A stretch of 64,000 nucleotides of DNA from Caenibius sp. WL (lineage in GTDB: Bacteria > Pseudomonadota > Alphaproteobacteria > Sphingomonadales > Sphingomonadaceae), in contig NZ_CP081844.1 of assembly GCF_019803445.1 (NCBI RefSeq), forward strand, positions 1,872,501-1,936,500, in the 5' to 3' direction. Under the pieces are notes generated by a model. The model was not told the DNA's origin. It was given only the letters and a program-made list of their open reading frames with translations, and did not search any database. The position numbers were made by a program, and so were the translations under genes. This document shows, piece after piece, positions 1 through 64,000 of the stretch (position 1 is the first letter of the stretch; each line of letters starts with the position of its first letter).

Positions 1-774
1 CGCGATCCCCGGCGCAACGCGGTGCGGCTGGAAGATCGCCATATCGATCGGGTTGCCCGGTATGCGGCGGCGGAAACCGGGGCGGGGCTGCTGGTCGCCC
101 ACGCGCCGCGTGCGATGATCGATCTGAACCGGTCGCCCGACGATGTCGATCACGACATGATCCGATATGGACGCGATTCCGCGCCGCGCCGCACGCCGCC
201 CGGCTGGCGCACGCGCAACGGCCTCGGGCTGGTGCCACGCCGCTTGCCGGATGTGGGGGAATTGTGGACCGGCCAACTGGGGGAAGCCGATCTGGCCGCG
301 CGACTCGACGGGATACACACCCCCTATCATGAGGCGCTGGGCGCGGTTCTGCGCCGGATGCGCGATCGCTGGGGGATGGCGCTGCTGCTCGACATTCATT
401 CGATGCCGCCGCTGACCCCGCGCCCGGCAGGAACGCCCGCGCCGGTCTGCGTGCTGGGGGACCGCTTCGGAGCAAGCTGCGATGCCGGGCTGGCCAACGC
501 CGCGCAGGAACATCTGCGCGATGCCGGGCTGACGGTTGCCGCCAACCGCCCTTATGCCGGGGGCTATGTGCTCGACCGTCATGCCGCGCCGCGCCAGGGC
601 ATTCACGCATTGCAGATAGAATTCTGCCGTTCGCTCTATCTCGATTCCCGACTCATGGAGCCGACGGAGGGGGTGGCTGCGACAGGCGCTATTCTCGCTG
701 GCCTGATCCGGCGGCTGAGCGATGAGGTGGCTCTGATCGGGCAGGGGCGGCGCTGGGATCTGGCGGCGGAATAG
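1..774 (+). CDS. N-formylglutamate amidohydrolase family protein (5' end outside window)
   Basis: The reading frame is open from base 1 and no convincing start lies inside the window, so the gene begins upstream; the in-frame GTG at 22 is probably internal. The protein resembles the FGase family (N-formylglutamate deformylase of histidine degradation, and relatives). Visible signs are the N-terminal stretch HAPRAMIDLNRSPDDVDHDM, a LLLDIHSMPP segment holding a likely metal-ligand histidine, and a C-terminal IEFCRSLYLD segment with a conserved glutamate. Known members hydrolyse N-formyl-L-glutamate to formate and glutamate. No other hut gene is visible, so assignment to histidine catabolism is inference only. 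It converges on sapC. Confidence 0.8.
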   Translation, partial: RDPRRNAVRLEDRHIDRVARYAAAETGAGLLVAHAPRAMIDLNRSPDDVDHDMIRYGRDSAPRRTPPGWRTRNGLGLVPRRLPDVGELWTGQLGEADLAARLDGIHTPYHEALGAVLRRMRDRWGMALLLDIHSMPPLTPRPAGTPAPVCVLGDRFGASCDAGLANAAQEHLRDAGLTVAANRPYAGGYVLDRHAAPRQGIHALQIEFCRSLYLDSRLMEPTEGVAATGAILAGLIRRLSDEVALIGQGRRWDLAAE

Positions 775-804
775 GCCGGAAATCCGGCATTCCACACCCC
801 CAAT

Positions 805-836
805 GAAAAAACCACCCCGTGCGGAACACGGGGTGG
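805..836 (-). terminator. Rho-independent terminator (minus strand)
   Basis: Positions 812-821 and 827-836 form a perfect 10-bp GC-rich stem around a 5-nt loop. On the minus strand the stem is followed directly by a run of T (complement of the A-run at 805-811). It therefore ends transcripts coming from the sapC side, about 250 nt beyond the sapC stop codon. That leaves a long untranslated, structured tail or a separate small RNA upstream of it. Confidence 0.8.
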
Positions 837-1085
837 CCAAGGTTCAGGGAGGAGGTGCATTCGCATGCACCTGCTCAGCAGGCCATGAGGGAAAACCTGC
901 CGAACCTCTGTAAGGTAAGTATTCCTCGCCAATCTTGCAAGCTTTTCGCAGGCTTTGCGGCAACCGGCGAGGAAATCGCGCCGGAGTGTTCCGGTTCTGC
1001 CTGAACCGGCTCCACTTCCGGATCATCTTTTGTTTGGCGCGATTTCCAGGTCGGCAGGTTTCCACCTGCTTCGAAATCGCACCAG
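837..1085 (-). ncRNA. candidate structured RNA or long structured 3' UTR of sapC
   Basis: This 315-nt gap (775-1089) has no credible gene, but almost every part of its minus strand folds. In 5'-3' order on the minus strand: stem 1073-1080/1039-1046 capped by 64-69/54-59 (both +1000) with a GGAA loop; stem 1013-1021/981-988 enclosing perfect 7-bp hairpin 1003-1009/991-997; 9-bp stem 966-974/922-930; a three-way junction closed by 902-907/840-845 whose arms are 896-901/877-882 and 865-876/849-860, the latter with a GCGA tetraloop; then the terminator. One pair (901/877) is G-U only on the minus strand. I see no signature of RNase P RNA, tmRNA, SRP RNA or 6S RNA. Start and independence from sapC are unknown. 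Confidence 0.4.
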
Positions 1086-1089
1086 GCGA

Positions 1090-1857
1090 TCAGGCCGGAA
1101 GCTGCGGACCCTTGCCTTGCGCCACCTGGCGCGAGAACACCGCACGGATCAGATCGAGCGAAAACAGGTGGGCATAGACCAGAGGCAGGAAGCCGTTGCG
1201 GTTCCAGGTGCGCAGCTTGTCGCCGCGCACTTCACGCAGCTTTTCCTCGTTGATCATCTGGAACCCGCGATAGACGAACGGCTTGTCTTCCGCGCCTTCC
1301 TGACGGATCGCGACTTCGCCTTCCATCAGCAGATCGTTTTCCTGCAGTTCCTTGATGAACGCGCCCGTGCGTGCGCCGGCTTCTTCGAAGCGCTGGCAGA
1401 ACGTCAGCATTTCCTGTGTCACTTCGCTGGGCTGGCCGTCTTCGAACAGGGCGTTGCCTTCCTTGAATTCGCCGACGAGGCCGCTCGACGGATCGAAGCA
1501 CAGCGAGAGTTCTTCGCTTTCGCGGCTCAGCTTGGCGAGCAGGAAAGGATAGCGGCGGGCATAAGCGGGCAGGTAGAGCCCTTCTTCCACCGTGCCGTCA
1601 TCGCCGACAAAGGCGTTCACGCCTTCGTTCAGGCCCATCAGCGCCAGCGGAACGGGGGTGTCGCCGCTGCTGAACACGATCGGGAAATGGCGCTGCGTCA
1701 TCGGGAATTCTTCGACCGTCAGCGGAATCGCGTGCTGGCCGGCGAGCCAGGAAGCCTTGTCGGCGGCGCGGGCATGCCACGTGCCGTGGTCGCGGCTGTT
1801 GAGCGGCATGAGGTCGTTGTAAAACAGGGGCAGGGAAGCTTGCGGCGCGCTGGCCAT
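1090..1857 (-). CDS. SapC family protein
   Basis: A 255-residue protein matching the SapC family, named after the S-layer-associated Campylobacter fetus gene and common in Alphaproteobacteria without an S-layer. The family pattern shows as an N-terminal LPLFYNDLMPLNSRDHG, a central FPIVFS...PVPLALMGL, YLPAYARRYPF, and a C-terminal GFQMINEEKL. No signal peptide or membrane segment is evident. Its molecular function is not established; links to surface polysaccharide or TonB-receptor loci in other genomes are known but not shown here. The start ATG follows an upstream GGAGAG-like ribosome site. A highly structured untranslated stretch lies downstream. Confidence 0.85.
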   Translation of the reverse strand: MASAPQASLPLFYNDLMPLNSRDHGTWHARAADKASWLAGQHAIPLTVEEFPMTQRHFPIVFSSGDTPVPLALMGLNEGVNAFVGDDGTVEEGLYLPAYARRYPFLLAKLSRESEELSLCFDPSSGLVGEFKEGNALFEDGQPSEVTQEMLTFCQRFEEAGARTGAFIKELQENDLLMEGEVAIRQEGAEDKPFVYRGFQMINEEKLREVRGDKLRTWNRNGFLPLVYAHLFSLDLIRAVFSRQVAQGKGPQLPA

Positions 1858-1921
1858 GGATCACTCTCCGAAATTGCGGCAACTTGCCGGGGCATATGCC
1901 CGAAAAGACGAGGGGCGGGCT

Positions 1922-3403
1922 TTAAGGCGTCGAACGGACGGGTGCAAGCGGCACAAGCTTGCCGGGATTGAGCAGATTGGACGGATCCAGAGCTTTCTTC
2001 ACCGCCTGCATCATGTGCAGGCGGACCGGATCGGTCAGCCGGGCCAGTTCCGCCAGCTTCGCCTGCCCGATCCCGTGTTCGGCGCTGATCGACCCATCCC
2101 AGGCGACCACGCAATCGTAGATCAAGGCACTGATCTTCTTGCCGGTGGTCTGTTGCCATTCGCCCGGAACCGCCCCCGCCGGAGCGAGAATATGGAGATG
2201 GACATTGCCATCGCCGAGATGGCCGTAAGCGATCGCCCGGGTGCCGGGGAAGCGCGCTTCGACTTCGGGCATGACGAAATCGATGAACGCGGGCATGCGT
2301 TCCACCGCCACGGATATGTCATGCTGGACGGCGGGGCCGCGCGCCCGCTCCGCCGCGGAAATCGATTCGCGCAGCAGCCAGAAGGCTTCGGCCTGCGATT
2401 CGCTGGCGGCGATCGTGGCGTTTTCGATCAGCCCCGCCGCGAACGCGGATGTGAGCAGGTCTTCCGCCTGTGCTGGCAGCGCGTCCGCCGCGCCCAACGG
2501 GGCGGCCAGTTCGATCAGCACATGCCAGACGTGTTCCGTATCGAGCGGGGCCCGGCTGCCGGGCAGGTGATGGAGAACGGCGGCCAGACTGTAGGCGGGA
2601 ATGATTTCGAACCCTTCCATCGCCGTGCCCGCCCGCGCTTCGCAATGGAGCAGCAGCGCGCGGGCCTGTTGCAGCGACGCGACCCCGGCCCAGAGCACCG
2701 CCCGCCCGCCCAGCGCGGGGGCAAGACGCAATGTCGCGGCGGTGACGATGCCCAGCGTGCCTTCCGAACCGATCAGCAATTGCTTGAGATCGAACCCGCG
2801 ATTGTCCTTTTTCAGCGGCGCCAGCGCATCGAACCGGCTGCCGTCGGCCAGCACCGCTTCCAGCCCCAGAACCTGCGCGCGCATGGTGCCGTGGCGCAGC
2901 ACCTGCGTGCCGCCCGCATTGGTGGAAATCAGCCCGCCCACCGTCGCCGAGCCTTTGCCGCCGAGCGTGAGCGGAAAGCGCAGGCCCTGCGCCGCAACCG
3001 CTTCGTGCAGCGTTTGCAACACCACGCCCGCATCGCAGGTGATCTGCATCGCTTCGGCATCGAGAGCGCGGATCGCGTTCATCCGGCGGAGCGAGAGAAT
3101 CACCTGCTGCCCGCTCGCATCCGGTGTCGCGCCGCCGCACATGCCGCTGTTGCCGCCCTGCGGCACGATGGCGATGCCATGGCGCGCGCACAGCCGGACA
3201 AGAGCGCTGACGTCTTCGGTCGAGGCCGGCGAGGCGAGCGCCAGCGCGGCGCCGGTATAATGGCCGCGCCAGTCGGTCAGCCAGGGCTCAATCAGTTCCG
3301 GATCACGGGTCAGGCCGCGCGGGCCCAGCAGGTGCGCCGCTTCTTCAAGGAAAGCGGTCTGTTCGGGCGTGTCGTGGGCATGGGTCTGCATGATGTGCCC
3401 CAT
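1922..3403 (-). CDS. FAD-binding oxidoreductase, D-2-hydroxyacid dehydrogenase type (GlcD/D2HGDH-like)
   Basis: A 493-residue flavoenzyme. The N-terminal FAD_binding_4 domain carries PQGGNSGMCGG at about 81-91 (the pyrophosphate loop) and a LISTNAGGTQVLRHG segment. The C-terminal FAD-oxidase domain carries YGHLGDGNVHLHI and SAEHGIGQAK, metal and active-site motifs of the D-lactate/glycolate/D-2-hydroxyglutarate dehydrogenase group. It likely oxidises a D-2-hydroxyacid to the 2-oxoacid and passes electrons to an acceptor; which substrate cannot be read from sequence. No GlcE/GlcF partner is adjacent, favouring a stand-alone D-lactate or D-2-hydroxyglutarate dehydrogenase. Initiation could be at the first ATG or four codons later (MQTHAH). 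Confidence 0.85.
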   Translation of the reverse strand: MGHIMQTHAHDTPEQTAFLEEAAHLLGPRGLTRDPELIEPWLTDWRGHYTGAALALASPASTEDVSALVRLCARHGIAIVPQGGNSGMCGGATPDASGQQVILSLRRMNAIRALDAEAMQITCDAGVVLQTLHEAVAAQGLRFPLTLGGKGSATVGGLISTNAGGTQVLRHGTMRAQVLGLEAVLADGSRFDALAPLKKDNRGFDLKQLLIGSEGTLGIVTAATLRLAPALGGRAVLWAGVASLQQARALLLHCEARAGTAMEGFEIIPAYSLAAVLHHLPGSRAPLDTEHVWHVLIELAAPLGAADALPAQAEDLLTSAFAAGLIENATIAASESQAEAFWLLRESISAAERARGPAVQHDISVAVERMPAFIDFVMPEVEARFPGTRAIAYGHLGDGNVHLHILAPAGAVPGEWQQTTGKKISALIYDCVVAWDGSISAEHGIGQAKLAELARLTDPVRLHMMQAVKKALDPSNLLNPGKLVPLAPVRSTP

Positions 3404-3434
3404 TATGAACCCGTGGGAGGGCGATTGTCACCAT

Positions 3435-3449
3435 TTGCAAGTTTTGCAA
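3435..3449. promoter_or_regulatory. TTGCAA repeat, possible operator
   Basis: Two copies of the self-complementary hexamer TTGCAA (3435-3440 and 3444-3449) are separated by 3 nt, about 32-46 nt upstream of the FAD-dependent dehydrogenase start. The arrangement and position fit a repressor or activator site, but no cognate regulator is adjacent. Confidence 0.3.
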
Positions 3450-3545
3450 TTCGGGTTAAGCCGCCATTCAAGCGCCGCACCTATGCATCGGAGGGCAATT
3501 CGGATGCCGTGTGTGATCGTTTCGGGGAGCTGATTTCGCCTTGTC

Positions 3546-4112
3546 ATGAACAGCCTGGCCAACCTGCTTTTCCCTGCCATTCTGCTTGCGGTGCCGGAAC
3601 CGGCCACCCCCGATCCGGATACGGCGGCCATGCTTCCCGCCGTGGAGGATACCGTGCCTGCCGCCAGCCCGCCGGCGACGGCAGAGGTATGGGACGGTCT
3701 TGCCGGCGCCTTCCGGCCGCAAGTGCAGAATCAGGTGCGTATCGAACGGCGCGTGATTATCCGGATCAATCCGCGGCGCACGGCTGTGGCGCCCGATCTG
3801 CTGAGCGCGCTGCCGCAGGGCGAATTGCCCCCCCGCTACAAGGAGCGCAAATTCGGCAAATGCGTGGAAGCACGCTCCATCGCCGGGGTGCAGGCCCAGC
3901 CCGACAACCGCCTGTTGCTGTTCCTGCGCGACCGGCGGATTCTGCTGGTCACTCTGGAAAAATCCTGTCGTGGGCGGAATTTCTATTCCGGCTTCTATGT
4001 CGAACCGGACAGGGACGGGAAAGTCTGCACTGGCAGGGACAAGCTGCATTCCCGTTCGGGCGCGAATTGCGAACTGGATAAGTTCCGCGAACTGGTGGCC
4101 AGCCGGCACTGA
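3546..4112 (+). CDS. hypothetical exported protein
   Basis: A 188-residue protein that I do not recognise. It starts MNSLANLLFPAILLA, a short hydrophobic leader that looks like a signal peptide, followed by a Pro/Ala-rich low-complexity linker to about residue 45. The remainder contains RIERRVIIRINPR and two cysteines (in KFGKCVEAR and LEKSCRGRNFY) plus two more near the C-terminus, so disulfide bonding in the periplasm is plausible. It stands alone between a minus-strand oxidoreductase and the DEAD-box helicase. Similar proteins of unknown function are common in sphingomonads (family memory, not tested). Confidence 0.65.
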   Translation: MNSLANLLFPAILLAVPEPATPDPDTAAMLPAVEDTVPAASPPATAEVWDGLAGAFRPQVQNQVRIERRVIIRINPRRTAVAPDLLSALPQGELPPRYKERKFGKCVEARSIAGVQAQPDNRLLLFLRDRRILLVTLEKSCRGRNFYSGFYVEPDRDGKVCTGRDKLHSRSGANCELDKFRELVASRH

Positions 4113-4257
4113 CGGTATTTGCGGGGCAACCGCTCTTTTCTTGACTTTCCAGCCCATATCGGCAAATGCCCCGGCGATTGGGACGGGGTTTCCCATTCCT
4201 CGTGAAATGATCGGACGGCCGAAGTCGACCGCCCCCATCCGGACAATCAGGACGCCT

Positions 4258-5625
4258 ATGAAATTTGCCGATCTCGGCCTGTCTGATGAATTGCTGCAAG
4301 TGGTCGAAGCATCCGGCTACTCCGAGCCGACCCCGATTCAAGCTCAGGCAATCCCTCAGGTCCAGATGATGAAGGACCTCATTGCCATCGCGCAGACGGG
4401 CACCGGCAAGACCGCGAGCTTCGTCCTGCCGATGATCGATATCCTGTCGCATGGCCGCCGCCGTGCGCTGATGCCGCGCTCGCTGATTCTGGAGCCGACG
4501 CGCGAACTGGCCGTGCAGGTCGCCGAGAATTTCGAGAAGTACGGCAAGAACCACGATCTCAAAATGGCGCTGCTGATCGGCGGCGTGCAGATGGGCGATC
4601 AGGTCAAGGCGCTGAACGATGGCGTCGATGTGCTGATCGCCACCCCCGGCCGCCTGATGGATTTGTTCGAACGGGGCAAGATCCTGCTGACCGGCTGCGA
4701 TCTTCTGGTGATCGACGAAGCGGACCGGATGCTCGACATGGGATTCATTCCCGATATCGAAACGATCTGTTCCAAGCTGCCCGCGAACCGGCAGACGCTG
4801 CTGTTTTCGGCAACGATGCCCGCGCCGATCAAGAAGCTGGCCGACAAGTTCCTCACCAATCCGAAATATATCGAAGTCGCCCGCCCGGCGACGGCGAATA
4901 TCAACATCACCCAGCACAAGGTGTTTGTGCAGGCGCGGCGCAAGCGTGAAGCGCTGCGCGCGCTGCTGCGCAGCGACAATGTGACCACCGCCATCGTCTT
5001 CGCCAATCGCAAGACGACGGTGCGCGAACTGGCCAAGAGTCTGAAGCGCCATGGCTTTGCCGCCGGGGAGATCCATGGCGATATGGATCAGCCCGCGCGG
5101 CTGGCGGAGCTTGACCTGTTCAAGAGCGGTGCGGTCAACATCCTCGTCGCGTCCGATGTCGCCGCGCGCGGGCTCGACATCAAGGGTGTCAGCCACGTGT
5201 TCAATTTCGACACGCCGTGGCATCCCGATGATTACGTTCACCGTATCGGCCGTACGGGCCGGGGCGGGGCATCCGGGCGCGCCTTCACGTTCGTGACCAG
5301 CGAAGACGCCGAAGCCATCGCCAATGTCGAAAAGCTTACCGGGATGACCATTCCGGTGCACGAAATGGCGGTCGAGGACGAAGCGCCCAAGGAAGACAGG
5401 GCCCGGGAAGACCGGTCCAGGGAAGATAGGCCTCGCCGTGCCCGCACGGAACGGGTGAGCGATGAAGAACCTGCGCCCGCCCCCCGGCGGCGAGAGCGGG
5501 AAGAGCGCAAGCCCCGTGGCGAACGCAAACCCGAACGCCAGCGCGACCGCTATCGCGACGACGCGCCGGATGATGGCGGCTGGAACGGCCCGATCCCCGC
5601 ATTCCTGAGCGTGACGCTGGGTTGA
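4258..5625 (+). CDS. DEAD-box ATP-dependent RNA helicase (RhlE-like)
   Basis: A 455-residue helicase with all core motifs: Q motif (PTPIQAQAIP, about 25-34), Walker A AQTGTGKT (45-52), PTREL (79-83), TPGR (129-132), DEAD (153-156), SAT (184-186), and in the second RecA domain DVAARGLD and HRIGRTGRGG. The last ~75 residues are a basic, acidic and Arg-rich tail, as in RhlE/CsdA proteins that remodel structured RNA or assist ribosome assembly. The frame is open further upstream, but MKFADLGLSDELL is the standard N-terminus of the family, so ATG 4258 was chosen. About 145 nt of leader separate it from the preceding gene. Confidence 0.93.
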   Translation: MKFADLGLSDELLQVVEASGYSEPTPIQAQAIPQVQMMKDLIAIAQTGTGKTASFVLPMIDILSHGRRRALMPRSLILEPTRELAVQVAENFEKYGKNHDLKMALLIGGVQMGDQVKALNDGVDVLIATPGRLMDLFERGKILLTGCDLLVIDEADRMLDMGFIPDIETICSKLPANRQTLLFSATMPAPIKKLADKFLTNPKYIEVARPATANINITQHKVFVQARRKREALRALLRSDNVTTAIVFANRKTTVRELAKSLKRHGFAAGEIHGDMDQPARLAELDLFKSGAVNILVASDVAARGLDIKGVSHVFNFDTPWHPDDYVHRIGRTGRGGASGRAFTFVTSEDAEAIANVEKLTGMTIPVHEMAVEDEAPKEDRAREDRSREDRPRRARTERVSDEEPAPAPRRREREERKPRGERKPERQRDRYRDDAPDDGGWNGPIPAFLSVTLG

Positions 5626-5639
5626 TTAATACTCCCACC

Positions 5640-5731
5640 CCCGTTCGGCCTGAGCCTGTCGAAGGCCGCGCGCCGAACGTCTGACCAAGTTGTCGTTATG
5701 CGCGGCCTTCGACAGGCTCGGGCCGAACGGG
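5640..5731. repeat. REP-like inverted repeat pair
   Basis: Arms 5640-5671 and 5700-5731 are 32 nt each and match as inverted repeats at 31 of 32 positions, around a 28-nt spacer. The core is TTCGACAGGCTCRGG. The same core forms inverted pairs at 30891-30989 and 32067-32168, so this is a dispersed family, not a one-off terminator. It sits between two convergent genes (helicase and uvrD). Confidence 0.85.
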
Positions 5732-5823
5732 CATTGGGCTGGCGCAATTCATGTTTGCAAGGATGCAATCGCCTTGATTTCTGGGGCAGATTCCGAAGCC
5801 TTCCACCCGCTCTCGCCGCGCCC

Positions 5824-8157
5824 TTATTCCGGCAGGGAAACGAAACTGTCGAGCACGCGCTTGGTCCCGGCGTTTTCAAACGCGACTTCGAGCTTGTTGC
5901 CTTCCTGCCCGGTGACTTCGCCGTAACCGAACTTCTCGTGGAAGACGCGCATGCCGATGGTGATGTCGGTGCGCGGCCTGGCGGCGAAACTGGCGGCGCT
6001 GCGGGTCGATTCCTTCACCGGGCGCGGGGCCGGATCGAATGGTGCGGCGGCCGCGCGCTGCCAGCCGGGGCCGCGAGTCTGGGCGCGGTCGGGCCGGTCG
6101 CGGGCGACATGGGCGAAAGGATCGTCATGCTCCGACCAGTTGGCGCGCCATAGCGATGCACCGCCGCTCAGCGTGGTTTCCTGATCGGTGTGATCGTCGG
6201 GCAGTTCGGCAATGAAGCGGCTGGGAATGGAACTGGTCCACTGGCCGTAAATTCGCCGGTTGGCGGCATAGTAGATCGTGCAGCGCCGCCGTGCGCGAGT
6301 GATCGCGACATAGGCGAGGCGGCGTTCCTCCTCCAGGCTGGCAAGGCCGCCTTCGTCGAGCGCGCGCTGGGAAGGGAACACGCCATCTTCCCAGCCGGGC
6401 AGGAAAACATGATCGAATTCCAGGCCCTTGGCGGCGTGAATTGTCATGATGGTGATCTTCTCGCCGTCGCTGGCGGCATCGTTGTCCATCACCAGGCTGA
6501 CATGTTCGAGGAAATCGCCCAGCGTGGGATAGTCTTCCATCGCCCGCGCCAGTTCGGACAGGTTTTCCAGCCGCCCGGCGCTTTCGGGGGAATGGTCCGC
6601 CTGCAGCATCGCGGTGTAGCCGGATTCTTCCACCACCAGCCGCAGCAGTTCGGCCGGGCTCAGCGTTTCGCTCTGTTCGCGCCAGCGCGCGAAATCGCCG
6701 ACCAGCGCGGCCAGCGTGTTGCGCGCGCGGGCGGGCAGATCGCTGCCTTCGGCCAGCGCGCTCATCCCCACGAACAGCGGCTGATCCAGTTCGCGGGCCT
6801 TGCGGTGCATCGTTTCCAGCGCCTTGGCCCCCAGGCCGCGCTTGGGCTGGTTGTAAATGCGTTCCAGCGCCAGATCGTCCTGCGGCTGGGCAATGACGCG
6901 CAGATAGGCCAGCGCATCGCGGATTTCGGCCCGTTCGTAGAAGCGGAACCCGCCAATGATCTTATAGGGCAGACCGATCTGGATGAAGCGGTCTTCGAAT
7001 TCGCGGGTCTGGTACTGGGCCCGCACGAGGATCGCCACGCGATCGAGCGGGGCGCCTTCGCGTTCGAGCCGTTCGATCTCGTCCCCGATCCGGCGGGCTT
7101 CTTCGGGCGCATCCCACACGCCGACGACGCGGACCTTGTCGCCGCCCGATGCCTCGGTCCACAAGGTCTTGCCGAGGCGCTGGCTGTTTTCGCCGATCAA
7201 CCCCGATGCCGCGCCGAGGATATCCGGGGTGGAGCGATAATTCTGTTCCAGGCGGATCACTTTCGCGCCGGGAAAATCCTTTTCGAACCGCAGGATATTG
7301 GCGACTTCCGCGCCGCGCCATGAATAGATCGACTGATCGTCGTCCCCCACCACGCAGATGTTCTTGCGCGCCTGCGCCAGCAACCGCAGCCAGAGATACT
7401 GAACCGCGTTGGTGTCCTGATATTCGTCCACCATGATATATTTGAAGCGCTGCTGATAGTGCTCCAGCACATCGCGATGCTGGCGGAAAACGTTCAGGAT
7501 GTGCAGCATGAGATCGCCGAAATCGCAGGCGTTCAACGCTTTCAGGCGGGCCTGATAGAGCGTGTAGAACTGCTGCCCCCGGCCATCGGCATAAGCTTCG
7601 TTGTCCAATGCATCGAGATCGTCGGGATTGAGGCCGCGGTTCTTCCACCTGTCGATCAGCCCGGCGAGCTGGCGGGCGGGCCAGCGCTTTTCGTCCAGCC
7701 CTTGTTCGACGATCAACTGGCGCAGCAGGCGGAGCTGATCGTCGGTATCGATAATGGTGTAATTGCTTTGCAGCCCGGCCAGTTCGGCGTGGCGGCGCAA
7801 CATCTTGGCGCACACCGCATGGAACGTGCCCAGCCAGGGCATCCCCTCCACCGCCGGGCCGATCAGGTGCCCCACGCGTTCACGCATTTCCCGCGCCGCG
7901 CGGTTGGTGAACGTGACACAGAGGATTTCGCTCGGCCACGCGCGCCGCGTGGCGACGAGATGGGCGAGGCGAGTCGTCAGCGCGGCGGTTTTCCCGGTGC
8001 CCGCGCCAGCCAGCATCAGCACCGGGCCTTCGGTCGTCAGCACGGCTTCGCGCTGCGGCGGGTTGAGCCCTGCGAGATAGGGCGGCTCGCTCTCGCCGGG
8101 GAGAGCGGGATTCAAGGCATTGTCAGGGGTGGTCACCGGTGAACAACTAGGGAACAT
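5824..8157 (-). CDS. uvrD: UvrD/PcrA-type superfamily 1 DNA helicase
   Basis: A 777-residue 3'-5' DNA helicase acting in nucleotide-excision and mismatch repair and in removing RecA or stalled polymerases. Motifs seen: LNPPQREAV (Q motif), Walker A GAGTGKT (51-57), TFTNRAAREM, DEYQDTN (Walker B), GDDDQSIYSWRGA, LEQNYRS, TIHAAKGLEFDHVFLPG, and YVAITRARR. The C-terminal extension ends in the GMRVFHEKFGYGEV segment, a small Tudor-like domain known to bind RNA polymerase in PcrA/UvrD. The frame runs open another 240 codons upstream, but that part is low-complexity Arg-rich translation antisense to the next gene; ATG 8157 (MFPSCSPV) precedes the family N-terminus. Confidence 0.93.
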   Translation of the reverse strand: MFPSCSPVTTPDNALNPALPGESEPPYLAGLNPPQREAVLTTEGPVLMLAGAGTGKTAALTTRLAHLVATRRAWPSEILCVTFTNRAAREMRERVGHLIGPAVEGMPWLGTFHAVCAKMLRRHAELAGLQSNYTIIDTDDQLRLLRQLIVEQGLDEKRWPARQLAGLIDRWKNRGLNPDDLDALDNEAYADGRGQQFYTLYQARLKALNACDFGDLMLHILNVFRQHRDVLEHYQQRFKYIMVDEYQDTNAVQYLWLRLLAQARKNICVVGDDDQSIYSWRGAEVANILRFEKDFPGAKVIRLEQNYRSTPDILGAASGLIGENSQRLGKTLWTEASGGDKVRVVGVWDAPEEARRIGDEIERLEREGAPLDRVAILVRAQYQTREFEDRFIQIGLPYKIIGGFRFYERAEIRDALAYLRVIAQPQDDLALERIYNQPKRGLGAKALETMHRKARELDQPLFVGMSALAEGSDLPARARNTLAALVGDFARWREQSETLSPAELLRLVVEESGYTAMLQADHSPESAGRLENLSELARAMEDYPTLGDFLEHVSLVMDNDAASDGEKITIMTIHAAKGLEFDHVFLPGWEDGVFPSQRALDEGGLASLEEERRLAYVAITRARRRCTIYYAANRRIYGQWTSSIPSRFIAELPDDHTDQETTLSGGASLWRANWSEHDDPFAHVARDRPDRAQTRGPGWQRAAAAPFDPAPRPVKESTRSAASFAARPRTDITIGMRVFHEKFGYGEVTGQEGNKLEVAFENAGTKRVLDSFVSLPE

Positions 8158-8250
8158 CGGCCCGGGGTTCAAGCCGTCAAAACCGGGCGGCCGGAACCGC
8201 AGCCTGTGCTGGCCGTTCGACTCCGTGTGAAACAATCGAAGGAGTGCCCC

Positions 8251-8655
8251 ATGAAAACCTTGATGTTGAGCACGCTGGCCGTGCTTGCCAGCGCAAGTTT
8301 CGGGTCTGCCGCCATCGCACAGGATATGCCGCCTCCGCCCCCGCCACCATCGGATGGGATGCCTCCGCCGGCTGATCCCACTGGAACGGGCATGCCACCC
8401 GAAGCGCCCCCCGCGCCGCCTCCGCCGGTGCAGGAACAGGCCAATCCGCAGGGTTCGGGCCAGCCGACCGCCACGCCGCCCGATCCGGCCACGGCCAACG
8501 ATCCGGTGCCGCCGGCGCAGCCCGCCGATCCCAATTACAACGCCGGGCCGTACAAGGGGGCGCTGACCGCGCCGCCACCGCAGGAAATGAACAAGACCTA
8601 TCCGGTGTGCACGAAGAAGATTCAGGACAGCTGCCGCAATCCCGGCGGCAAGTAA
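8251..8655 (+). CDS. small exported proline-rich protein
   Basis: A 134-residue protein with a clean signal peptide (MKTLMLSTLAVLASASFGSAAIA, cleavage after the AIA near residue 23). A Pro-rich mature region follows, including a run of seven prolines and APPAPPPPV. The short C-terminal part contains the two cysteines (YPVCTKKIQDSC), suggesting a disulfide. An AAGGAG ribosome site lies 7 nt before the ATG. Function is unknown; the composition suggests a periplasmic or cell-wall-spanning spacer. It is divergent from uvrD. Confidence 0.75.
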   Translation: MKTLMLSTLAVLASASFGSAAIAQDMPPPPPPPSDGMPPPADPTGTGMPPEAPPAPPPPVQEQANPQGSGQPTATPPDPATANDPVPPAQPADPNYNAGPYKGALTAPPPQEMNKTYPVCTKKIQDSCRNPGGK

Positions 8656-8682
8656 GCGCCGTTCCGCCAGCGAACGGGTGGA

Positions 8683-8712
8683 GTGATGGACCTTCGGAAG
8701 GAGGTCTATCAC
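8683..8712 (+). repeat. hairpin downstream of the proline-rich protein gene
   Basis: Positions 8683-8693 and 8702-8712 can form an 11-bp stem (ten Watson-Crick pairs and one G-U) with an 8-nt loop, 28 nt beyond the stop codon. No T-run follows, so it is a poor intrinsic terminator; a transcript-end stabiliser is possible. Confidence 0.45.
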
Positions 8713-8756
8713 GTTCCTGCTTGACGTGAGGCGCGTTGTGCCCAAGCAAGCGCGCC

Positions 8757-10037
8757 ATGAGCCCCTATATTCAGCACCGCCGCGTTCTGGCCGCCGCCCT
8801 GTCGGGTACGGCGGTCGAATTCTACGATTTCTACGTCTATGCCACGGCCGCCGCGCTGGTGTTCGGGCCGTTGTTCTTCCCATCGGAAAGCGCCTCGGCG
8901 CAATTGCTGCTCAGCCTGATGAGCTTCGGGCTGGCGTTCATCGCCCGGCCGGTGGGTGCGATCGCGTTCGGCCATTTCGGCGACCGGGTGGGGCGCAAGT
9001 CGACGCTGGTTGCCTCGCTGATGCTCATGGGTATCTCGACGCTGCTGATTGCCTTCCTCCCGACATACCACATGGTCGGCTGGCTGGCCCCGGCGCTGCT
9101 GTGCGTCCTGCGGTTCGGGCAGGGGTTCGGGCTTGGCGGCGAATGGGGCGGGGCCGCGCTGCTGGCAGTGGAAAACGCGCCAAAGGGCTGGGAAGCGCGG
9201 TTCGGCACCGCGCCGCAGATCGGCGCCCCGGTGGGGTTTCTGGCCGCGAACGGGCTGTTCCTGCTGCTGGGGCTGGGCCTGTCGGAAAAGGATTTCCTCG
9301 AATGGGGCTGGCGCTTGCCGTTCCTGCTCAGCGCGGTGCTGGTCGCCCTGGGGCTGTGGGTGCGGTTGCAGATCGGCGAAACCCCCGCGTTCCGCGAGGC
9401 GCTGGAGCATGAAGCACCGCCGATGGTGCCGCTGGGCCGCCTGCTGCGCGAACACTGGGCCCCGGTGATTACAGGCAGCGCCGGGGTGATCGCCTGTTTC
9501 GCCATCTTCTATCTCGCAACGGCTTTCGCGCTGGGGCATCTCACCACAGCGCGGCATATGGACCGCGAAACGGTGCTGGGCGTGCAACTGATGGCGAACA
9601 CTTTCCTGGCCATCGGGATCGTCGTGGCGGGCGTGTGGGCGGACAGGACCAGCCCGCGCCGGGTGCTGACGGTGGGGGCGGTGGCCACGGTCTTGCTGGG
9701 GTTTGTTTTCGGCCCGGTGCTCGGTTCGGGCTCGCTGCCGACAGTCTTCGTGATGCTTTCGGCCAGCCTGTTCGTCATGGGGCTGGTCTATGGCCCGCTG
9801 GGGGCGTGGCTGCCGACGCTATTCCCGCCGTTCGTGCGCTATACCGGCGTGTCGGTGGCGTTCAATGCGGGCGGGATCATTGGCGGTGCGGTGGTCGCGG
9901 TCGAAGCGCAGCGGATTGCGATGATGGGCGGTATCGCGATGATCGGCCTGTTCCTGACGATTGCCGGGCTGCTTACGCTGGCCGGAATCTGGCTGGCCCG
10001 CCCGCCGCACGCGGATGCGATGTCGCATCCGGTGTGA
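8757..10037 (+). CDS. MFS transporter, metabolite:H+ symporter family (ProP/ShiA/YhjE-like)
   Basis: A 426-residue inner-membrane carrier with about 12 hydrophobic segments. The N-terminal GTAVEFYDFYVYATAAALV and the loop GHFGDRVGRKSTL (MFS signature between TM2 and TM3) are typical of the metabolite:proton symporter branch, as is RFGQGFGLGGEWGGA. Substrates in this branch include shikimate, alpha-ketoglutarate, proline/betaine and citrate, so the substrate here is open. ATG 8757 was preferred to the in-frame GTG 21 nt upstream because MSPYIQHRRV aligns with the usual N-terminus. Confidence 0.85.
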   Translation: MSPYIQHRRVLAAALSGTAVEFYDFYVYATAAALVFGPLFFPSESASAQLLLSLMSFGLAFIARPVGAIAFGHFGDRVGRKSTLVASLMLMGISTLLIAFLPTYHMVGWLAPALLCVLRFGQGFGLGGEWGGAALLAVENAPKGWEARFGTAPQIGAPVGFLAANGLFLLLGLGLSEKDFLEWGWRLPFLLSAVLVALGLWVRLQIGETPAFREALEHEAPPMVPLGRLLREHWAPVITGSAGVIACFAIFYLATAFALGHLTTARHMDRETVLGVQLMANTFLAIGIVVAGVWADRTSPRRVLTVGAVATVLLGFVFGPVLGSGSLPTVFVMLSASLFVMGLVYGPLGAWLPTLFPPFVRYTGVSVAFNAGGIIGGAVVAVEAQRIAMMGGIAMIGLFLTIAGLLTLAGIWLARPPHADAMSHPV

Positions 10038-10054
10038 GGCAGCCGTCCGGTTTG

Positions 10055-10597
10055 TCAGGCGGGGCGGAGCAGATGCAGCCGCGCCTTGCCCGAATCGCGC
10101 GTGACTTCGACCGTGAAGCCTTTGACATCGAGCGTTTCGGTGCGCGCGGTTTCCACGCTGATCCACGCGCCCGGCGCGATCCAGCCGAGCCGGTTGAGCT
10201 TGTCCAGCGCCACCGCGCCCGCGCCGCTGCCATAAGGCGGATCGAGCAGCAGGAGATCGGGCGTGCGCCGCGCCGGGCCGAGCGCCAGCACGGAAGCTGC
10301 CCGCACATCGCAGCGATCCTGCGCGCGCAGATTGGCGATATTGGCCCGCAAGGCCCGCAGTGCCGCGGCATCCTGTTCGACGAAAATCGCTTCTGCCGCC
10401 CCGCGTGACAGCGCCTCCAGGCCCAGCGCACCCGATCCGGCGAACAGATCGGCCACCACCAGCCCGTCAAAACTGCCGAGGCGGCTGGTCAGCATGGAAA
10501 ACAGCGTTTCGCGTGTCCGGTCGGCCGTGGGCCGGGTGGTGTCCCCTTGAGGCGCTTTCAACGGGCGGCCGCGCCATTCCCCGGCGATGATCCTCAT
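10055..10597 (-). CDS. rsmD: 16S rRNA (guanine(966)-N2)-methyltransferase RsmD
   Basis: A 180-residue SAM-dependent methyltransferase. It starts MRIIAGEWRGRPLKAP, followed by RPTADRTRETLFSML and the SAM-binding loop LFAGSGALGLEALSRGA, then the catalytic DPPYG tetrad (LLLDPPYGSG). Length and motif order match RsmD, which methylates G966 of 16S rRNA in the assembling 30S subunit. The start overlaps the stop of the upstream pseudouridine synthase gene by 4 nt, so the two rRNA-modification genes are translationally coupled. Confidence 0.93.
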   Translation of the reverse strand: MRIIAGEWRGRPLKAPQGDTTRPTADRTRETLFSMLTSRLGSFDGLVVADLFAGSGALGLEALSRGAAEAIFVEQDAAALRALRANIANLRAQDRCDVRAASVLALGPARRTPDLLLLDPPYGSGAGAVALDKLNRLGWIAPGAWISVETARTETLDVKGFTVEVTRDSGKARLHLLRPA

Positions 10598-11406
10598 GCC
10601 CGGCTTTCCCGCGCCAGTTGCTTGCGGAACCGTTCGACATCCGCCTGCTTGATTTCAGCCGCCGCCCCGCGCGGCAGATCGCCGAGGGTGAAGGGGCCAT
10701 AAGCGGTGCGCAGCAGGCGCGAGACCTGGAGCCCGAGATGTTCGAGCACCCGGCGCACTTCGCGGTTCTTGCCTTCGGTCAGCGTCAGTTCGATCCACTG
10801 GTTGCGGCCGGTGCGGCGTTCGAGATGGGCATCGATCGGGCCATAGCGGACCCCTTCGATCGTGATCCCTTCGATCAGTTCTTCCAGCTGCGGCTGGGTG
10901 ATATCGCCGTGCGCGCGGGCGCGGTAAGTGCGCGGGATGCCGCTGGCGGGCAGTTCCATCGCCCGCTTCAGTTCACCGTCGTTGGTCAACAGCAGCAGCC
11001 CTTCGGTGTTGAGATCGAGCCGCCCGACCGGCATCAGCCGCGGGGTATCCTTGGGCAGGGCATTGCGCAGCGCGTTGTAGATCGTCGGCCGGCCGCGCGG
11101 ATCACGCTCCGCCGTGATCAGGCCTGAGGGCTTGTGGAAACAGAACAGCCGCGCCGCCTCCGCCCGGGCGACGGGATTGCCGTCCACGGTCACGCCCTTG
11201 AGATTGGGCAGCACCGTGGCAGGGGTGTCGAGCACCGCGCCGTTGAGCGCGATGCGCCCTTCGCCGATCATCCGTTCGACCTCGCGGCGGCTGGCGACAC
11301 CGGCGCGGGCGAGCAATTTGGCGATCCGTTCGCCTTCGCGCGGCGGGGCGGTCGCGCCGCCCTTGCGGGGGGTGGACGGTGCGCCCCTGGAATGTTTTTC
11401 GGCCAT
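10594..11406 (-). CDS. rRNA pseudouridine synthase, RsuA/RluB/RluE family
   Basis: A 270-residue enzyme with an N-terminal basic tail, an S4 RNA-binding domain (IAKLLARAGVASRREVERMI, about 27-46) and the catalytic domain with the family motif VGRLDLNTEGLLLLTNDG, whose Asp is the nucleophile. It converts a specific rRNA uridine to pseudouridine. The sequence is closer to RluB (23S U2605) than to the short RsuA, but the target is inferred. It is coupled to rsmD by a 4-nt overlap and divergent from the AmpG-like gene. Confidence 0.9.
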   Translation of the reverse strand: MAEKHSRGAPSTPRKGGATAPPREGERIAKLLARAGVASRREVERMIGEGRIALNGAVLDTPATVLPNLKGVTVDGNPVARAEAARLFCFHKPSGLITAERDPRGRPTIYNALRNALPKDTPRLMPVGRLDLNTEGLLLLTNDGELKRAMELPASGIPRTYRARAHGDITQPQLEELIEGITIEGVRYGPIDAHLERRTGRNQWIELTLTEGKNREVRRVLEHLGLQVSRLLRTAYGPFTLGDLPRGAAAEIKQADVERFRKQLARESRA

Positions 11407-11525
11407 GAAAAGCCCTTAGCGATCCGCCGCGCGGTGGGAAAGCGGGGACAGGATGTTTCTCCCGCCTTTCCATGTGAGATTTCGGCGCTAGTTTCACATC
11501 TCATTCGCGTGACGAGGAGTGAGGG

Positions 11526-13235
11526 ATGAGCGAGGCGGCCGAAATCAGCGGCAAGCCGGGGTGGCGTAAGGTTCTGGCTTCGCTCGGGAATCGCAAGACG
11601 GGATTCATGGCGCTGTTCGGCTTTTCCAGCGCGCTGCCCTATGCCCTGCTTCTGGGCACGCTTTATGCGTGGCTTTCCGATGCCAAGGTCGATCTGGAAA
11701 CGATGGGTGTTTTCTCGCTTATCGGCCTTGCTTATTCGTTCAAGTTCCTCTGGTCGCCGTTGCTCGACCGGGTCAACCTGCCGGTGCTGCGCCGTCTGGG
11801 GCGGCGCAAGCAATGGATTCTGACGGCGCAGGTCCTGCTCGGCACCATTCTGGTGGTCCTTTCGACGCTCGATCCCGTGGGGGCGATCGGCTGGTTCTCG
11901 CTGCTGGCGGGGATCGGCGCGTTCGCCTCGGCGACGCAGGATGTCGTGGTCGATGCCTGGCGCGTCGATGTGGCGGACGAAGTGGCGACGATCGACATGC
12001 TCTCCACGGTCTATCAGCTTGGCTACCGCTCGGCGGTGCTGGTCGGTGGCGCGCTGGCGCTGTTTCTGGCCGAAGGACTCGGCTGGCCGGCCGTCTATGC
12101 GCTCATGGGCTGTCTGATGCTGGTCATCGCCGTGGCCAGCCTGTTCGCACCGGAAGGGCGGCCGACCAGCGCGGTTATTGCCGCCGATGCCGCAACGCTT
12201 TCGGAACTGCGCCAGCCGGGCGAACTGGAACCACGCCTGCGCGCGTTCGCGCTGCTGTTCGTCGGTCTGTTGTGGGCCTGGGCGCTGATCACCGTGGGTA
12301 TATTCATGGTCCGCTCGCTCGGCAGCGATCCGGGGTCGCGCCCCGATTCCGTTGCTTTCGTAGCCCAGCAGGGGCCGCTGATCGTGATTGCGACAGTGGT
12401 GGTGCCCGCGATCATAGCTGCTTGGCTGGTGCGTCAGAAACGGCATGGCCGCTATGTGCTGACCCAGCCCGTGCCCATGACGCGGCGGCGCGATGCGCTG
12501 CTGGATCATGGCTATCGCGCGCTGATCCTGCCTTTGACCGACATCGTCGGGCGGTTGGGCTGGGCGACGATTCTGGTGCTGGGGCTGGTGCTGACGTACC
12601 GCATCACTGACACGATCTGGGGCACTTTCGCCTATCCGTTCTATCTCGGGGAACTGGCCTATTCGAAGGAAGAAGTGGCGATTGCGTCCAAATTCTTCGG
12701 GGTCGGCGCGCTGATGCTGGGCATTGCGCTCGGCGGAATCCTGTTCACGTACATCGGCCGGATGGCGGTGATGACGCTGGGCGCGCTGACCGCGGCGCTG
12801 ACCAATCTGCTGTATGCCGACCTGGCGGCGGGCGGGGCGGTGATGGCTGCCTGCGCGCGCGTGACGGGGTTCACTTTTCTGGTCGAACATCTCGGCGGGG
12901 ACGAACGGCTGGCCAAGCTGATGTTCGCCATCGCGGGCGAGAATATTGCGGGCGGGATCGCCGGGGCGGCGTTGGTCGCTTATCTCTCGTCGATCACATC
13001 GAAGAAATACAGCGCGGTGCAATATGCCCTTCTGTCATCGCTGACGTTCCTTGTCGGGACGCTGGGGCGCGGCGCGCTGGGCAAGATGATCGAGACGCAG
13101 GGGTATTATGCGGTGTTCATCCTGACCACCGGCATCGGCCTGATCGCGGTGGTGCTGTGCGTGATGGAATGGGTGCGGATCAAGCGCCTGGGCAGGCGCG
13201 CGGGGCTGGACAGCGTGGCGCTGGCAACGGCCTGA
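11526..13235 (+). CDS. ampG: AmpG-family muropeptide MFS permease
   Basis: A 569-residue inner-membrane protein with roughly 14 hydrophobic segments. The start GNRKTGFMALFGFSSALPYALLLGTLYAWL and SFKFLWSPLLDRVNLP, then LGRRKQWIL and ASATQDVVVDAWRVD, are characteristic of AmpG. AmpG imports GlcNAc-anhydroMurNAc peptides released from murein for recycling; in some species it also controls AmpC beta-lactamase induction. A Mpl/MurC-like ligase and LD-carboxypeptidase sit at 55-57 kb and could act downstream. The reading frame starts with ATG after a GAGGAGTGAGGG site. Confidence 0.87.
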   Translation: MSEAAEISGKPGWRKVLASLGNRKTGFMALFGFSSALPYALLLGTLYAWLSDAKVDLETMGVFSLIGLAYSFKFLWSPLLDRVNLPVLRRLGRRKQWILTAQVLLGTILVVLSTLDPVGAIGWFSLLAGIGAFASATQDVVVDAWRVDVADEVATIDMLSTVYQLGYRSAVLVGGALALFLAEGLGWPAVYALMGCLMLVIAVASLFAPEGRPTSAVIAADAATLSELRQPGELEPRLRAFALLFVGLLWAWALITVGIFMVRSLGSDPGSRPDSVAFVAQQGPLIVIATVVVPAIIAAWLVRQKRHGRYVLTQPVPMTRRRDALLDHGYRALILPLTDIVGRLGWATILVLGLVLTYRITDTIWGTFAYPFYLGELAYSKEEVAIASKFFGVGALMLGIALGGILFTYIGRMAVMTLGALTAALTNLLYADLAAGGAVMAACARVTGFTFLVEHLGGDERLAKLMFAIAGENIAGGIAGAALVAYLSSITSKKYSAVQYALLSSLTFLVGTLGRGALGKMIETQGYYAVFILTTGIGLIAVVLCVMEWVRIKRLGRRAGLDSVALATA

Positions 13236-13251
13236 CGCCTGAGCGAATGCC

Positions 13252-14598
13252 CTAGTCGGGTATTTCCCCGTTCAATGCCAGTATCTTGCCCGCCAGCCGC
13301 AGCGCGCCGGTGATCAGCACGGTCTGGTGCCGGTCGTCATGCTCGTGCGCGAGAGTGGCCGAGATATCTTCCAGCGCCTTGCGGATATCGGTGGCGGGCC
13401 GCACGAGAGGAATGCCCAGCTTGTTCGCGACGGCGCAGATGTGTTCCGGCGAGTGGGATTCGTTCCCTTCGATAGGGATGGCCCACAGCCTTGTGATAAG
13501 AGGCGCCAGCGGCTTGAGAAAATCCTCGACCTGCCGGTTGGCAAGCATGCCCATGACGACATTGAGCACCGGCTTGCCCGCCATCGCGGTGGCGATGACG
13601 CCTGCGGCATCGGGATTGTGCCCGCCGTCAAGGATCACTTCCGTACCGGGCACGATCGCGGTGAGCGGGCCGGGAGCCAATGTTTGCATGCGCGCGGGCC
13701 AATGGGCCGCCAGCAGGCCGCGCGCCATCGCGTCGCTGGCGACAGCGACTTCGCGCTGGTGACGCAGCATGGCGATGGCCAGCGCGGCGTTGTCCGCCTG
13801 GTGCAGGCCGGGCAGGGCCGGCAGGGGAAGCGTGAGCGACCCAGCGGCATCGCGATATTCCAGCACATCGCCCGCATGCGCGACCCATTCCTGCCCGCGC
13901 ATCGCCACCCGGGCGCCTGCCTGCTTGGCGATCTTGAGGATTTGCGCGGTGGCTTCGGGCGGATAGGCCTGCGTCACCAGCGGCGATCCCCGCCGCGCGA
14001 TATTGGCCTTTTCGAACGCGATGCGCGCCAGCGGATGATCGGGCGCGGCCGGATCTTCGCGCAGGAGGAACGCTTCGTGATCGATCCCCAGCGAAGCGAT
14101 GCCGCAGGCCGCCGGATGTTCGAGCACATTGGTGGCATCGAACCGGCCGCCAAGGCCGACTTCGATCACGCAGGCATCGGCTTCTATATGGGCGAAAGCG
14201 AGGAACATGGCGGCGGTCGTCACTTCGAAGAAGCTCGGATGCAGATCCTCGCACTTGTCGAGCACTTCGCCCAGCAGGTCGGCCAGCAGGCCATCGTCGA
14301 TCAGCTTGCCTGCCACACGGATACGCTCATTATAGCGCACCAGATGGGGCTTGGTCGCGGAATGGACCGTCAACCCCTGTTCTTCCATCATGAAGCGCAG
14401 GAAGGTGCAGGTCGATCCCTTGCCATTGGTGCCCGCGACATGGAATGTCGGCGGCAGCAATTGCTGCGGATTGCCGAGCCGGGCAAGCATCGCCCGGATC
14501 GTGTCGAGGCCGAGGCGGCCCTGCGGCAGCGAGAGCCGGGCAAGCCGCTCCAACTGCGCCTGCACCGCCGGATCGTCCGATGTGGCGAAATCCTTCAC
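13252..14598 (-). CDS. folC: bifunctional dihydrofolate synthase / folylpolyglutamate synthase
   Basis: A 448-residue Mur-ligase-superfamily enzyme that adds glutamate to dihydropteroate and to reduced folates. Signs: RLGNPQQLLPPTFHVAGTNGKGST (ATP-binding P-loop), FFEVTTAAMFLAF, EVGLGGRFDATN, LGIDHEAFL, and the C-terminal LDGGHNPDAA. It is the last gene of the run trpB-trpA-accD-folC, an arrangement widespread in Proteobacteria, and starts 19 nt after accD ends. It converges on the AmpG-like gene with only a 16-nt gap. Confidence 0.95.
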   Translation of the reverse strand: MKDFATSDDPAVQAQLERLARLSLPQGRLGLDTIRAMLARLGNPQQLLPPTFHVAGTNGKGSTCTFLRFMMEEQGLTVHSATKPHLVRYNERIRVAGKLIDDGLLADLLGEVLDKCEDLHPSFFEVTTAAMFLAFAHIEADACVIEVGLGGRFDATNVLEHPAACGIASLGIDHEAFLLREDPAAPDHPLARIAFEKANIARRGSPLVTQAYPPEATAQILKIAKQAGARVAMRGQEWVAHAGDVLEYRDAAGSLTLPLPALPGLHQADNAALAIAMLRHQREVAVASDAMARGLLAAHWPARMQTLAPGPLTAIVPGTEVILDGGHNPDAAGVIATAMAGKPVLNVVMGMLANRQVEDFLKPLAPLITRLWAIPIEGNESHSPEHICAVANKLGIPLVRPATDIRKALEDISATLAHEHDDRHQTVLITGALRLAGKILALNGEIPD

Positions 14599-14617
14599 GG
14601 CCGCCCCGGCAAAATCG

Positions 14618-15466
14618 TCAGGCAGCCCGGGCAGGCTGGAGATAGTCGAGCAGCCGCGCCAGCGTGCCGCGCAGCGATTTGCGATCGACCACCATATCCA
14701 CCATGCCGTGTTTGTGGAGATATTCCGCGCGCTGGAACCCGTCGGGCAGGCTCTCGCGGATGGTATTCTGGATCACCCGCTGCCCGGCAAAGCCGATCAG
14801 CGCACCGGGTTCGGCGATATGGATATCGCCCAGCATGGCATAACTGGCGGTGACGCCGCCGGTGGTCGGATCGGTCAGCACCACGATATAGGGCAGGCCC
14901 GCTTCCTTGAGGCGGCGGGTCATCACTGTGGCCTTGGGCATCTGCATCAGGCTGAGAATGCCTTCCTGCATGCGCGCGCCGCCGGCGGCAGTGAACACGA
15001 TATAGGCGCAACCTTCATCCAGCGCGCGCTGCGCGCCGTTCACGAAAGCCTGGCCCACGGCCATGCCCATCGATCCGCCCATGAAAGTGAAATCCTGCAC
15101 ACCGACCACGGCCCTGTGCCCATCGATCGAGCCCAGCGCGACCTGGAAGGCATCGGTATGCGGGCTCTTGGCGCGGGCTGCCTTGATCCGGTCGGCGTAT
15201 TTCTTGCTGTCGCGGAATTTCAGCGGATCTTCTGCGACCTGCGGTTCGGCGAGCAGCGCGAAACCGGGATCGAGCACCTGCGCCAGCCGCACATCTGCCC
15301 CGACGCGGCCATGATGGTCACAGCGCGGGCAGACGAAGAGGTTCTCCTCGTAATCGCGGGCGAACAGCATTTCGCTGCAATTGGGGCATTTGACCCACAG
15401 GTTGTCAGCCGTTTCCCGCTTACGGCCAAACGGGATCGATTTACGGATTTGGGTAAGCCAGCTCAT
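14618..15466 (-). CDS. accD: acetyl-CoA carboxylase carboxyltransferase subunit beta
   Basis: A 282-residue protein with the N-terminal four-cysteine zinc ribbon (C27, C30, C46, C49) that marks AccD, and a crotonase-like carboxyltransferase domain with [17 protein letters not shown] and [16 protein letters not shown], where the Gly-Gly turns form the oxyanion holes. With AccA it transfers the carboxyl group from biotin to acetyl-CoA, the first committed step of fatty-acid synthesis. Its start overlaps trpA by 4 nt, indicating translational coupling. Confidence 0.96.
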
Positions 15467-16266
15467 GCAGGCACCTTTCGCGCATTATGCACCGCTTCCG
15501 CAAGGGCGCTGGTCAATTCTCGCACAGATGATGGGGCGGATGCGCCATGCTGGCCGATCAGTTCGACCAGCGCGGACCCGACGATGACGCCATCGGCGAT
15601 CCTGGCGATAGCGCTGGCCTGTTCGGGCGTGCGCACGCCGAAGCCGACGCCCACGGGCAGATCGGTGGCGGCTTTGAGCTGGCCGACCGCCTGTTCGATC
15701 GAATCCAGCGCGGCCTGCTGCTTGCCGGTGATCCCGGCCACCGAAACATAATAGAGGAAGCCCGACGAGCCATCGAGCACGGCGGGCAGCCGGGCGGCGT
15801 CGGTGGTGGGCGTGGCGAGGCGGATCATCGCCACGCCCGCTTCGCGCAGGCTGGGGCCGAGATCGGCATCTTCTTCCGGCGGAATGTCGACGCAGATCAC
15901 CCCGTCCACACCGGCCTTGGCGCATTCGGCGGCGAACCAGTCGGCGCCCCGGCGCGTCATCGGGTTGGCGTAGCCCATCAGCACCAACGGCACCTGCGGA
16001 TGGCGCTGGCGGAACGTGGCGGCGATGGCGAACACGTCCGCCGTCGTCGTGCCCCTGGCGAGCGCGCGCAGATCGGCGGCCTGGATCGCGGGGCCATCGG
16101 CCATCGGATCGGTGAACGGCATGCCCAGTTCGATCACATCCGCACCGCCCGCGATCAGCGCATCGAGATTGGCGGCGGTATCGCCGTCACCCGCGGTGAT
16201 GAAGCAGATGAGCGCGGCATGGCCTTTGGCAAAAGCGCTGGAAAGGCGGTTCGCGGTCTGGGTCAC
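15463..16266 (-). CDS. trpA: tryptophan synthase alpha chain
   Basis: A 267-residue TIM-barrel enzyme. Catalytic acids are visible as E46 (VIELGMPF) and D57 (DPMADGP), matching E49/D60 of the enteric enzyme; [13 protein letters not shown] and [14 protein letters not shown] are family segments. It cleaves indole-3-glycerol phosphate to indole and glyceraldehyde 3-phosphate and passes indole to TrpB. Four-nt overlaps with trpB before it and accD after it make one translationally coupled block. Confidence 0.96.
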
Positions 16267-17507
16267 AGGGAAACTCCCAGAGCATCGGCAACGGTGAAGA
16301 TGTCCTTGTCCCCCCGGCCGGAAACATTGACGACGAGCAGGCGGTCGCTGCCCATCTGCGCGGTCAGTTCGGGCAGCGCGGCGAGCGCGTGCGAGCTTTC
16401 CAGCGCGGGAATGATCCCTTCGAGCTTGCAGCAGAGCTGGAAGGCTTCGAGCGCCTGATCGTCGTTGATCGGGATATAGCGCACGCGCCCGCTTTCATGC
16501 AGCCAGCTGTGTTCCGGCCCGATGCCGGGATAGTCGAGCCCTGCGCTGATCGAATGGGCTTCGGTGATCTGGCCGTCCTCGTCCTGCAACAGATACGTGC
16601 GGTTGCCGTGGAGAATGCCGGGCGCCCCGCCGGTGAGGCTGGCGGCGTGCTTGTCGGTATCGACGCCATGGCCGCCCGCTTCGATGCCGACCATTTCCAC
16701 GGCCGGATCGTCAAGGAACGGGTGAAACAGGCCGATCGCGTTCGATCCGCCGCCGACCGCGGCCACCAGCATATCGGGCAGGCGGCCTTCGGCGGCGAGA
16801 ATCTGTTCGCGGGTTTCCTCGCCGATCACCGATTGGAAATCGCGCACCAGTTCCGGATAGGGGTGCGGACCGGCGGCGGTGCCGATGATGTAGAACGTGT
16901 TGTGCACGTTGGCGACCCAGTCGCGCAGCGCTTCGTTCATTGCGTCCTTCAGCGTCTTCGCGCCGCTTTCCACCGGGATCACTTCCGCGCCCAGCAGCTT
17001 CATGCGGAAGACGTTGGGCTGCTGCCGGGCCACGTCGGTCGCGCCCATGTAGATCACGCAGGGCAGGCCGAACCGGGCGCAGACGGTGGCCGTGGCGACG
17101 CCATGCTGGCCCGCGCCGGTTTCGGCAATGATCCGCGTCTTGCCCATGCGGATGGCGAGGAGAATCTGGCCGATGCAATTGTTGATCTTGTGCGCGCCGG
17201 TGTGATTGAGTTCCTCGCGCTTGAAATAGATTTTCGGCCCTTTGCCTTCGGGCGCCAGTTCGCGGAAATGCGCGGTCAGCCGCTCGGCATGATAGAGCGG
17301 GCTGGGCCGCCCCACGAAATGCTTCATCAGATCGTCGAACTGCGCCTGGAATGCGGGATCGGCTTTCGCGGCCCGGTATTCCTTTTCCAGATCGAGGATC
17401 AGGGGCATGAGCGTTTCGGCGACATAGCGGCCGCCGAAGGCCCCGAAATGCCCGCGTTCGTCGGGCTGATTGCGGAGCGAGTTGGCTATGGGTTTCGATG
17501 CAGACAT
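16263..17507 (-). CDS. trpB: tryptophan synthase beta chain
   Basis: A 414-residue PLP enzyme of the TrpB1 type. The PLP lysine is K107 in [10 protein letters not shown]; the phosphate loop is VGGGSNAIG. It condenses indole with serine to tryptophan in the alpha2beta2 complex. It heads the trpBA-accD-folC block. Its upstream 240-nt spacer is shared with a divergent outer-membrane protein gene and includes an AT-rich patch (about 17610-17660), the likely promoter region; I see no leader peptide rich in Trp codons. Confidence 0.96.
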
Positions 17508-17750
17508 GGCCTGTCGCGATTGGCAGAGCGGGCACGCGAAGTCCAGCGTTCAGACGCGGCGCGAACCACGGAAGTGCAGGGGCGCGGCATTCTGCCTGAA
17601 ACGCCATTGTTGCTAAATTAACACATAATAGGGGTGATATGTTGCATGAACGCACTATTCATAAGGGCGCAAGCTTGCGAATCCTAATTATCCCCTGACC
17701 CCAAAAGCACACATCAAACCACACAGGGGCCTGTTTTCAGGAGGTTGAAT

Positions 17751-18227
17751 ATGCGTAAAGGACTTCTCTCGGCTGCCGCCATCGCTCTTGCCGCCACGAC
17801 GTTCGCCGCCGCGCCGGCCATGGCCAACGAAGCCCGCGTCGAGGCGCGCGGCGGCGTGATCTGGAACGGCAGCGATAGCGAAGCCATCGCGGGCGTTGCC
17901 GCCGGTTACGATGTCGATGTCGGCCAGAAGACTTTCGTCGGCGTGGAAGTGTCGGGCGACAAAATCCTGACCGACCATACCCGCGTTTCCTTCGGCGCTT
18001 CGGCACGCGCCGGGGCCAAGCTGGGTGAAGCGGGCAAGCTCTACGCCGTTGGCGGCTATGCCACCAAACCGTGCCGGTTCTGCGAAGATTCCTTCAATCT
18101 CGGCGCGGGTTACCAGCACAATTTCGGCCGGAACTTCTATGGCAAGGTCGAATATCGCCACAATTTCATCGGCGATGGCGTGAAGGACAACGACGTTGCC
18201 GGTGTGGGGCTGGGCGTGCGCTTCTAA
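17751..18227 (+). CDS. small outer-membrane beta-barrel protein (OmpA/Opa-like fold)
   Basis: A 158-residue exported protein with signal peptide MRKGLLSAAAIALAATTFAAAPAMA. The mature part is made of alternating strands (VEARGGVIWNG, FVGVEVSGDK, RVSFGASARAGAKL, KLYAVGGYAT, FNLGAGYQHNF, FYGKVEYRHNF) and ends GVGLGVRF, with a terminal Phe as required for BAM-dependent insertion. This predicts an 8-stranded barrel. Two cysteines (CRFC) lie in one loop. Function is unknown. AGGAGG lies 6 nt before ATG 17751, which decides the start over the in-frame TTG two codons earlier. Confidence 0.8.
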   Translation: MRKGLLSAAAIALAATTFAAAPAMANEARVEARGGVIWNGSDSEAIAGVAAGYDVDVGQKTFVGVEVSGDKILTDHTRVSFGASARAGAKLGEAGKLYAVGGYATKPCRFCEDSFNLGAGYQHNFGRNFYGKVEYRHNFIGDGVKDNDVAGVGLGVRF

Positions 18228-18252
18228 GCCTGCCTCCACCGCAGCATGCGGG

Positions 18253-18282
18253 AAGGGCGGTCCCTCGCGGGCCGCCCTTTTT
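18253..18282 (+). terminator. Rho-independent terminator of the beta-barrel gene
   Basis: GGGCGG (18255-18260) pairs with CCGCCC (18272-18277), continued by CCC/GGG around a 4-nt loop with one bulged T, and is followed by five T. It lies about 27 nt beyond the stop codon at 18227. Confidence 0.8.
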
Positions 18283-18296
18283 GCGTTATGCGCGGA

Positions 18297-18950
18297 TCAG
18301 CCTGCGCGGACGGCGGCGCAGAAGGCCGCGATCCGGGCCGCGTCCTTGACCCCGGGCGCGCTTTCGACGCCCGAGGAGGTATCGACCAATCCCGTGCCGG
18401 TGATCCGGATCGCATCGCCGACATTGGCGGGGTTCAGGCCCCCGGCAAGGCCCCAGCGCCCCGGGTGGCCATATCCGGCGAGCAGAGACCAGTCGAACAC
18501 CAGCCCCATGCCGCCGGGCCGGGTGGCGTCGGTGGGGGTCTTGGCGTCGAACAGGATCAGATCGGCGGCAGTGTGATAGCCCAGCGCCCGCTCGACATCA
18601 TGGGCGGAGGCGACCGGCAGCGCTTTCCACACCGGCCGGGCGAATCGGGCTTTGACCTGCGCCACCCGCTCGGGCGTTTCGTTGCCGTGGAGCTGGATCG
18701 CATCGAGATTCGCCGCCTGCACGGCATCGGCGATGTCCCTGTCGTCGGCATCGACGAACAGCCCCACCTTCTTTGCGCGGCCGCCCGTGCGCGCGGCCAG
18801 CGCTTGCGCATCGCTCGGCGTCACGTTGCGGGGGGAAGGGGGGAAGAACACGAAACCCACGAAATCGGCCCGGGCCACGATGCTGGCGTCCAGTGCTGCG
18901 GGCGTTGCAATGCCGCAGATCTTGATGAGGGGGGCGTTCATGCCGCTCAC
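18297..18950 (-). CDS. trpF: phosphoribosylanthranilate isomerase
   Basis: A 217-residue TIM-barrel enzyme, third step of tryptophan synthesis after chorismate. The catalytic Cys is in KICGIATPAAL near residue 12, and the general-acid Asp in ILFDAK; VGFVFFPPSPRNV, QLHGNETPE and GLNPANV are typical. In relatives trpF directly precedes trpB; here the divergent beta-barrel gene and its terminator separate them by about 0.8 kb, so trpF is probably transcribed apart from trpBA. Confidence 0.95.
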   Translation of the reverse strand: MSGMNAPLIKICGIATPAALDASIVARADFVGFVFFPPSPRNVTPSDAQALAARTGGRAKKVGLFVDADDRDIADAVQAANLDAIQLHGNETPERVAQVKARFARPVWKALPVASAHDVERALGYHTAADLILFDAKTPTDATRPGGMGLVFDWSLLAGYGHPGRWGLAGGLNPANVGDAIRITGTGLVDTSSGVESAPGVKDAARIAAFCAAVRAG

Positions 18951-19050
18951 ATAGGCAAAAGTGAGCCGCTGGCAAGACGCAGGGTCGCGTCGCCGAAAGG
19001 AAGCGGGCCGGGCGATCGCGCCGCCCGGCCCGCCGATCCGGTCAAATCTG

Positions 19051-19806
19051 TCAGGGGGCGAGTTCGAACAGCACGGTCACCGATACGTTCATGTCCACCT
19101 GCCCGGGGGCGATGGGCGGCGGTTCGGCGGCCATGCCCGCCGCGCTGGCGCGGGCATACATGACGGGCATGGGCGGGGCATAGCCGCCGCCTTCGCTGAT
19201 CGAGAGTATCCGCAGCACTTTCAGCCCGGCCGCACGCGCATAAAGGTCCGCGCGGGCGCGGGCCTTGGCCATCGCCTGCATCCGTGCCTCGTCCAGCGCT
19301 GCATCGGGATTGTCCATCATGAAGCTGGGGCCGTTGACCTGATTGGCCCCTGCCGCAACCAGCGTGTCGATCACTTTGCCGAACTGGGCGAGATTGCGCT
19401 GCTTGACGGTGACGGTGTTGTTCGCCTGATAGCCGATGATCGTCGGCTGTTCCGGCTCGACCGTGCCATCGGGCAGTTGCCGCTGCGGCGCATAGATCGG
19501 GCTGAGATTGAGATTGCTCGTCTGGATATCCTTGTCGGCGATCCCGGCGGCCTTGAGCGCGGCAATCGCGCGGTTCATGCTGGCCGAATTGGCGGCCATC
19601 GCTTCGCCCGCCGTCTTGCCCTGAGTGGTCACGCCCGCATTGAACACGGCCATGTCGGGCTTGCGGGACGAGCGCCCGTCAGCCGAAATGTTGAGCAAGG
19701 TATTGCCCGGGGCCACCACCGGCGTGGAGGAGAGATCATGCGCGGCGGCCATTGCGGGCAGCGCCATGGAAGCCAGGGCCAGAGAAGCGAGAGCAGGTGA
19801 TTTCAT
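19051..19806 (-). CDS. SIMPL-domain (DUF541) exported protein, YggE-like
   Basis: A 251-residue protein with a signal peptide (MKSPALASLALASMALPAMAAA) and the SIMPL/DUF541 domain: LLNISADGRSSRKPDMAVFNAGVTTQG, then NRAIAALKAAGI-DKDIQTSNLNLSPIY and IIGYQANNTVTV. YggE-type proteins are periplasmic and have been linked to oxidative-stress resistance; their biochemical role is unsettled. The ATG at 19806 has an AAGGAG site 7-8 nt upstream; the frame stays open further 5' without such a site. It interrupts the usual pyrF-trpF adjacency. Confidence 0.87.
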   Translation of the reverse strand: MKSPALASLALASMALPAMAAAHDLSSTPVVAPGNTLLNISADGRSSRKPDMAVFNAGVTTQGKTAGEAMAANSASMNRAIAALKAAGIADKDIQTSNLNLSPIYAPQRQLPDGTVEPEQPTIIGYQANNTVTVKQRNLAQFGKVIDTLVAAGANQVNGPSFMMDNPDAALDEARMQAMAKARARADLYARAAGLKVLRILSISEGGGYAPPMPVMYARASAAGMAAEPPPIAPGQVDMNVSVTVLFELAP

Positions 19807-19912
19807 CAGGCAACTCCTTGAAGAACCGGGCACCCCTTGCGCCTGTTCCGCTTTCCGGCGGCTGAACCGGCGATAGGCGGCGGCGCGCCTGCCCAGCGCC
19901 CGCATCGCTGCC

Positions 19913-20587
19913 TTAGAGGGTGGCTTCGATTGCCCGGGCTGCCGCAACGGGATCGTCCGCGCGGCTGATCGGGCGGCCGATCACCAGCACGCTGGCCCCG
20001 TCGTCCCGCGCCCGGCGGGGGGTGACGATTCGCTTCTGGTCTCCCACCTGGCTATCGGCGGGGCGCAGGCCCGGCACGACGAAGAAGCCATCGTGCCATT
20101 GGCGGTGGATGGCGCCGACTTCATGGCCGGAACACACGATTCCGTCGAGCCCCGCCGCATGGGCGAGTTCGGCAAGGCGGAGAGCCTGATCGTGCGGTGT
20201 TCCGCCGATTCCGGTGGCGGCCAGATCGCCGTCATCGAGGCTGGTCAGCACGGTCACGGCCACCACTTTGCAGTGTTCGCCCGCCGCCGCTTTCGCTTCT
20301 TCCATCATCGCGCGGCCGCCCGCGGCATGGATCGTCACGATCGCGGGTTCGAGCACGTGGAGCGACTGCATGGCCGAAGCGACAGTGTTGGGAATGTCGT
20401 GAAACTTGAGATCGAGAAAGATCGGCAGCCCGGTGCGGGCCATTTCGCGCACGCCGTGATGGCCATGGGCGCAGAAGAATTCAAGGCCGAGCTTGAGCCC
20501 CCCGACGTGGGTCTTGACCTTGTCCGCCAGCGTCAGCGCGCCATCCAGCGTGGGAACATCGACAGCGAGATAGACGGGATTGCTCAT
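19913..20587 (-). CDS. pyrF: orotidine 5'-phosphate decarboxylase
   Basis: A 224-residue TIM-barrel enzyme, last step of UMP synthesis. The catalytic Asp-Lys-Asp set is seen as D59, K61 and D64 in FLDLKFHDIP. VYLAVDVPTLDGAL at the N-terminus, VTVLTSLDD and VVPGLRP/IVTPRRARDDGAS phosphate-binding segments complete the match. Its start overlaps the lapA stop by 4 nt. Confidence 0.95.
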   Translation of the reverse strand: MSNPVYLAVDVPTLDGALTLADKVKTHVGGLKLGLEFFCAHGHHGVREMARTGLPIFLDLKFHDIPNTVASAMQSLHVLEPAIVTIHAAGGRAMMEEAKAAAGEHCKVVAVTVLTSLDDGDLAATGIGGTPHDQALRLAELAHAAGLDGIVCSGHEVGAIHRQWHDGFFVVPGLRPADSQVGDQKRIVTPRRARDDGASVLVIGRPISRADDPVAAARAIEATL

Positions 20588-20946
20588 GAAGCCTCGGTTG
20601 CAGGCGGGGTGGGGGTGGCGCCCGTGGCGGCGGGGCGCGCTTCCCCGGTGGGCTGTTCGGTATCGCCGGCGGTTTCGGCGGGCAGGGCCGCCGGTGTGGC
20701 GGTGGCCGCGCGCATCGCGTTTTCCAGCGTGCCGATGCGCCGTTCAAGCCGCCATTTCGCCCCGCGATGGAGCAGCCACATCGGAATCAGCCCGGCCAGG
20801 AATGCGATGATGACCAGCGCCGGAATCTTGGTTTCGAGAATGAGACCTTCCCAGATCTTCACCGAAACCGGAGTCCAGTTGGTGATCGTGAAGATCAGCA
20901 GCGCAACCAGAATCAGAACCCAGACGATCGTACGTATGATTTGCAT
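20584..20946 (-). CDS. lapA: LapA-domain (DUF1049) inner-membrane protein
   Basis: A 120-residue protein with two hydrophobic segments (about 4-22 and 42-60) joined by NWTPVSVKIWEG, the standard LapA pattern, then a basic juxtamembrane stretch (RGAKWRLERRIGTLE) and an Ala/Pro/Thr-rich tail. LapA works with LapB to tune LpxC turnover and LPS assembly in enterics; LapA-pyrF adjacency is widespread in Alphaproteobacteria. It is coupled to pyrF by a 4-nt overlap. Confidence 0.85.
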   Translation of the reverse strand: MQIIRTIVWVLILVALLIFTITNWTPVSVKIWEGLILETKIPALVIIAFLAGLIPMWLLHRGAKWRLERRIGTLENAMRAATATPAALPAETAGDTEQPTGEARPAATGATPTPPATEAS

Positions 20947-21051
20947 GGCCTGATTGCCCTCCTGTCCTCGTCAGTCCGGTAACGCTAATCCGGCAGTGCC
21001 GATCCGCCGCGATGGTACGGCGATTGCGTCACGAAGGAAAGAGTGCGCCAA

Positions 21052-22362
21052 TCACCCGAAAACGCGGTCGAAAATCCGGTCCACCTGCTTGAAATGGTAA
21101 TCCAGATTGAACTTGTCCTCGAGCTCTGCGGGCGAAAGCGCGGCGGTCACTTCCGGGTCCTGCTTCAGCAGTTCGAGCAGCGAAAGCTGGCCATCGGATT
21201 CCCACACTTTCATCGCATTGCGCTGGACCAGACGATAGGCGTTGTCGCGCGTGACCCCGGCCTGCGTGAGCGCGAGGAGGACGCGCTGCGAATGGACCAG
21301 CCCGCCCATGCGGTCGAGGTTCTTCTGCATCCGTTCGGGATAGACCACCAGCTTGTCGACCACGCTGGTGAGGCGCGCGAGCGCGAAGTCGAGCGTGATC
21401 GTGGCATCGGGGCCGATGAACCGTTCGACCGAGGAATGCGAGATATCGCGTTCGTGCCACAGCGCCACGTTTTCCAGCGCCGGGGTGACGGCGGAACGGA
21501 CCACGCGGGCGAGGCCGGTGAGGTTTTCGGTCAGCACCGGATTGCGCTTGTGCGGCATGGCGCTGGAGCCCTTCTGGCCGGGCGAGAAGTATTCTTCCGC
21601 TTCGAGCACTTCGGTGCGCTGCAGGTGGCGCACTTCGGTGGCGAGGCGTTCGATCGAACTGGCGATCACGCCCAGCGTGGCGAAGAACATCGCGTGGCGG
21701 TCGCGCGGGATGACCTGCGTGGACACCGGCTCCACCGTCAGGCCCAGCTTTTCCGCCACGTATTCTTCGACCGAGGGATCGATATTGGCGAAAGTGCCGA
21801 CCGCGCCCGAAATCGCGCAGGTGGCGATTTCGGCGCGGGCATGGACGAGGCGCGCACGGCAGCGGGTGAATTCGGCGTAGGCTTCGGCCAGCTTCTTGCC
21901 GAACGTGGTCGGTTCGGCATGAATGCCGTGGCTGCGGCCGATGGTCGGGGTATACTTGTGTTCTTCCGCCCGGCGCTTGATCGCGGCCAGCAGCGCGTCG
22001 ATGTCTTCGAGCAGAATGTCGGCCGCGCGGGCGAGCTGCACCGCCAGCGTGGTGTCGAGCACGTCGGAGCTGGTCATGCCCTGATGCATGAAGCGCGCTT
22101 CAGGGCCGACCTGTTCGGCCACCCAGTCGAGGAAGGCGATCACGTCGTGCTTGAGCACGGCTTCCTTGGCGTCGATCGCGGCGACATCGATGGCCGGACC
22201 GGTCGCCCACCAGTCCCACAGCGCCTTGGGCCCGCTGGCGGGCACCACGCCCAGATCGCCCAGCTTCTGCGTGGCATGCGCTTCGATCTCGAACCAGATG
22301 CGGTAGCGGGCTTCGGGTTCCCAGATCGCGGTCATTGCAGGGCGGGCGTAACGGGGGACCAT
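21052..22362 (-). CDS. purB: adenylosuccinate lyase
   Basis: A 436-residue fumarase/aspartase-superfamily enzyme catalysing two steps of purine synthesis (SAICAR to AICAR, adenylosuccinate to AMP). The signature loop GSSAMPHKRNPVLTENL holds the catalytic Ser; HQGMTSSDVLDT and IGRSHGIHAEPTTFGKK supply the catalytic His and substrate contacts. It is the short (about 430-residue) type seen in Alphaproteobacteria and Gram-positives. Start ATG 22362 has a GGAG site about 8 nt upstream, and four heptamer repeats just before that. Confidence 0.95.
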   Translation of the reverse strand: MVPRYARPAMTAIWEPEARYRIWFEIEAHATQKLGDLGVVPASGPKALWDWWATGPAIDVAAIDAKEAVLKHDVIAFLDWVAEQVGPEARFMHQGMTSSDVLDTTLAVQLARAADILLEDIDALLAAIKRRAEEHKYTPTIGRSHGIHAEPTTFGKKLAEAYAEFTRCRARLVHARAEIATCAISGAVGTFANIDPSVEEYVAEKLGLTVEPVSTQVIPRDRHAMFFATLGVIASSIERLATEVRHLQRTEVLEAEEYFSPGQKGSSAMPHKRNPVLTENLTGLARVVRSAVTPALENVALWHERDISHSSVERFIGPDATITLDFALARLTSVVDKLVVYPERMQKNLDRMGGLVHSQRVLLALTQAGVTRDNAYRLVQRNAMKVWESDGQLSLLELLKQDPEVTAALSPAELEDKFNLDYHFKQVDRIFDRVFG

Positions 22363-22374
22363 GGTCGACTCCGG

Positions 22375-22402
22375 TGATGTCTAATGTTTAGTGTCTAGTG
22401 TC
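22375..22402. repeat. four tandem 7-bp repeats upstream of purB
   Basis: On the plus strand TGATGTC, TAATGTT, TAGTGTC and TAGTGTC follow one another without gaps (22375-22381, 22382-22388, 22389-22395, 22396-22402). They lie 13-40 nt upstream of the purB start codon. The last two units are identical and the others differ by one or two bases. They could be a regulator array, a promoter spacer or a slippage-prone microsatellite. Confidence 0.6.
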
Positions 22403-22506
22403 GCGCCGCGCGCTAGGGGCAGGGGGCGGCAATGGCAAGCCCTATGGCGTGGGAGACTGCCCGACCCGCTCCGGCGGATGGGCCGGGAAGGCCCCGTGAT
22501 CGCGGG

Positions 22507-22599
22507 GGGGTGACAGGGGTGACACAGTTGCACCCCCGAAAAAGGTGGGGGTCTGGCCCGTACCATGTCTGCACATCAAAGATATTGATGTGCAATATC
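22507..22599. repeat. tandem GGGGTGACA repeat and overlapping hairpins between purB and the NRDE gene
   Basis: The 275-nt gap 22363-22637 holds no gene. It has GGGGTGACA twice in tandem (22507-22515, 22516-22524), a 6-bp hairpin 22532-22537/22547-22552, a perfect 10-bp hairpin 22570-22579/22585-22594, and an overlapping alternative 6-bp hairpin 22581-22586/22594-22599. The last two cannot form together. No U-run follows on either strand, so these are not simple terminators. Confidence 0.55.
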
Positions 22600-22637
22600 A
22601 GTAAAGATTCGTCGCGGGCCGGATCCATCGGCAGGCG

Positions 22638-23372
22638 TCAGGCCGTGGGCCAGCGGAAGGCGAGGACGGTTTCGCCGGTCAACCGGCCTTCGGCGTCGAA
22701 GCGGCGTTCGGCGATTTCGCCTTGCCCGTCCCGCGCGATGGCGATCACGGTGCTGCACCGCGTGCCATAGACCGGGTTGCGGATGAACACCGGGCTGAAC
22801 GGCGTGTCGGGCCCGTCGCCACCATGAGCGGATGCATCGGGTTCGGCATCGTCGCGCAGCGCATCGAACAGAGCGGCGCGGTTGCCGCTGCCGCGGGCCA
22901 GCCATTGGCCGAGTGCGCCCGTCAGCCGCCGGGTCTTGGGCCAGGGGCGGGTGAAATCGCCGTTGGACAAGCCGTGGATGCCCGCCGGCAGCGGCAGGCG
23001 GCTTTCGCCGGGATAATTGCTCCACACCGCCGCGCCGCCGGGGTGGGCGATCAGCAGATTGAATGGATTGTAGCGGTCCAGCGCCTCGGGCGCCCGCCCG
23101 GTGAGCATATCGGTGACCAGCGCCCCGCGCGAGGTGCGATCGGGCTGCGGGAAACCGGGCGCGCGGAAATTGGTGACGAGCGCGAACCGCCCCGCTTCCG
23201 AAATGCCCAGCCAGGTGCCGCCCGCTTCGAGATCGCGCCCGGCGATGATCGCGCTGTCATCCGCCCATGCGGCGAGCGCGGCGGCCGGGCGGGCATGGTA
23301 TTCGTCGCGGTTGCCCGCCAGAATCATCAGCCAGTCGGGATGGGCGTCCCACGCGATCGCGGCGATGCACAT
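22638..23372 (-). CDS. NRDE family protein (TANGO2 homologue)
   Basis: A 244-residue protein of the NRDE/TANGO2 family. The N-terminal Cys directly after the start Met (MCIAAIAW), the family-naming NRDEYHARP motif (21-29) and GGTWLGISEAGRFALVTNFR are diagnostic. A catalytic N-terminal nucleophile (Ntn) fold has been proposed, and TANGO2 relatives have been implicated in haem or acyl-CoA handling, but no reaction is settled. It overlaps the radC stop codon by one base (shared A). Confidence 0.85.
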   Translation of the reverse strand: MCIAAIAWDAHPDWLMILAGNRDEYHARPAAALAAWADDSAIIAGRDLEAGGTWLGISEAGRFALVTNFRAPGFPQPDRTSRGALVTDMLTGRAPEALDRYNPFNLLIAHPGGAAVWSNYPGESRLPLPAGIHGLSNGDFTRPWPKTRRLTGALGQWLARGSGNRAALFDALRDDAEPDASAHGGDGPDTPFSPVFIRNPVYGTRCSTVIAIARDGQGEIAERRFDAEGRLTGETVLAFRWPTA

Positions 23373-24064
23373 CAGACCAGCCCTTTCGCCCGCAGCGACA
23401 CGTGGCCATCGCGCCCGATAATGACGTGATCGTGGACCGTCACCCCCAGAAGGCGGCCCGCTTCGGCGATGCGACGGGTGATCTGGATGTCCGCGCGGCT
23501 TGGCTCGGGCACGCCGGATGGATGGTTATGGACCAAAATCAACGCGGTGGCGCCGATATCCAGCGCCGAGCGAATCACTTCGCGCGGATGGATCGCGGCT
23601 TCGTCCACCGATCCGTTGCCCACGAGATGATCCTTGATCAGGCAGTTCTGCGCATTGAGATAGAGCACGCGGACGCGCTCCACCGTCAGATGGGCCATGT
23701 CCATATGGAGATAGTCGAGCAGCGTGTGCCAACTGCTCAGCACCGGCTGGCCCATCGCTTCCCTGATTTTCATTTCCCGCGCGGCCACGCCCACGATCCT
23801 GAGCGCGGCGGCGCTGACTTCGCCCATGCCAGGGACGGCAATAAGCGCCGGAGGCGGGGCATCGAGCACCCCGGCGAGCGAGCCGAAACGGTCCAGCAGC
23901 GCCTTGGCCAGCGGCTTGGTGTCGCCCCGGCTGTTGGCGGCGAATAGCAGGTATTCGATGATTTCATAATCGGCCAGGCGGTCCGTGCCGTCCTTGAACA
24001 GCCGCTGCCGCAAACGGGCGCGGTGCCCTGCTGAATCGTGCGGCTTCGCCTTTTCTCCGGCCAC
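23372..24064 (-). CDS. radC: RadC family JAB/MPN+ domain protein
   Basis: About 230 residues. The N-terminal helix-hairpin-helix part (RARLRQRLFKDGTDRLADYEIIEYLLF) is followed by the JAB/MPN+ domain with the metal site HNHPSGVPEPSRAD and an upstream catalytic Glu (in GNGSVDEAAIHPREV). The historical DNA-repair role of RadC is disputed. I placed the start at GTG 24064 because AAAGGAAG lies 6-7 nt upstream and the residues before it do not look like RadC; an ATG 102 nt further upstream in the same frame is the alternative. Its 5' end is divergent from ydbH. Confidence 0.87.
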   Translation of the reverse strand: MAGEKAKPHDSAGHRARLRQRLFKDGTDRLADYEIIEYLLFAANSRGDTKPLAKALLDRFGSLAGVLDAPPPALIAVPGMGEVSAAALRIVGVAAREMKIREAMGQPVLSSWHTLLDYLHMDMAHLTVERVRVLYLNAQNCLIKDHLVGNGSVDEAAIHPREVIRSALDIGATALILVHNHPSGVPEPSRADIQITRRIAEAGRLLGVTVHDHVIIGRDGHVSLRAKGLV

Positions 24065-24154
24065 AGGAACTTCCTTTGCGCTCGACCATTCATGATGAAG
24101 CAATTGCCGCCATGCATTGCCTTTGTGCGGGCATGCGCGCAAGTGTGGGTGGCA

Positions 24155-27100
24155 ATGGCGGAACACGACGACGACGGGGAATCTGTGCCAAAGGGGGCTG
24201 TCGCTGTTTCATCGGGGCGCTGGCGGCGCGTGCTGCTGTGGCTCTTCGCGGCGGTTCTGGTGCTGTTCGGCATCATCTGGCTGGCGCGCGACCGGATTGC
24301 CGACAATATCATTGCCAGTCAGCTTAAAAGCTATGGCATCCCCGCGACTTACAAGATCGAGCAGATCGGCCCTTCGACGCAGATTCTGACCGATATCGTC
24401 ATCGGCGATCCGCGCCGCCCCGATCTCACGGTCGAACGCACCGAAGTGACGATTTCGCAGCGGTTCGCCATCCCCTATGTGGCGCGGATCAAAGTGGTGC
24501 GGCCGCGCCTGTTCGGCTCCTACCGCAACGGCAAGCTCAGTTTCGGCGCGCTCGATCCGCTGCTGTTCGACGACAGCAAGAAGGAACCGTTCAAACTCCC
24601 GGCGTTCGCGCTCGATTTGGAGGATGGGCGCGGGCTGATCGAAACCGATTTCGGCCCGGTCGGGCTCAAGGCGGAAGGGCGCGGGGGGCTGCGCAACGGC
24701 TTTTCCGGGATTGTCGCCGCGTTCGCGCCGCAACTGGCGATGCAGGGCTGCACCGCCGGGCGGACCAGCTTCTACGGCAAGATCACCATCGCCCGCGCGC
24801 AGCCCAGAGTGGAAGGGCCGGCCCGGCTCGAATCGTTTGGCTGTCCCGGGCAAGGTCTGGCGCTTGGCCGGACGGGGCTGACAATCAAGGCACAGAGCGA
24901 CGAGGCTTTCACCCGGATCGCGGGCGATTTCTCCCTGCGCGGGGCCGGGGGCGCATTCGGCGAATTCAGGCTCGGCGGGGTCAACGGCGCGGGTGCGATC
25001 AGCCTTCAGGGCGATGCGCTGGCCGTGCGCTACGACGCGGTGATGCGCGGGCTGACATCGCCTTACGCGGCCTCTCCGGTGATGACCGGGCAGGGGCGAC
25101 TGCGCGGCGATCTGGGCGATGGGCGCTACAACTGGGACGCGGATTGGGAAGGCAACGGCGTGCGGCTGGGCGGCCAGATCGATGGCGCGCTCGGCACGCT
25201 CGCCACCAGCACCGAAGGGACTTTGCTGGCCCCGATCCTCACCCGCGTTCGCCTTGCTCTCCAGCGCGAAGGGCGGGGCAGCCGCCTGCTGGCGCAAACC
25301 ATGCTGCGCAAGGATGCCAAGGGGATGCATCTGGTGATCCCGCAGGCGAATCTGCGCGGCGGCAGCGGCTCCACGCTGCTGTCCTTGTCGCGCGTGCAAT
25401 ATGCGCAATCGGGCACGGCGCCCGCGCGCCTGCTCGGCAATTTCGACACCGCCGGGCCGGGTCTGCCGCGTATCAGCGGGCGGATCGAACAGCAGGCGGG
25501 CGGCAAGGCGGTGATGCGGCTGGCCATGCCCGAATACCGCGCGGGCGGCGCCGCTCTCGCCATTCCCACGATGGTCGCGGTGCAGAACGCACGCGGTGGG
25601 CTGGGCTTTGCCGGTTCGGTGCGCGCCGATGGCCCGTTGCCGGGCGGCGCGGCCAGCGGGCTGGTCCTGCCGGTCATGGGGGACTGGTCGCAGGCGGCGG
25701 GCTTCGCGCTGTGGCGGCAATGCGCCGATGTGCGGTTCGACAGGCTGACTTTGGGCGGCGCGCGGTTCGAACGGCGCGGGCTGACGCTGTGTCCGCCGGC
25801 GGGCGGCGCGATTGTCCGCAGCGATGGCAAAGGCACGCGGATCGCCGCCGGGGCCAGCCAGCTCGATCTGGCCGGGCATATCGGCGACAGCCCTGTGCGC
25901 ATCCGCAGCGGGGCGCTGGGCTTTGCCGTGCCCGGCACGCTGGCCGCGCGCGATCTCGATGTGCGGCTGGGGCCGCCCGACACCGAATCCCGCTTCACTC
26001 TGAAGCAACTCGAAGCGCGAATCGGCAAGACGGTCGCGGGGCGCTTTTCCGAAGCCGATGTCGCGCTCAGCGCGGTGCCTCTGGATGTGACCGGCGCGGC
26101 GGGGGACTGGCGTTACGAGAACGGGCGGCTGCTTCTCGCCAATGCGCAATTGCAGGTGGCGGATCGGACGAAGCCCGGCCGCTTTCAACCGCTGATGGCG
26201 CGGGGCGCGGATCTCACGCTTGCCGATAATGTGATTATTGCCAACGCCTTGCTGCGCAATCCGGAGAGTGAGCGCGAAGTCGTGCGCGTTGCGATCAGGC
26301 ACGATCTCGGCACGGCTGCGGGCCATGCCGATCTCGCGGTGGGCGGCCTGCTGTTCGACGACAAGCTGCAACCCACCATGCTCACCGATCTCGCGCGCGG
26401 GGTCATCGCCAACACCAAAGGCGTGGTGACGGGAACGGGCGTTATCGACTGGAACGAATCGGGCGTGACCAGCAGCGGGCGCTTCTCGTCCTCCGGGCTC
26501 GATTTCGCGGCTGCGTTCGGGCCGGTGCAGGGCGCTTCCGGGACGATCGTCTTCACCGATCTTCTCGGCCTGCGGACCGCGCCCCGGCAGCAGATCAAAC
26601 TGGCGGCGATCAATCCCGGTATCGAAGTGCGCGACGGGGTGTTCAACTTTGAGATGAAACCCAATTATGTGCTTGATATCAATGGTGCCAAGTGGCCGTT
26701 CATGGATGGCACGCTGACGCTGGAACCGACCCGGATGCGGCTGGGCGAGGCGGAAACGCGCCATTATGTCCTGAATGTGGATGGGCTGGATGCGGCGGTG
26801 TTCGTGCAGCGGCTCGAACTCGGCAATATCATGGCCACCGGCCGTTTCGACGGCACGCTGCCGCTGGTGTTCGACGAGGATGGCGGGCGGATCGAAGGCG
26901 GCTATCTCGCTTCGCGCGCGCCGGGCGGCAATGTCGCCTATTTGGGAGAATTGACCTATAAGGACTTGTCTCCCATGGGGAATTTCGCATTTTCGGCGCT
27001 GCGCTCGGTCGATTACGGTTCGATGCGGATCGACATGAACGGATCGCTGACGGGCGAAATCGTGACGCGGGTCAGCTTCGACGGGCTGAGCCAGGGGGAA

Positions 27101-27316
27101 GGGACTTCGAAGAACTTCCTCACCAAGCAGGTGGCCAAATTGCCGATCCGCTTCAACGTCAATATCAGGGCGCCGTTCTTCAGCCTCTTCGGATCCTTCA
27201 AGTCGCTTTACGATCCGACGCTGGTGCCCGATCCGGCCAAGCTGGGCCTGGTCGGCCCGAAAGTCGGCCCGAAAGGCGCACCCGCATCGTTCAGCGGCCA
27301 GTCAGTGAGGCAATGA
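24155..27316 (+). CDS. ydbH: YdbH-like AsmA-superfamily intermembrane phospholipid transport protein
   Basis: About 1053 residues. After a short acidic cytoplasmic tail (MAEHDDDGES) there is one membrane anchor (RVLLWLFAAVLVLFGIIWLA, about 28-47), then a very long, repetitive beta-rich periplasmic region typical of AsmA-like lipid bridges, ending in the YdbH/dicarboxylate-transport-type C-terminal domain (INPGIEVRDGVFNF, LEPTRMRLGEAETRHY, GRFDGTLPLVFDEDGGRIEGG). In E. coli YdbH, YhdP and TamB carry phospholipids to the outer membrane. ynbE and ydbL follow directly, supporting the call. The frame continues upstream, but ATG 24155 gives a normal N-terminus. Confidence 0.85.
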   Translation: MAEHDDDGESVPKGAVAVSSGRWRRVLLWLFAAVLVLFGIIWLARDRIADNIIASQLKSYGIPATYKIEQIGPSTQILTDIVIGDPRRPDLTVERTEVTISQRFAIPYVARIKVVRPRLFGSYRNGKLSFGALDPLLFDDSKKEPFKLPAFALDLEDGRGLIETDFGPVGLKAEGRGGLRNGFSGIVAAFAPQLAMQGCTAGRTSFYGKITIARAQPRVEGPARLESFGCPGQGLALGRTGLTIKAQSDEAFTRIAGDFSLRGAGGAFGEFRLGGVNGAGAISLQGDALAVRYDAVMRGLTSPYAASPVMTGQGRLRGDLGDGRYNWDADWEGNGVRLGGQIDGALGTLATSTEGTLLAPILTRVRLALQREGRGSRLLAQTMLRKDAKGMHLVIPQANLRGGSGSTLLSLSRVQYAQSGTAPARLLGNFDTAGPGLPRISGRIEQQAGGKAVMRLAMPEYRAGGAALAIPTMVAVQNARGGLGFAGSVRADGPLPGGAASGLVLPVMGDWSQAAGFALWRQCADVRFDRLTLGGARFERRGLTLCPPAGGAIVRSDGKGTRIAAGASQLDLAGHIGDSPVRIRSGALGFAVPGTLAARDLDVRLGPPDTESRFTLKQLEARIGKTVAGRFSEADVALSAVPLDVTGAAGDWRYENGRLLLANAQLQVADRTKPGRFQPLMARGADLTLADNVIIANALLRNPESEREVVRVAIRHDLGTAAGHADLAVGGLLFDDKLQPTMLTDLARGVIANTKGVVTGTGVIDWNESGVTSSGRFSSSGLDFAAAFGPVQGASGTIVFTDLLGLRTAPRQQIKLAAINPGIEVRDGVFNFEMKPNYVLDINGAKWPFMDGTLTLEPTRMRLGEAETRHYVLNVDGLDAAVFVQRLELGNIMATGRFDGTLPLVFDEDGGRIEGGYLASRAPGGNVAYLGELTYKDLSPMGNFAFSALRSVDYGSMRIDMNGSLTGEIVTRVSFDGLSQGEGTSKNFLTKQVAKLPIRFNVNIRAPFFSLFGSFKSLYDPTLVPDPAKLGLVGPKVGPKGAPASFSGQSVRQ

Positions 27317-27389
27317 GATGACAAGCGTGGAATTGACCGAACGCAAACCGGCTGCAACATGCCGTGCCAGGCAGGGGAGGCAGCAGGCG

Positions 27390-27590
27390 ATGCACAGGTC
27401 GTTGGGTGGCACGATGGGTGCCGTGGCATTGTTGATCGGGGGCGCGATGGCGATGACGGGCTGCGTTTCGGTTTCCGCACCGGACAAGCCGATCGTGATC
27501 GAACTCAATATCAACATCAAACAGGAAGTCGTTTATAAGCTGGACAAGGGTGTTCAGGATATGATCGACCAGAACGCAGGGATTTTCTGA
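27390..27590 (+). CDS. ynbE: YnbE-like outer-membrane lipoprotein
   Basis: A small lipoprotein of about 66 residues. From the ATG at 27390 the sequence MHRSLGGTMGAVALLIGGAM is a signal peptide ending in the lipobox MTGC, followed by VSVSAPDKPIVIELNINIKQEVVYKLD, the YnbE hallmark. In E. coli YnbE subunits stack on the C-terminus of YdbH to complete the bridge to the outer membrane. A GGGGAGG site 9 nt upstream favours this start; an earlier ATG at 27318, one base after the ydbH stop, would add a 24-residue basic leader. Confidence 0.85.
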   Translation: MHRSLGGTMGAVALLIGGAMAMTGCVSVSAPDKPIVIELNINIKQEVVYKLDKGVQDMIDQNAGIF

Positions 27591-27976
27591 TGTCTGCCTA
27601 TACCATTGCTCGCACTTTCGGATTGGCCGCGCTGGCCGCCGCCATGCTCGTTCCGGGCTCGGCCATGGCGCAGCGCGATCCCGCTTATGCCGCCGCGCGC
27701 GCCGCGGGGCAGGTCGGGGAAAAGGCCGATGGCTATCTCGCCGCGCTGGGCGGCGGGGCGGCGGTGTCCTCATTGGTGGACGATCTCAATATCAAGCGCC
27801 GCGCCGCCTACACGGCGGAGGCCCGCACCCAGTCGGTGACAGTGGATCAGGTCGCGTTCGTCGCGGGCTGCCGCAATATCCTGCGCACCGAAGCGGGCGA
27901 AAAATATCAGGCGCCCGATGGTTCGTGGAAAACTCGCACCGCCGCCGCGCCCACGCGGGATTCGCGCTGCCCCTAG
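27590..27976 (+). CDS. ydbL: YdbL-like (DUF1318) periplasmic protein
   Basis: A 128-residue exported protein with signal peptide MSAYTIARTFGLAALAAAMLVPGSAMA. The DUF1318 pattern follows: YAAARAAGQVGEKADGYLA, VDDLNIKRRAAYTAEA, VAFVAGCRNI and EKYQAPDGSWKTR. In E. coli YdbL modulates YnbE-YdbH assembly, possibly as a chaperone. Its ATG overlaps the ynbE stop (TGATG-type junction), so ydbH-ynbE-ydbL reads as one operon ended by a strong terminator. Confidence 0.85.
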   Translation: MSAYTIARTFGLAALAAAMLVPGSAMAQRDPAYAAARAAGQVGEKADGYLAALGGGAAVSSLVDDLNIKRRAAYTAEARTQSVTVDQVAFVAGCRNILRTEAGEKYQAPDGSWKTRTAAAPTRDSRCP

Positions 27977-28001
27977 GGCCGCCGGGGAAAAGCACGATTC
28001 G

Positions 28002-28037
28002 AAGCCGCTCCGGCAACGCTTGCCGGGGCGGCTTTTT
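28002..28037 (+). terminator. Rho-independent terminator of ydbH-ynbE-ydbL
   Basis: Positions 28002-28016 pair with 28020-28034 in a 15-bp stem (one T-G wobble) with a 3-nt loop, running into TTTTTCTTTT. It closes the ydbH-ynbE-ydbL operon before atpI. Confidence 0.92.
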
Positions 28038-28162
28038 CTTTTGCCCGGGTCCCGATTTGCCGCCTGTCGCGGTTGACTCGGGTAATCGCGTTGCCTAAGG
28101 GGGCGGCGCCTTCGGCGGGCAGGTCTTTGCCTGTGCCAAGCTGCAATGTTATGGAGCATGGC

Positions 28163-28480
28163 ATGAGCGAGGAAGAGTCCGGCCGGAAACCCATCGGTGA
28201 AGATGCGCGGATCGACGCGTTGCACGAACGGCTTCAGGCCGCGCGTGAACGGGAAGATCAACGCAATCGGCCGCAGGTGCAGGGCGCTGATGCGAATTAT
28301 CGTCTCGGCAGCCGTGTTCTGGCGGAATTGCTGGGGGGGATCGGTGGCGGCGCCTTGATCGGTTGGGTTATCGACCGGTTCGTGGGGACTGCGCCCTGGG
28401 GTCTGTTGGTGATGATGTTTCTTGGGATCATCGTCGCCTTCAGGAATATCATCCGGATTTCGAACCGGCGCTCCGACTGA
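28163..28480 (+). CDS. atpI: ATP synthase protein I (AtpI)
   Basis: A 105-residue inner-membrane protein: an acidic/basic polar N-terminal half (MSEEESGRKPIGEDARIDALHERL), then YRLGSRVLAELLGGIGGGALIGWVIDRFVG and a second hydrophobic segment LLVMMFLGIIVAFRNIIRI, the standard AtpI two-helix region. AtpI assists c-ring assembly or Mg2+ supply and is dispensable. ATG 28163 has GGAG 6 nt upstream; an in-frame ATG at 28151 is the alternative. It heads the F0 operon. Confidence 0.87.
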   Translation: MSEEESGRKPIGEDARIDALHERLQAAREREDQRNRPQVQGADANYRLGSRVLAELLGGIGGGALIGWVIDRFVGTAPWGLLVMMFLGIIVAFRNIIRISNRRSD

Positions 28481-28539
28481 TCCCGATACGGGGGTTTGAG
28501 GGGCGCTGTCTGTTCAAGTGGCGCAGGGATTAAACGCAA

Positions 28540-29334
28540 GTGGCAGCCGAGCAGGCCAAAGTCGACCCGATGCATCAGTTCGCGATTGAGCCGCTGTTCG
28601 GCTCCGCGAACTGGGAAATTGCCGGTTACAATATCGCTTTCACGAATTCCGCGCTGTGGATGGCGATTGCCGCCGTGGCGCTGTGGGTTTTCGTGGCGGG
28701 CGGCATGAAGCGGCAGCTGGTTCCCGGCCGGTGGCAGATGGCGGTGGAAAGCTTCACCGGCTTCATCGACGATCTGCTCGAAGCCAATGTCGGCAAGGAA
28801 GGCAAGAAGTACGTTCCGTACATCTTCTCGCTGTTCATGTTCATCCTGTTCTCGAACGTGCTCGGCCTGGTGCCGCTGCCGCTGACGATTGTCGGGATTC
28901 ATCCCTTTACCGCCACCAGCCACTTCACGGTGACCGGCGTTCTCGCGATCATTTCGTTCCTGATCGTGCTGCTCGTCGGCTTCTGGAAGCACAAGCTGCA
29001 TTTCTTCTCGCTGTTCATTCCGCACGGCACCCCGCTGGTGATGGTGCCGCTGATCTTCTGCATCGAACTGGTCAGCTTCCTTGTGCGTCCGTTCAGCCTC
29101 GGCCTGCGTCTTTTCGTGGCGATGATGGCCGGTCACGTGCTGCTCGAAGTGCTTTCCAGCTTCGTCATTGGCGGGATCAATTCCGGCATGGCCATTGGCC
29201 CGGTCGTCTCCATCCTCAGCTTCGTGCTGATGCTGGCGATCTGTGCGCTGGAAGTGCTGGTTGCCGGTATCCAGGCCTACGTTTTCGCGTTGCTCAGCTC
29301 GCTCTACATCAACGACGCTGAACATCTTCACTGA
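28540..29334 (+). CDS. atpB: F0F1 ATP synthase subunit a
   Basis: A 264-residue polytopic membrane protein, GTG start. LVRPFSLGLRLFVAMMAGH contains the essential stator arginine (LRLF) and ELVSFLVRP the neighbouring helix; the C-terminal helix carries ALEVLVAGIQAYVFALLSSLYI with the conserved Gln. It forms the proton half-channels against the c-ring. It follows atpI by about 60 nt and precedes atpE. Confidence 0.95.
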   Translation: MAAEQAKVDPMHQFAIEPLFGSANWEIAGYNIAFTNSALWMAIAAVALWVFVAGGMKRQLVPGRWQMAVESFTGFIDDLLEANVGKEGKKYVPYIFSLFMFILFSNVLGLVPLPLTIVGIHPFTATSHFTVTGVLAIISFLIVLLVGFWKHKLHFFSLFIPHGTPLVMVPLIFCIELVSFLVRPFSLGLRLFVAMMAGHVLLEVLSSFVIGGINSGMAIGPVVSILSFVLMLAICALEVLVAGIQAYVFALLSSLYINDAEHLH

Positions 29335-29349
29335 GTTTGATCATCTTAC

Positions 29350-29364
29350 GGAAACCGTGTTTCC
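29350..29364 (+). promoter_or_regulatory. hairpin in the atpE translation-initiation region
   Basis: GGAAAC (29350-29355) and GTTTCC (29359-29364) form a perfect 6-bp hairpin with a 3-nt loop in the 59-nt atpB-atpE spacer. It sits about 16 nt upstream of an A-rich AAAAAGGAG ribosome site that is itself followed by TTTTT before the atpE ATG. A- and U-rich initiation regions enhance atpE translation in E. coli, so a similar role is likely here. Confidence 0.5.
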
Positions 29365-29393
29365 AGGGATTTAGGGAAAAAGGAGTTTTTCAA

Positions 29394-29621
29394 ATGGACC
29401 AAGAAGCAGCCAAGCTGGTTGGTGCGGGTCTCGCTGCGATTGGCGCCGGTATGGCCGCCATCGGTGTGGGTAACGTGTTCGGCTCGTTCCTTGAAAGCGC
29501 TCTGCGCAACCCCGGCGCCGCTGACGGTCAGCAGGGCCGCCTGTTCATCGGCTTCGCCGCTGCGGAACTTCTGGGTCTGCTGTCGTTCGTCGTCGCGATG
29601 ATCCTGATCTTCGTCGCCTGA
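29394..29621 (+). CDS. atpE: F0F1 ATP synthase subunit c
   Basis: A 75-residue hairpin proteolipid. TM1 is Gly/Ala-rich (LVGAGLAAIGAGMAAIGVGNVFGSFLESA), the polar loop is RNPGAADGQQG, and TM2 carries the proton-binding glutamate in FAAAELLGLLSFVVAMIL. These form the rotating c-ring. The start ATG 29394 follows an AAGGAG site. The spacers on both sides contain hairpins, which may set its high expression relative to other F0 subunits. Confidence 0.95.
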   Translation: MDQEAAKLVGAGLAAIGAGMAAIGVGNVFGSFLESALRNPGAADGQQGRLFIGFAAAELLGLLSFVVAMILIFVA

Positions 29622-29638
29622 CGAAATCCTGACGACTG

Positions 29639-29677
29639 CTCCGGCCGGGCCTCGCGTTCCGGCCGGGGATCCATTTT
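29639..29677 (+). terminator. attenuator-like hairpin between atpE and atpF'
   Basis: Positions 29639-29648 and 29659-29668 form a GC-rich 10-bp stem (one T-G wobble) with a 10-nt loop, followed 4 nt later by TTTTT. Placed inside the operon, it could act as a partial terminator or as a 3' stabiliser of atpE mRNA, raising subunit c relative to b and b'. Confidence 0.55.
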
Positions 29678-29704
29678 TGTTGCGCAAGACCTCGGGACCA
29701 ACCG

Positions 29705-30199
29705 ATGCCTCAGATAGCCCAGCTCGCCGAAACCTATTCCAGCCAGATATTCTGGCTGCTGGTGATTTTCGGGTTCGTCTTTTTCGTTGTCGGCAAGGGC
29801 ATGGTGCCCAAGGTGATGGGCACCGTTGAACTGCGCGACCAGCAGATCAGCGCCGACCTTGCCGCTGCCGAAGCAGCCCGCAATCACGCCGACGCCGAAG
29901 AAGCGGCATGGCGCAAGCGCGAGAATGAAAATCGCGCCCAGGCCCAGGCGCTTGTCGCCAAGGCGAAAGCCGAAGCGGCCACCGCTTCGGAACAGAAGCT
30001 TTCGGCCGCTCAGGTGCAGATCGACAAGAAGCTGGATGAAGCCGAAGCGAAAATCGCCGAAGCCCGGACCGCCGCGCTTGCCGAACTGGAAGTCGTGGCC
30101 AGCGAAGCGGCCCAGTCCATCGTTGAAAAGTTGGCCGGGGTGAATGTGCCCGCCGCGTCGGCTTCCTCCGCCGTCAAGAAAGTGCTGAGCAATGGCTAA
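29705..30199 (+). CDS. atpG: F0F1 ATP synthase subunit b' (AtpF')
   Basis: A 164-residue peripheral-stalk protein: short N-terminal segment, one membrane helix (IFWLLVIFGFVFFVVGKGMVP, about 15-35), then a long Ala/Glu/Lys coiled coil. Alphaproteobacteria and photosynthetic bacteria carry two b-type subunits in tandem, and this is the first and shorter one. The gene overlaps atpF by 8 nt. The symbol atpG is used for b' in some genomes and for gamma in others. Confidence 0.88.
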   Translation: MPQIAQLAETYSSQIFWLLVIFGFVFFVVGKGMVPKVMGTVELRDQQISADLAAAEAARNHADAEEAAWRKRENENRAQAQALVAKAKAEAATASEQKLSAAQVQIDKKLDEAEAKIAEARTAALAELEVVASEAAQSIVEKLAGVNVPAASASSAVKKVLSNG

Positions 30200-30785
30200 T
30201 CCTGCCGCTGAACATGCCGTGGACGCTGTGAACGCTGCCGATCACAGTGCGCACACCACTGCGACGGTCGAACATCCTGCTGGTGGTGAAGGCGCCCATC
30301 ACGGGCCGGAAGTGCTCGGATTCGGAACATCGGCCGTGGCTGGGTTGGCCATGCTGGTGTTCATTCTTGTCCTGATCTGGAAGAAAGTTCCCGGTGTTAT
30401 CACCGGCGGGCTCGATGCCAAGATCGCCGAAATCAAGCATCAGCTTGACGAAGCCAAGCAGCTTCGCGCCGAAGCCGAAGCGCTGCGCAACGAATATTCG
30501 AACAAGATCGCCAATGCCGAAAAGGACGCGGCGGCCATGATCGACCATGCGCGCAGCGAAGCGGAAGGCATTATCGCCAAGGCCGTCAGCGACACCGACG
30601 CCATGATCCAGCGCCGCCAGCGCATGGCGGAAGACAAGATCGCCGCGGCCGAACGCGGTGCGGTCGACGAACTGCGGGCGAAGGCCGCCACCGTGGCCAG
30701 CAGCGCTGCCCGCGGGCTGATCGCCGAACAGCATGGCGCCGGCGCCGACAAGAAGCTTGTGGACGAAGCGATCGCCGCCATCTGA
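30192..30785 (+). CDS. atpF: F0F1 ATP synthase subunit b (AtpF)
   Basis: A 197-residue b subunit. A His/Ala-rich N-terminal tail of about 40 residues precedes the membrane helix (SAVAGLAMLVFILVLIWKKVPG), followed by a long charged coiled coil (KIAEIKHQLDEAKQLRAEAEAL onward). With AtpF' it forms the peripheral stalk linking F0 to F1. The F1 genes are not here; an F0/F1 split into two operons is normal in this class. Confidence 0.93.
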   Translation: MANPAAEHAVDAVNAADHSAHTTATVEHPAGGEGAHHGPEVLGFGTSAVAGLAMLVFILVLIWKKVPGVITGGLDAKIAEIKHQLDEAKQLRAEAEALRNEYSNKIANAEKDAAAMIDHARSEAEGIIAKAVSDTDAMIQRRQRMAEDKIAAAERGAVDELRAKAATVASSAARGLIAEQHGAGADKKLVDEAIAAI

Positions 30786-30806
30786 TTGTCCGCAACGGTT
30801 CGATTG

Positions 30807-30840
30807 AAAGCCCTCCGCCTCGCGGGGGGCTTTTTGTTTT
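30807..30840 (+). terminator. Rho-independent terminator of the F0 ATP synthase operon
   Basis: Positions 30807-30818 pair with 30822-30833 (12-bp stem, 3-nt loop) and continue into TTTTTGTTTT. It lies 22 nt after the atpF stop codon. Confidence 0.92.
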
Positions 30841-30890
30841 GGGGGAGGTGAGCTTGTCGGGGGATTGTAGCCAAATTGCCCGGCACAATT

Positions 30891-30989
30891 TCCGTTCGGC
30901 CTGAGCTTGTCGAAGGCCGCGCGCAACGGCAGCCATCTCCCTGGCCATACTTTCGGCGTGCAGCCTTCGACAGGCTCAGGCTGAGCGGA
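30891..30989. repeat. REP-like inverted repeat pair
   Basis: Left arm 30891-30917 and right arm 30963-30989 match as inverted repeats at about 24 of 27 positions. They share the TTCGACAGGCTCAGG core family seen at 5640-5731 and 32067-32168; the left arm carries AGCTTG instead of AGCCTG. It lies between convergent genes, after the atp terminator. Confidence 0.8.
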
Positions 30990-31043
30990 TGGAGGGTAAG
31001 ATTGATGGCACGTTGAGCTGTTGGTTGAGCCGTTTCGTGGAGC

Positions 31044-31988
31044 CTAGCCCACCGGCGTCAGCGCTTTGCCTTCGGTGAACCAGTTCACCAGATTGTCGAT
31101 CATCAATTGCCCCATGGCGGCGCGGGTTTCGCGGGAGCCGGAGCCGATGTGCGGCAGCAGGACGGTGTTTTCCAGCGCGATCAGCGCTTCGGGGACATGC
31201 GGTTCGTGCGCGAAGACATCGATCCCGGCGGCTTGGATCGTACCGTTCTGTAGCGCGGCGATCAGCGCCGCCTCGTCCACCACGCTGCCGCGCGCCACAT
31301 TGATCAGCACCCCTTGCGGGCCGAGTGCGGTAAGCACTGCGTCGTTGACCAGATGGCGCGTGCCATCGCCGCCCGGAACGATCACGATCAGCAGATCGCA
31401 GGCTTCGGCAAGCGAGACGGCATCGGGATAGTAGGGATAGGGCACGCCGTCCTGCCGGTGGCGGCCGCTGTAGGCGACCGGCACATCGCAGGCTTCGAGC
31501 CTGCGGGCGACGGCCTTGCCGATATTGCCGAGGCCGAGAATGCCCGCGCGGCGGCCTTGCAGGCTGGAGGACAGCGGATAGGCGCCCCCACGCCATTGGC
31601 CCCGACGCACGAAGCGGTCCGCCTGCGGAATTTCGCGAATGGTGGCCAGAGTCAGCCCCAGCGTGAAATCGGCCACTTCGGCATCGAGCACGCCCGGCGT
31701 GTTGGTGACGACGATCCCTCTCCGGGCGGCTTCGGCCATGGCGATGTTGTCGTATCCCACGGCGTAGTTGGACACGATTTCGAGCCGGGGCAGACGGTCG
31801 AACAGCGCGCCGTCGAGCGGCAGGGCGACCGGATTGCTGGCGATGCCGCGAATGGCCGGGCCGATTTCGGCCAGCAGCGCATCCTTGTCGGCGGCGTTCC
31901 ACAGATCGTGGATGGTGAAATGCCCGGCCAGCGTTTCGACAATGGCATGCGGCATGGGCGCGACGAGCAGGAGATCGGGACGAATCAT
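31044..31988 (-). CDS. NAD(P)-dependent 2-hydroxyacid dehydrogenase (glyoxylate/hydroxypyruvate reductase type)
   Basis: A 314-residue D-isomer-specific 2-hydroxyacid dehydrogenase. NYAVGYDNIAMAEAARRGI and NTPGVLDAEVADFTLGL belong to the substrate domain, LGLGNIGKAVARRLEA is the Rossmann nucleotide loop, NVARGSVVDEAALI follows the catalytic Arg/Glu region, and LLPHIGSGSRETR holds the catalytic His. GhrA/GhrB-like glyoxylate or hydroxypyruvate reduction is likely; substrate is inferred. The frame is open upstream through a REP-like repeat, so ATG 31988 (MIRPDLLLV) was chosen. Confidence 0.88.
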   Translation of the reverse strand: MIRPDLLLVAPMPHAIVETLAGHFTIHDLWNAADKDALLAEIGPAIRGIASNPVALPLDGALFDRLPRLEIVSNYAVGYDNIAMAEAARRGIVVTNTPGVLDAEVADFTLGLTLATIREIPQADRFVRRGQWRGGAYPLSSSLQGRRAGILGLGNIGKAVARRLEACDVPVAYSGRHRQDGVPYPYYPDAVSLAEACDLLIVIVPGGDGTRHLVNDAVLTALGPQGVLINVARGSVVDEAALIAALQNGTIQAAGIDVFAHEPHVPEALIALENTVLLPHIGSGSRETRAAMGQLMIDNLVNWFTEGKALTPVG

Positions 31989-32066
31989 CGACCGACTATA
32001 GCCTGTGCGATGCGCCGGGCGAGGGGCCTGTGCGGAGCCATGGGCGCCCTTGGTCTTCGGTTTGTG

Positions 32067-32168
32067 CGCGTCCTTCGACAGGCTCAGGACGAGCGGGGTG
32101 GGGATTGTGCGGACAGGAGTTGCGTCGATCACTACACCATCCGCTCGTCCTGAGCCTGTCGAAGGACG
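32067..32168. repeat. REP-like inverted repeat pair
   Basis: Positions 32069-32096 and 32141-32168 are perfect 28-nt inverted copies around a 44-nt spacer, again with the TTCGACAGGCTCAGG core. Here the core is flanked by CGTCC and ACGAGCGG rather than by GGCC and GAACGGG as at 5640-5731, so the family has at least two subtypes in this window. Confidence 0.88.
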
Positions 32169-32193
32169 CACGCCGCAGCCGCCTCCTGGCCAC

Positions 32194-32234
32194 AAAAACA
32201 GAAAGGCCCGCCTGCTCGAATGAGCGGGCGGGCC
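32194..32234 (-). terminator. Rho-independent terminator of rpsA
   Basis: Positions 32205-32217 pair with 32222-32234 (13-bp stem, one wobble, 4-nt loop). On the minus strand the stem is followed by TTTCTGTTTTT. It lies about 34 nt beyond the rpsA stop codon. Confidence 0.9.
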
Positions 32235-32267
32235 CCTGTCTTGCCGGTGAAGGCTTGAGCGAAAAGC

Positions 32268-33968
32268 TTACTGCTTCTGCTTGAGCGCTTCGCCGAGGAT
32301 GTCGCCGAGCGATGCGCCCGAATCCGACGAACCGTACTGTTCCACGGCTTCTTTTTCTTCGGCCAGCTGACGGGCCTTGATCGAGAAGTTCGGCTTCTTC
32401 GAACGGTCGAAACCGATGACCATGGCATCGACCTTCTGGCCGGCCTGGAAACGGTCGGGGCGCTGTTCGTCGCGGTCACGGCCGAGATCCGAACGCTTGA
32501 TGAAGCCGGTCGCGCCATCGTCGCCAGCCTGCACTTCGAGGCCGCCATCGCGGACTTCGAGCACGGTGACGGTGACGACTTCGCCGCGGCGCAGCGAGCC
32601 GGTCGAACCGCCGGCGGCCGGAGCGCCCTTTTCGAGCTGCTTCATGCCCAGGCTGATGCGTTCCTTTTCGACGTCGACATCGAGAACGATCGCCTGCACT
32701 TCTTCACCCTTGCGGTGCAGAGCCAGCGCGTCTTCGCCCGAGATGCCCCAGGCGATGTCCGACATGTGAACCATGCCGTCCACGTCGCCATCGAGGCCGA
32801 TGAACAGGCCGAATTCGGTGGCGTTCTTGACTTCGCCGGCGACGGTCGAACCGACCGGGTGCTTCTCGGCGAAGGCTTCCCAGGGGTTCTGCTGGGCCTG
32901 CTTGAGGCCGAGGCTGATGCGGCGCTTGTCCGAATCCACTTCGAGCACCATCACATCGACTTCCTGCGAGGTCGAGACGATCTTGCCGGGGTGGACGTTC
33001 TTCTTGGTCCAGGACATTTCCGAAACGTGGACGAGGCCTTCGATGCCCGGTTCCAGTTCGACGAACGCGCCGTATTCGGTGATGTTGGTGACAGTGCCCG
33101 ACAGCTTCGCGCCGACCGGATACTTCGCCGCCACGCCATCCCACGGATCGCTTTCGAGCTGCTTCATGCCGAGGCTGATGCGCTGCGTATCCTGATTGAT
33201 GCGGATGATCTGGACCGAAACGGTGTCGCCGATGTTGACGACTTCGCTCGGGTGGTTGACGCGCTTGTAGCTCATGTCGGTGACATGGAGCAGGCCGTCG
33301 ATGCCGCCGAGATCAACGAACGCACCGTAATCGGTGATGTTCTTCACGACGCCGTCGATCACCTGGCCTTCGCTCAGCTTGTCGATCAGTTCGCTGCGCT
33401 GTTCGGCGCGGGTTTCTTCCAGAACCGCGCGGCGCGAAACGACGATATTGCCACGGCGGCGATCCATCTTGAGGATCTGGAACGGCTGCGGCATGTCCAT
33501 CAGCGGGCCGACATCGCGGACCGGGCGGATATCGACCTGCGAGCCGGGGAGGAACGCCACGGCGCCATCAAGGTCGACCGTGAAGCCGCCCTTGACGCGG
33601 CCGAAGATGCGGCCTTCGACGCGCTTGCCTTCGCCGAATTCGTTTTCGAGCTTGTCCCAAGCGGCTTCGCGGCGGGCGCGGTCGCGGCTGAGCATGGCTT
33701 CGCCATCGGCGTTTTCGACGCGATCGACGAAGACTTCGACTTCGTCACCGACGTTCAGGCCGTGGGGCTGGTCGCCATGGGAGAATTCGCGCAGGGCCAC
33801 GCGGCCTTCGCTCTTGAGGCCGACGTCGATGATGACGTTGCCGTTTTCGATGGCAGTGATGGTGCCCTTGACGACGCGGCCTTCGAAGCCGCCATCGTCG
33901 GCGCCGCCGAGCTGTTCATCGAGGAGTTTCGCGAAATCGTCGCGAGTAGGGTTTGCCGTAGAGGCCAT
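32268..33968 (-). CDS. rpsA: 30S ribosomal protein S1
   Basis: A 566-residue protein with six S1 OB-fold repeats. The first two interact with the ribosome (EGRVVKGTITAIENGNVIIDVG; VEGRIFGRVKGGFTVDL) and four bind RNA, each with the YGAFVDLG/YGAFVELEPGIEGLVHVSEM-type core. The length matches full-size proteobacterial S1. It unfolds mRNA at initiation. In most relatives cmk is immediately upstream; here cmk lies about 4.7 kb away, beyond five unrelated genes. The 275-nt leader to the HdeD-like gene presumably holds its promoter; S1 autoregulates its own leader in E. coli. Confidence 0.97.
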   Translation of the reverse strand: MASTANPTRDDFAKLLDEQLGGADDGGFEGRVVKGTITAIENGNVIIDVGLKSEGRVALREFSHGDQPHGLNVGDEVEVFVDRVENADGEAMLSRDRARREAAWDKLENEFGEGKRVEGRIFGRVKGGFTVDLDGAVAFLPGSQVDIRPVRDVGPLMDMPQPFQILKMDRRRGNIVVSRRAVLEETRAEQRSELIDKLSEGQVIDGVVKNITDYGAFVDLGGIDGLLHVTDMSYKRVNHPSEVVNIGDTVSVQIIRINQDTQRISLGMKQLESDPWDGVAAKYPVGAKLSGTVTNITEYGAFVELEPGIEGLVHVSEMSWTKKNVHPGKIVSTSQEVDVMVLEVDSDKRRISLGLKQAQQNPWEAFAEKHPVGSTVAGEVKNATEFGLFIGLDGDVDGMVHMSDIAWGISGEDALALHRKGEEVQAIVLDVDVEKERISLGMKQLEKGAPAAGGSTGSLRRGEVVTVTVLEVRDGGLEVQAGDDGATGFIKRSDLGRDRDEQRPDRFQAGQKVDAMVIGFDRSKKPNFSIKARQLAEEKEAVEQYGSSDSGASLGDILGEALKQKQ

Positions 33969-34175
33969 GTATCAGGTTCCTGACTAACGATTTCCGGCCA
34001 GGCGGTTGTTTCCGCCGGTCTTTTCTCCGCCGTGGCACCATGCCTTGGCGGGCCAAAGGGCCGAACTGCCAACGGAGGCCGGATGCCCGCCGTGGCGTCC
34101 CTTGTCTCCACGGGGATTTCCCACGGAGCTTCAGGACCGGCCGCGCTTATGGGAAGGCACGCCGGATAGCAAGGA

Positions 34176-34222
34176 AAATGCGCTGTTCCGCCGCGTGGGC
34201 GAGCCCGTGGGTGCGGCGGAAC
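34176..34222 (-). terminator. hairpin terminator after the HdeD-like gene
   Basis: Positions 34185-34194 and 34213-34222 form a perfect 10-bp inverted repeat; the loop contains a further GGG/CCC hairpin. On the minus strand it is followed within a few bases by a short TTTT. It lies 22 nt beyond the HdeD-like stop codon and would insulate rpsA from upstream transcription. Confidence 0.7.
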
Positions 34223-34243
34223 GGAGCGTGGCGGCGCGCTACG

Positions 34244-34801
34244 TCAGGCACGGGTAAGTTTGCGCAGGACAAAGGCCAGCGAGACGAGGAACACGCCGCG
34301 AAAGATGAAGCTGATGCCGACGATCACCGCCAGATAGAGCAGGCTGGAAGCCGGATCGGCAAAGACCAGAATCCCGCCGAGCACGATATCGAGAATGCCC
34401 AGGAACAGGCGCCAGCCCTTGTCGATACTGCTTTGCAGCGCGGCGATCACCTGGAACACGCCGGACACGATCAGCCAGAACCCCAATGCCCAGACCAGCG
34501 ACCACGCCCCGGCATAAGGGGCCAGCAGCACCGCGATCCCACCGGCAATCGCCAGAAGGCCCAGCAGGATTTCGATCCAGCGGCCGCGCCCGGCCATCGA
34601 GGAAAAGCCCGAGATGACGGCGAAAACGCCGTAGATCAGCAGCAGCGCCCCGAACATGATGCCCGTCGCCAGGCCGGTGGCGAGCGGATTGAACAATGCC
34701 AGCAGCCCGATGAGAATGACAAGGATGCCATAGGCCAGAACCCAGCCCCAGGCGGATTTGCCCGCGCGGCCCGCAGGCTCGAATGCCGTGCCGCCCATCA
34801 T
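34244..34801 (-). CDS. HdeD-family (DUF308) integral membrane protein
   Basis: A 185-residue protein with six hydrophobic segments arranged as three short helix pairs, e.g. WVLAYGILVILIGLLALFNP and LLGLLAIAGGIAVLLAPYAG. The repeated pattern (Gly-Ile-Leu then Pro, ending in a small loop) is characteristic of HdeD/DUF308. HdeD contributes to acid resistance at high cell density in E. coli; the role here is unknown. It stands alone between rpsA and the LysR gene. Confidence 0.83.
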   Translation of the reverse strand: MMGGTAFEPAGRAGKSAWGWVLAYGILVILIGLLALFNPLATGLATGIMFGALLLIYGVFAVISGFSSMAGRGRWIEILLGLLAIAGGIAVLLAPYAGAWSLVWALGFWLIVSGVFQVIAALQSSIDKGWRLFLGILDIVLGGILVFADPASSLLYLAVIVGISFIFRGVFLVSLAFVLRKLTRA

Positions 34802-34895
34802 AATCCGATCCTCCTGTTTACGGGCCTTCTGCCCACAGGGGAAACGCCGCTTTCGTTTTCCGGTTTCCCAGTTTCCCGTTTTATCATTTCCCGTT

Positions 34896-35765
34896 TCACA
34901 GGGCGTCGATGAATGCGGCGGTGGCTTTCCCGGCGATGCGGGCCCGGTGGACGAGCATGGTGAAATCGCGTTCCGGCAGCGGCCAGTCGAGCTTGCGGAT
35001 CGTGCCCGCCCGCAGATGGGGCGCGGCGGCGAGATCGGACACCGCCGTGATCATGTCGCCCGCTTCGGCCGCCGCGAGCGCCGCGCCGTTCGAGGGCAGT
35101 TCGAGGCAGATGCGCATATCGGCGGCGGCAATGCCCGACAGCGCCAGCCCGGCCATGGCGTGATCGCGTGTGCCGGAGCCCGGTTCGCGCAGCACCCAGT
35201 GCGCCGCTTTCAGGTCTTCCACCGTCGGCGCATGGCGGGCCAGCGGGTGATCGGTGGCGGCATAAAGCGCGATACGGTCCCCGCCGATGCGGGTGGACGC
35301 CAGCAGATCGTCGGCCACCGAGGCTTCGACGAAGCCGATATCGGCTTCGCCGTTCATCACCCGCGCGGCCGTTTGCGCGGAATTGCCGACCGTGAGCGTG
35401 AGTTCGATCTGCGGGGTCTGCGTGGCGAAGCGCGCCATGCGGCGGGGCAGCCAGTAGGTCGCCACCGTCTGGCTGGCGGCGATCCGCACATTGCCGCGCA
35501 TCAGGCCGGAAAGATCATCGAGCAGGCGGCCGGCGGCGTCGGCGCGGGCCAGCACCGCCCGCGCTTCGGGAAGGAACAGGCGGCCCGCCTCGGTCAGTTC
35601 CAGGCGGCGGCCGACCCGGTCGAACAGGCGGGTGGCGTGGCGCTGTTCCAGCGCGGCGATGGCGGCGCTGACCGATGGTTGCGCCAGATGCAGCCGTTCG
35701 GCGGCGCGGGTCATATTCAGCGTTTCCGCGACCATGGCGAAAGCGCGCAGTTGATCGAGTGTCAT
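34896..35765 (-). CDS. LysR-family transcriptional regulator
   Basis: A 289-residue LTTR. The winged helix-turn-helix is at 1-60 (MTLDQLRAFAMVAETLNMTRAAERLHLAQPSVSAAIAALE), followed by a linker helix and a periplasmic-binding-protein-like effector domain (NVRIAASQTVATYWLP onward). It is divergent from the YeiH-type gene with a 66-nt spacer containing a perfect operator-like palindrome. In E. coli the LysR protein YeiE is likewise encoded next to yeiH. Confidence 0.92.
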   Translation of the reverse strand: MTLDQLRAFAMVAETLNMTRAAERLHLAQPSVSAAIAALEQRHATRLFDRVGRRLELTEAGRLFLPEARAVLARADAAGRLLDDLSGLMRGNVRIAASQTVATYWLPRRMARFATQTPQIELTLTVGNSAQTAARVMNGEADIGFVEASVADDLLASTRIGGDRIALYAATDHPLARHAPTVEDLKAAHWVLREPGSGTRDHAMAGLALSGIAAADMRICLELPSNGAALAAAEAGDMITAVSDLAAAPHLRAGTIRKLDWPLPERDFTMLVHRARIAGKATAAFIDAL

Positions 35766-35788
35766 TCGATAGGAATGAACTATCGAAT
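35764..35788. promoter_or_regulatory. LysR operator palindrome
   Basis: ATTCGATAG (35764-35772) and CTATCGAAT (35780-35788) are perfect 9-bp inverted arms around a 7-nt centre, containing the T-N11-A layout of LysR sites. The site overlaps the lysR start codon and lies about 45-68 nt upstream of the YeiH-type start, a place suited to autorepression and activation of the divergent gene. Confidence 0.75.
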
Positions 35789-35831
35789 ATACAAAATCAA
35801 TCGATTGGATTTATTACGTGTCGCAGCGCAG

Positions 35832-36878
35832 ATGGCGGGCATGACACGCTTTCACGCCCTCCGCGAAACGCTCCCCGGCCTGGTGCTGTGCGGCCTCGTC
35901 GCCGGGGCGGCGCTGCTGCTGGAACGGTTGGAAGTGCTCGCCACCGGCAAGCCGTGGCTGGAAGCGCTGGTGATCGCCATCGTGCTGGGTGCCCTTGTCC
36001 GCACGGTGTGGACGCCGTGGAGCGGGCTGGAGCCGGGCATCCGGTGCGCGTCGCGGACGATGCTCGAACTGGCGGTGGTGGCGATGGGGGCGACGATCAG
36101 TTTCGGTGCGATCCGGGATGCGGGGGCGGGGCTGATGCTGGCCATCGTGGCGACTGTCGCCGGGGCCATCCTCGCCAGTTTCGCTTTGGGCAAAGTGCTG
36201 GGCCTGCCCGCGAAAATGGCGCTGCTGGTGGCCTGCGGCAACGCGATCTGCGGCAATTCGGCGATTGCCGCGGTCGCCCCGGTGATCGAGGCGGAAAGCG
36301 ATGACGTGGCGACGGCGATCGCGTTCACGGCGGTGCTGGGGATCGCGGTGGTGATTGCTCTGCCGTTCATCGCGGCGATGATGGAGCTGACCCCGGCGGC
36401 GGGCGGCATTCTGGCGGGGCTGACCGTCTATGCCGTGCCGCAAGTGCTGGTGGCGGCGGGCCCGATGGGCGGCGCGGCGGTGCAGATCGGCACGCTGGTC
36501 AAGCTCGTGCGGGTGCTGATGCTGGGGCCAGTGGTGGCGATCCTCTCGCTCGTCATGGCGCGCAAAGTGGCCGGAACGCGGGCAGAGGACGCAGGCGTCC
36601 GCCGCGCTTCGCTGCTGCATCTGGTGCCGCCGTTCATTCTCGCTTTCCTGGCGCTGGCCACGGCCCATTCGCTGGGCCTGCTGCCGGAATCCGCCGTGGC
36701 CCCGGCCCATCGCATCAGCGGCGGGCTGACGGTTCTGGCGATGGCCGGGCTGGGGCTGGGGGTGGACCTGCGCAGCGTTTCGGCGGCGGGCCCGCGCGTG
36801 GTCTGTGTGGTGACGGTGTCGCTGCTCCTGCTCGGCGCGATGGCGTTCGGGATGCTGCGGCTGATCGGCGTCGCCTGA
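35832..36878 (+). CDS. YeiH/UPF0324 family membrane protein (putative sulfur-compound exporter)
   Basis: A 348-residue inner-membrane protein with about 10 hydrophobic segments. Family segments include VRTVWTPWSGLEPGIRCASRTMLELAVVAMGATIS, LVACGNAICGNSAIAAVAPVI and GGLTVLAMAGLGLGVDLRSV. YeiH proteins are annotated as putative sulfate exporters; transport has not been shown for most members. The frame runs far upstream antisense to lysR, but ATG 35832 (or 35841, MTRFHALRE) begins the conserved part. It is probably controlled by the divergent LysR protein. Confidence 0.85.
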   Translation: MAGMTRFHALRETLPGLVLCGLVAGAALLLERLEVLATGKPWLEALVIAIVLGALVRTVWTPWSGLEPGIRCASRTMLELAVVAMGATISFGAIRDAGAGLMLAIVATVAGAILASFALGKVLGLPAKMALLVACGNAICGNSAIAAVAPVIEAESDDVATAIAFTAVLGIAVVIALPFIAAMMELTPAAGGILAGLTVYAVPQVLVAAGPMGGAAVQIGTLVKLVRVLMLGPVVAILSLVMARKVAGTRAEDAGVRRASLLHLVPPFILAFLALATAHSLGLLPESAVAPAHRISGGLTVLAMAGLGLGVDLRSVSAAGPRVVCVVTVSLLLLGAMAFGMLRLIGVA

Positions 36879-36891
36879 TCGTCAGCGCCGG

Positions 36892-38220
36892 TCAGTCGCC
36901 ATCCTTGTCGAGCCCGTAGACATCCGCGCGGAATGTGACGCCCGATTTGGCGGCGCTCGGGGTCAGATAGGTTAGATAGACCGGCACCGGGGCCGGGATC
37001 GGCACGGCCTGTTCCGGGGCTTTGCCCCGCGCGGTGGCTTTCCTGCCCAGCATCCATTCGCCCAGTTCGCCCGCCCGTTCCAGCCGGATGCAGCCGTTGC
37101 TGAAATGGCGGTCCGGCTTGTCGAACAGCGCGCGGTTGGGCGTGTCGTGCAGGTAGATGCCGTGATCGTTGGGGAAGATATATTTGACTTTGCCCATCGA
37201 ATTGGCCGGGCCCGGCAGTTCGCGCACCCGCAGGTCCCGGCGGCCGGAAGCCACCGCCTGCCAATCGATCGTGGCGGGATCGATCACGCGCGGATTGGCG
37301 CTCCAGTCCGAAAGCGCCTGCATGTTCATCGAATCCAGCGAACGGCCCGACAGGACTTTCCTGGCGATGTTGTCGCGCACCAGATAGTCGGGCACGTTCC
37401 AGTAGGGGTTGAGAATGGCGTAATTGAGATAGCCCGCCAGCAGCGGGGTCTGCGTCTCGTTGGTGCCGACGACGACTTTCATCGTCCCCACCCGTTCGCC
37501 ATCCTGATAGTACCAGAGCTGGGCGGACGAGGCGTCCACCACGATATGGCGGACATCGGCCGAAGGCAGCACCCGCGCCCGTTCGAGATTGCGCCGCAGC
37601 AGAGCGATGGTCCGTTCGCTGCCGCCGCGTTCGAGCGCATCGGCGAGCATGTCGCGGATACGCACGTAATGCGGGCTCATCCAGCCCATATTGGCGAGAT
37701 AGCGGCTGAAATTGCGCCGTGTCGCCACGCGCAGCACCGCGTCATCCGCCAGCTTGGCGGGCTTCAGCCGCTTGTTGGCATAATCCATGCCGACATTGCG
37801 GACCTTGCGCAGATCCTGGCTGTAACGGACGAAAGCCCTGGTCAGCGCGACATCGGCCCGCGCCAGCGCTTGCGCATCGCCGCCTTTCGCCGCGGCGATG
37901 GCTTCGCGCAGAGCATCGGGCTTGTAGCGCGAAGGTTTCTGCCCATCGGCCCGCGCATCGTCGATATAGCGCAGCAGCACCTGCGCATCCTTGCTGATGC
38001 GGCCATCGGCGATCCACAGCGGGGCATAGCCGCGTTCGGCATAGGCGCGGCCGATTTTTCCGCCGGCTTCGTTTCGGATCGCTTCGGCCAGCGCCTGTTG
38101 CTTGCCCGATGCGGCTGCCCTCGCCGGCGCGGCGTGGGCCGGGGCGGTGAGAGGCGGGGCAAGACCGGACAGGACACATGCAAGCGGGGCGAACCAGAAC
38201 ACATACCGGCGGAATGTCAT
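36892..38220 (-). CDS. L,D-transpeptidase (YcbB/LdtD-like)
   Basis: A 442-residue secreted enzyme. Signal peptide at about 1-30 (ending PAHAAPARA), an N-terminal scaffold domain (YAERGYAPLWIADGRISKDAQVLLRYI), then the YkuD catalytic domain: HIVVDASSAQLWYYQDGERV, PYWNVPDYLVRDNI, and the active site HDTPNRALFDKPDRHFSNGCIRL with C377 as nucleophile. It makes 3-3 crosslinks in murein or anchors proteins to it. A small lipoprotein gene lies 18 nt upstream on the same strand and is likely co-transcribed. Confidence 0.9.
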   Translation of the reverse strand: MTFRRYVFWFAPLACVLSGLAPPLTAPAHAAPARAAASGKQQALAEAIRNEAGGKIGRAYAERGYAPLWIADGRISKDAQVLLRYIDDARADGQKPSRYKPDALREAIAAAKGGDAQALARADVALTRAFVRYSQDLRKVRNVGMDYANKRLKPAKLADDAVLRVATRRNFSRYLANMGWMSPHYVRIRDMLADALERGGSERTIALLRRNLERARVLPSADVRHIVVDASSAQLWYYQDGERVGTMKVVVGTNETQTPLLAGYLNYAILNPYWNVPDYLVRDNIARKVLSGRSLDSMNMQALSDWSANPRVIDPATIDWQAVASGRRDLRVRELPGPANSMGKVKYIFPNDHGIYLHDTPNRALFDKPDRHFSNGCIRLERAGELGEWMLGRKATARGKAPEQAVPIPAPVPVYLTYLTPSAAKSGVTFRADVYGLDKDGD

Positions 38221-38238
38221 CGTGTGCCTGTCCTCCGG

Positions 38239-38472
38239 TCAGCCGCGTTCCCCGGTGCGGCTGGGCGGCGGCGGGGGCGGCGGAGGCGGCACGTAGTTCG
38301 GATGATAGACCCCGTCGGACGTGTAGTATCCATCAATGATGCCATCGCCGTCGCGGTCGGCGGCAACGGAACCCGGAACCGCGCCCGGCGGCGGAGGCGG
38401 CGGGTCGTTGCTTGCGCAACCGGCCAGGACAATGCTGCCGGTGGCAGCAAGAATCATGGTTCGTATTTTCAT
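38239..38472 (-). CDS. small proline-rich lipoprotein with a Ca-binding-like loop
   Basis: A 77-residue protein. MKIRTMILAATGSIVLAGC is a signal peptide with lipobox LAGC; then comes SNDPPPPPPGAVPG, a DRDGDGIIDGYY segment resembling an EF-hand/dockerin calcium loop, and a run of nine prolines before the end. GAGGA lies about 7 nt before ATG 38472, preferred over an ATG four codons upstream. Position just ahead of the L,D-transpeptidase suggests a cell-wall-associated role (inference); no known family assigned. Confidence 0.72.
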   Translation of the reverse strand: MKIRTMILAATGSIVLAGCASNDPPPPPPGAVPGSVAADRDGDGIIDGYYTSDGVYHPNYVPPPPPPPPPSRTGERG

Positions 38473-38606
38473 GGCAGTCCTCATTCATGGCCGTGCCGGG
38501 ATTGAGCGCCGCCGCCGAAGCGTCGGCCCTCTGGCACGCGCTATGAATTTATCCGGACTTTTCCGGCACGGAATGGGCTGCCCCGCAGATCAGGCCGAGA
38601 AGTGGC

Positions 38607-38680
38607 GATTACGCGCCAGAATGCTAAAACAGCGGCGTTTTTAAGAGATTATGCGCCAATGGTGCGTCGATTTCTGGCGC
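38607..38680. repeat. repeated GATTAYGCGCCA boxes upstream of the L,D-transpeptidase operon
   Basis: GATTACGCGCCA (38607-38618) recurs as GATTATGCGCCA (38647-38658) at 40-nt spacing, and GCGCCAGA (38613-38620) has an inverted copy TCTGGCGC at 38673-38680. The 223-nt gap between the small lipoprotein and cmk has no gene; these boxes may be a regulator array. Confidence 0.4.
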
Positions 38681-38695
38681 TGCCACGACACAAAA

Positions 38696-39334
38696 TTACG
38701 CGGTTGGCGGATGTTCTTTGCGGCGGCGGTCCACGATGGCGATAGCGGCGGCCACGGCGGCATCCCGGTCGAGAGCGGAAGTATCCAGCAGCACCGCGTC
38801 ATCGGCCGGTTTCAGCGGCGCTTCCGCGCGGGTGCTGTCGCGCATGTCGCGGGCGATCAGATCGTCCTCGATTGCGGCCAGCGTGGTGGCGATGCCGCGC
38901 TCCTGCATCTCGCGATAGCGCCGCTGCGCACGCGCGGCGACCGAGGCGGTGACGTAGAGCTTCACGTCGGCATGGGGTGCGATCACCGTGCCGATATCGC
39001 GCCCGTCGAGCACCGCGCCGCCCGGCTGCGCGGCGAAGGCCCGCTGCCGCGCCAGCAAGGCGGCGCGCACGGCAGGATGCACGGAAACGCGGCTGGCCAG
39101 CCCGCCGATTTCCTCGCTCCGCATGATCGGGTCGGCCAGCAGGCTTTCGGGAAAGGCGCAGGCGGCGGCGGCATCGGCGGGATCATCCGGATTGCCGCCC
39201 GCCAGCGAAACCTGCCGCCCGACCGCGCGGTAAAGCAGCCCGGTGTCGAGATGGGGCAGGCCGAAATGGGCGGCCAGTGCTCTGGCGATAGTGCCTTTGC
39301 CCGATGCGGTCGGGCCGTCGACGGCGACGATCAC
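38696..39334 (-). CDS. cmk: cytidylate kinase
   Basis: A 212-residue P-loop kinase phosphorylating CMP/dCMP with [24 protein letters not shown] holds Walker A at 7-15; [30 protein letters not shown] and [10 protein letters not shown] are the NMP-binding and lid elements. The GTG start overlaps the stop of the preceding small membrane-protein gene by 4 nt (GTGA). It follows aroA as usual, but rpsA, which normally comes next, is displaced. Confidence 0.94.
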
Positions 39335-39594
39335 GCGCCGCCGCCCTGCTTCTTGAGCACCGCCCGCGCGAGGCCGTAGATCGCGATCGCCGCCCAGAAG
39401 AATTCCAGCACCAGCGAAGCCGGATTGGTGTTCACCAGCAGCGAAACGGTCAACAGCGCCGCACCGAGCAGATTGACGCCATGCTGGACGAACGGGTTCG
39501 GCTGCTGCCGGGCGGTGGTGTAGGCATAGGCGAAAATGATGCAGGCCATGCCCGAAAAGCCGAAATAGTTGGCGACTTCCGGTGTCATCGTCAT
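39331..39594 (-). CDS. small membrane protein, CBU_0592-like
   Basis: An 87-residue protein with three hydrophobic segments ([53 protein letters not shown]). The pattern and size resemble the CBU_0592 family of uncharacterised small membrane proteins. It is translationally coupled on both sides: its ATG overlaps the aroA stop and its stop overlaps the cmk start, so it belongs to the aroA-cmk operon. Function unknown. Confidence 0.8.
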
Positions 39595-40967
39595 CGGGCA
39601 AGCCCATCCAGCAGCGCTTCGAAATTGGGGAAGCTGGTGGCGATGGGGCGGGTGTCGTCCACTTCCACGCCCGCCATGCTGGCGAGCCCGGCAATCGCCA
39701 TGCTCATCGCGATCCGGTGATCGAGGTGCGTGGCAATCGCCGCGTTGTTGCCGCCGGGCAGCGGGGCGCCGCCGGTCCCGTCGATAATCAGGCCATCCTC
39801 GCGCTCCTCCACGCGGGCGCCCGCTGCGCTGAGCGCGGTGGCCATCACCGCCAGCCGATCGGATTCCTTGACCCGCAATTCGTCGAGCCCCGATGTCACC
39901 GTGCGCCCTTCGGCCAATGCGGCGGCCACGAACAGCACGGGAAATTCGTCGATCATGCTCGGGGCGATTGCCGGGTCGACCGCGATGCCCTTGAGCTGCG
40001 AGTGCGAGACTTTGAGATCGGCCACCGGTTCCCCGCCGACCACGCGCGGATTGAGTTCCTCGATCCGCCCGCCCATCTGGCGCAGCACGGCGATCAGGCC
40101 GGCGCGGGTGGGATTGAGGCCGACGTTTTCGATCACCAGTTCGCTGCCCGGCACGATCAGCGCGGCGACGATGAAGAACGCGGCGGAGGAAGGATCGCCC
40201 GGCACTTCGATCACCTGCGGTTTCAGGTCCGCCGGGCCGCGCAGCTTGATGATCCGCTCGCCGTCCTGCTCCTCGACCGTGAGATCGGCGCCGAAGCCGG
40301 TCAGCATCCGTTCGGAATGGTCGCGCGTGGGCACGGGCTCAATCACCGTGGTGACCCCCGGCGTGTTGAGCCCGGCCAGCAGTACCGCGCTTTTGACCTG
40401 TGCGGAGGCGACCGGCAGGCGATATGCGATCGGCACGGCGGGCGAAGCGCCGCGAATCATCAGCGGCAGCGTCTGGCTGCCCTTGGCGCCGGGTGTCGCG
40501 CTGATGTCGGCGCCCATCTGCGCGATGGGGTCGATCACCCGGCCCATCGGCCGCTTGGACAGGCTGGCGTCGCCGGTGAACGTGGCGGTGATTCCATGGC
40601 TGGCGATCAGGCCCATCAGCAGGCGGGTGGACGTGCCGCTGTTGCCCATTTCGAGCGCCCGTTCCGGTTGCAGCAATCCGCCAACACCCACGCCGCTGAT
40701 CCGCCATTCGCCATCGTCGCTGCGGGTGATTGTCGCGCCCATCGCGCGCATGGCATCGGCGGTGGCCATCACGTCTTCGCCTTCGAGCAGGCCGGTCACG
40801 CGGGTTTCGCCCACGGCCAGCGCGCCGAACATCACCGCCCGGTGGCTGATCGACTTGTCGCCCGGCACCTTGATCGTGCCCCGCAGCGGCCCGGCTGCGC
40901 CGAACCGGCGCGGGCGCATGCCCGTGTCGCTGGCATTGTCGTGGCGGGATGATTCGGCGGCCTGCAT
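39591..40967 (-). CDS. aroA: 3-phosphoshikimate 1-carboxyvinyltransferase (EPSP synthase)
   Basis: A 458-residue shikimate-pathway enzyme joining phosphoenolpyruvate to shikimate 3-phosphate. [20 protein letters not shown] carries the substrate-binding Lys/Ser; [16 protein letters not shown] is the PEP loop and [19 protein letters not shown] the second signature. The MGA(T)ITR and IEEPV-type C-terminal strands resemble class II enzymes (Agrobacterium CP4-like), so glyphosate tolerance is possible but not shown. It heads the operon with the small membrane protein and cmk. Confidence 0.95.
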
Positions 40968-41133
40968 GAGAACTTGACTTTCCGTTGGGAGGGGGCATTG
41001 GGCGCGGCGGCTTTTGACAGCGCCTGCCGCCTATGGCAAGGCGCGCGCCGCGCTCCTCCGGGGAGCTTTACAAGACCAAACCGATTATGCATCGCTTTGC
41101 CGCCGGAAACGGCGCGCTATCTGGGGATTTTCC

Positions 41134-41454
41134 ATGGTAAAGCCTGAATGGGGCACCAAGCGTACCTGCCCGAAATGCGGCACCCGCTTTTATGATCTGG
41201 GCAAGGATGAGCCTGCCACCTGCATCGATTGCGGCAGCCAGTGGTATCCGGAACCTGTGCTGAAATCGAAGCAGCCGATTCCCTTCGAAGAAGAGAAGAA
41301 GCAGAAAGTCGAAGATCAGGACGCCGATCTCGGCGATGACGATCTGGACGATATCGACGATGACGGCGATTCGCCGGACAACGATGTCGATCTCGGCGGC
41401 GATGACGATCTCGGCGTCGCCGGCGCTCCGAGCGAGGACGACGACGACAACTGA
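41134..41454 (+). CDS. TIGR02300 / FYDLN_acid domain protein
   Basis: A 106-residue protein. The N-terminal third carries CPKCGTRFYDLGKDEPATC and CIDCGSQWYP, a four-Cys zinc-ribbon-like unit with the family-naming FYDL(N/G) motif; here it is FYDLG. The rest is very acidic, dominated by Asp (DDDLDDIDDDGDSPDND). It is alphaproteobacteria-specific and of unknown function. The frame extends upstream from a TTG, but ATG 41134 begins the conserved MVKPEWGTKR. Confidence 0.88.
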   Translation: MVKPEWGTKRTCPKCGTRFYDLGKDEPATCIDCGSQWYPEPVLKSKQPIPFEEEKKQKVEDQDADLGDDDLDDIDDDGDSPDNDVDLGGDDDLGVAGAPSEDDDDN

Positions 41455-41462
41455 TGCCTTGG

Positions 41463-41487
41463 CGGGGCCGGCGATCCGGCCCCGTTT
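41463..41487 (+). terminator. GC-rich hairpin after the FYDLN_acid gene
   Basis: CGGGGCCGG (41463-41471) and CCGGCCCCG (41476-41484) form a perfect 9-bp stem with a CGAT loop, followed by only TTT. It lies 9 nt beyond the stop codon; a weak intrinsic terminator. Confidence 0.65.
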
Positions 41488-41656
41488 GCCAGCCTGCTTG
41501 CGATGCCGCGAACGCGTGTCGCCCGTCTCGAACGGAAGTTTCGAGAAAAAATGAAATCCCCTCTTGCCAAGCCCGGAAGGTGCTTCTAGAGGGCGGCCTC
41601 CCAGCCGGAACGGCCGGGACGAAGCGCCTCCCAGGGCGCTGGATTGAATGGAAATC

Positions 41657-41732
<76 letters not shown>

Positions 41733-41820
41733 TTCAACCATGAATGGCTCGCTTAGAGTTCTTTTTCCGAAAGATCGCAGGCGCACCATTCTGTACATAA
41801 ACGGCTGCATTGCAGCTGTA

Positions 41821-41855
41821 CGCTGGCCGACGAGGTTTCGTCCGCCGGCGTTTTT
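41821..41855 (+). terminator. Rho-independent terminator after tRNA-Ala
   Basis: Positions 41821-41832 and 41839-41850 form a 12-position stem with one C-C mismatch and one wobble, a 6-nt loop, and TTTTT at 41851-41855. It separates the tRNA transcript from ffh, whose ATG is 41 nt further on. Confidence 0.75.
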
Positions 41856-41896
41856 CGCGTTTAGCACCGCCCTGCGGTGGAGGAGTGACGAAGCGC

Positions 41897-43354
41897 ATGT
41901 TCGATAGCCTTTCCGATCGTCTCGGCGGCGTATTCGATCGCCTGCGCGGGCGCGGTGCGCTGAGCGAGCAGGACGTGCGCGATGCGATGCGCGAAGTGCG
42001 CGTGGCGTTGCTCGAAGCCGATGTCGCGCTGCCGGTCGCCCGCCGCTTCATCGATGCCGTCACCGAAAAGGCCGTCGGCCAGAACGTTCTGAAATCGGTC
42101 ACGCCGGGCCAGCAGGTCGTCAAGATCGTCAATGACGAACTGGTGGAAATGCTCGGCGGGGCTGAAACCGTCGGAATCAATCTCGATGCCCGCCCGCCCG
42201 TCGTTATCATGATGGTCGGCTTGCAGGGCTCGGGCAAGACCACCAGCACCGCCAAGATCGCCAAGCTGCTCAAGGAAAAGCAGGGCAAGAAGGTGATGAT
42301 GGCGTCGCTCGACGTCAATCGCCCCGCCGCGCAGGAACAGCTTGCCGTTCTGGGCGAGCAGGCGGGCGTCGCCACGCTGCCGATCGTTACCGGGCAGGCC
42401 CCGGTCGATATCGCCACCCGCGCCTTGCAGGCGGCGAAGCTGCAGGCGGTCGACGTGCTGATGCTCGACACCGCGGGCCGTCTCCATGTCGACGATGCGC
42501 TGATGGCCGAAATGAAGGCTGTCGCCGCGATTTCCAATCCGCACGAAGTGCTGCTGGTGGTCGATTCGCTCACCGGCCAGGATGCGGTGAACGTCGCGCA
42601 GAGCTTTACCGCCGGGGTCGATCTGACCGGCGTCGTGCTGACCCGGATGGACGGCGATGCGCGCGGTGGCGCGGCGCTGTCGATGCGCGCCGTCACCGGC
42701 AAGCCGATCAAGTTCGCGGGGATGGGTGAAAAGCTCGATGCGATCGAGCCGTTCCATCCCGGCCGGGTTGCCAGCCGCATTCTCGGCATGGGCGATGTTG
42801 TCTCGCTGGTTGAGAAAGCCGCCGCCGTCATCGAGAAGGAAGAGGCGGAGCAACTCGCCGAGCGGATGATGAAGGGGCAGTTCGATCTGAACGACCTTCG
42901 CACCCAGTTGAAGCAGATGCAGAACATGGGCGGGCTCGGCATGCTGGCGGGAATGATGCCCGGCATGAAGAAGGCCAAGGCGGCGATGGCCGCCAGCGGC
43001 GTGAACGACAAGGTGCTGGTCCACATGGATGCGATCATCGGTTCGATGACGCCCGCCGAACGCAAGCGCCCCGAACTGCTCAATGCCAAGCGCAAGAAGC
43101 GCGTGGCCGCCGGGTCCGGCACCCAGGTGCAGGACATCAACAAGCTCCTGAAGATGCATCAGGAAATGGGCCGCGCGATGAAGCAGATCAAGAAGATGGG
43201 CGGGCTCAAGGGCCTCGGCGCCATGTTCGGCAAGGGCGGTCTCGGCGCCGCGATGCCCGGTCTCGGCGGCGGGGCCGGTGGCGGCCTTGGTGGGCTGGGC
43301 GGCGGGGCGGACTTGCCTCCCGAACTGCAGAATTTGTTGAATAACAAAAAGTAA
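41897..43354 (+). CDS. ffh: signal recognition particle protein Ffh
   Basis: A 485-residue SRP54 GTPase. N domain (MFDSLSDRLGGVFDRLRGRG onward), G domain with P-loop GLQGSGKTTSTAK (about 108-120), DTAGRLHVDD and TRMDGDARGGAALS, and the Met-rich M domain (MMKGQFDLNDLRTQLKQMQNMGGLGMLAGMMPGMKK) that binds signal peptides and 4.5S RNA. The tail is Gly-rich. GAGGAG lies 13 nt before ATG 41897. It leads the run ffh-rpsP-rimM-trmD-rplS. Confidence 0.96.
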   Translation: MFDSLSDRLGGVFDRLRGRGALSEQDVRDAMREVRVALLEADVALPVARRFIDAVTEKAVGQNVLKSVTPGQQVVKIVNDELVEMLGGAETVGINLDARPPVVIMMVGLQGSGKTTSTAKIAKLLKEKQGKKVMMASLDVNRPAAQEQLAVLGEQAGVATLPIVTGQAPVDIATRALQAAKLQAVDVLMLDTAGRLHVDDALMAEMKAVAAISNPHEVLLVVDSLTGQDAVNVAQSFTAGVDLTGVVLTRMDGDARGGAALSMRAVTGKPIKFAGMGEKLDAIEPFHPGRVASRILGMGDVVSLVEKAAAVIEKEEAEQLAERMMKGQFDLNDLRTQLKQMQNMGGLGMLAGMMPGMKKAKAAMAASGVNDKVLVHMDAIIGSMTPAERKRPELLNAKRKKRVAAGSGTQVQDINKLLKMHQEMGRAMKQIKKMGGLKGLGAMFGKGGLGAAMPGLGGGAGGGLGGLGGGADLPPELQNLLNNKK

Positions 43355-43386
43355 TTTCAGTAATTTAAGACAGAAAGGTCAAATCG

Positions 43387-43860
43387 ATGGCAATTTCCCT
43401 GCGTTTGTCGCGCGGCGGTGCAAAGAAGCGCCCCTACTACCGTATCGTCGTGGCTGACAGCCGCTCCCCGCGTGACGGCAAGTATCTGGAACAGATCGGC
43501 ACCTACAATCCGGTTCTGCCCAAGGGCGATGAAAACCGCGTCAAGCTGAACGAAGATCGCGCCCGCTACTGGCTCGGCGTCGGCGCGCAGCCGACCGACC
43601 GCGTGGCCCGTTTCCTCGATGCCGCCGGGATCAAGGAACGCGCTGCCAAGGTGAACCCGAAGAAGGGCGAACCGGGCGAAAAGGCCAAGGAACGCGCTGA
43701 AGAAAAGGCTGCAAAGCTGGCGGAAGCCGAAGAAGCGGCCAAGGCTGCTGCCGAAGCGCCGGCTCAGGAAGAAGCCGCTGCTGAAGAAGCACCTGCGGAA
43801 GCTCCGGCCGCTGAAGACGCACCGGCCGAAGGTGCGGCTGAGGAACAGGCCGAGGGCTGA
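43387..43860 (+). CDS. rpsP: 30S ribosomal protein S16
   Basis: A 157-residue S16. Residues 1-80 are the ordinary protein ([31 protein letters not shown]...). The remaining ~75 residues are a low-complexity Lys/Ala/Glu then Ala/Pro/Glu-rich tail, nearly doubling the usual length; similar tails are seen in other sphingomonads. It starts 32 nt after ffh and ends 5 nt before rimM. Confidence 0.95.
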
Positions 43861-43865
43861 TAGCC

Positions 43866-44354
43866 TTGGCACAGGATCAACCCGTCACTCTCGCGGCCAT
43901 TGTCGGCGCGCACGGCGTGACGGGGGAAGTCCGCCTGAAACTGTTCGGGGAGGGCGTCGTGGCGCTCTCCCGCTACAGCAGTTTCAATGACGGCGCGCTC
44001 ACGCTCAGGAAGCTGCGCGACGACAACAAGGGCGGGGCGATCGCCCGCTTCGCCGAAGTGACCGACCGCAACCGGGCCGAAGCCCTGCGCGGCACGGCGC
44101 TTACCGTCCCGCGTGCGGCGCTGCCCGATCTGGACGAAGGCGAATATTACCACACCGATCTGATCGGCCTTCCGGTGGTTTCAACCACGGGCGAGGCGCT
44201 GGGCCGCGTGATCGCGGTCGAGAACTATGGCGCGGGCGACGTGATCGAGATCGAGCGGCCCGATGGCAAGCGCTTCATGGTTCCGATGCGCGTGGAAGCT
44301 GTCCCCGAATGGAATGCGCAGCGCTTGTTGCTTGATCCTGTTTGGGTGGAATAG
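43866..44354 (+). CDS. rimM: ribosome maturation factor RimM
   Basis: A 162-residue 16S processing factor. The N-terminal RimM barrel (VTLAAIVGAHGVTGEVRLKLFGE) is followed by a PRC-barrel half (EYYHTDLIGLPVVSTTGEALGRVIAVENYGAGDVIEIE, then FMVPMRVEAVPEWN). It assists 30S head assembly around S19. The start codon is TTG, 5 nt after the rpsP stop, so translational coupling is likely. The stop codon's last base is the first base of the VapBC operator repeat. Confidence 0.93.
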   Translation: MAQDQPVTLAAIVGAHGVTGEVRLKLFGEGVVALSRYSSFNDGALTLRKLRDDNKGGAIARFAEVTDRNRAEALRGTALTVPRAALPDLDEGEYYHTDLIGLPVVSTTGEALGRVIAVENYGAGDVIEIERPDGKRFMVPMRVEAVPEWNAQRLLLDPVWVE

Positions 44355-44374
44355 TATATACATCTCGTATATAC
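44354..44374. promoter_or_regulatory. paired GTATATAC operator of the VapBC module
   Basis: Two identical copies of the self-complementary octamer GTATATAC (44354-44361 and 44367-44374) are separated by 5 nt, so their centres are 13 nt apart. They lie 11 nt before the antitoxin GTG and directly before its GGAGG site. AbrB-type VapB proteins with VapC bind just such paired palindromes to autorepress. The element is AT-rich against a GC-rich background. Confidence 0.75.
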
Positions 44375-44384
44375 GGAGGCTGCG

Positions 44385-44666
44385 GTGAGCAAGGAATTCA
44401 GGGCCAAGGTGTTCAAGTCGGGCAATTCGCTCGCACTGCGCCTGCCCAAGGCGCTCGGCCTTGAGGAAGGCACCGAAATGGTCCTGCGCGAAGAGCGGGG
44501 CAAGTTCCGTTTTGAGCCGGTCGAAAAACCCAGGGCAAAGATCGACATCAGCGGTTTCGCGGGTAAAGCGCCGGGTATCAAGCTGGCCCCGCGCGAAGAC
44601 TTCGACGAACGCCCGAGCGTGATCGCTGCTCGCAAGGCGGCTGAGGAAGCGGCGAAGAAGAAGTGA
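44385..44666 (+). CDS. vapB: VapB-like antitoxin (AbrB/MazE-type DNA-binding domain)
   Basis: A 93-residue antitoxin. FRAKVFKSGNSLALRLPKALGLEEGTEMVLREE (3-35) is the swapped-hairpin SpoVT/AbrB fold; the rest (about 45-93, ending in KAAEEAAKKK) should wrap and inhibit the toxin. GTG start with GGAGG 6 nt upstream. It overlaps the VapC gene by 4 nt. Regulation is expected to be by autorepression at the adjacent GTATATAC pair. Confidence 0.88.
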   Translation: MSKEFRAKVFKSGNSLALRLPKALGLEEGTEMVLREERGKFRFEPVEKPRAKIDISGFAGKAPGIKLAPREDFDERPSVIAARKAAEEAAKKK

Positions 44667-45040
44667 TCCGCTATCTGATCGATGCCAATGCCGTCGTCTA
44701 TGCTCTGGACGAAGGGCATGAGGCACTGACAGCGCGAATCGCGGATTGCGCGCCGGGCGAAATCGCGATTTCGGTTATCAGCTATGCCGAGATCGCTTAT
44801 GGCACCTATGCTGGCAAGCCACCTCCGGCTGAAGTGCTTGAGGCCTTCGTGGCGGCCATTCCGATTTTGCCGTTCGACGAAGCGGCCGCGCGTGAATATG
44901 CGCGGCTTCCGTTCAAGCGCGCCCGCTTCGATCGTCTGCTTGCCGCCCATGCGCTGAGCATCGGCGCGGCCGTCATCACCAACAACGAAGCTGACTTTGC
45001 CGATGTCCCCGGCCTTGCGGTGGAAAACTGGACACTCTGA
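44663..45040 (+). CDS. vapC: VapC-like PIN-domain RNase toxin
   Basis: A 125-residue PIN-domain protein. Predicted metal-binding acids: D7 (LIDANAVV), E43 (SYAEIAYG), D90 (RARFDRLLAAHA) and D111 (TNNEADFADVPGL). The VPGLAVENW ending is typical of VapC toxins, which cleave initiator or other tRNAs or rRNA and block translation. All four acids are present, so it looks active. Its stop codon directly abuts the trmD ATG, so toxin and trmD are expected on one mRNA. Confidence 0.9.
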   Translation: MIRYLIDANAVVYALDEGHEALTARIADCAPGEIAISVISYAEIAYGTYAGKPPPAEVLEAFVAAIPILPFDEAAAREYARLPFKRARFDRLLAAHALSIGAAVITNNEADFADVPGLAVENWTL

Positions 45041-45787
45041 ATGCCTTTCGCCGCCACCCTTCTGACACTCTATCCCGAAATGTTCCCCGGCCCGCTTGGG
45101 ATCAGTCTCGCGGGCCGCGCGCTGGAAGACGGGCGCTGGTCCTGCACTGCGGTGCAAATGCGCGATTTCGCGCAGGACAAGCACCGCACGGTGGACGATA
45201 CGCCCGCCGGTGGCGGGGCGGGCATGGTGCTCAAGGCCGATGTGCTGGCCCGCGCGATCGATCATGCCCGCGCGCTGCAACCCGATTGCCCCGTGCTGGC
45301 GATGACGCCGCGCGGCAGACCGATCACGCAGGCCCGGATTCGCGCTTTGGCGGCGGGGCCGGGCGTGACGATCCTGTGCGGCCGTTTCGAGGGATTCGAC
45401 GAGCGGATCTTTGCCGGCCGCGACGTGGAAGAAGTGGCCGTGGGGGATATCGTCCTGTCGGGCGGAGAGCCTGCCGCGCTGATGATACTCGATGCTTGCA
45501 TTCGCCTGCTGCCCGGCGTAATGGGCGCGGTCGAAAGCGGGCATGAAGAGAGTTTCGAACAGGAACTTCTCGAATATCCGCAATTCACCCGACCTGTCGA
45601 ATGGGAAGGGCGCACGATCCCTGAAGTGCTGCGATCGGGGGATCATGCGAAAATCGCCGCCTGGCGGAAACAAAGGGCGGAAGAAGACACACGGTTACGC
45701 AGACCGGACCTTTGGGAGCGCCACAGGGGCGCTCGGGACCAGTCTGCCTCTGGCGCGCGGCAGGAAAAGAAGGACCAGGCTCAATGA
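45041..45787 (+). CDS. trmD: tRNA (guanine(37)-N1)-methyltransferase
   Basis: A 248-residue SPOUT-class enzyme making m1G37 next to the anticodon. [56 protein letters not shown] (trefoil-knot SAM site) and [27 protein letters not shown] are the family blocks. The ATG follows the VapC stop without a gap, whereas in relatives it follows rimM. It overlaps rplS by 4 nt (ATGA). Confidence 0.96.
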
Positions 45788-46161
45788 ACCTGATTCAGCA
45801 GATCGAAGCCGAGGAAATCACCAAGGCTGGCAAGGATATTCCCGAGTTCCGCCCGGGTGACACCGTGCGCGTCGGCGTGAAAGTCGTCGAAGGCGCCCGT
45901 ACCCGCGTCCAGAACTACGAAGGCGTGTGCATCGCACGCTCGAACCGTGGCATGGGTTCCAACTTCACCGTCCGCAAGATGAGCTTCGGTGAAGGCGTGG
46001 AACGCGTGTTCCCGCTCTATTCGCCGAACATCGACAGCATTACCGTCGTCCGCCGCGGTATCGTGCGTCGGGCGAAACTCTACTATCTGCGTGGCCGCAC
46101 CGGTAAACGTGCGCGCATTGCAGAACGGCGCGATTTCCAGAGCGCCGGCCAGGAGGGCTAA
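45784..46161 (+). CDS. rplS: 50S ribosomal protein L19
   Basis: A 125-residue L19: [29 protein letters not shown], then [17 protein letters not shown] and the C-terminal [24 protein letters not shown]. It lies at the 30S-50S interface. The ATG 45784 overlaps the trmD stop; the open frame further upstream is antisense-like extension without family similarity. Confidence 0.96.
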
Positions 46162-46190
46162 GGCCCCACGCCGCACAACGGAAAATCCGT

Positions 46191-46234
46191 AAAAGGGCGT
46201 ACCTGGCAAGACCGCCAGGACGCCCTTTTTCTTT
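46191..46234 (+). terminator. Rho-independent terminator of the ffh/rpsP-rplS operon
   Basis: GGGCGT (46195-46200) pairs with ACGCCC (46220-46225) and, past a bulged A, CCTGGC (46202-46207) pairs with GCCAGG (46214-46219); AAAA/TTTT extends the base and TTTTTCTTT follows. It lies 30 nt beyond the rplS stop codon. Confidence 0.92.
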
Positions 46235-46265
46235 AGGTTCCAGACACGTCGAGAAAGGACAGGAC

Positions 46266-46889
46266 ATGCAGATTGCGTTTTCCCGCCGCGGCGTGTTGGC
46301 CGGGGGTATCGCGCTGGGGCTGATCGGGTGTTCGAAAGCGTCCGACGCACAGGCGCAGGCCGGAATCGACACCAAGGCTCTGGCTCTGATCGCCGCCGCG
46401 CGCGGGCAGATCGGGGTCACGCGGGCCTATGATCCGGGATACAGCCGCATTGCCTATCCGGGGGGCGATGTCCCGCGTGAGCGGGGGGTGTGCACCGACG
46501 TGGTGATCCGCGCCTATCGCGATGCCTTCGGGATCGATCTCCAGCGCGCGGTGCATGAGGATATGGCGGCCCATTTCGCCGCCTACCCACGCCACTGGGG
46601 CTTGCACCGGCCGGACCGGAATATCGACCATCGCCGGGTGCCCAATCTGGAGCGGTTCTGGCAGCGGGCAGGGGCGGACTTGTCGTTGCCTAGCACGCCG
46701 GCGGGTTGGCGGCCGGGCGATCTCTTTTCCTCGCTGGTGGGCGGGCGTCTGCCGCACACCGGCATCGTATCCGACAAGGTTTCGCCGCGCGGCGTTCCTC
46801 TTGTCATCCACAATATCGGCCGCGGCACGCAGGAAGAGGAAATTTCCGCCGTGGGCCGGACGATCGGCCGGTATCGCTGGCGGGTCTGA
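46266..46889 (+). CDS. DUF1287 family exported lipoprotein
   Basis: A 207-residue protein of the DUF1287 family (E. coli YijF-like). The N-terminus MQIAFSRRGVLAGGIALGLIGC combines a twin-Arg-like SRRGVLA with a lipobox LIGC, so a Tat- or Sec-exported lipoprotein is likely. The domain shows ARGQIGVTRAYDPGYSRIAYPGGDVPRERGVCTDVVIRAYRDAFGIDLQ and, near the end, LPHTGIVSDK and IHNIGRGTQEEE. The Cys and His residues give an NlpC/amidase-like look, but catalysis is unproven. Confidence 0.85.
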   Translation: MQIAFSRRGVLAGGIALGLIGCSKASDAQAQAGIDTKALALIAAARGQIGVTRAYDPGYSRIAYPGGDVPRERGVCTDVVIRAYRDAFGIDLQRAVHEDMAAHFAAYPRHWGLHRPDRNIDHRRVPNLERFWQRAGADLSLPSTPAGWRPGDLFSSLVGGRLPHTGIVSDKVSPRGVPLVIHNIGRGTQEEEISAVGRTIGRYRWRV

Positions 46890-46972
46890 ATCATGCCCCG
46901 GCGCGGTGCGGCGGGCGAAACGAAAGCTGAGGCAGGGCCGGCGAAGCGGCCAGCCAGAGAAGGAGCAAGAAC

Positions 46973-47998
46973 GTGGGTTATCGTGTAGCAGTTGTCGGTG
47001 CGACGGGTAATGTCGGGCGTGAAATGCTCGCCATTCTGGCCGAGCGTGAATTCCCCATCGATGAGATCGCGGCTGTCGCCAGTCCCCGTTCCACGGGCAG
47101 CGAGATCGAATTCGGCGACACCGGCAAGATGCTGAAGGTGAAGAATATCGAACATTTCGATTTCACCGGCTGGGATATTGCGCTGTTCGCCGCCGGTTCG
47201 GGCCCGACGCAGATCTATGCGCCGAAGGCCGCCAGCCAGGGCTGCGTGGTGATCGACAACAGCTCGCTCTATCGCATGGACCCCGATGTGCCGCTGATCG
47301 TGCCCGAAGTGAACCCGGATGCGATCGACGATTACAAGAAGAAGAACATCATCGCGAACCCCAACTGCTCCACCGCGCAGATGGTCGTCGCGCTCAAGCC
47401 GCTGCACGATGCGGCGAAGATCAAGCGCGTGGTCGTGTCCACCTACCAGTCGGTTTCGGGCGCGGGCAAGCAGGGCATGGACGAACTGTTCGAGCAGAGC
47501 CGGGCGATCTTCGTCGGCGATCCGGTCGAAGCGAAGAAGTTCACCAAGCAGATCGCGTTCAACGTGATTCCGCACATCGACGTTTTCCTGGACGACGGTT
47601 CGACCAAGGAAGAATGGAAGATGGTCGCGGAAACGAAGAAGATCCTCGATCCGAAGATCAAGCTCAACGCCACCTGCGTGCGCGTTCCGGTGTTCGTCGG
47701 CCACTCCGAATCGCTGAACATCGAGTTCGAGCAGGAGCTTTCGGCGGAGCAGGCGCAGAACATCCTGCGCGAAGCGCCGGGCGTGATGCTCGTCGATAAG
47801 CGGGAAGACGGCGGTTACGTGACCCCGGTCGAAGCCGCCGGCGACAGCGCGACCTATATCAGCCGCGTGCGTGAAGACCCGACGGTGGACAACGGCCTGA
47901 GCCTGTGGTGCGTGTCGGACAACCTGCGCAAGGGCGCCGCGCTCAACGCCGTCCAGATCGCGGAACTGCTCGGCCGCCGCCACCTCAAGAAGGGCTGA
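46973..47998 (+). CDS. asd: aspartate-semialdehyde dehydrogenase
   Basis: A 341-residue enzyme reducing beta-aspartyl phosphate to aspartate semialdehyde, on the path to lysine/diaminopimelate, threonine and methionine. The NADP loop is VGATGNVGREML (8-19); catalytic C132 lies in ANPNCSTAQM; TYQSVSGAG and VRVPVFVGHSESLNIEF are further signatures. GTG start with GAAGGAG about 8 nt upstream. Confidence 0.96.
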   Translation: MGYRVAVVGATGNVGREMLAILAEREFPIDEIAAVASPRSTGSEIEFGDTGKMLKVKNIEHFDFTGWDIALFAAGSGPTQIYAPKAASQGCVVIDNSSLYRMDPDVPLIVPEVNPDAIDDYKKKNIIANPNCSTAQMVVALKPLHDAAKIKRVVVSTYQSVSGAGKQGMDELFEQSRAIFVGDPVEAKKFTKQIAFNVIPHIDVFLDDGSTKEEWKMVAETKKILDPKIKLNATCVRVPVFVGHSESLNIEFEQELSAEQAQNILREAPGVMLVDKREDGGYVTPVEAAGDSATYISRVREDPTVDNGLSLWCVSDNLRKGAALNAVQIAELLGRRHLKKG

Positions 47999-48034
47999 GC
48001 GCGCTTAGAGCCTGCGCGCAGCGCTGCACACACG

Positions 48035-48068
48035 CCGGCCCGCCCTGGTTTGTACCGGGGCGGGCCGG
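48035..48068. terminator. strong hairpin between convergent asd and emrB
   Basis: Positions 48035-48049 and 48054-48068 form a 15-bp GC-rich stem with one wobble and a 4-nt loop. Neither strand has a proper T-run after it, so it may work as a bidirectional barrier or an mRNA 3' end rather than a classic terminator. Confidence 0.6.
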
Positions 48069-48112
48069 TGCCGTTTCGGGATAGGAATTTGGGTGCGGGG
48101 CCCCGCGCCGGA

Positions 48113-49723
48113 TCAGTGGCCGGTGTCCTCCGGCGTGAAGGTGGGGCCGGGCCTGATCTTCATCAGCAGGATCAGCGGCAAAGTCGCCAGCGAGAACCAC
48201 ATCATCAGATAGAAATCGTCAATATAGGCGATCATCGCTGCCTGCCGGTTGATTTCCGCATCGACCATGTGGAGCCCGGCATCGGCGATGGACTGGTAAC
48301 GGTCCACCGTGGAAAGGTCGATCACCCCGCCGAGATTGCCCGAGATGTGGGTGGAAAGGTCGGCGTGGCTGATCTGTATGTTGCGCGCGTACAGCGCGGT
48401 CATGATCGAAATGCCAATGGACGAGCCGACCGAGCGGAACAGGTTCAGGAGGCTGGAGCCTTCCGCCCGCAATTGCGGCTTGAGCGTGGTGAACGCCGCG
48501 ACGTTGACCGGCAGGAAGATCATCCCCACGCCGAGCCCCATGATGATACCCGAAACGATGATATGGTACTGGTCCACCGCGAGCGACCAGCCCGCCATCA
48601 TGTGAAGCGAATAGGCCAGCAACACGGTGCCGGTGCCCACCAGAATGCGCGCATCCACACCGCGCCGGACCAGCCAGCCGACCGCCTGCATCGAAATGAG
48701 CGTGCCCACGCTGCGCGGCACCAGCAGGATGCCGGTGTCGATCACGCTGTAGCCCAGCAGGCCTTGCATCAGCGGCGGCAGCAGCGCCATGTTGGCGTAC
48801 ATGACGATCCCGGTGACGACCATGAACACCAGCGCGATGTTGTAATTGAGATCGCCGAAAAGCTGGCGGTCGAATAGCGGGTGGGCGGCGGTGCAGAAAT
48901 GGATCACCGCCATCCACACGCAGGAAATGATGATCCCGAGATAGATCCAGCTTTCCGCCGCGTGGAACCAGTCGACCTGATGGCCGCGGTCGAGCAGCAT
49001 CTGCAGCGCGGCCAGCGCGACGGCGACGAGCAGGAAACCGGTCCAGTCGAACGGGCGCTTGACGCGGGGCGTTTCCGGCAACTGTGCGATCAGCATCGAC
49101 AGCGCGATGATTCCCAGCGGCACGTTGACGTAGAAGATCCAGCGCCAGTTCGAATATTCAGTGAGATAGCCGCCGAGGACCGGGCCGATGATCGGGCCGA
49201 TAATCACCCCGAGGCTCCACAGCGCCATGATCGGCGCATGGCGGCTGGGCTTGGTGGCATCGAGCATCGAGCTTTGGCTGAGCGGCAGGATATAGGCGCC
49301 GGAAATTCCCTGCAGGCAGCGGAATAGCACCATGGTTTCCAGATTGCGCGCCATTCCGCACAGCATCGAGGCGATGACGAAGCCGATCACCGACAGCAGG
49401 AACAGCCGCCGCGCGCCGATCCGCCCGGAAAGCCACCCGGTGGTGGGCAGGGCGACCGCGCTGGCGATGATATAGCTGGTCAGCACCCAGGTGACGGTAT
49501 CCGGCTGCGCGCCCAGCGCGGACTGCATGTGCGGCAGCGCGACATTGGCGATCGTCGAATCCAGCACCTGCATCAGCGCGGCCAGCATCGTGCCGAACAC
49601 GAGCATGCTGTGATTGGGCACGGGAAAGCGTGGCGCGTCGAGGATGGCTCCCGCCGCTGCCGTATCGCCGCCGTTCTGCGCCGGAGGTGCGGCGCTGGCC
49701 ATGGCCTCAGTGGCCCTTTTCAT
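48113..49723 (-). CDS. emrB: EmrB/QacA-family multidrug efflux MFS transporter (DHA2)
   Basis: A 536-residue inner-membrane drug:proton antiporter with 14 hydrophobic segments. DSTIANVALPHMQSALG, LPTTGWLSGRIGARRLFLLS (MFS loop) and GAYILPLSQSSMLD (motif C region) fit DHA2. It follows emrA; the genes overlap by 17 nt if the first ATG is used, or are 4 nt apart if ATG 49702 (MASAAPP) is used. EmrB works with the EmrA adaptor and an outer-membrane channel not present here. Confidence 0.9.
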   Translation of the reverse strand: MKRATEAMASAAPPAQNGGDTAAAGAILDAPRFPVPNHSMLVFGTMLAALMQVLDSTIANVALPHMQSALGAQPDTVTWVLTSYIIASAVALPTTGWLSGRIGARRLFLLSVIGFVIASMLCGMARNLETMVLFRCLQGISGAYILPLSQSSMLDATKPSRHAPIMALWSLGVIIGPIIGPVLGGYLTEYSNWRWIFYVNVPLGIIALSMLIAQLPETPRVKRPFDWTGFLLVAVALAALQMLLDRGHQVDWFHAAESWIYLGIIISCVWMAVIHFCTAAHPLFDRQLFGDLNYNIALVFMVVTGIVMYANMALLPPLMQGLLGYSVIDTGILLVPRSVGTLISMQAVGWLVRRGVDARILVGTGTVLLAYSLHMMAGWSLAVDQYHIIVSGIIMGLGVGMIFLPVNVAAFTTLKPQLRAEGSSLLNLFRSVGSSIGISIMTALYARNIQISHADLSTHISGNLGGVIDLSTVDRYQSIADAGLHMVDAEINRQAAMIAYIDDFYLMMWFSLATLPLILLMKIRPGPTFTPEDTGH

Positions 49724-50789
49724 TGGTGAACACGGTTACATCCACCGACAGACCGGCGATAAGCTGGCGCGGGCTTTTGCCTTCGATGGCGATGCGCACG
49801 GGCACGCGCTGCGTCACTTTCACCCAGTTGCCGGTGGCGTTCTGGGCGGGGAGGACGGAAAATTCCGACCCCGTGCCCGCGCCGATGGACGTGACCCGGC
49901 CTTTGAGCACCGTGTCGGGATAAGCGTCGAAGCGGATTTCGGCGCGCTGGCCCACCCGCATGTCCTTGAGATCGGTTTCCTTGAAATTGGCTTCCACGTA
50001 GCTGTCATCGCTTTTCACCAGCGTGACGACGGGCAGGCCGGAGACGACAAGCTGCCCTTTCTGCAAGCGGTCCGATTCCGCGATCACGCCCGATGCGGGC
50101 GCGCGCACCACCGTGCGCTTAAGATCGAGTTCGGCCGTTGCGCGCTGGGCCCTGGCCACCGCGATCTGCGGATTGACGCCGGGCACTGCCGCCCCGCTGG
50201 ACAGGCGTGCGCGGGCTTCCGTCTGGCTGGCGAGCGCGGTGCGCAGCGATGCGCGGGCCTGCTCCACCGCGTGGCGGGCGGCATCGTAATCGGCCTTGGT
50301 GGTGAAGCCGCGCTGCCACAGCGCGCGCTGCCGGGCGAAAGTGGCTTCGGCGAAAGCAATGTCTTCCTGCGCCGCGCTGATATCCGCGCCGGACAGCGCG
50401 GCATCGTTGGACAGCGCGGTGACATTGGCCTGTGCGCTGGCCAGCGCGGCATCGGCCTGCTGGATTTTCAATTCGAAAGGATGCGGATCGATGCGGAACA
50501 GGATCTGCCCCGCTTCGACATGCTGGTTTTCCTTCACCTGGACATCGGCAATCGGCCCGCCGACTTCGGCGCTGACCGAGACCTTGTCCTGCCGGACATA
50601 GGCGTTGTCGGTCGATACTTTGCCTTGCTGCATGATCCAGTAGGTGGCCCCCCCGGCGACGATCAGCAGCGGCACGCTGATCATGGCCAGAAGGCGCAGG
50701 CGTTTGGTGGCGACAGGCGCGATTCCGCCGCGCTCCGGCGTATCGGGCATGGCGGAATCGTTGCGGATGGGCAGGTCAGCCTCAGCCAT
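49707..50789 (-). CDS. emrA: EmrA-like membrane fusion (adaptor) protein
   Basis: A 360-residue HlyD/EmrA-family adaptor. A short cytoplasmic tail, one membrane anchor (RLLAMISVPLLIVAGGATYWIM), then TDNAYVRQDKVSVSAEVGGPIADVQVKENQHVEAGQ (first lipoyl half), a coiled-coil hairpin (about 130-230), the second lipoyl half (RTVVRAPASGVI) and a beta-barrel with GTGSEFSVLPAQNATGNWVKVTQRVPVRI. ATG 50789 was chosen because the frame upstream is antisense to marR coding sequence. It overlaps marR by 8 nt. Confidence 0.92.
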   Translation of the reverse strand: MAEADLPIRNDSAMPDTPERGGIAPVATKRLRLLAMISVPLLIVAGGATYWIMQQGKVSTDNAYVRQDKVSVSAEVGGPIADVQVKENQHVEAGQILFRIDPHPFELKIQQADAALASAQANVTALSNDAALSGADISAAQEDIAFAEATFARQRALWQRGFTTKADYDAARHAVEQARASLRTALASQTEARARLSSGAAVPGVNPQIAVARAQRATAELDLKRTVVRAPASGVIAESDRLQKGQLVVSGLPVVTLVKSDDSYVEANFKETDLKDMRVGQRAEIRFDAYPDTVLKGRVTSIGAGTGSEFSVLPAQNATGNWVKVTQRVPVRIAIEGKSPRQLIAGLSVDVTVFTNEKGH

Positions 50790-51237
50790 CGATGGTCTCT
50801 TTCGTTTCCTGTGTCTTTGCCGGCGCGGCGACGAGCTGTTCCGCCATGCGGGCGAGCAGGGCGTGCAGGGTTTCCAATTCGTCGGGCGCGAAAATGGCCT
50901 GGATATCGTGGGCCAGGTGATCGATCTTTTCCTGCAGCACCGGGGCCATGGCCCGAGCGCGTTTTGAACGCAGCAGCAACCGCGCACGCCGGTCGTTCGG
51001 ATCGGTCTGGCGCTCGATCAGGCCGGATTCGACCATCCGATCGACCATGCGGCACAGCGTGATCGGCTCGACTTCGAGCATGTTGGCGTAATAGCTCTGC
51101 TGTTCGCCCTCGCGCGCGGCGAGCAGCATCAGCAGCCGCGCCTGCGGGCCCGTCACGCCGATTTCGCGCATCCGTTCGTCGAACAGGCGCCGCATATGGC
51201 GCGCGCAATCCGCCAGAAGATAGCCCACCTGTCTCAT
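50782..51237 (-). CDS. MarR-family transcriptional repressor
   Basis: A 151-residue winged-helix regulator. VTGPQARLLMLLAAREG and MLEVEPITLCRMVDRMVESGLIERQTDPNDRRARLLL contain the recognition helix and the wing with the conserved DPNDRRAR. First gene of marR-emrA-emrB, so it likely represses the pump and is released by pump substrates. A palindrome lies 14 nt upstream of its start. Divergent from the alpha/beta hydrolase gene. Confidence 0.93.
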   Translation of the reverse strand: MRQVGYLLADCARHMRRLFDERMREIGVTGPQARLLMLLAAREGEQQSYYANMLEVEPITLCRMVDRMVESGLIERQTDPNDRRARLLLRSKRARAMAPVLQEKIDHLAHDIQAIFAPDELETLHALLARMAEQLVAAPAKTQETKETIDG

Positions 51238-51250
51238 GATGAGGGCAAAT

Positions 51251-51270
51251 ATAATAAGGCTGCTTAGTAT
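51251..51270. promoter_or_regulatory. MarR operator candidate
   Basis: ATAATAAG (51251-51258) and CTTAGTAT (51263-51270) are inverted arms matching at 7 of 8 positions around a 4-nt centre, in the 130-nt divergent spacer, 14 nt upstream of marR. It is AT-rich in a GC-rich background, as MarR sites often are. Confidence 0.6.
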
Positions 51271-51367
51271 GCAAGCGGACGTAATGGAGGAAAGCGCCTG
51301 TTTTTGCATTCCTCCACCGTGCGGTTTATCGCGCCTTTTCGGCTGGAACAGTGGAGACCGGAAACCG

Positions 51368-52123
51368 ATGGCGGATGTGATCGACGAGTGTGTAACCGCG
51401 CGCGACGGCACGCGGCTGGCGATCCACCGGATCGGGGCGGGGCGGCCGTTGCTGTTGCTGCACGGCCTGTTCTCCAACGCGGATACCAACTGGATACGCT
51501 TTGGCCATGCGGCCACCTTGGCCGATGCCGGGTTCGATGTGATCATGCCCGATCTGCGGGCCCATGGGCAGAGCGAGGCTCCGCACGGGGCCGGTGCCTA
51601 TCCGCGCGATGTGCTGGTGCACGATGTGGAGGATATCATCGGCCATTACCGGCTCGGCACATTCGATCTGGCGGGGTTTTCACTCGGCGCGCGGACTGCG
51701 GTGGCGGCGGTGATCGCTGGCGTGGCTCCACGCAGGCTGGTGCTGGCGGGCATGGGGTTGCAGGGGCTTTCCGGCTGGCATGACCGCGCGGCCTTCTTCC
51801 TCGATGCGATCGATCGTTTCGAGGAGGTCAAGCGCGGCGATCCCGCGTATTTTGCCGTCCAGTTCATGAAATCGACCAAAGTCGACCGGGTGGCGGCGCG
51901 GCTGCTGCTGCAATCCGTGGGGGACATTGCCGAGAGCGATCTTGCGCCCGTCACCATGCCGGCGCTGGTGGTGAACGGGGACAAGGACCGGGACAACGGC
52001 GCCCCCGAAGACCTGGTGGCCGCGCTGCCCGATGCGCGCATGGCCGAAATATCGGGCACGCATATGAGTTCTGTCACCGATCCTGCGCTGGGGCGGACGA
52101 TTGCCGATTTCCTGACCGCCTGA
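51368..52123 (+). CDS. alpha/beta-fold hydrolase
   Basis: A 251-residue hydrolase. LLLLHGLFSNADTNW forms the oxyanion-hole region, the nucleophile elbow is GFSLGAR with S105, the acid is in VVNGDKDRDNGAPED, and the His in ISGTHMSSV. The cap region (about 115-190) is small. Esterase, lipase or haloperoxidase-like activity is possible; substrate unknown. It is divergent from marR and may share control with the efflux operon. Confidence 0.88.
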   Translation: MADVIDECVTARDGTRLAIHRIGAGRPLLLLHGLFSNADTNWIRFGHAATLADAGFDVIMPDLRAHGQSEAPHGAGAYPRDVLVHDVEDIIGHYRLGTFDLAGFSLGARTAVAAVIAGVAPRRLVLAGMGLQGLSGWHDRAAFFLDAIDRFEEVKRGDPAYFAVQFMKSTKVDRVAARLLLQSVGDIAESDLAPVTMPALVVNGDKDRDNGAPEDLVAALPDARMAEISGTHMSSVTDPALGRTIADFLTA

Positions 52124-52203
52124 GGATGGGCGCGGGCTGAACGGGCGGGGGCCGGCGCGCGCATCCCAAACGCTGCAATACCCGCCGCAAAAGGCTGCGG
52201 GGC

Positions 52204-52240
52204 AAAAAGAAACCCCCTTTCCGCGAGGAAAGGGGGTTTC
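52204..52240 (-). terminator. Rho-independent terminator of rpsF-rpsR-rplI
   Basis: Positions 52209-52222 and 52227-52240 form a perfect 14-bp stem with a 4-nt loop. On the minus strand the stem is followed by TTTTT, 41 nt beyond the rplI stop codon. It may also stop the convergent hydrolase transcript. Confidence 0.92.
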
Positions 52241-52280
52241 TGAAAGACGCACCCGGCAGGTGCGAAGCGCTGGGTTACCC

Positions 52281-52886
52281 TCAGGCTTCGTTTTCGGCGG
52301 CCTCATCCATGAGGTCGGCCGGGATTTCGCCGGGTTCCGCGTTCGGATCGACGGCTTCGGTGAAGCCTTCCGATTCGGCGCGTTCATCTTCGAACATCTG
52401 GGCCATGACGTCGACGCCTTGGCTCTGCAGTTCCGCTTCGTCGTCCGAACGGGCGACATTGGCTTTCACGGTTACCGAAACTTCGGGGTGAAGGGCAACG
52501 CGCACGTCGAACATGCCGATGGTCTTGATCGGGCGTTCGAGAATGACCTGCGACTTGGTGATGTCGTGGCCCTTGGCGACCAGCGCATCGACGATGTCGC
52601 GGACGCTGACCGAACCGTAAAGCTGGCCCGAGTTCGACGAGGCGCGGATCAGGACGACTTCGACGCCATCCACGTCCTTGCCCTGACCTTCGGCCACGAC
52701 ACGGCGTTCCGCGTTTTCCTTTTCCAGGCGTTCGCGGTTGGCTTCGAAGACCTTCTTGTTCGCGTCGTTGGCGCGCAGGGCCTTCTTCTGGGGGAGAAGG
52801 AAGTTACGGGCGTAACCGTCCTTCACGGTGACGACGTCACCGATGGAACCCAGCTTCTCGATACGTTCGAGCAGAATGATATCCAT
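52281..52886 (-). CDS. rplI: 50S ribosomal protein L9
   Basis: A 201-residue L9. [39 protein letters not shown] is the N-terminal 23S-binding domain; a long helix ([20 protein letters not shown]) joins it to the C-terminal domain. About 45 acidic residues at the end ([22 protein letters not shown] onward) exceed the usual ~150-residue length, a tail common in sphingomonads. Last gene of rpsF-rpsR-rplI. Confidence 0.95.
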
Positions 52887-52899
52887 GGTCGTGCCCTCC

Positions 52900-53124
52900 T
52901 TACTTCACGATATAGGGCAGCAGGCCGATCGTGCGCGCACGCTTGATCGCCTTGGAAAGTTCACGCTGCTTCTTGGCGGAAACGGCGGTGATGCGGCTGG
53001 GGACGATCTTGCCGCGCTCGGACATGAAGCCCTGCAGCAGACGGACGTCCTTGTAGTCGATCTTCGGCGCGTTCTTCGCGGAGAACGGGCAGCTTTTGCG
53101 GCGGCGGAAGAAGGGGCGGGCCAT
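52900..53124 (-). CDS. rpsR: 30S ribosomal protein S18
   Basis: A 74-residue S18: [58 protein letters not shown]. It binds the 30S platform as a heterodimer with S6, encoded just before it; its start shares one base with the rpsF stop (TGATG-type junction). Confidence 0.96.
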
Positions 53125-53492
53125 CAGTTGTTGTCTCCATCCCGGTCGCGGCTGCGGCGACGTTCGCGGTCGTTCTTGCGCATCATCACGGACGGGCCGC
53201 CTTCATGTTCGTCCACACGGACGGTCATGTAGCGGATGATGTCTTCGTTGATGCGGCTCTGGCGCTCCAGCTCTTCGACAACGCTGCCCGAAGCATCGAT
53301 GTTCAGCAGCACGAAGTGCGCCTTGCGGTTACGGTCGATCTTGTAGGCGAGGTTCTTGAGACCCCAGGTTTCGGTCTTCGTGACCTTGCCCTGACCCTGT
53401 TCGACAATCTCGGTGGCAGCGGCTGCCAGCGCATCGACCTGGCTCTGGCTCAGGTCCTGGCGCGCAAGAAAAACATGCTCGTAGAGCGGCAT
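53124..53492 (-). CDS. rpsF: 30S ribosomal protein S6
   Basis: A 122-residue S6: [33 protein letters not shown], then [29 protein letters not shown], with a charged C-terminal tail ([18 protein letters not shown]). The frame is open further upstream but ATG 53492 begins the universal N-terminus and has an AAAGGATAG site 6-8 nt before it. Confidence 0.96.
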
Positions 53493-53524
53493 GTGCGCTA
53501 TCCTTTCAATTTCCGCCGATCGCT

Positions 53525-53551
53525 GGCATTCCCGCGCCCATCGCGGGAGCC
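53525..53551 (-). promoter_or_regulatory. hairpin in the rpsF leader
   Basis: Positions 53530-53536 and 53542-53548 form a perfect 7-bp stem with a 5-nt loop, extended by GGC/GCC past a 2-nt bulge, 33-59 nt upstream of the rpsF start. S6:S18 complexes bind leader hairpins to autoregulate rpsF operons in many bacteria; I cannot confirm the specific bulge consensus here. Confidence 0.4.
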
Positions 53552-53784
53552 CCTCCGGCCTTCTTCGATTTCCAGAACAGCGATGGGCATGGCCCTGCCT
53601 GCACGGGAAGCGCGCGCCATAGCCGGTTTTTGCAGGAATGCAAGGCGGAGCGAGGAAATTCTGCGGGCGGGCGCATGTATCGGGGATGATCTGGCCGCGC
53701 CGATCCTTTACGCCGGCAACGCAGGTGCGGAAATCGATCACCTTGCCGCTTGCGTTTGGCATCCGCCATGATCAGGAAAAGACG

Positions 53785-55167
53785 ATGACCCGTACAGGCA
53801 CCCGATGGATCGTTTGGCTGGCCGCGCTCGCCGCGTCGTCGCCCGCGCTGGCTGAGGACAAGGGCGATCCCGGCCCGCTGCAACAGGCAATTGGCGATCC
53901 CGATGGTCTTTCCGTCTCGGGCAGCGTGCGCGTGCGCTATGAAAGCATAGCCAACCAGTTCCGCCCGGGGCTGGAGGAAAACTCCGATATCCTTCTCATC
54001 CGCTCCACTCTGGCGGCGCAGTACGATACCGGCCCCGTTCGGATCGGTGGCGAGCTGATCGATGCGCGGGCCTATCTGGCCGGACGGAACAGTTCCATCG
54101 GGACCGGCGAAGTCAACGCGCTGGAACTGGTGCAGGCCTATCTCGGATTCGATTTCGGCGACGGCCTGGGCAAAGGCAGCGACACCACGCTGGATGTGGG
54201 CCGCTTCACTATGGATCTGGGTTCGCGCAGGCTGGTGTCGCGCAACAATTTCCGCAACACCACCAATGCCTTCACCGGGGCCAAGCTGCAGGTCCGCACG
54301 GCGAACAAGGGCACCGTGGCGGCTTTCTATACTCTGCCGCTGATCCGCGAACCGGCGGACAAGGACGGCATTCTCGACAACCGGGTGAAATGGGATCGGG
54401 AAAGTTTCGACCTGCAGTTCTGGGGCGCTTTCGCCAGTCAACCGGTCGGGCGGGGGATGACGCTGGAAGCCTATTTCTACGGGCTCAACGAACGCGATTC
54501 GCATCGGCTGGCGACGCGCAACCGCCAGCTTTACACCCCCGGGCTGCGGCTGTTCACCAAGCCCGCGCCCGGCAAATGGGATTTCGAGCTGGAAGGCGCT
54601 TACCAGTTCGGCCACGTGCGCCAATCCGCGGCGGAAGCGGCGGACCGGGTCGGCGTGTCGGCCTATACGCTCCACGCCGAAGCAGGTTATCAATTCGCCG
54701 CCGACTGGTCTCCGCGCGTCGCGCTGGAATACGACCGGGCATCGGGGGACAAACCGGGCGGCCGCTACGGCCGGTTCGACAATCTCTACGGATCGCGCCG
54801 GGGCGATTTCGGGCCGACCAGCACGTTCGGGGCCCTGGGACGCAGCAACGTCAGTTCGCTGGGGCTGCGTCTGGAAGTGGAGCCGAGCAAGCGCTGGGAC
54901 GGCTTCCTGCATTACAGCGCGAACTGGCTCGACAGCGCGTATGACAGTTTCGCCACCACCGGCGTGCGTGATCCGGCTGGGGCGGCGGGCCGCTTCGCCG
55001 GGCACCAGATCGAAGCGCGCGTGCGCTATTGGGCGGTCCCGGGAATCCTGCGGCTGGATACGGGCGGGGCGGTGCTGCTCAACGGGCGCTTCCTGAAGGA
55101 CGCCGCCAATGCCAACCGCTATGGCAATCCCGCTTTCGGCTATGTGGAACTGACCGCCACGTTCTGA
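53785..55167 (+). CDS. alginate-export-domain outer-membrane porin (AlgE-like)
   Basis: A 460-residue outer-membrane protein with a signal peptide (MTRTGTRWIVWLAALAASSPALA). The mature chain is a series of amphipathic strands (LSVSGSVRVRYESI, VRIGGELIDARAYL, LVQAYLGFDFGDG, WDFELEGAYQFG, HAEAGYQFAADWSPRVALEYDRAS) and ends VELTATF with the C-terminal Phe. DVGRFTMDLGSRRLVSRNNFRNTTNAF is the conserved block of the Alginate_exp family. Related proteins export or import polysaccharides or aromatic compounds; no alginate genes are visible here, so the substrate is open. Confidence 0.85.
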   Translation: MTRTGTRWIVWLAALAASSPALAEDKGDPGPLQQAIGDPDGLSVSGSVRVRYESIANQFRPGLEENSDILLIRSTLAAQYDTGPVRIGGELIDARAYLAGRNSSIGTGEVNALELVQAYLGFDFGDGLGKGSDTTLDVGRFTMDLGSRRLVSRNNFRNTTNAFTGAKLQVRTANKGTVAAFYTLPLIREPADKDGILDNRVKWDRESFDLQFWGAFASQPVGRGMTLEAYFYGLNERDSHRLATRNRQLYTPGLRLFTKPAPGKWDFELEGAYQFGHVRQSAAEAADRVGVSAYTLHAEAGYQFAADWSPRVALEYDRASGDKPGGRYGRFDNLYGSRRGDFGPTSTFGALGRSNVSSLGLRLEVEPSKRWDGFLHYSANWLDSAYDSFATTGVRDPAGAAGRFAGHQIEARVRYWAVPGILRLDTGGAVLLNGRFLKDAANANRYGNPAFGYVELTATF

Positions 55168-55172
55168 GCCGG

Positions 55173-56594
55173 TCAGCCCAGCTTGCTGAGGATATCGCGG
55201 GCGAACAGCGAAAGCGTGTCGTCCCGCGCGCCCATCACCACGATCCGGTCGCCCGGCTGCGCCAGTGCGACAATGGCCTGCCCGCAGGCCTCGCGATCCG
55301 GGATATAGCGCGCGTGGCCGCCTGCCTGTTCGATCAGGCGGACAATCCGTTCGCTGCCTTCGCTGCGATCCACCGTGCCGCCGAAATAGACCGGATCGCA
55401 CAGGATCGTGATGTCGCCTGCGTCCAGTTCCTGCGCGAAAGTTTCCGCCAGTTCGCGCCCCATCTGGCGCAGCGGGCCGTAACCGTGCGGCTGGAAGAAG
55501 GCGATCACGCGGCCCGGATGGCTTTTGAGCGTGCGCAGCGTGGCGCGGCATTTTTCGGGATTGTGGCCGAAATCGTCGATCACTGTCACGCCTGATGGGC
55601 TGGTGCCGATGATATCGAACCGGCGCGCAAGCCCCGCGAACGTGCCCAGCGCGGCCACCGCATCGGCAATGGAAACGCCGGCCGCATGGGCGCCCGCCAC
55701 AGCGGCGAGAGCGTTGGAGAGATTGTGGCGGCCGGGCACCTGCAAAACGAGCGCGTGGCGCATGCCGCTGCTCCGGTCGATCAGTGTGGCCGCGATCCCG
55801 GTCGGACTGTCGGCGACAGTGCCGGGCTCGACGCCGATCATCGCTTCGGGATGGTTGATAGCGAACGTGACCGGCGCACTGGCCCCGCTGGCTAGCGCGC
55901 GGCTTTCGCTATCGTCCCAGTTGATGGCCGCGCGGCCTGCGATGGCGAGGAAATCCCCGAACAACTGGCGCAGTTCCTCCATGCTCTTGTGATCGAGGCT
56001 GACATTGAGCAGCACCGCGACCGACGGGCGGTAGAGCGCGATGGAGCCGTCGCTTTCGTCGACTTCCGAAACAAACACATCCCCCGCACCCACTCGCGCG
56101 CTGGCAAAGGGTGTATCGGGCGCGACGAAGTTCTTCATCACCGCGCCATTCATGATCGTGGGATCGCGCCCGGCCTGATGCATGATCCAGCCGAGCATTC
56201 CGGTCACGGTCGATTTGCCGCTGGTGCCGCCCACGGCGATGGACGCGCGCGCGCGGTTGAACAGGGTGGAAAGCAATTCCGCCCGGGTCATGCGCGGGCA
56301 GCCCAGTTCCTTTGCCCGGATCACTTCGGGCACGGTGTCTTCCACCGCGGCCGAGGCGACGAGCACCTGGGCAGCATTGGTGACGCCGCTGCCGTCCTGC
56401 GGGAACAGAGCGATGCCCTGCCGTTCCAGCCAGGCGAATTTTTCCGGCGTGCGGCCCTGGTCGCGGCTGCGGTCGGACCCGGCGATGGCCGCGCCCTGTC
56501 CGCGCAGGATCATGGCGAGCGGAAGCATCCCCGATCCACCAATGCCGCAAAAGAACCAGGGGTGAGCAGTCAAATCAGCCAGATTGTCGTTCAT
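55173..56594 (-). CDS. Mur ligase, MurC/Mpl-like (UDP-MurNAc:peptide ligase)
   Basis: A 473-residue Mur ligase. CGIGGSGMLPLAMIL (16-30) is the Rossmann N-domain motif of MurC/Mpl, VGGTSGKSTVTGML carries the P-loop (122-129), SEVDESDGS and LNVSLDHKSMEEL the central domain, VPGRHNLSNALAAV and VIDDFGHNPEKCRATL the end. Variations from canonical MurC (GTSGKST where MurC has GTHGKT, and DFGHNPEK instead of DYGHHPTE) and its position next to an LD-carboxypeptidase favour a Mpl-type recycling ligase over the essential MurC. It shares a 51-nt divergent spacer with that gene. Confidence 0.82.
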   Translation of the reverse strand: MNDNLADLTAHPWFFCGIGGSGMLPLAMILRGQGAAIAGSDRSRDQGRTPEKFAWLERQGIALFPQDGSGVTNAAQVLVASAAVEDTVPEVIRAKELGCPRMTRAELLSTLFNRARASIAVGGTSGKSTVTGMLGWIMHQAGRDPTIMNGAVMKNFVAPDTPFASARVGAGDVFVSEVDESDGSIALYRPSVAVLLNVSLDHKSMEELRQLFGDFLAIAGRAAINWDDSESRALASGASAPVTFAINHPEAMIGVEPGTVADSPTGIAATLIDRSSGMRHALVLQVPGRHNLSNALAAVAGAHAAGVSIADAVAALGTFAGLARRFDIIGTSPSGVTVIDDFGHNPEKCRATLRTLKSHPGRVIAFFQPHGYGPLRQMGRELAETFAQELDAGDITILCDPVYFGGTVDRSEGSERIVRLIEQAGGHARYIPDREACGQAIVALAQPGDRIVVMGARDDTLSLFARDILSKLG

Positions 56595-56645
56595 AGTCCC
56601 TCGGTATCAGTTGTGCCGGACAACACAAGCTGGCTAGGTATCGCC

Positions 56646-57479
56646 ATGACCCGAATAGCCGTCTGCGCACCGTCGACGCCCCTCTTGCGTGAAGAGGCCG
56701 ACCGCGTGCTCTATCTTGCCGCGACAGACTTCCCGGATGTGCAACTGGCGTTCCACGAACAATGCTTTGCCGTGGATGGGCATTTTGCCGGGCCCGACAG
56801 CATGCGGCGCGATGCCTTTCTCGAATGCGCGAACGATCCGGCATTCGATGCGGTGTGGTTCGCGCGCGGCGGTTATGGCGCGAACCGGATCGCCGGGGCG
56901 GTGGTGGCGCGGCTGGGGGCAGCGGCACGGGACAAGGTCTATCTGGGATATTCGGATGGCGGCTATATGCTGGGCGCGCTCTATCGGGCCGGAGTGGGGC
57001 ACCCCGCCCATGGGCCGATGGCGGGCGATATCCGGCGCGATGGCGGGGAGGCGGCGATCCGCCGGGCGCTCGGCTATCTTGCGGGCGGGCGTGGCGGGCT
57101 GGAACCGACGCTGGCCGAATGCCCGCATCCCGTGGCGGCGTTCAATCTCATGACGCTGGCCATGCTGTGCGGCACCGATCTGATGCCGGACCTGACGGGC
57201 CATGTGGTGATGGTCGAGGAAGTGTCCGAATACCTCTATGCGGTGGACCGGCTGTTCTTCCATGTCACCAGCCAGTTGCCGGGGCTTGCCGGGCTGCGCC
57301 TCGGGCGGGTGAGCGACGTGCCCGAAAACGACCGGCCGTTCGGCGCGGATGCGGAGGAAATCGCCCGGTATTGGTGCGATCGTGCGGGAATCCCCTATCT
57401 TGGCCCGGCCGATGTGGGGCATGATCCTGCCAACAAGATTGTGCCATTCGGGCTTGCGGGGAAAGCGGCGGGGCAATAA
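56646..57479 (+). CDS. ldcA: LD-carboxypeptidase, S66 family
   Basis: A 277-residue cytoplasmic serine peptidase removing the terminal D-Ala from murein tetrapeptides. S66 catalytic residues: S103 in YLGYSDGGYM, E191/E192 in VVMVEEVSEYLYAVDRL and H259 in VGHDPANKIVPFGL; WFARGGYGANR is the oxyanion region. The tripeptide product is the substrate of a Mpl-type ligase, encoded divergently next door. The frame is open upstream, antisense to that ligase; ATG 56646 (MTRIAVCAPS) is the family N-terminus. Confidence 0.88.
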   Translation: MTRIAVCAPSTPLLREEADRVLYLAATDFPDVQLAFHEQCFAVDGHFAGPDSMRRDAFLECANDPAFDAVWFARGGYGANRIAGAVVARLGAAARDKVYLGYSDGGYMLGALYRAGVGHPAHGPMAGDIRRDGGEAAIRRALGYLAGGRGGLEPTLAECPHPVAAFNLMTLAMLCGTDLMPDLTGHVVMVEEVSEYLYAVDRLFFHVTSQLPGLAGLRLGRVSDVPENDRPFGADAEEIARYWCDRAGIPYLGPADVGHDPANKIVPFGLAGKAAGQ

Positions 57480-57505
57480 CCGCGCGCGGCAAAGGAGTTT
57501 TGAAT

Positions 57506-58444
57506 ATGCGGGCATTCGTATTTCCCGGGCAGGGGAGCCAGAAGGTTGGGATGGGCAAGGAACTCGCCGAGGCGAGCGTGGTGGCCCGCGAAGTGTTCGA
57601 GGAAGTGGACGAGGCGCTTTCGCAGAAGCTGTCCGCGCTGATGTTCGAAGGGCCGGACGATCAGCTTACGCTGACCGAAAACGCGCAGCCCGCGATTATG
57701 GCCAATGCCATCGCCACCTTGCGCGTGCTGGAACAGGAAGGCGGTCTGACGATAGCCGACAAGGGTGATTTTGTCGCCGGGCACAGCCTGGGCGAATACA
57801 CCGCGCTGTGCGCCGTGGGCGGTTTCTCGCTGGCCGACACGGCCCGCCTGCTCAAGCTGCGCGGGCAATCGATGCAGGCCGCCGTGCCGGTGGGCGAAGG
57901 CGCGATGTGTGCGCTGCTCGGCGCCGATGTGGAAAAGGCGCAGGCGCTGGCCGATGCCGCCGCGGAAGGGCAGGTCTGCACCGTGGCGAACGACAACGAT
58001 CCGACGCAGGTCGTCCTTTCCGGGCACCGCGCGGCGATCGAACGGGCGGTGGCCATGGTCAAGGATCACGGGATCAAGCGCGGCGTGCTGCTGCCGGTAT
58101 CCGCGCCGTTCCATTGCCCGCTGATGCAGCCCGCCGCCGATGCGATGGCCGAAGCGCTGGCGCAGGTGCCGGTCAACGCGTTGCGCCTGCCGGTGTTCGC
58201 CAATGTGACCGCCGCGATGGTCAGCGATCCGGCGGAAGAACAGCGGCTGCTGGTGGAGCAGGTATGCGGCCGCGTGCGCTGGCGCGAAAGCGTGATCGCG
58301 ATGAAAGCCGCCGGTGCTGAACATTTCGTCGAACTGGGCGGCAAAGTCGTCGGCCCGATGATTTCGCGCACGGTCGACGATGTAACGGTCGTCAGTGTGA
58401 TTACCATGGCCGATATCGAAGCCCTGGCCAAGGTGCTGGGCTGA
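57506..58444 (+). CDS. fabD: malonyl-CoA:ACP transacylase
   Basis: A 312-residue enzyme loading malonyl onto ACP. MRAFVFPGQGSQKVGMG opens the family; S94 in AGHSLGEYTAL is the acyl-carrying nucleophile, and PVSAPFHCPLMQPAADAM carries the catalytic His. AAAGGAG lies about 7 nt before ATG 57506, which decides against the in-frame TTG two codons earlier. fabG follows after one intervening gene. Confidence 0.95.
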   Translation: MRAFVFPGQGSQKVGMGKELAEASVVAREVFEEVDEALSQKLSALMFEGPDDQLTLTENAQPAIMANAIATLRVLEQEGGLTIADKGDFVAGHSLGEYTALCAVGGFSLADTARLLKLRGQSMQAAVPVGEGAMCALLGADVEKAQALADAAAEGQVCTVANDNDPTQVVLSGHRAAIERAVAMVKDHGIKRGVLLPVSAPFHCPLMQPAADAMAEALAQVPVNALRLPVFANVTAAMVSDPAEEQRLLVEQVCGRVRWRESVIAMKAAGAEHFVELGGKVVGPMISRTVDDVTVVSVITMADIEALAKVLG

Positions 58445-58446
58445 GC

Positions 58447-59031
58447 GTGCTGCGCCATCGCATCGCGGCCGTAAGCATGGCGGCGGCGCTGTTCGCCATC
58501 CCTCCGGGCGCACATGCCGCCGATCATCTCGATTGCATGGCGCAAGGCTACGACGCGGAACAGGAAAAGGTCATCGAATCCTTCGTCGGCTCGTTCGACA
58601 CGAAAAGCCTGAAAAGCGAACCGTCCGGGGCGCTGATGGGGGCTCTGTCGGCGCGTGCCGGTGCCTGCGCGGATCAGCATGGCTGGTCGCCCAACGCCAT
58701 TCTCAACGCTGTCTTCCATCAGACGGGGGCGATGATGGAAGCGGGGCTGCGCAGGCATTCTCCGCTCTCCGATGCGGATATGGTCCGTCTTCTAAGGGCG
58801 ATCAACCGTGCGGATCAGCAGCGCCTGTGGCCTATTCTCGAAAACATGATGGGGCCTTTCATGTCAGGCGAAGAGGCCGAGGAACCGAGCAAGGACGACA
58901 ATCTCTATCTCGGTCTCGTCATTCTGAGTTCCGGCATCCCGGACAACGACACCAGCACCAAATTTGCTGGCGCGCTCCTGGCCGCACAGGCCATACAGCG
59001 GCTGGCCGCCAAACGATTTGCAAGCGAATAA
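58447..59031 (+). CDS. hypothetical exported protein between fabD and fabG
   Basis: A 194-residue protein that I do not recognise. MLRHRIAAVSMAAALFAIPPGAHA is a signal peptide, followed by a mostly helical mature region (DAEQEKVIESFVGSF, DADMVRLLRAINRADQQRLWPILENMM, AGALLAAQAIQRLAAKRF) with two cysteines (DHLDCM, AGACAD). GTG start 2 nt after the fabD stop, fabG ATG 13 nt after its end, so it is in the operon. Periplasmic location contrasts with its cytoplasmic fatty-acid-synthesis neighbours. Confidence 0.75.
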   Translation: MLRHRIAAVSMAAALFAIPPGAHAADHLDCMAQGYDAEQEKVIESFVGSFDTKSLKSEPSGALMGALSARAGACADQHGWSPNAILNAVFHQTGAMMEAGLRRHSPLSDADMVRLLRAINRADQQRLWPILENMMGPFMSGEEAEEPSKDDNLYLGLVILSSGIPDNDTSTKFAGALLAAQAIQRLAAKRFASE

Positions 59032-59043
59032 CGGGGAAAGATT

Positions 59044-59796
59044 ATGTTCGACCTTTCTGGCATGACGGCATTGGTCACAGGCGCATCGGGCGGCATCGGC
59101 TCCTCGATTGCCCGCACATTGGCCGCGCAGGGCGCGCGACTGGCGCTGTCCGGCTCCAATTCGGACAAGCTTCGCGCTTTCCGTGACGAACTGAACAGCG
59201 AATTCGGCCACGATCATGTGGAAATCACCTGCAATCTGGGCAATCCGGAACAGGTGGAGGAACTGATCCCGGCCACGATCAACACCGTCGGCAAGCTCGA
59301 TATCCTCGTCAACAACGCGGGGATCACGCGCGACAATCTCGCCATGCGGATGAAGGACGACGAATGGGATGCGGTGATCCGCATCAATCTGGAATCGACG
59401 TTTCGCCTGATGCGCGCCGCCGCGCGCCCGATGATGAAAGCGAAATTCGGGCGGATCATCAATATCACCAGCATCGTCGGTTCGACCGGCAATCCGGGCC
59501 AGATGAACTATTGCGCGGCCAAGGGGGGCGTCACCGCCATGTCCAAGAGCCTGGCGCAGGAACTGGCCAGCCGCGGAATCACGGTCAACTGCGTCGCGCC
59601 GGGCTTTATCCGCACGGCGATGACGGACGTGCTGCCCGATGCGCAGAAGGACGCGCTCAACGCCAAGATTCCAATGGGCCGCATGGGCGAAGGCGAGGAT
59701 ATCGGCGCAGCGGTTTCCTATCTCGCATCGAAGGAAGCGGGCTATGTCACGGGGCAGACCTTGCATGTGAACGGCGGCATGGCGATGCTGGGCTGA
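59044..59796 (+). CDS. fabG: 3-oxoacyl-ACP reductase
   Basis: A 250-residue short-chain dehydrogenase. TGASGGIG (12-19) is the NADPH loop, NNAG at 90-93, and the catalytic set is S143, Y156 and K160 (ITSIVGSTG; MNYCAAKGG). The C-terminal GYVTGQTLHVNGGMAMLG is typical of FabG. It reduces beta-ketoacyl-ACP in the elongation cycle. acpP and fabF, often next, are absent; dnaN follows after 176 nt. Confidence 0.95.
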   Translation: MFDLSGMTALVTGASGGIGSSIARTLAAQGARLALSGSNSDKLRAFRDELNSEFGHDHVEITCNLGNPEQVEELIPATINTVGKLDILVNNAGITRDNLAMRMKDDEWDAVIRINLESTFRLMRAAARPMMKAKFGRIINITSIVGSTGNPGQMNYCAAKGGVTAMSKSLAQELASRGITVNCVAPGFIRTAMTDVLPDAQKDALNAKIPMGRMGEGEDIGAAVSYLASKEAGYVTGQTLHVNGGMAMLG

Positions 59797-59972
59797 GGCC
59801 CCGCATCCCTGCGCCACGGGGGTGGATTTCCCGAATTTATCCCCAACTTCTCCTGCAAATCCGCCATTCCTGCTTGCCGCGCGGGATGCCCGCGTTAAGG
59901 ATTACCAGCGTATTTCCATGCGTCAGAACGGCGATTCCTTCGCCGTGGGCGCGCTAGGGGGACCGGTAAACG

Positions 59973-61091
59973 ATGAAGGCCACGATCGAACGCGCAACGC
60001 TCCTGCGTTGCCTGTCCCACGTCCAGTCGGTGGTCGAACGCCGCAACACAATCCCGATTCTGTCCAACGTCCTGATCGAAGCCGCGCCGGACAACACGCT
60101 GCGCGTCATGGCGACGGACCTCGATCTCCAGGTCGTGGAAAGTCTGTCGGCGGTGTCTGTCGACGTGCCCGGTGCGATCACGGTTTCGGCGCATCTGCTG
60201 TTCGATATCGCCCGCAAGCTGCCCGATGGCAGCCAGGTCAGCCTCGAAGTGGCGGACAACCGGATGGTGGTGAAATCGGGCCGCAGCCGCTTCTCGCTGC
60301 CGACTTTGCCGCGTGACGATTTCCCGATGATCGTGGAAGGCGATCTGCCGACCAGCTTCGAAATTTCGGCCAAGGCGCTGGCCGAACTGGTCGATCGCAC
60401 CCGCTTTGCGATTTCGACGGAGGAAACGCGCTATTACCTCAACGGCATTTTCCTGCATGTGGCCGACGATGAACTGAAAGCCGCCGCCACTGACGGGCAC
60501 CGTCTGGCGCGCTTCACCATTGCCCGGCCCGACGGGGCCGAAGGCATGCCGGATGTGATCGTGCCCCGCAAGGCGGTGGCCGAACTGCGCAAGCTGCTGG
60601 AAGAAGCGCTCGACACCAATGTCGAAATCGACCTGTCGGCCAGCAAGATCCGCTTCACTCTCGGCGGTGAAAACGGCGTGGTGCTGACCAGCAAGCTGAT
60701 CGACGGCACGTTCCCCGATTACACCCGCGTGATTCCCACCGGCAACGACAAGCTGCTCAAGCTCGATCCGAAGAGCTTCTTCGAAGGCGTGGACCGCGTG
60801 GCCACGATCGCCACGGAAAAGACTCGTGCGGTGAAAATGGGGCTGGATCGCGACAAGGTTACGCTGTCGGTCACTTCGCCCGACAACGGCACGGCGGCGG
60901 AAGAACTGGCGGCGGATTACAGCGCCGAAGGGTTCGAGATCGGCTTCAACGCCAATTATCTCAAGGACATCCTCAGCCAGATCGACGGCGATACCGTGGA
61001 ACTGCATCTGGCCGATGCCGGGGCGCCGACGCTGATCCGCCAGGATTCGAAAAGCGCCGCGCTCTATGTGCTGATGCCGATGCGGGTCTGA
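59973..61091 (+). CDS. dnaN: DNA polymerase III subunit beta (sliding clamp)
   Basis: A 372-residue clamp with three repeated domains: MKATIERATLLRCLSHVQSVVERRNTIPILSNVLIEA, RFAISTEETRYYLNGIFLH and the C-terminal LKDILSQIDGDTVELHLADAGAPTLIRQ ending YVLMPMRV. It tethers polymerase to DNA. dnaA is not adjacent. A TTGCCG hexamer followed 17 nt later by AAGGAT (about 59873-59901) is a possible promoter. Confidence 0.97.
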   Translation: MKATIERATLLRCLSHVQSVVERRNTIPILSNVLIEAAPDNTLRVMATDLDLQVVESLSAVSVDVPGAITVSAHLLFDIARKLPDGSQVSLEVADNRMVVKSGRSRFSLPTLPRDDFPMIVEGDLPTSFEISAKALAELVDRTRFAISTEETRYYLNGIFLHVADDELKAAATDGHRLARFTIARPDGAEGMPDVIVPRKAVAELRKLLEEALDTNVEIDLSASKIRFTLGGENGVVLTSKLIDGTFPDYTRVIPTGNDKLLKLDPKSFFEGVDRVATIATEKTRAVKMGLDRDKVTLSVTSPDNGTAAEELAADYSAEGFEIGFNANYLKDILSQIDGDTVELHLADAGAPTLIRQDSKSAALYVLMPMRV

Positions 61092-61160
61092 TCCGCTTCA
61101 CCTGCGGAAATCGCGCGCCGCCATCCCGGCCAGATCGGGATGGCGGCGTTTCTGTCTGAA

Positions 61161-62477
61161 TTATCCGCGCGCGCGGATCATTTCCTCGATGTGGACGAAC
61201 TTTTCGCGCGGGGCCCCTTCGCGGGCGGCGCGTTCTTCGGCTTCCTCGATCTTCTTCCAGTCGCGGAAGGTCACGATGTCGAGCTTGCGCGATTCGGCCA
61301 GTGCGTCGAAGCCGGGGCGGCCATCCTTGCGCGCCGCGCCGAGAGCGCCGGAATCGAAGTCTTCCGCGATCTTCTCGATGATCGAGAAGCCATCCGGCCG
61401 GTTGGTGCCGATAGTGCCGGTCGGGCCGCGCCGGGCCCAACCCACGCAGTAGAGCCCGGGCAGGATGCGCCCTTCGTCGTTGGCGAAGCGTCCGGCCCGT
61501 TCGTCGAACGGCACGCCGGGGATGGGGGAAGTGCGATAGCCGATGCAACTGACTAGCAGATCGCAGGGGATCGTCTCGACCTCTCCGGTCGCCACCAGCT
61601 TGCCATCGCGCAGCGCGGTTCGGGAGACTTCCAGCGCTTCGATCCTGCCGTTGCCGATGATCCGTTCGGGCACGCCGAAGAAATGGAAATTCACCTCCTT
61701 GCCGAACTGCCCGCGCTCGCTTTCCGGGATGGCGGCGAAACTGCGCAGATGGCCGACGGATTTGCGCTGCCCCGGTTCGAGCACGGCATCGTCGTCTTCC
61801 GGCGGCAGATCGGCGGGGTTCACGCGCGGACAGGCGTTTTCCAGCTTGCCCAGTTCGCCCAGTTCCTTCGGCGTCATCGCGATCTGGTGGGGGCCGCGCC
61901 GGCCGAGAATGGTGATCGTCTCCAGTTTCGAGCGTTTCAGCAGATCGAGCGCATGGGAAACAATATCGCTGCCCGCGAATTCCGCCTCGGTCTTCGAAAG
62001 GATGCGCGCGACGTCGAGCGCGACGTTGCCCATGCCGACGATCACCGCGTGGCGGCCCGACAGATCGGGATCGAGCGTGGCGAAATTGGGGTGCCCGTTG
62101 TACCAGCCGACGAACGCGGCGCTGCCGAATACGTTGCCCAGTTCCTCACCGGGAATCGCCAGCGGCCGGTCGTTCGGCGCGCCGGTGGCGAAAATCACCG
62201 CGTCGTAGAGCCCCTGCAGTTCATCCACCGTCACATCCTGGCCGACGGAGATATTGCCGACGAACCGGACGTTGTCGGACAGGGCGGTTTTCTCGTAGCG
62301 GTTGGATACGCCCTTGATCGACTGGTGATCGGGCGCCACGCCCGTGCGGATCAGCCCATAGGGGACGGGCAGGCGATCGAAGATGTCGACGCGGACATCG
62401 TCACCCCATTGTTTTTGCGCTGCTTCGGCGGTGTAGTAACCTGCAGGGCCCGAGCCGATGATCGCCAGATGGCGCAT
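61161..62477 (-). CDS. FAD-dependent ferredoxin-NADP+ reductase, adrenodoxin-reductase type (FprA-like)
   Basis: A 438-residue flavoprotein. The FAD loop is IIGSGPAGYYTAE (6-18), YGLIRTGVAPDHQSIK the adrenodoxin-reductase signature, IVGMGNVALDVARIL the NADPH loop, TILGRRGPHQIAMTPKELGELG a conserved block, and WARRGPTGTIGTNRPDG the C-terminal FAD region. It passes electrons between NADPH and a ferredoxin, e.g. for cytochrome P450 or Fe-S assembly. No ferredoxin gene is adjacent. Divergent from lepA. Confidence 0.9.
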   Translation of the reverse strand: MRHLAIIGSGPAGYYTAEAAQKQWGDDVRVDIFDRLPVPYGLIRTGVAPDHQSIKGVSNRYEKTALSDNVRFVGNISVGQDVTVDELQGLYDAVIFATGAPNDRPLAIPGEELGNVFGSAAFVGWYNGHPNFATLDPDLSGRHAVIVGMGNVALDVARILSKTEAEFAGSDIVSHALDLLKRSKLETITILGRRGPHQIAMTPKELGELGKLENACPRVNPADLPPEDDDAVLEPGQRKSVGHLRSFAAIPESERGQFGKEVNFHFFGVPERIIGNGRIEALEVSRTALRDGKLVATGEVETIPCDLLVSCIGYRTSPIPGVPFDERAGRFANDEGRILPGLYCVGWARRGPTGTIGTNRPDGFSIIEKIAEDFDSGALGAARKDGRPGFDALAESRKLDIVTFRDWKKIEEAEERAAREGAPREKFVHIEEMIRARG

Positions 62478-62708
62478 TCAAATTTCTCCCGCTTCGTTCT
62501 CGCTTGCCTTGCTTTCTTCCCTATTTGGCCTCGGGGCACAAGCACTTGCTCTTTGTCGATCGGGCAGAATGCAGAGGCGATGCGGCCGGATTTGCAGAGG
62601 GTTCGGGTGTGGCTGCGGCAGGGCCCATTCCGGCGTGATTCTTCACCCGGTGGGCTGGGATGACAAATTCCGCTGACAGTTCGGGCGCACGCTGCTAACG
62701 GCGCGCGC

Positions 62709-64000
62709 ATGACTGAATTGGCCAACATCCGCAATTTTTCGATTATCGCGCATATCGATCACGGCAAGTCGACGCTGGCCGATCGGCTGATCCAATTCAC
62801 CGGCGGCCTGACCGACCGTGAAATGAGCGAGCAAGTCCTTGATAACATGGACATCGAGCGTGAGCGCGGGATCACGATCAAAGCGCAGACCGTGCGCCTG
62901 AGCTATACCGCCAAGAACGGGCAGACCTATGAGCTGAATCTCATGGATACCCCGGGCCACGTCGATTTCGCTTACGAAGTCAGCCGCAGCCTTGCAGCCT
63001 GCGAAGGGGCGTTGCTGGTCGTCGATGCCGCGCAGGGCGTCGAAGCGCAGACTCTGGCCAATGTCTATCAGTCGATCGAGCACGACCATGAAATCGTGCC
63101 GGTGATCAACAAGATCGATCTGCCCGCCGCCGAGCCGGAGAAAGTGCGGGCGGAGATCGAGGATATCATCGGCATCGATGCGTCCGAAGCCGTGCTGTCG
63201 AGCGCCAAGTCCGGCATCGGTATCGAGGACGTGCTCGAAGCCGTGGTCGCCAAGATTCCGCCGCCGCAGGGTGATCGCGAAGCGGCATTGAAAGCGATGC
63301 TGGTGGATAGCTGGTACGATCCGTACCTCGGCGTCGTCATTCTCGTGCGGGTGATCGACGGGGTGATCAAGAAGGGCCTGCAGGTCAAGTTCATGCAGGG
63401 CGGCACCGAGCATCTGATCGACCGTGTCGGGTGCTTCACGCCCAAGCGCACCGATCTGCCGGAAATCGGGCCGGGTGAAATCGGCTTCATCACCGCGCAA
63501 ATCAAGGAGGTGGAGCAGGCCCGCGTCGGTGACACGATCACCACGGTGAAGAACGGCGCGACACAGGCCCTGCCGGGGTACAAGGAAGTGCAGCCGGTGG
63601 TGTTCTGCGGGCTGTTCCCGATCGACGCCGCCGATTTCGAAAAGCTGCGTGAAAGCATCGGCAAGCTGCGGCTGAACGACGCCAGCTTCAGCTATGAAAT
63701 GGAAACCAGCGCCGCGCTCGGCTTCGGGTTCCGTTGCGGGTTTCTCGGGCTGCTGCATCTGGAAATCATCCAGGAACGGCTGACCCGCGAATACGATCTC
63801 GATCTCATCACCACCGCGCCCAGCGTGGTCTATCGCATCCAGTTGCGCGCTTCGCGGACTGACGATGCAGAGGAAATCCATCTCCATAATCCGGCGGACT
63901 ACCCCGATCCCAGCCGGATCGAGACGATCGAGGAACCGTGGATCAAGGCGGTGATCTACACCCCGGACGAATATCTCGGCTCGATTCTCAAGCTGTGCCA
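62709..64000 (+). CDS. lepA: elongation factor 4 (LepA), 3' end outside window
   Basis: The first 430 residues of a ~600-residue translational GTPase. G1 HIDHGKST (15-22), switch region [13 protein letters not shown]3 DTPGHVDF, G4 NKIDLP and the LepA-specific [33 protein letters not shown] are all visible. It acts in initiation or back-translocation under stress. The reading frame continues past the window edge. ATG 62709 begins the family N-terminus [15 protein letters not shown]. Confidence 0.96.

Follow-up and report, generated by a model that had tools for sequence, protein, structure and literature searches.

A folded region between sapC and a convergent gene

The DNA directly after sapC in Caenibius sp. 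WL (positions 805–1085 of the window, the 64,000-nucleotide stretch analysed here) raises the question of whether one densely folded RNA occupies the whole space between two genes. The flanking genes are sapC itself (PF07277; 1090–1857, minus strand) and a convergent N-formylglutamate amidohydrolase (FGase) gene (PF05013; 1–774, plus strand, with its 5′ end outside the window). The first-pass annotation had described nearly all of the region as five helix modules of a single functional RNA on the minus strand. All the helices listed there were found at the positions claimed, and the strong minus-strand folding was confirmed: the minimum free energy (MFE) was −136.1 kcal/mol (z = −7.30), none of 200 dinucleotide shuffles was equally stable, and the plus-strand fold was less stable (z = −4.99). 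The modules do not belong to a single element. Positions 981–1085 are a repeat insertion, 922–974 are promoter DNA, and only about 806–908 are conserved RNA. An RNA spanning 805–1080 was rejected, because the modules within 981–1085 are repeat. The region consists of two unrelated neighbours, namely a copy of a small repeat dispersed in the genome and a gene for a small regulatory RNA (sRNA) that is conserved in sphingomonads.

The repeat (981–1085, minus strand) is a dispersed two-hairpin unit of MITE/REP-like type, and it spans the proposed modules 1039–1080 and 981–1021. Aligned copies gave a full unit of about 107 nt with two hairpins and near-palindromic ends, which read CTAG...CTAG in the best copy. 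With this copy as the query, the own genome has eight copies and a related one has 14 or more, and a few were found in seven further genomes. When the region 805–1085 was searched against the own genome, six other partial matches appeared, every one of them to the 5′ part of the region. No copy was found after sapC in two congeners (G002 and G003), in which a few tens of nucleotides separate the sapC stop codon from the promoter, indicating that 981–1085 is an insertion. The unit resembles REP/MITE-type repeats in its short length, dispersal, paired hairpins, near-palindromic ends and multiple copies, and it shows the combination of a multi-copy, dispersed palindrome with empty sites by which such repeats are recognised; unlike them, several copies lack the second hairpin. 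The repeat is of mobile type, is separate from the sRNA and has no conserved link to it. Repeat copies were also seen at loci L095, L104, L110, L113, L117, L122 and L124.

Two exclusive folds had been proposed on the basis of a 12-bp helix between 971–982 (GGCGCGATTTCC, minus strand) and 1036–1047. The pairing is indeed perfect, and the alternative fold lies 1.7 kcal/mol above the MFE. The arm 1036–1047 lies within the repeat and the complementary arm 971–982 overlaps its 3′ edge, so that the two-state fold, including the apparent competition, is a by-product of the repeat. A switch as a conserved function was rejected, since one arm of the helix sits in a repeat without a counterpart in the two congeners.

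The small-RNA gene and its promoter

The sRNA gene (806–908, minus strand; about 100 nt, with its 5′ end predicted within about 905–909) has the consensus order of hairpin P1, hairpin P2, unpaired linker CCUCCCUGAACCUU and terminator. P1 (873–905, minus strand) pairs GUUCGGCAGGUU (894–905) with GGCCUGCUGAGC (873–884) around the pyrimidine-rich loop CCCUCAU; over 100 sequences, 92.9% of its cells are paired, and all six modelled pairs show two-sided changes. P2 (853–872, minus strand) pairs AGGUGCAU with AUGCACCU around a GCGA loop (99.3% of cells paired; two-sided changes in 4/4 modelled pairs). The pairing region that follows, CCUCCUCCCUGAACCUUGG (837–855, minus strand), contains the core CUCCCUGAACC (841–851), which is invariant in 26 sequences and includes the anti-Shine–Dalgarno motif CCUCC. 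The intrinsic terminator (806–838, minus strand) is formed by GGCCACCCCGUG...CACGGGGUGG followed by six U residues, with 99.1% of cells paired and two-sided changes in nine of its 13 pairs. In the window copy, keeping the seed/linker single-stranded costs 2.7 kcal/mol, and the seed is partly occluded in the local MFE.

The test of conservation and covariation among sphingomonads that had been suggested for this region was strongly passed by the sRNA. A covariance model built from 25 sequences (R1) detected all 100 loci tested, with a worst E-value of 2e-9. In a structural alignment of 100 distinct sequences from a further model (R2), 97.6% of cells form standard pairs compared with 80.0% after shuffling, and 19 of the 23 pairs carry two-sided changes, with 420 double-change cells compared with 115 in shuffled data, counts that lean toward the structure as the alignment was fitted to it. 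None of 500 shuffles reached any of these pairing or two-sided-change figures, and sliding the partners by 1–3 columns lowered the pairing to 33–50%. A free MAFFT alignment and RNAalifold agreed with the R2 structure.

These alignments also bear on finer structural claims. The proposed three-way junction at 840–907 is the local MFE of this copy; its closing helix GGUUC/GAACC lies outside the conserved structure, and P1 in relatives aligns as a separate hairpin without that helix. GNRA loops, which had been taken as meaningful, were rejected as tertiary-contact motifs; they are not conserved, and the P2 loops vary among relatives. The proposal that the region encodes a functional RNA, perhaps a small one, that ends in a terminator of its own holds for about 806–908 and fails for the remaining modules.

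The position between converging genes, and the fact that the terminator is the strongest helix, might suggest that the conserved part simply terminates both sapC and FGase transcription and includes no regulatory RNA. We regard this as highly improbable: the two upstream hairpins covary independently, the 11-nt unpaired linker is invariant and the promoter described below is conserved, none of which would be needed by a mere terminator, and the U-run works in one direction only.

Motif searching in the sequences that precede 99 non-redundant loci identified a two-block motif with the consensus CTTGAA-N15/16-CCTATNTT, in which TTG is present at 98–99% and the distance to the RNA is nearly fixed. 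The corresponding elements in the window are a −35 element TTGCAA (935–940, minus strand) and, 17 bp from it, a −10 element TACCTT (912–917, minus strand). The position of these elements identifies the module 922–974, an imperfect dyad TTCCTCGCC/GGCGAGGAA around the −35 on the minus strand, as DNA of the promoter region, ahead of the predicted start of the sRNA. From this sequence pattern we infer that the sRNA is transcribed from its own promoter.

The −35 element lies within the loop of a long dyad in about a fifth (~20%) of relatives. Since strong dyads occur in only that share of loci, a general RNA structure at this position was rejected; the dyads that enclose the −35 could represent a sapC 3′ hairpin, or a regulator or cruciform site. 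In S. meliloti, mmgR is reported to have a dyad within its −35/−10 region (PMC8401924). At five loci with long dyads (L166, L129, L018, L031 and L012), the sequences are unrelated and the complementarity is kept, reaching 17 bp in L166. An RpoH promoter was also considered and rejected; the pattern CTTGAA-N15/16-CCYATNT has only three matches in the own genome, one of them directly before an hslV-like gene, and is a lead only.

DNA searches placed the sRNA in 24 of the 54 genera sampled. The exact 18-mer CCTCCCTGAACCTTGGCC from its pairing region was found in 120 or more stretches of a data set with one genome per species, almost all of them labelled as sphingomonads, and each of 80 loci among the matches listed has a single match. 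A convergent FGase gene lies within 600 nt in 72 of these 80 listed loci. In the loci examined, sapC and the sRNA share a strand, with the sRNA on the downstream side; sapC lies within 600 nt upstream in 49 of the 80 listed loci and about 700 nt or more upstream in many of the others. In some of the loci examined, the gene after sapC encodes a cytochrome b561-like protein.

This neighbourhood is relevant to the suggestion that 805–1080 is a long structured sapC 3′ UTR, or an sRNA processed from one, with a switch between two exclusive folds. The location directly after sapC on the same strand and the small energy difference of 1.7 kcal/mol between the folds would fit such a UTR. Nevertheless, 981–1085 is a dispersed repeat missing in congeners, a conserved promoter belongs to the sRNA itself, and many loci, including many of Sphingomonas, do not have sapC beside the sRNA. 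The UTR explanation is therefore not favoured, and we consider it very unlikely.

Relationship to the alpha-r8 RNAs

The alpha-r8 RNAs (MmgR, SisA–D) are mostly FGase-adjacent and have a single-stranded UUUCCUCCCU between the hairpin and the terminator (PMC12559287). The first-pass annotation could not match the region to RNase P, tmRNA, SRP or 6S RNA; taken as the lack of any known family, this was too pessimistic. With alpha-r8, represented by MmgR of Sinorhizobium, SisA–D of Caulobacter and RF00519, the window sRNA shares the layout of a hairpin, an anti-Shine–Dalgarno linker and a Rho-independent terminator, the linker motif CCUCCCU and the adjacent FGase gene. The best Rfam match near the sRNA is suhB (RF00519; 32.7 bits, E-value 7.5e-5 in 701 nt), which does not reach the gathering score of 41 bits; the listed relatives score 24–30 bits. 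In the window the 10-mer UUUCCUCCCU is incomplete: CCUCCCU remains and the preceding UUU is replaced (ACCUCCUCCCU). The full 10-mer occurs in some relatives, such as L027. Since both the Rfam score and the literal 10-mer failed, the sRNA represents a divergent branch that falls outside formal membership of RF00519. It differs from alpha-r8 in that P2 is a strong, variable and covarying stem, whereas alpha-r8 has a GCCC..GGGC hairpin, and in the addition of an invariant UGAACCUUGG extension and the covarying 5′ hairpin P1. A tRNA gene at 41657–41729 is the sole Rfam match at the gathering threshold in the window.

The kinship is supported by cross-detection, in that a model trained on one set of loci recognises those of the other. 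R1 detected 15 RF00519-matching loci from other families of the order (E-values 5e-12 to 2e-6) that were absent from its training set, and 11 of these 15 are convergent with FGase. Judged by sequence, their linker (for example, UUUCCUCCCUGAACUUGGGCC) is clearly the same element as that of the window. R1 matches occurred in 54 of 61 genomes of the order, and the model passed over most of the non-FGase RF00519 paralogues of Sphingomonadaceae. These comparisons identify the window sRNA, at the level of sequence and gene order, as the FGase-linked alpha-r8 counterpart in Sphingomonadaceae; we hold both the sRNA gene and the alpha-r8 kinship with high confidence. This branch may already be catalogued in the alpha-r8 phylogeny or in the cuckoo literature; a keyword search of one paper on Zymomonas sRNAs found no counterpart.

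Other anti-Shine–Dalgarno RNAs were compared as well. The alpha-r14/NfeR1/cuckoo RNAs have three hairpins, each of which carries CCUCCUCCC (PMC10746234, PMC3927594), and this motif is present in the copy of this genome, while some relatives give sub-threshold ar14 matches. Membership of that family instead of alpha-r8 is nonetheless hardly probable. The window sRNA has one copy in the linker rather than three in hairpins, with CCCUCAU in the P1 loop; scores range from 21 to 33 against the RF02344 (ar14) cutoff of 58.8, with 21.4 bits in the window; and the FGase synteny fits alpha-r8. Co-transcription with a DUF1127 gene, as for CcsR/CIN1, was not found at this locus, where the neighbouring genes encode SapC and FGase.

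The alpha-r8 branch described here stands beside a second RF00519-type gene. The own genome has an above-cutoff RF00519 match at C1:1326343–1326419 (L067:1501–1577; 61.6 bits), which reads CAUCCUCUCCCAAAACUU, given also as UGCCUUUCAGGCAUCCUCUCCC... and as UGCCUUUCAGGCAUCCUCUCCCAAAACUU plus a terminator; no FGase match was found at its locus. SuhB of Sphingopyxis granuli TFA is a 61-nt repressor that depends on Hfq and targets the thnR 5′ UTR (PMC6563040). It is a suhB-type sphingomonad sRNA like that of the window, but its length fits the paralogue, and on this basis the paralogue is probably the type studied as Sphingopyxis SuhB. The Rfam suhB model thus misses the FGase-linked counterpart in this family and matches the paralogue instead, and ‘suhB’ annotations in sphingomonads likely refer to a different gene.

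Putative targets among TonB-dependent receptors

Sphingomonads play a major part in the degradation of pollutants and of carbon from plants. They have dozens of TonB receptors, and the choice among these receptors is poorly known. In Caulobacter, SisA represses TonB-receptor mRNAs by base-pairing ahead of the start codon through its core (PMC12559287). By analogy, the window sRNA would bind Hfq through its 3′ U-run, its CCUCCCUGAACC would pair with the Shine–Dalgarno region UUCAGGGAGG of target mRNAs, many of them for TonB-dependent receptors, and this pairing would block ribosome binding and translation as described for SisA. We consider it very probable that about 806–908 encodes an independently transcribed regulatory sRNA of the Sphingomonadaceae alpha-r8 branch, for which Hfq binding, Shine–Dalgarno pairing and TonB-receptor repression are predicted functions. 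The receptor-repression mechanism itself, modelled on SisA, is proposed with moderate confidence.

The 3.5-Mb genome has 70 Plug-domain (TonB-receptor) genes (L270–L339), and the reverse complement of the invariant linker is GGTTCAGGGAG. In the 35 nt that precede the chosen start codon, 10 of these 70 genes and 0 of 82 others have an uninterrupted complementary match of at least eight bases (Fisher P = 3e-4, with the starts of the control genes chosen crudely). Such sites include TTCAGGGAGGAG (L314) and TTCAGGGAGG (L274 and L299). A control in which only the bases 5′ of the Shine–Dalgarno part were permuted gave P = 0.003–0.006. Duplex energies over all TonB receptors showed no significant difference in their means, and only the contiguous-match tests were significant. 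These data suggest that a subset of TonB receptors is targeted.

The unremarkable duplex energies also leave a substantial, if lesser, probability that the main targets of the sRNA are not TonB receptors but other GGGAGG-led mRNAs, or that it titrates another sRNA or a protein. Matches to the extended pattern also lie before genes for other secreted and metabolic proteins, and MmgR of S. meliloti affects PHB granules (PMC8401924). Against this, the extended complementarity is enriched at TonB-receptor starts under two controls, and SisA provides a precedent. For receptor targeting we tentatively propose a broader role, which is well short of established: the FGase-linked alpha-r8 branch may act as a family-wide post-transcriptional controller of an unusually large set of TonB receptors beside the SuhB paralogue, with the extended, lineage-specific seed CUCCCUGAACC reading bases 5′ of the Shine–Dalgarno sequence and thereby selecting receptors. 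With its conservation, its linkage to FGase and its fixed seed, the sRNA is a testable candidate regulator of these receptors.

Across 40 genomes of the family, the pattern TTCAGGGAG-N3-12-ATGA gave 28 matches compared with nine for a permuted pattern, and TonB receptors of other genera were among the matches. As a separate observation, GGGAGG-rich ribosome-binding sites stand before many TonB-receptor starts.
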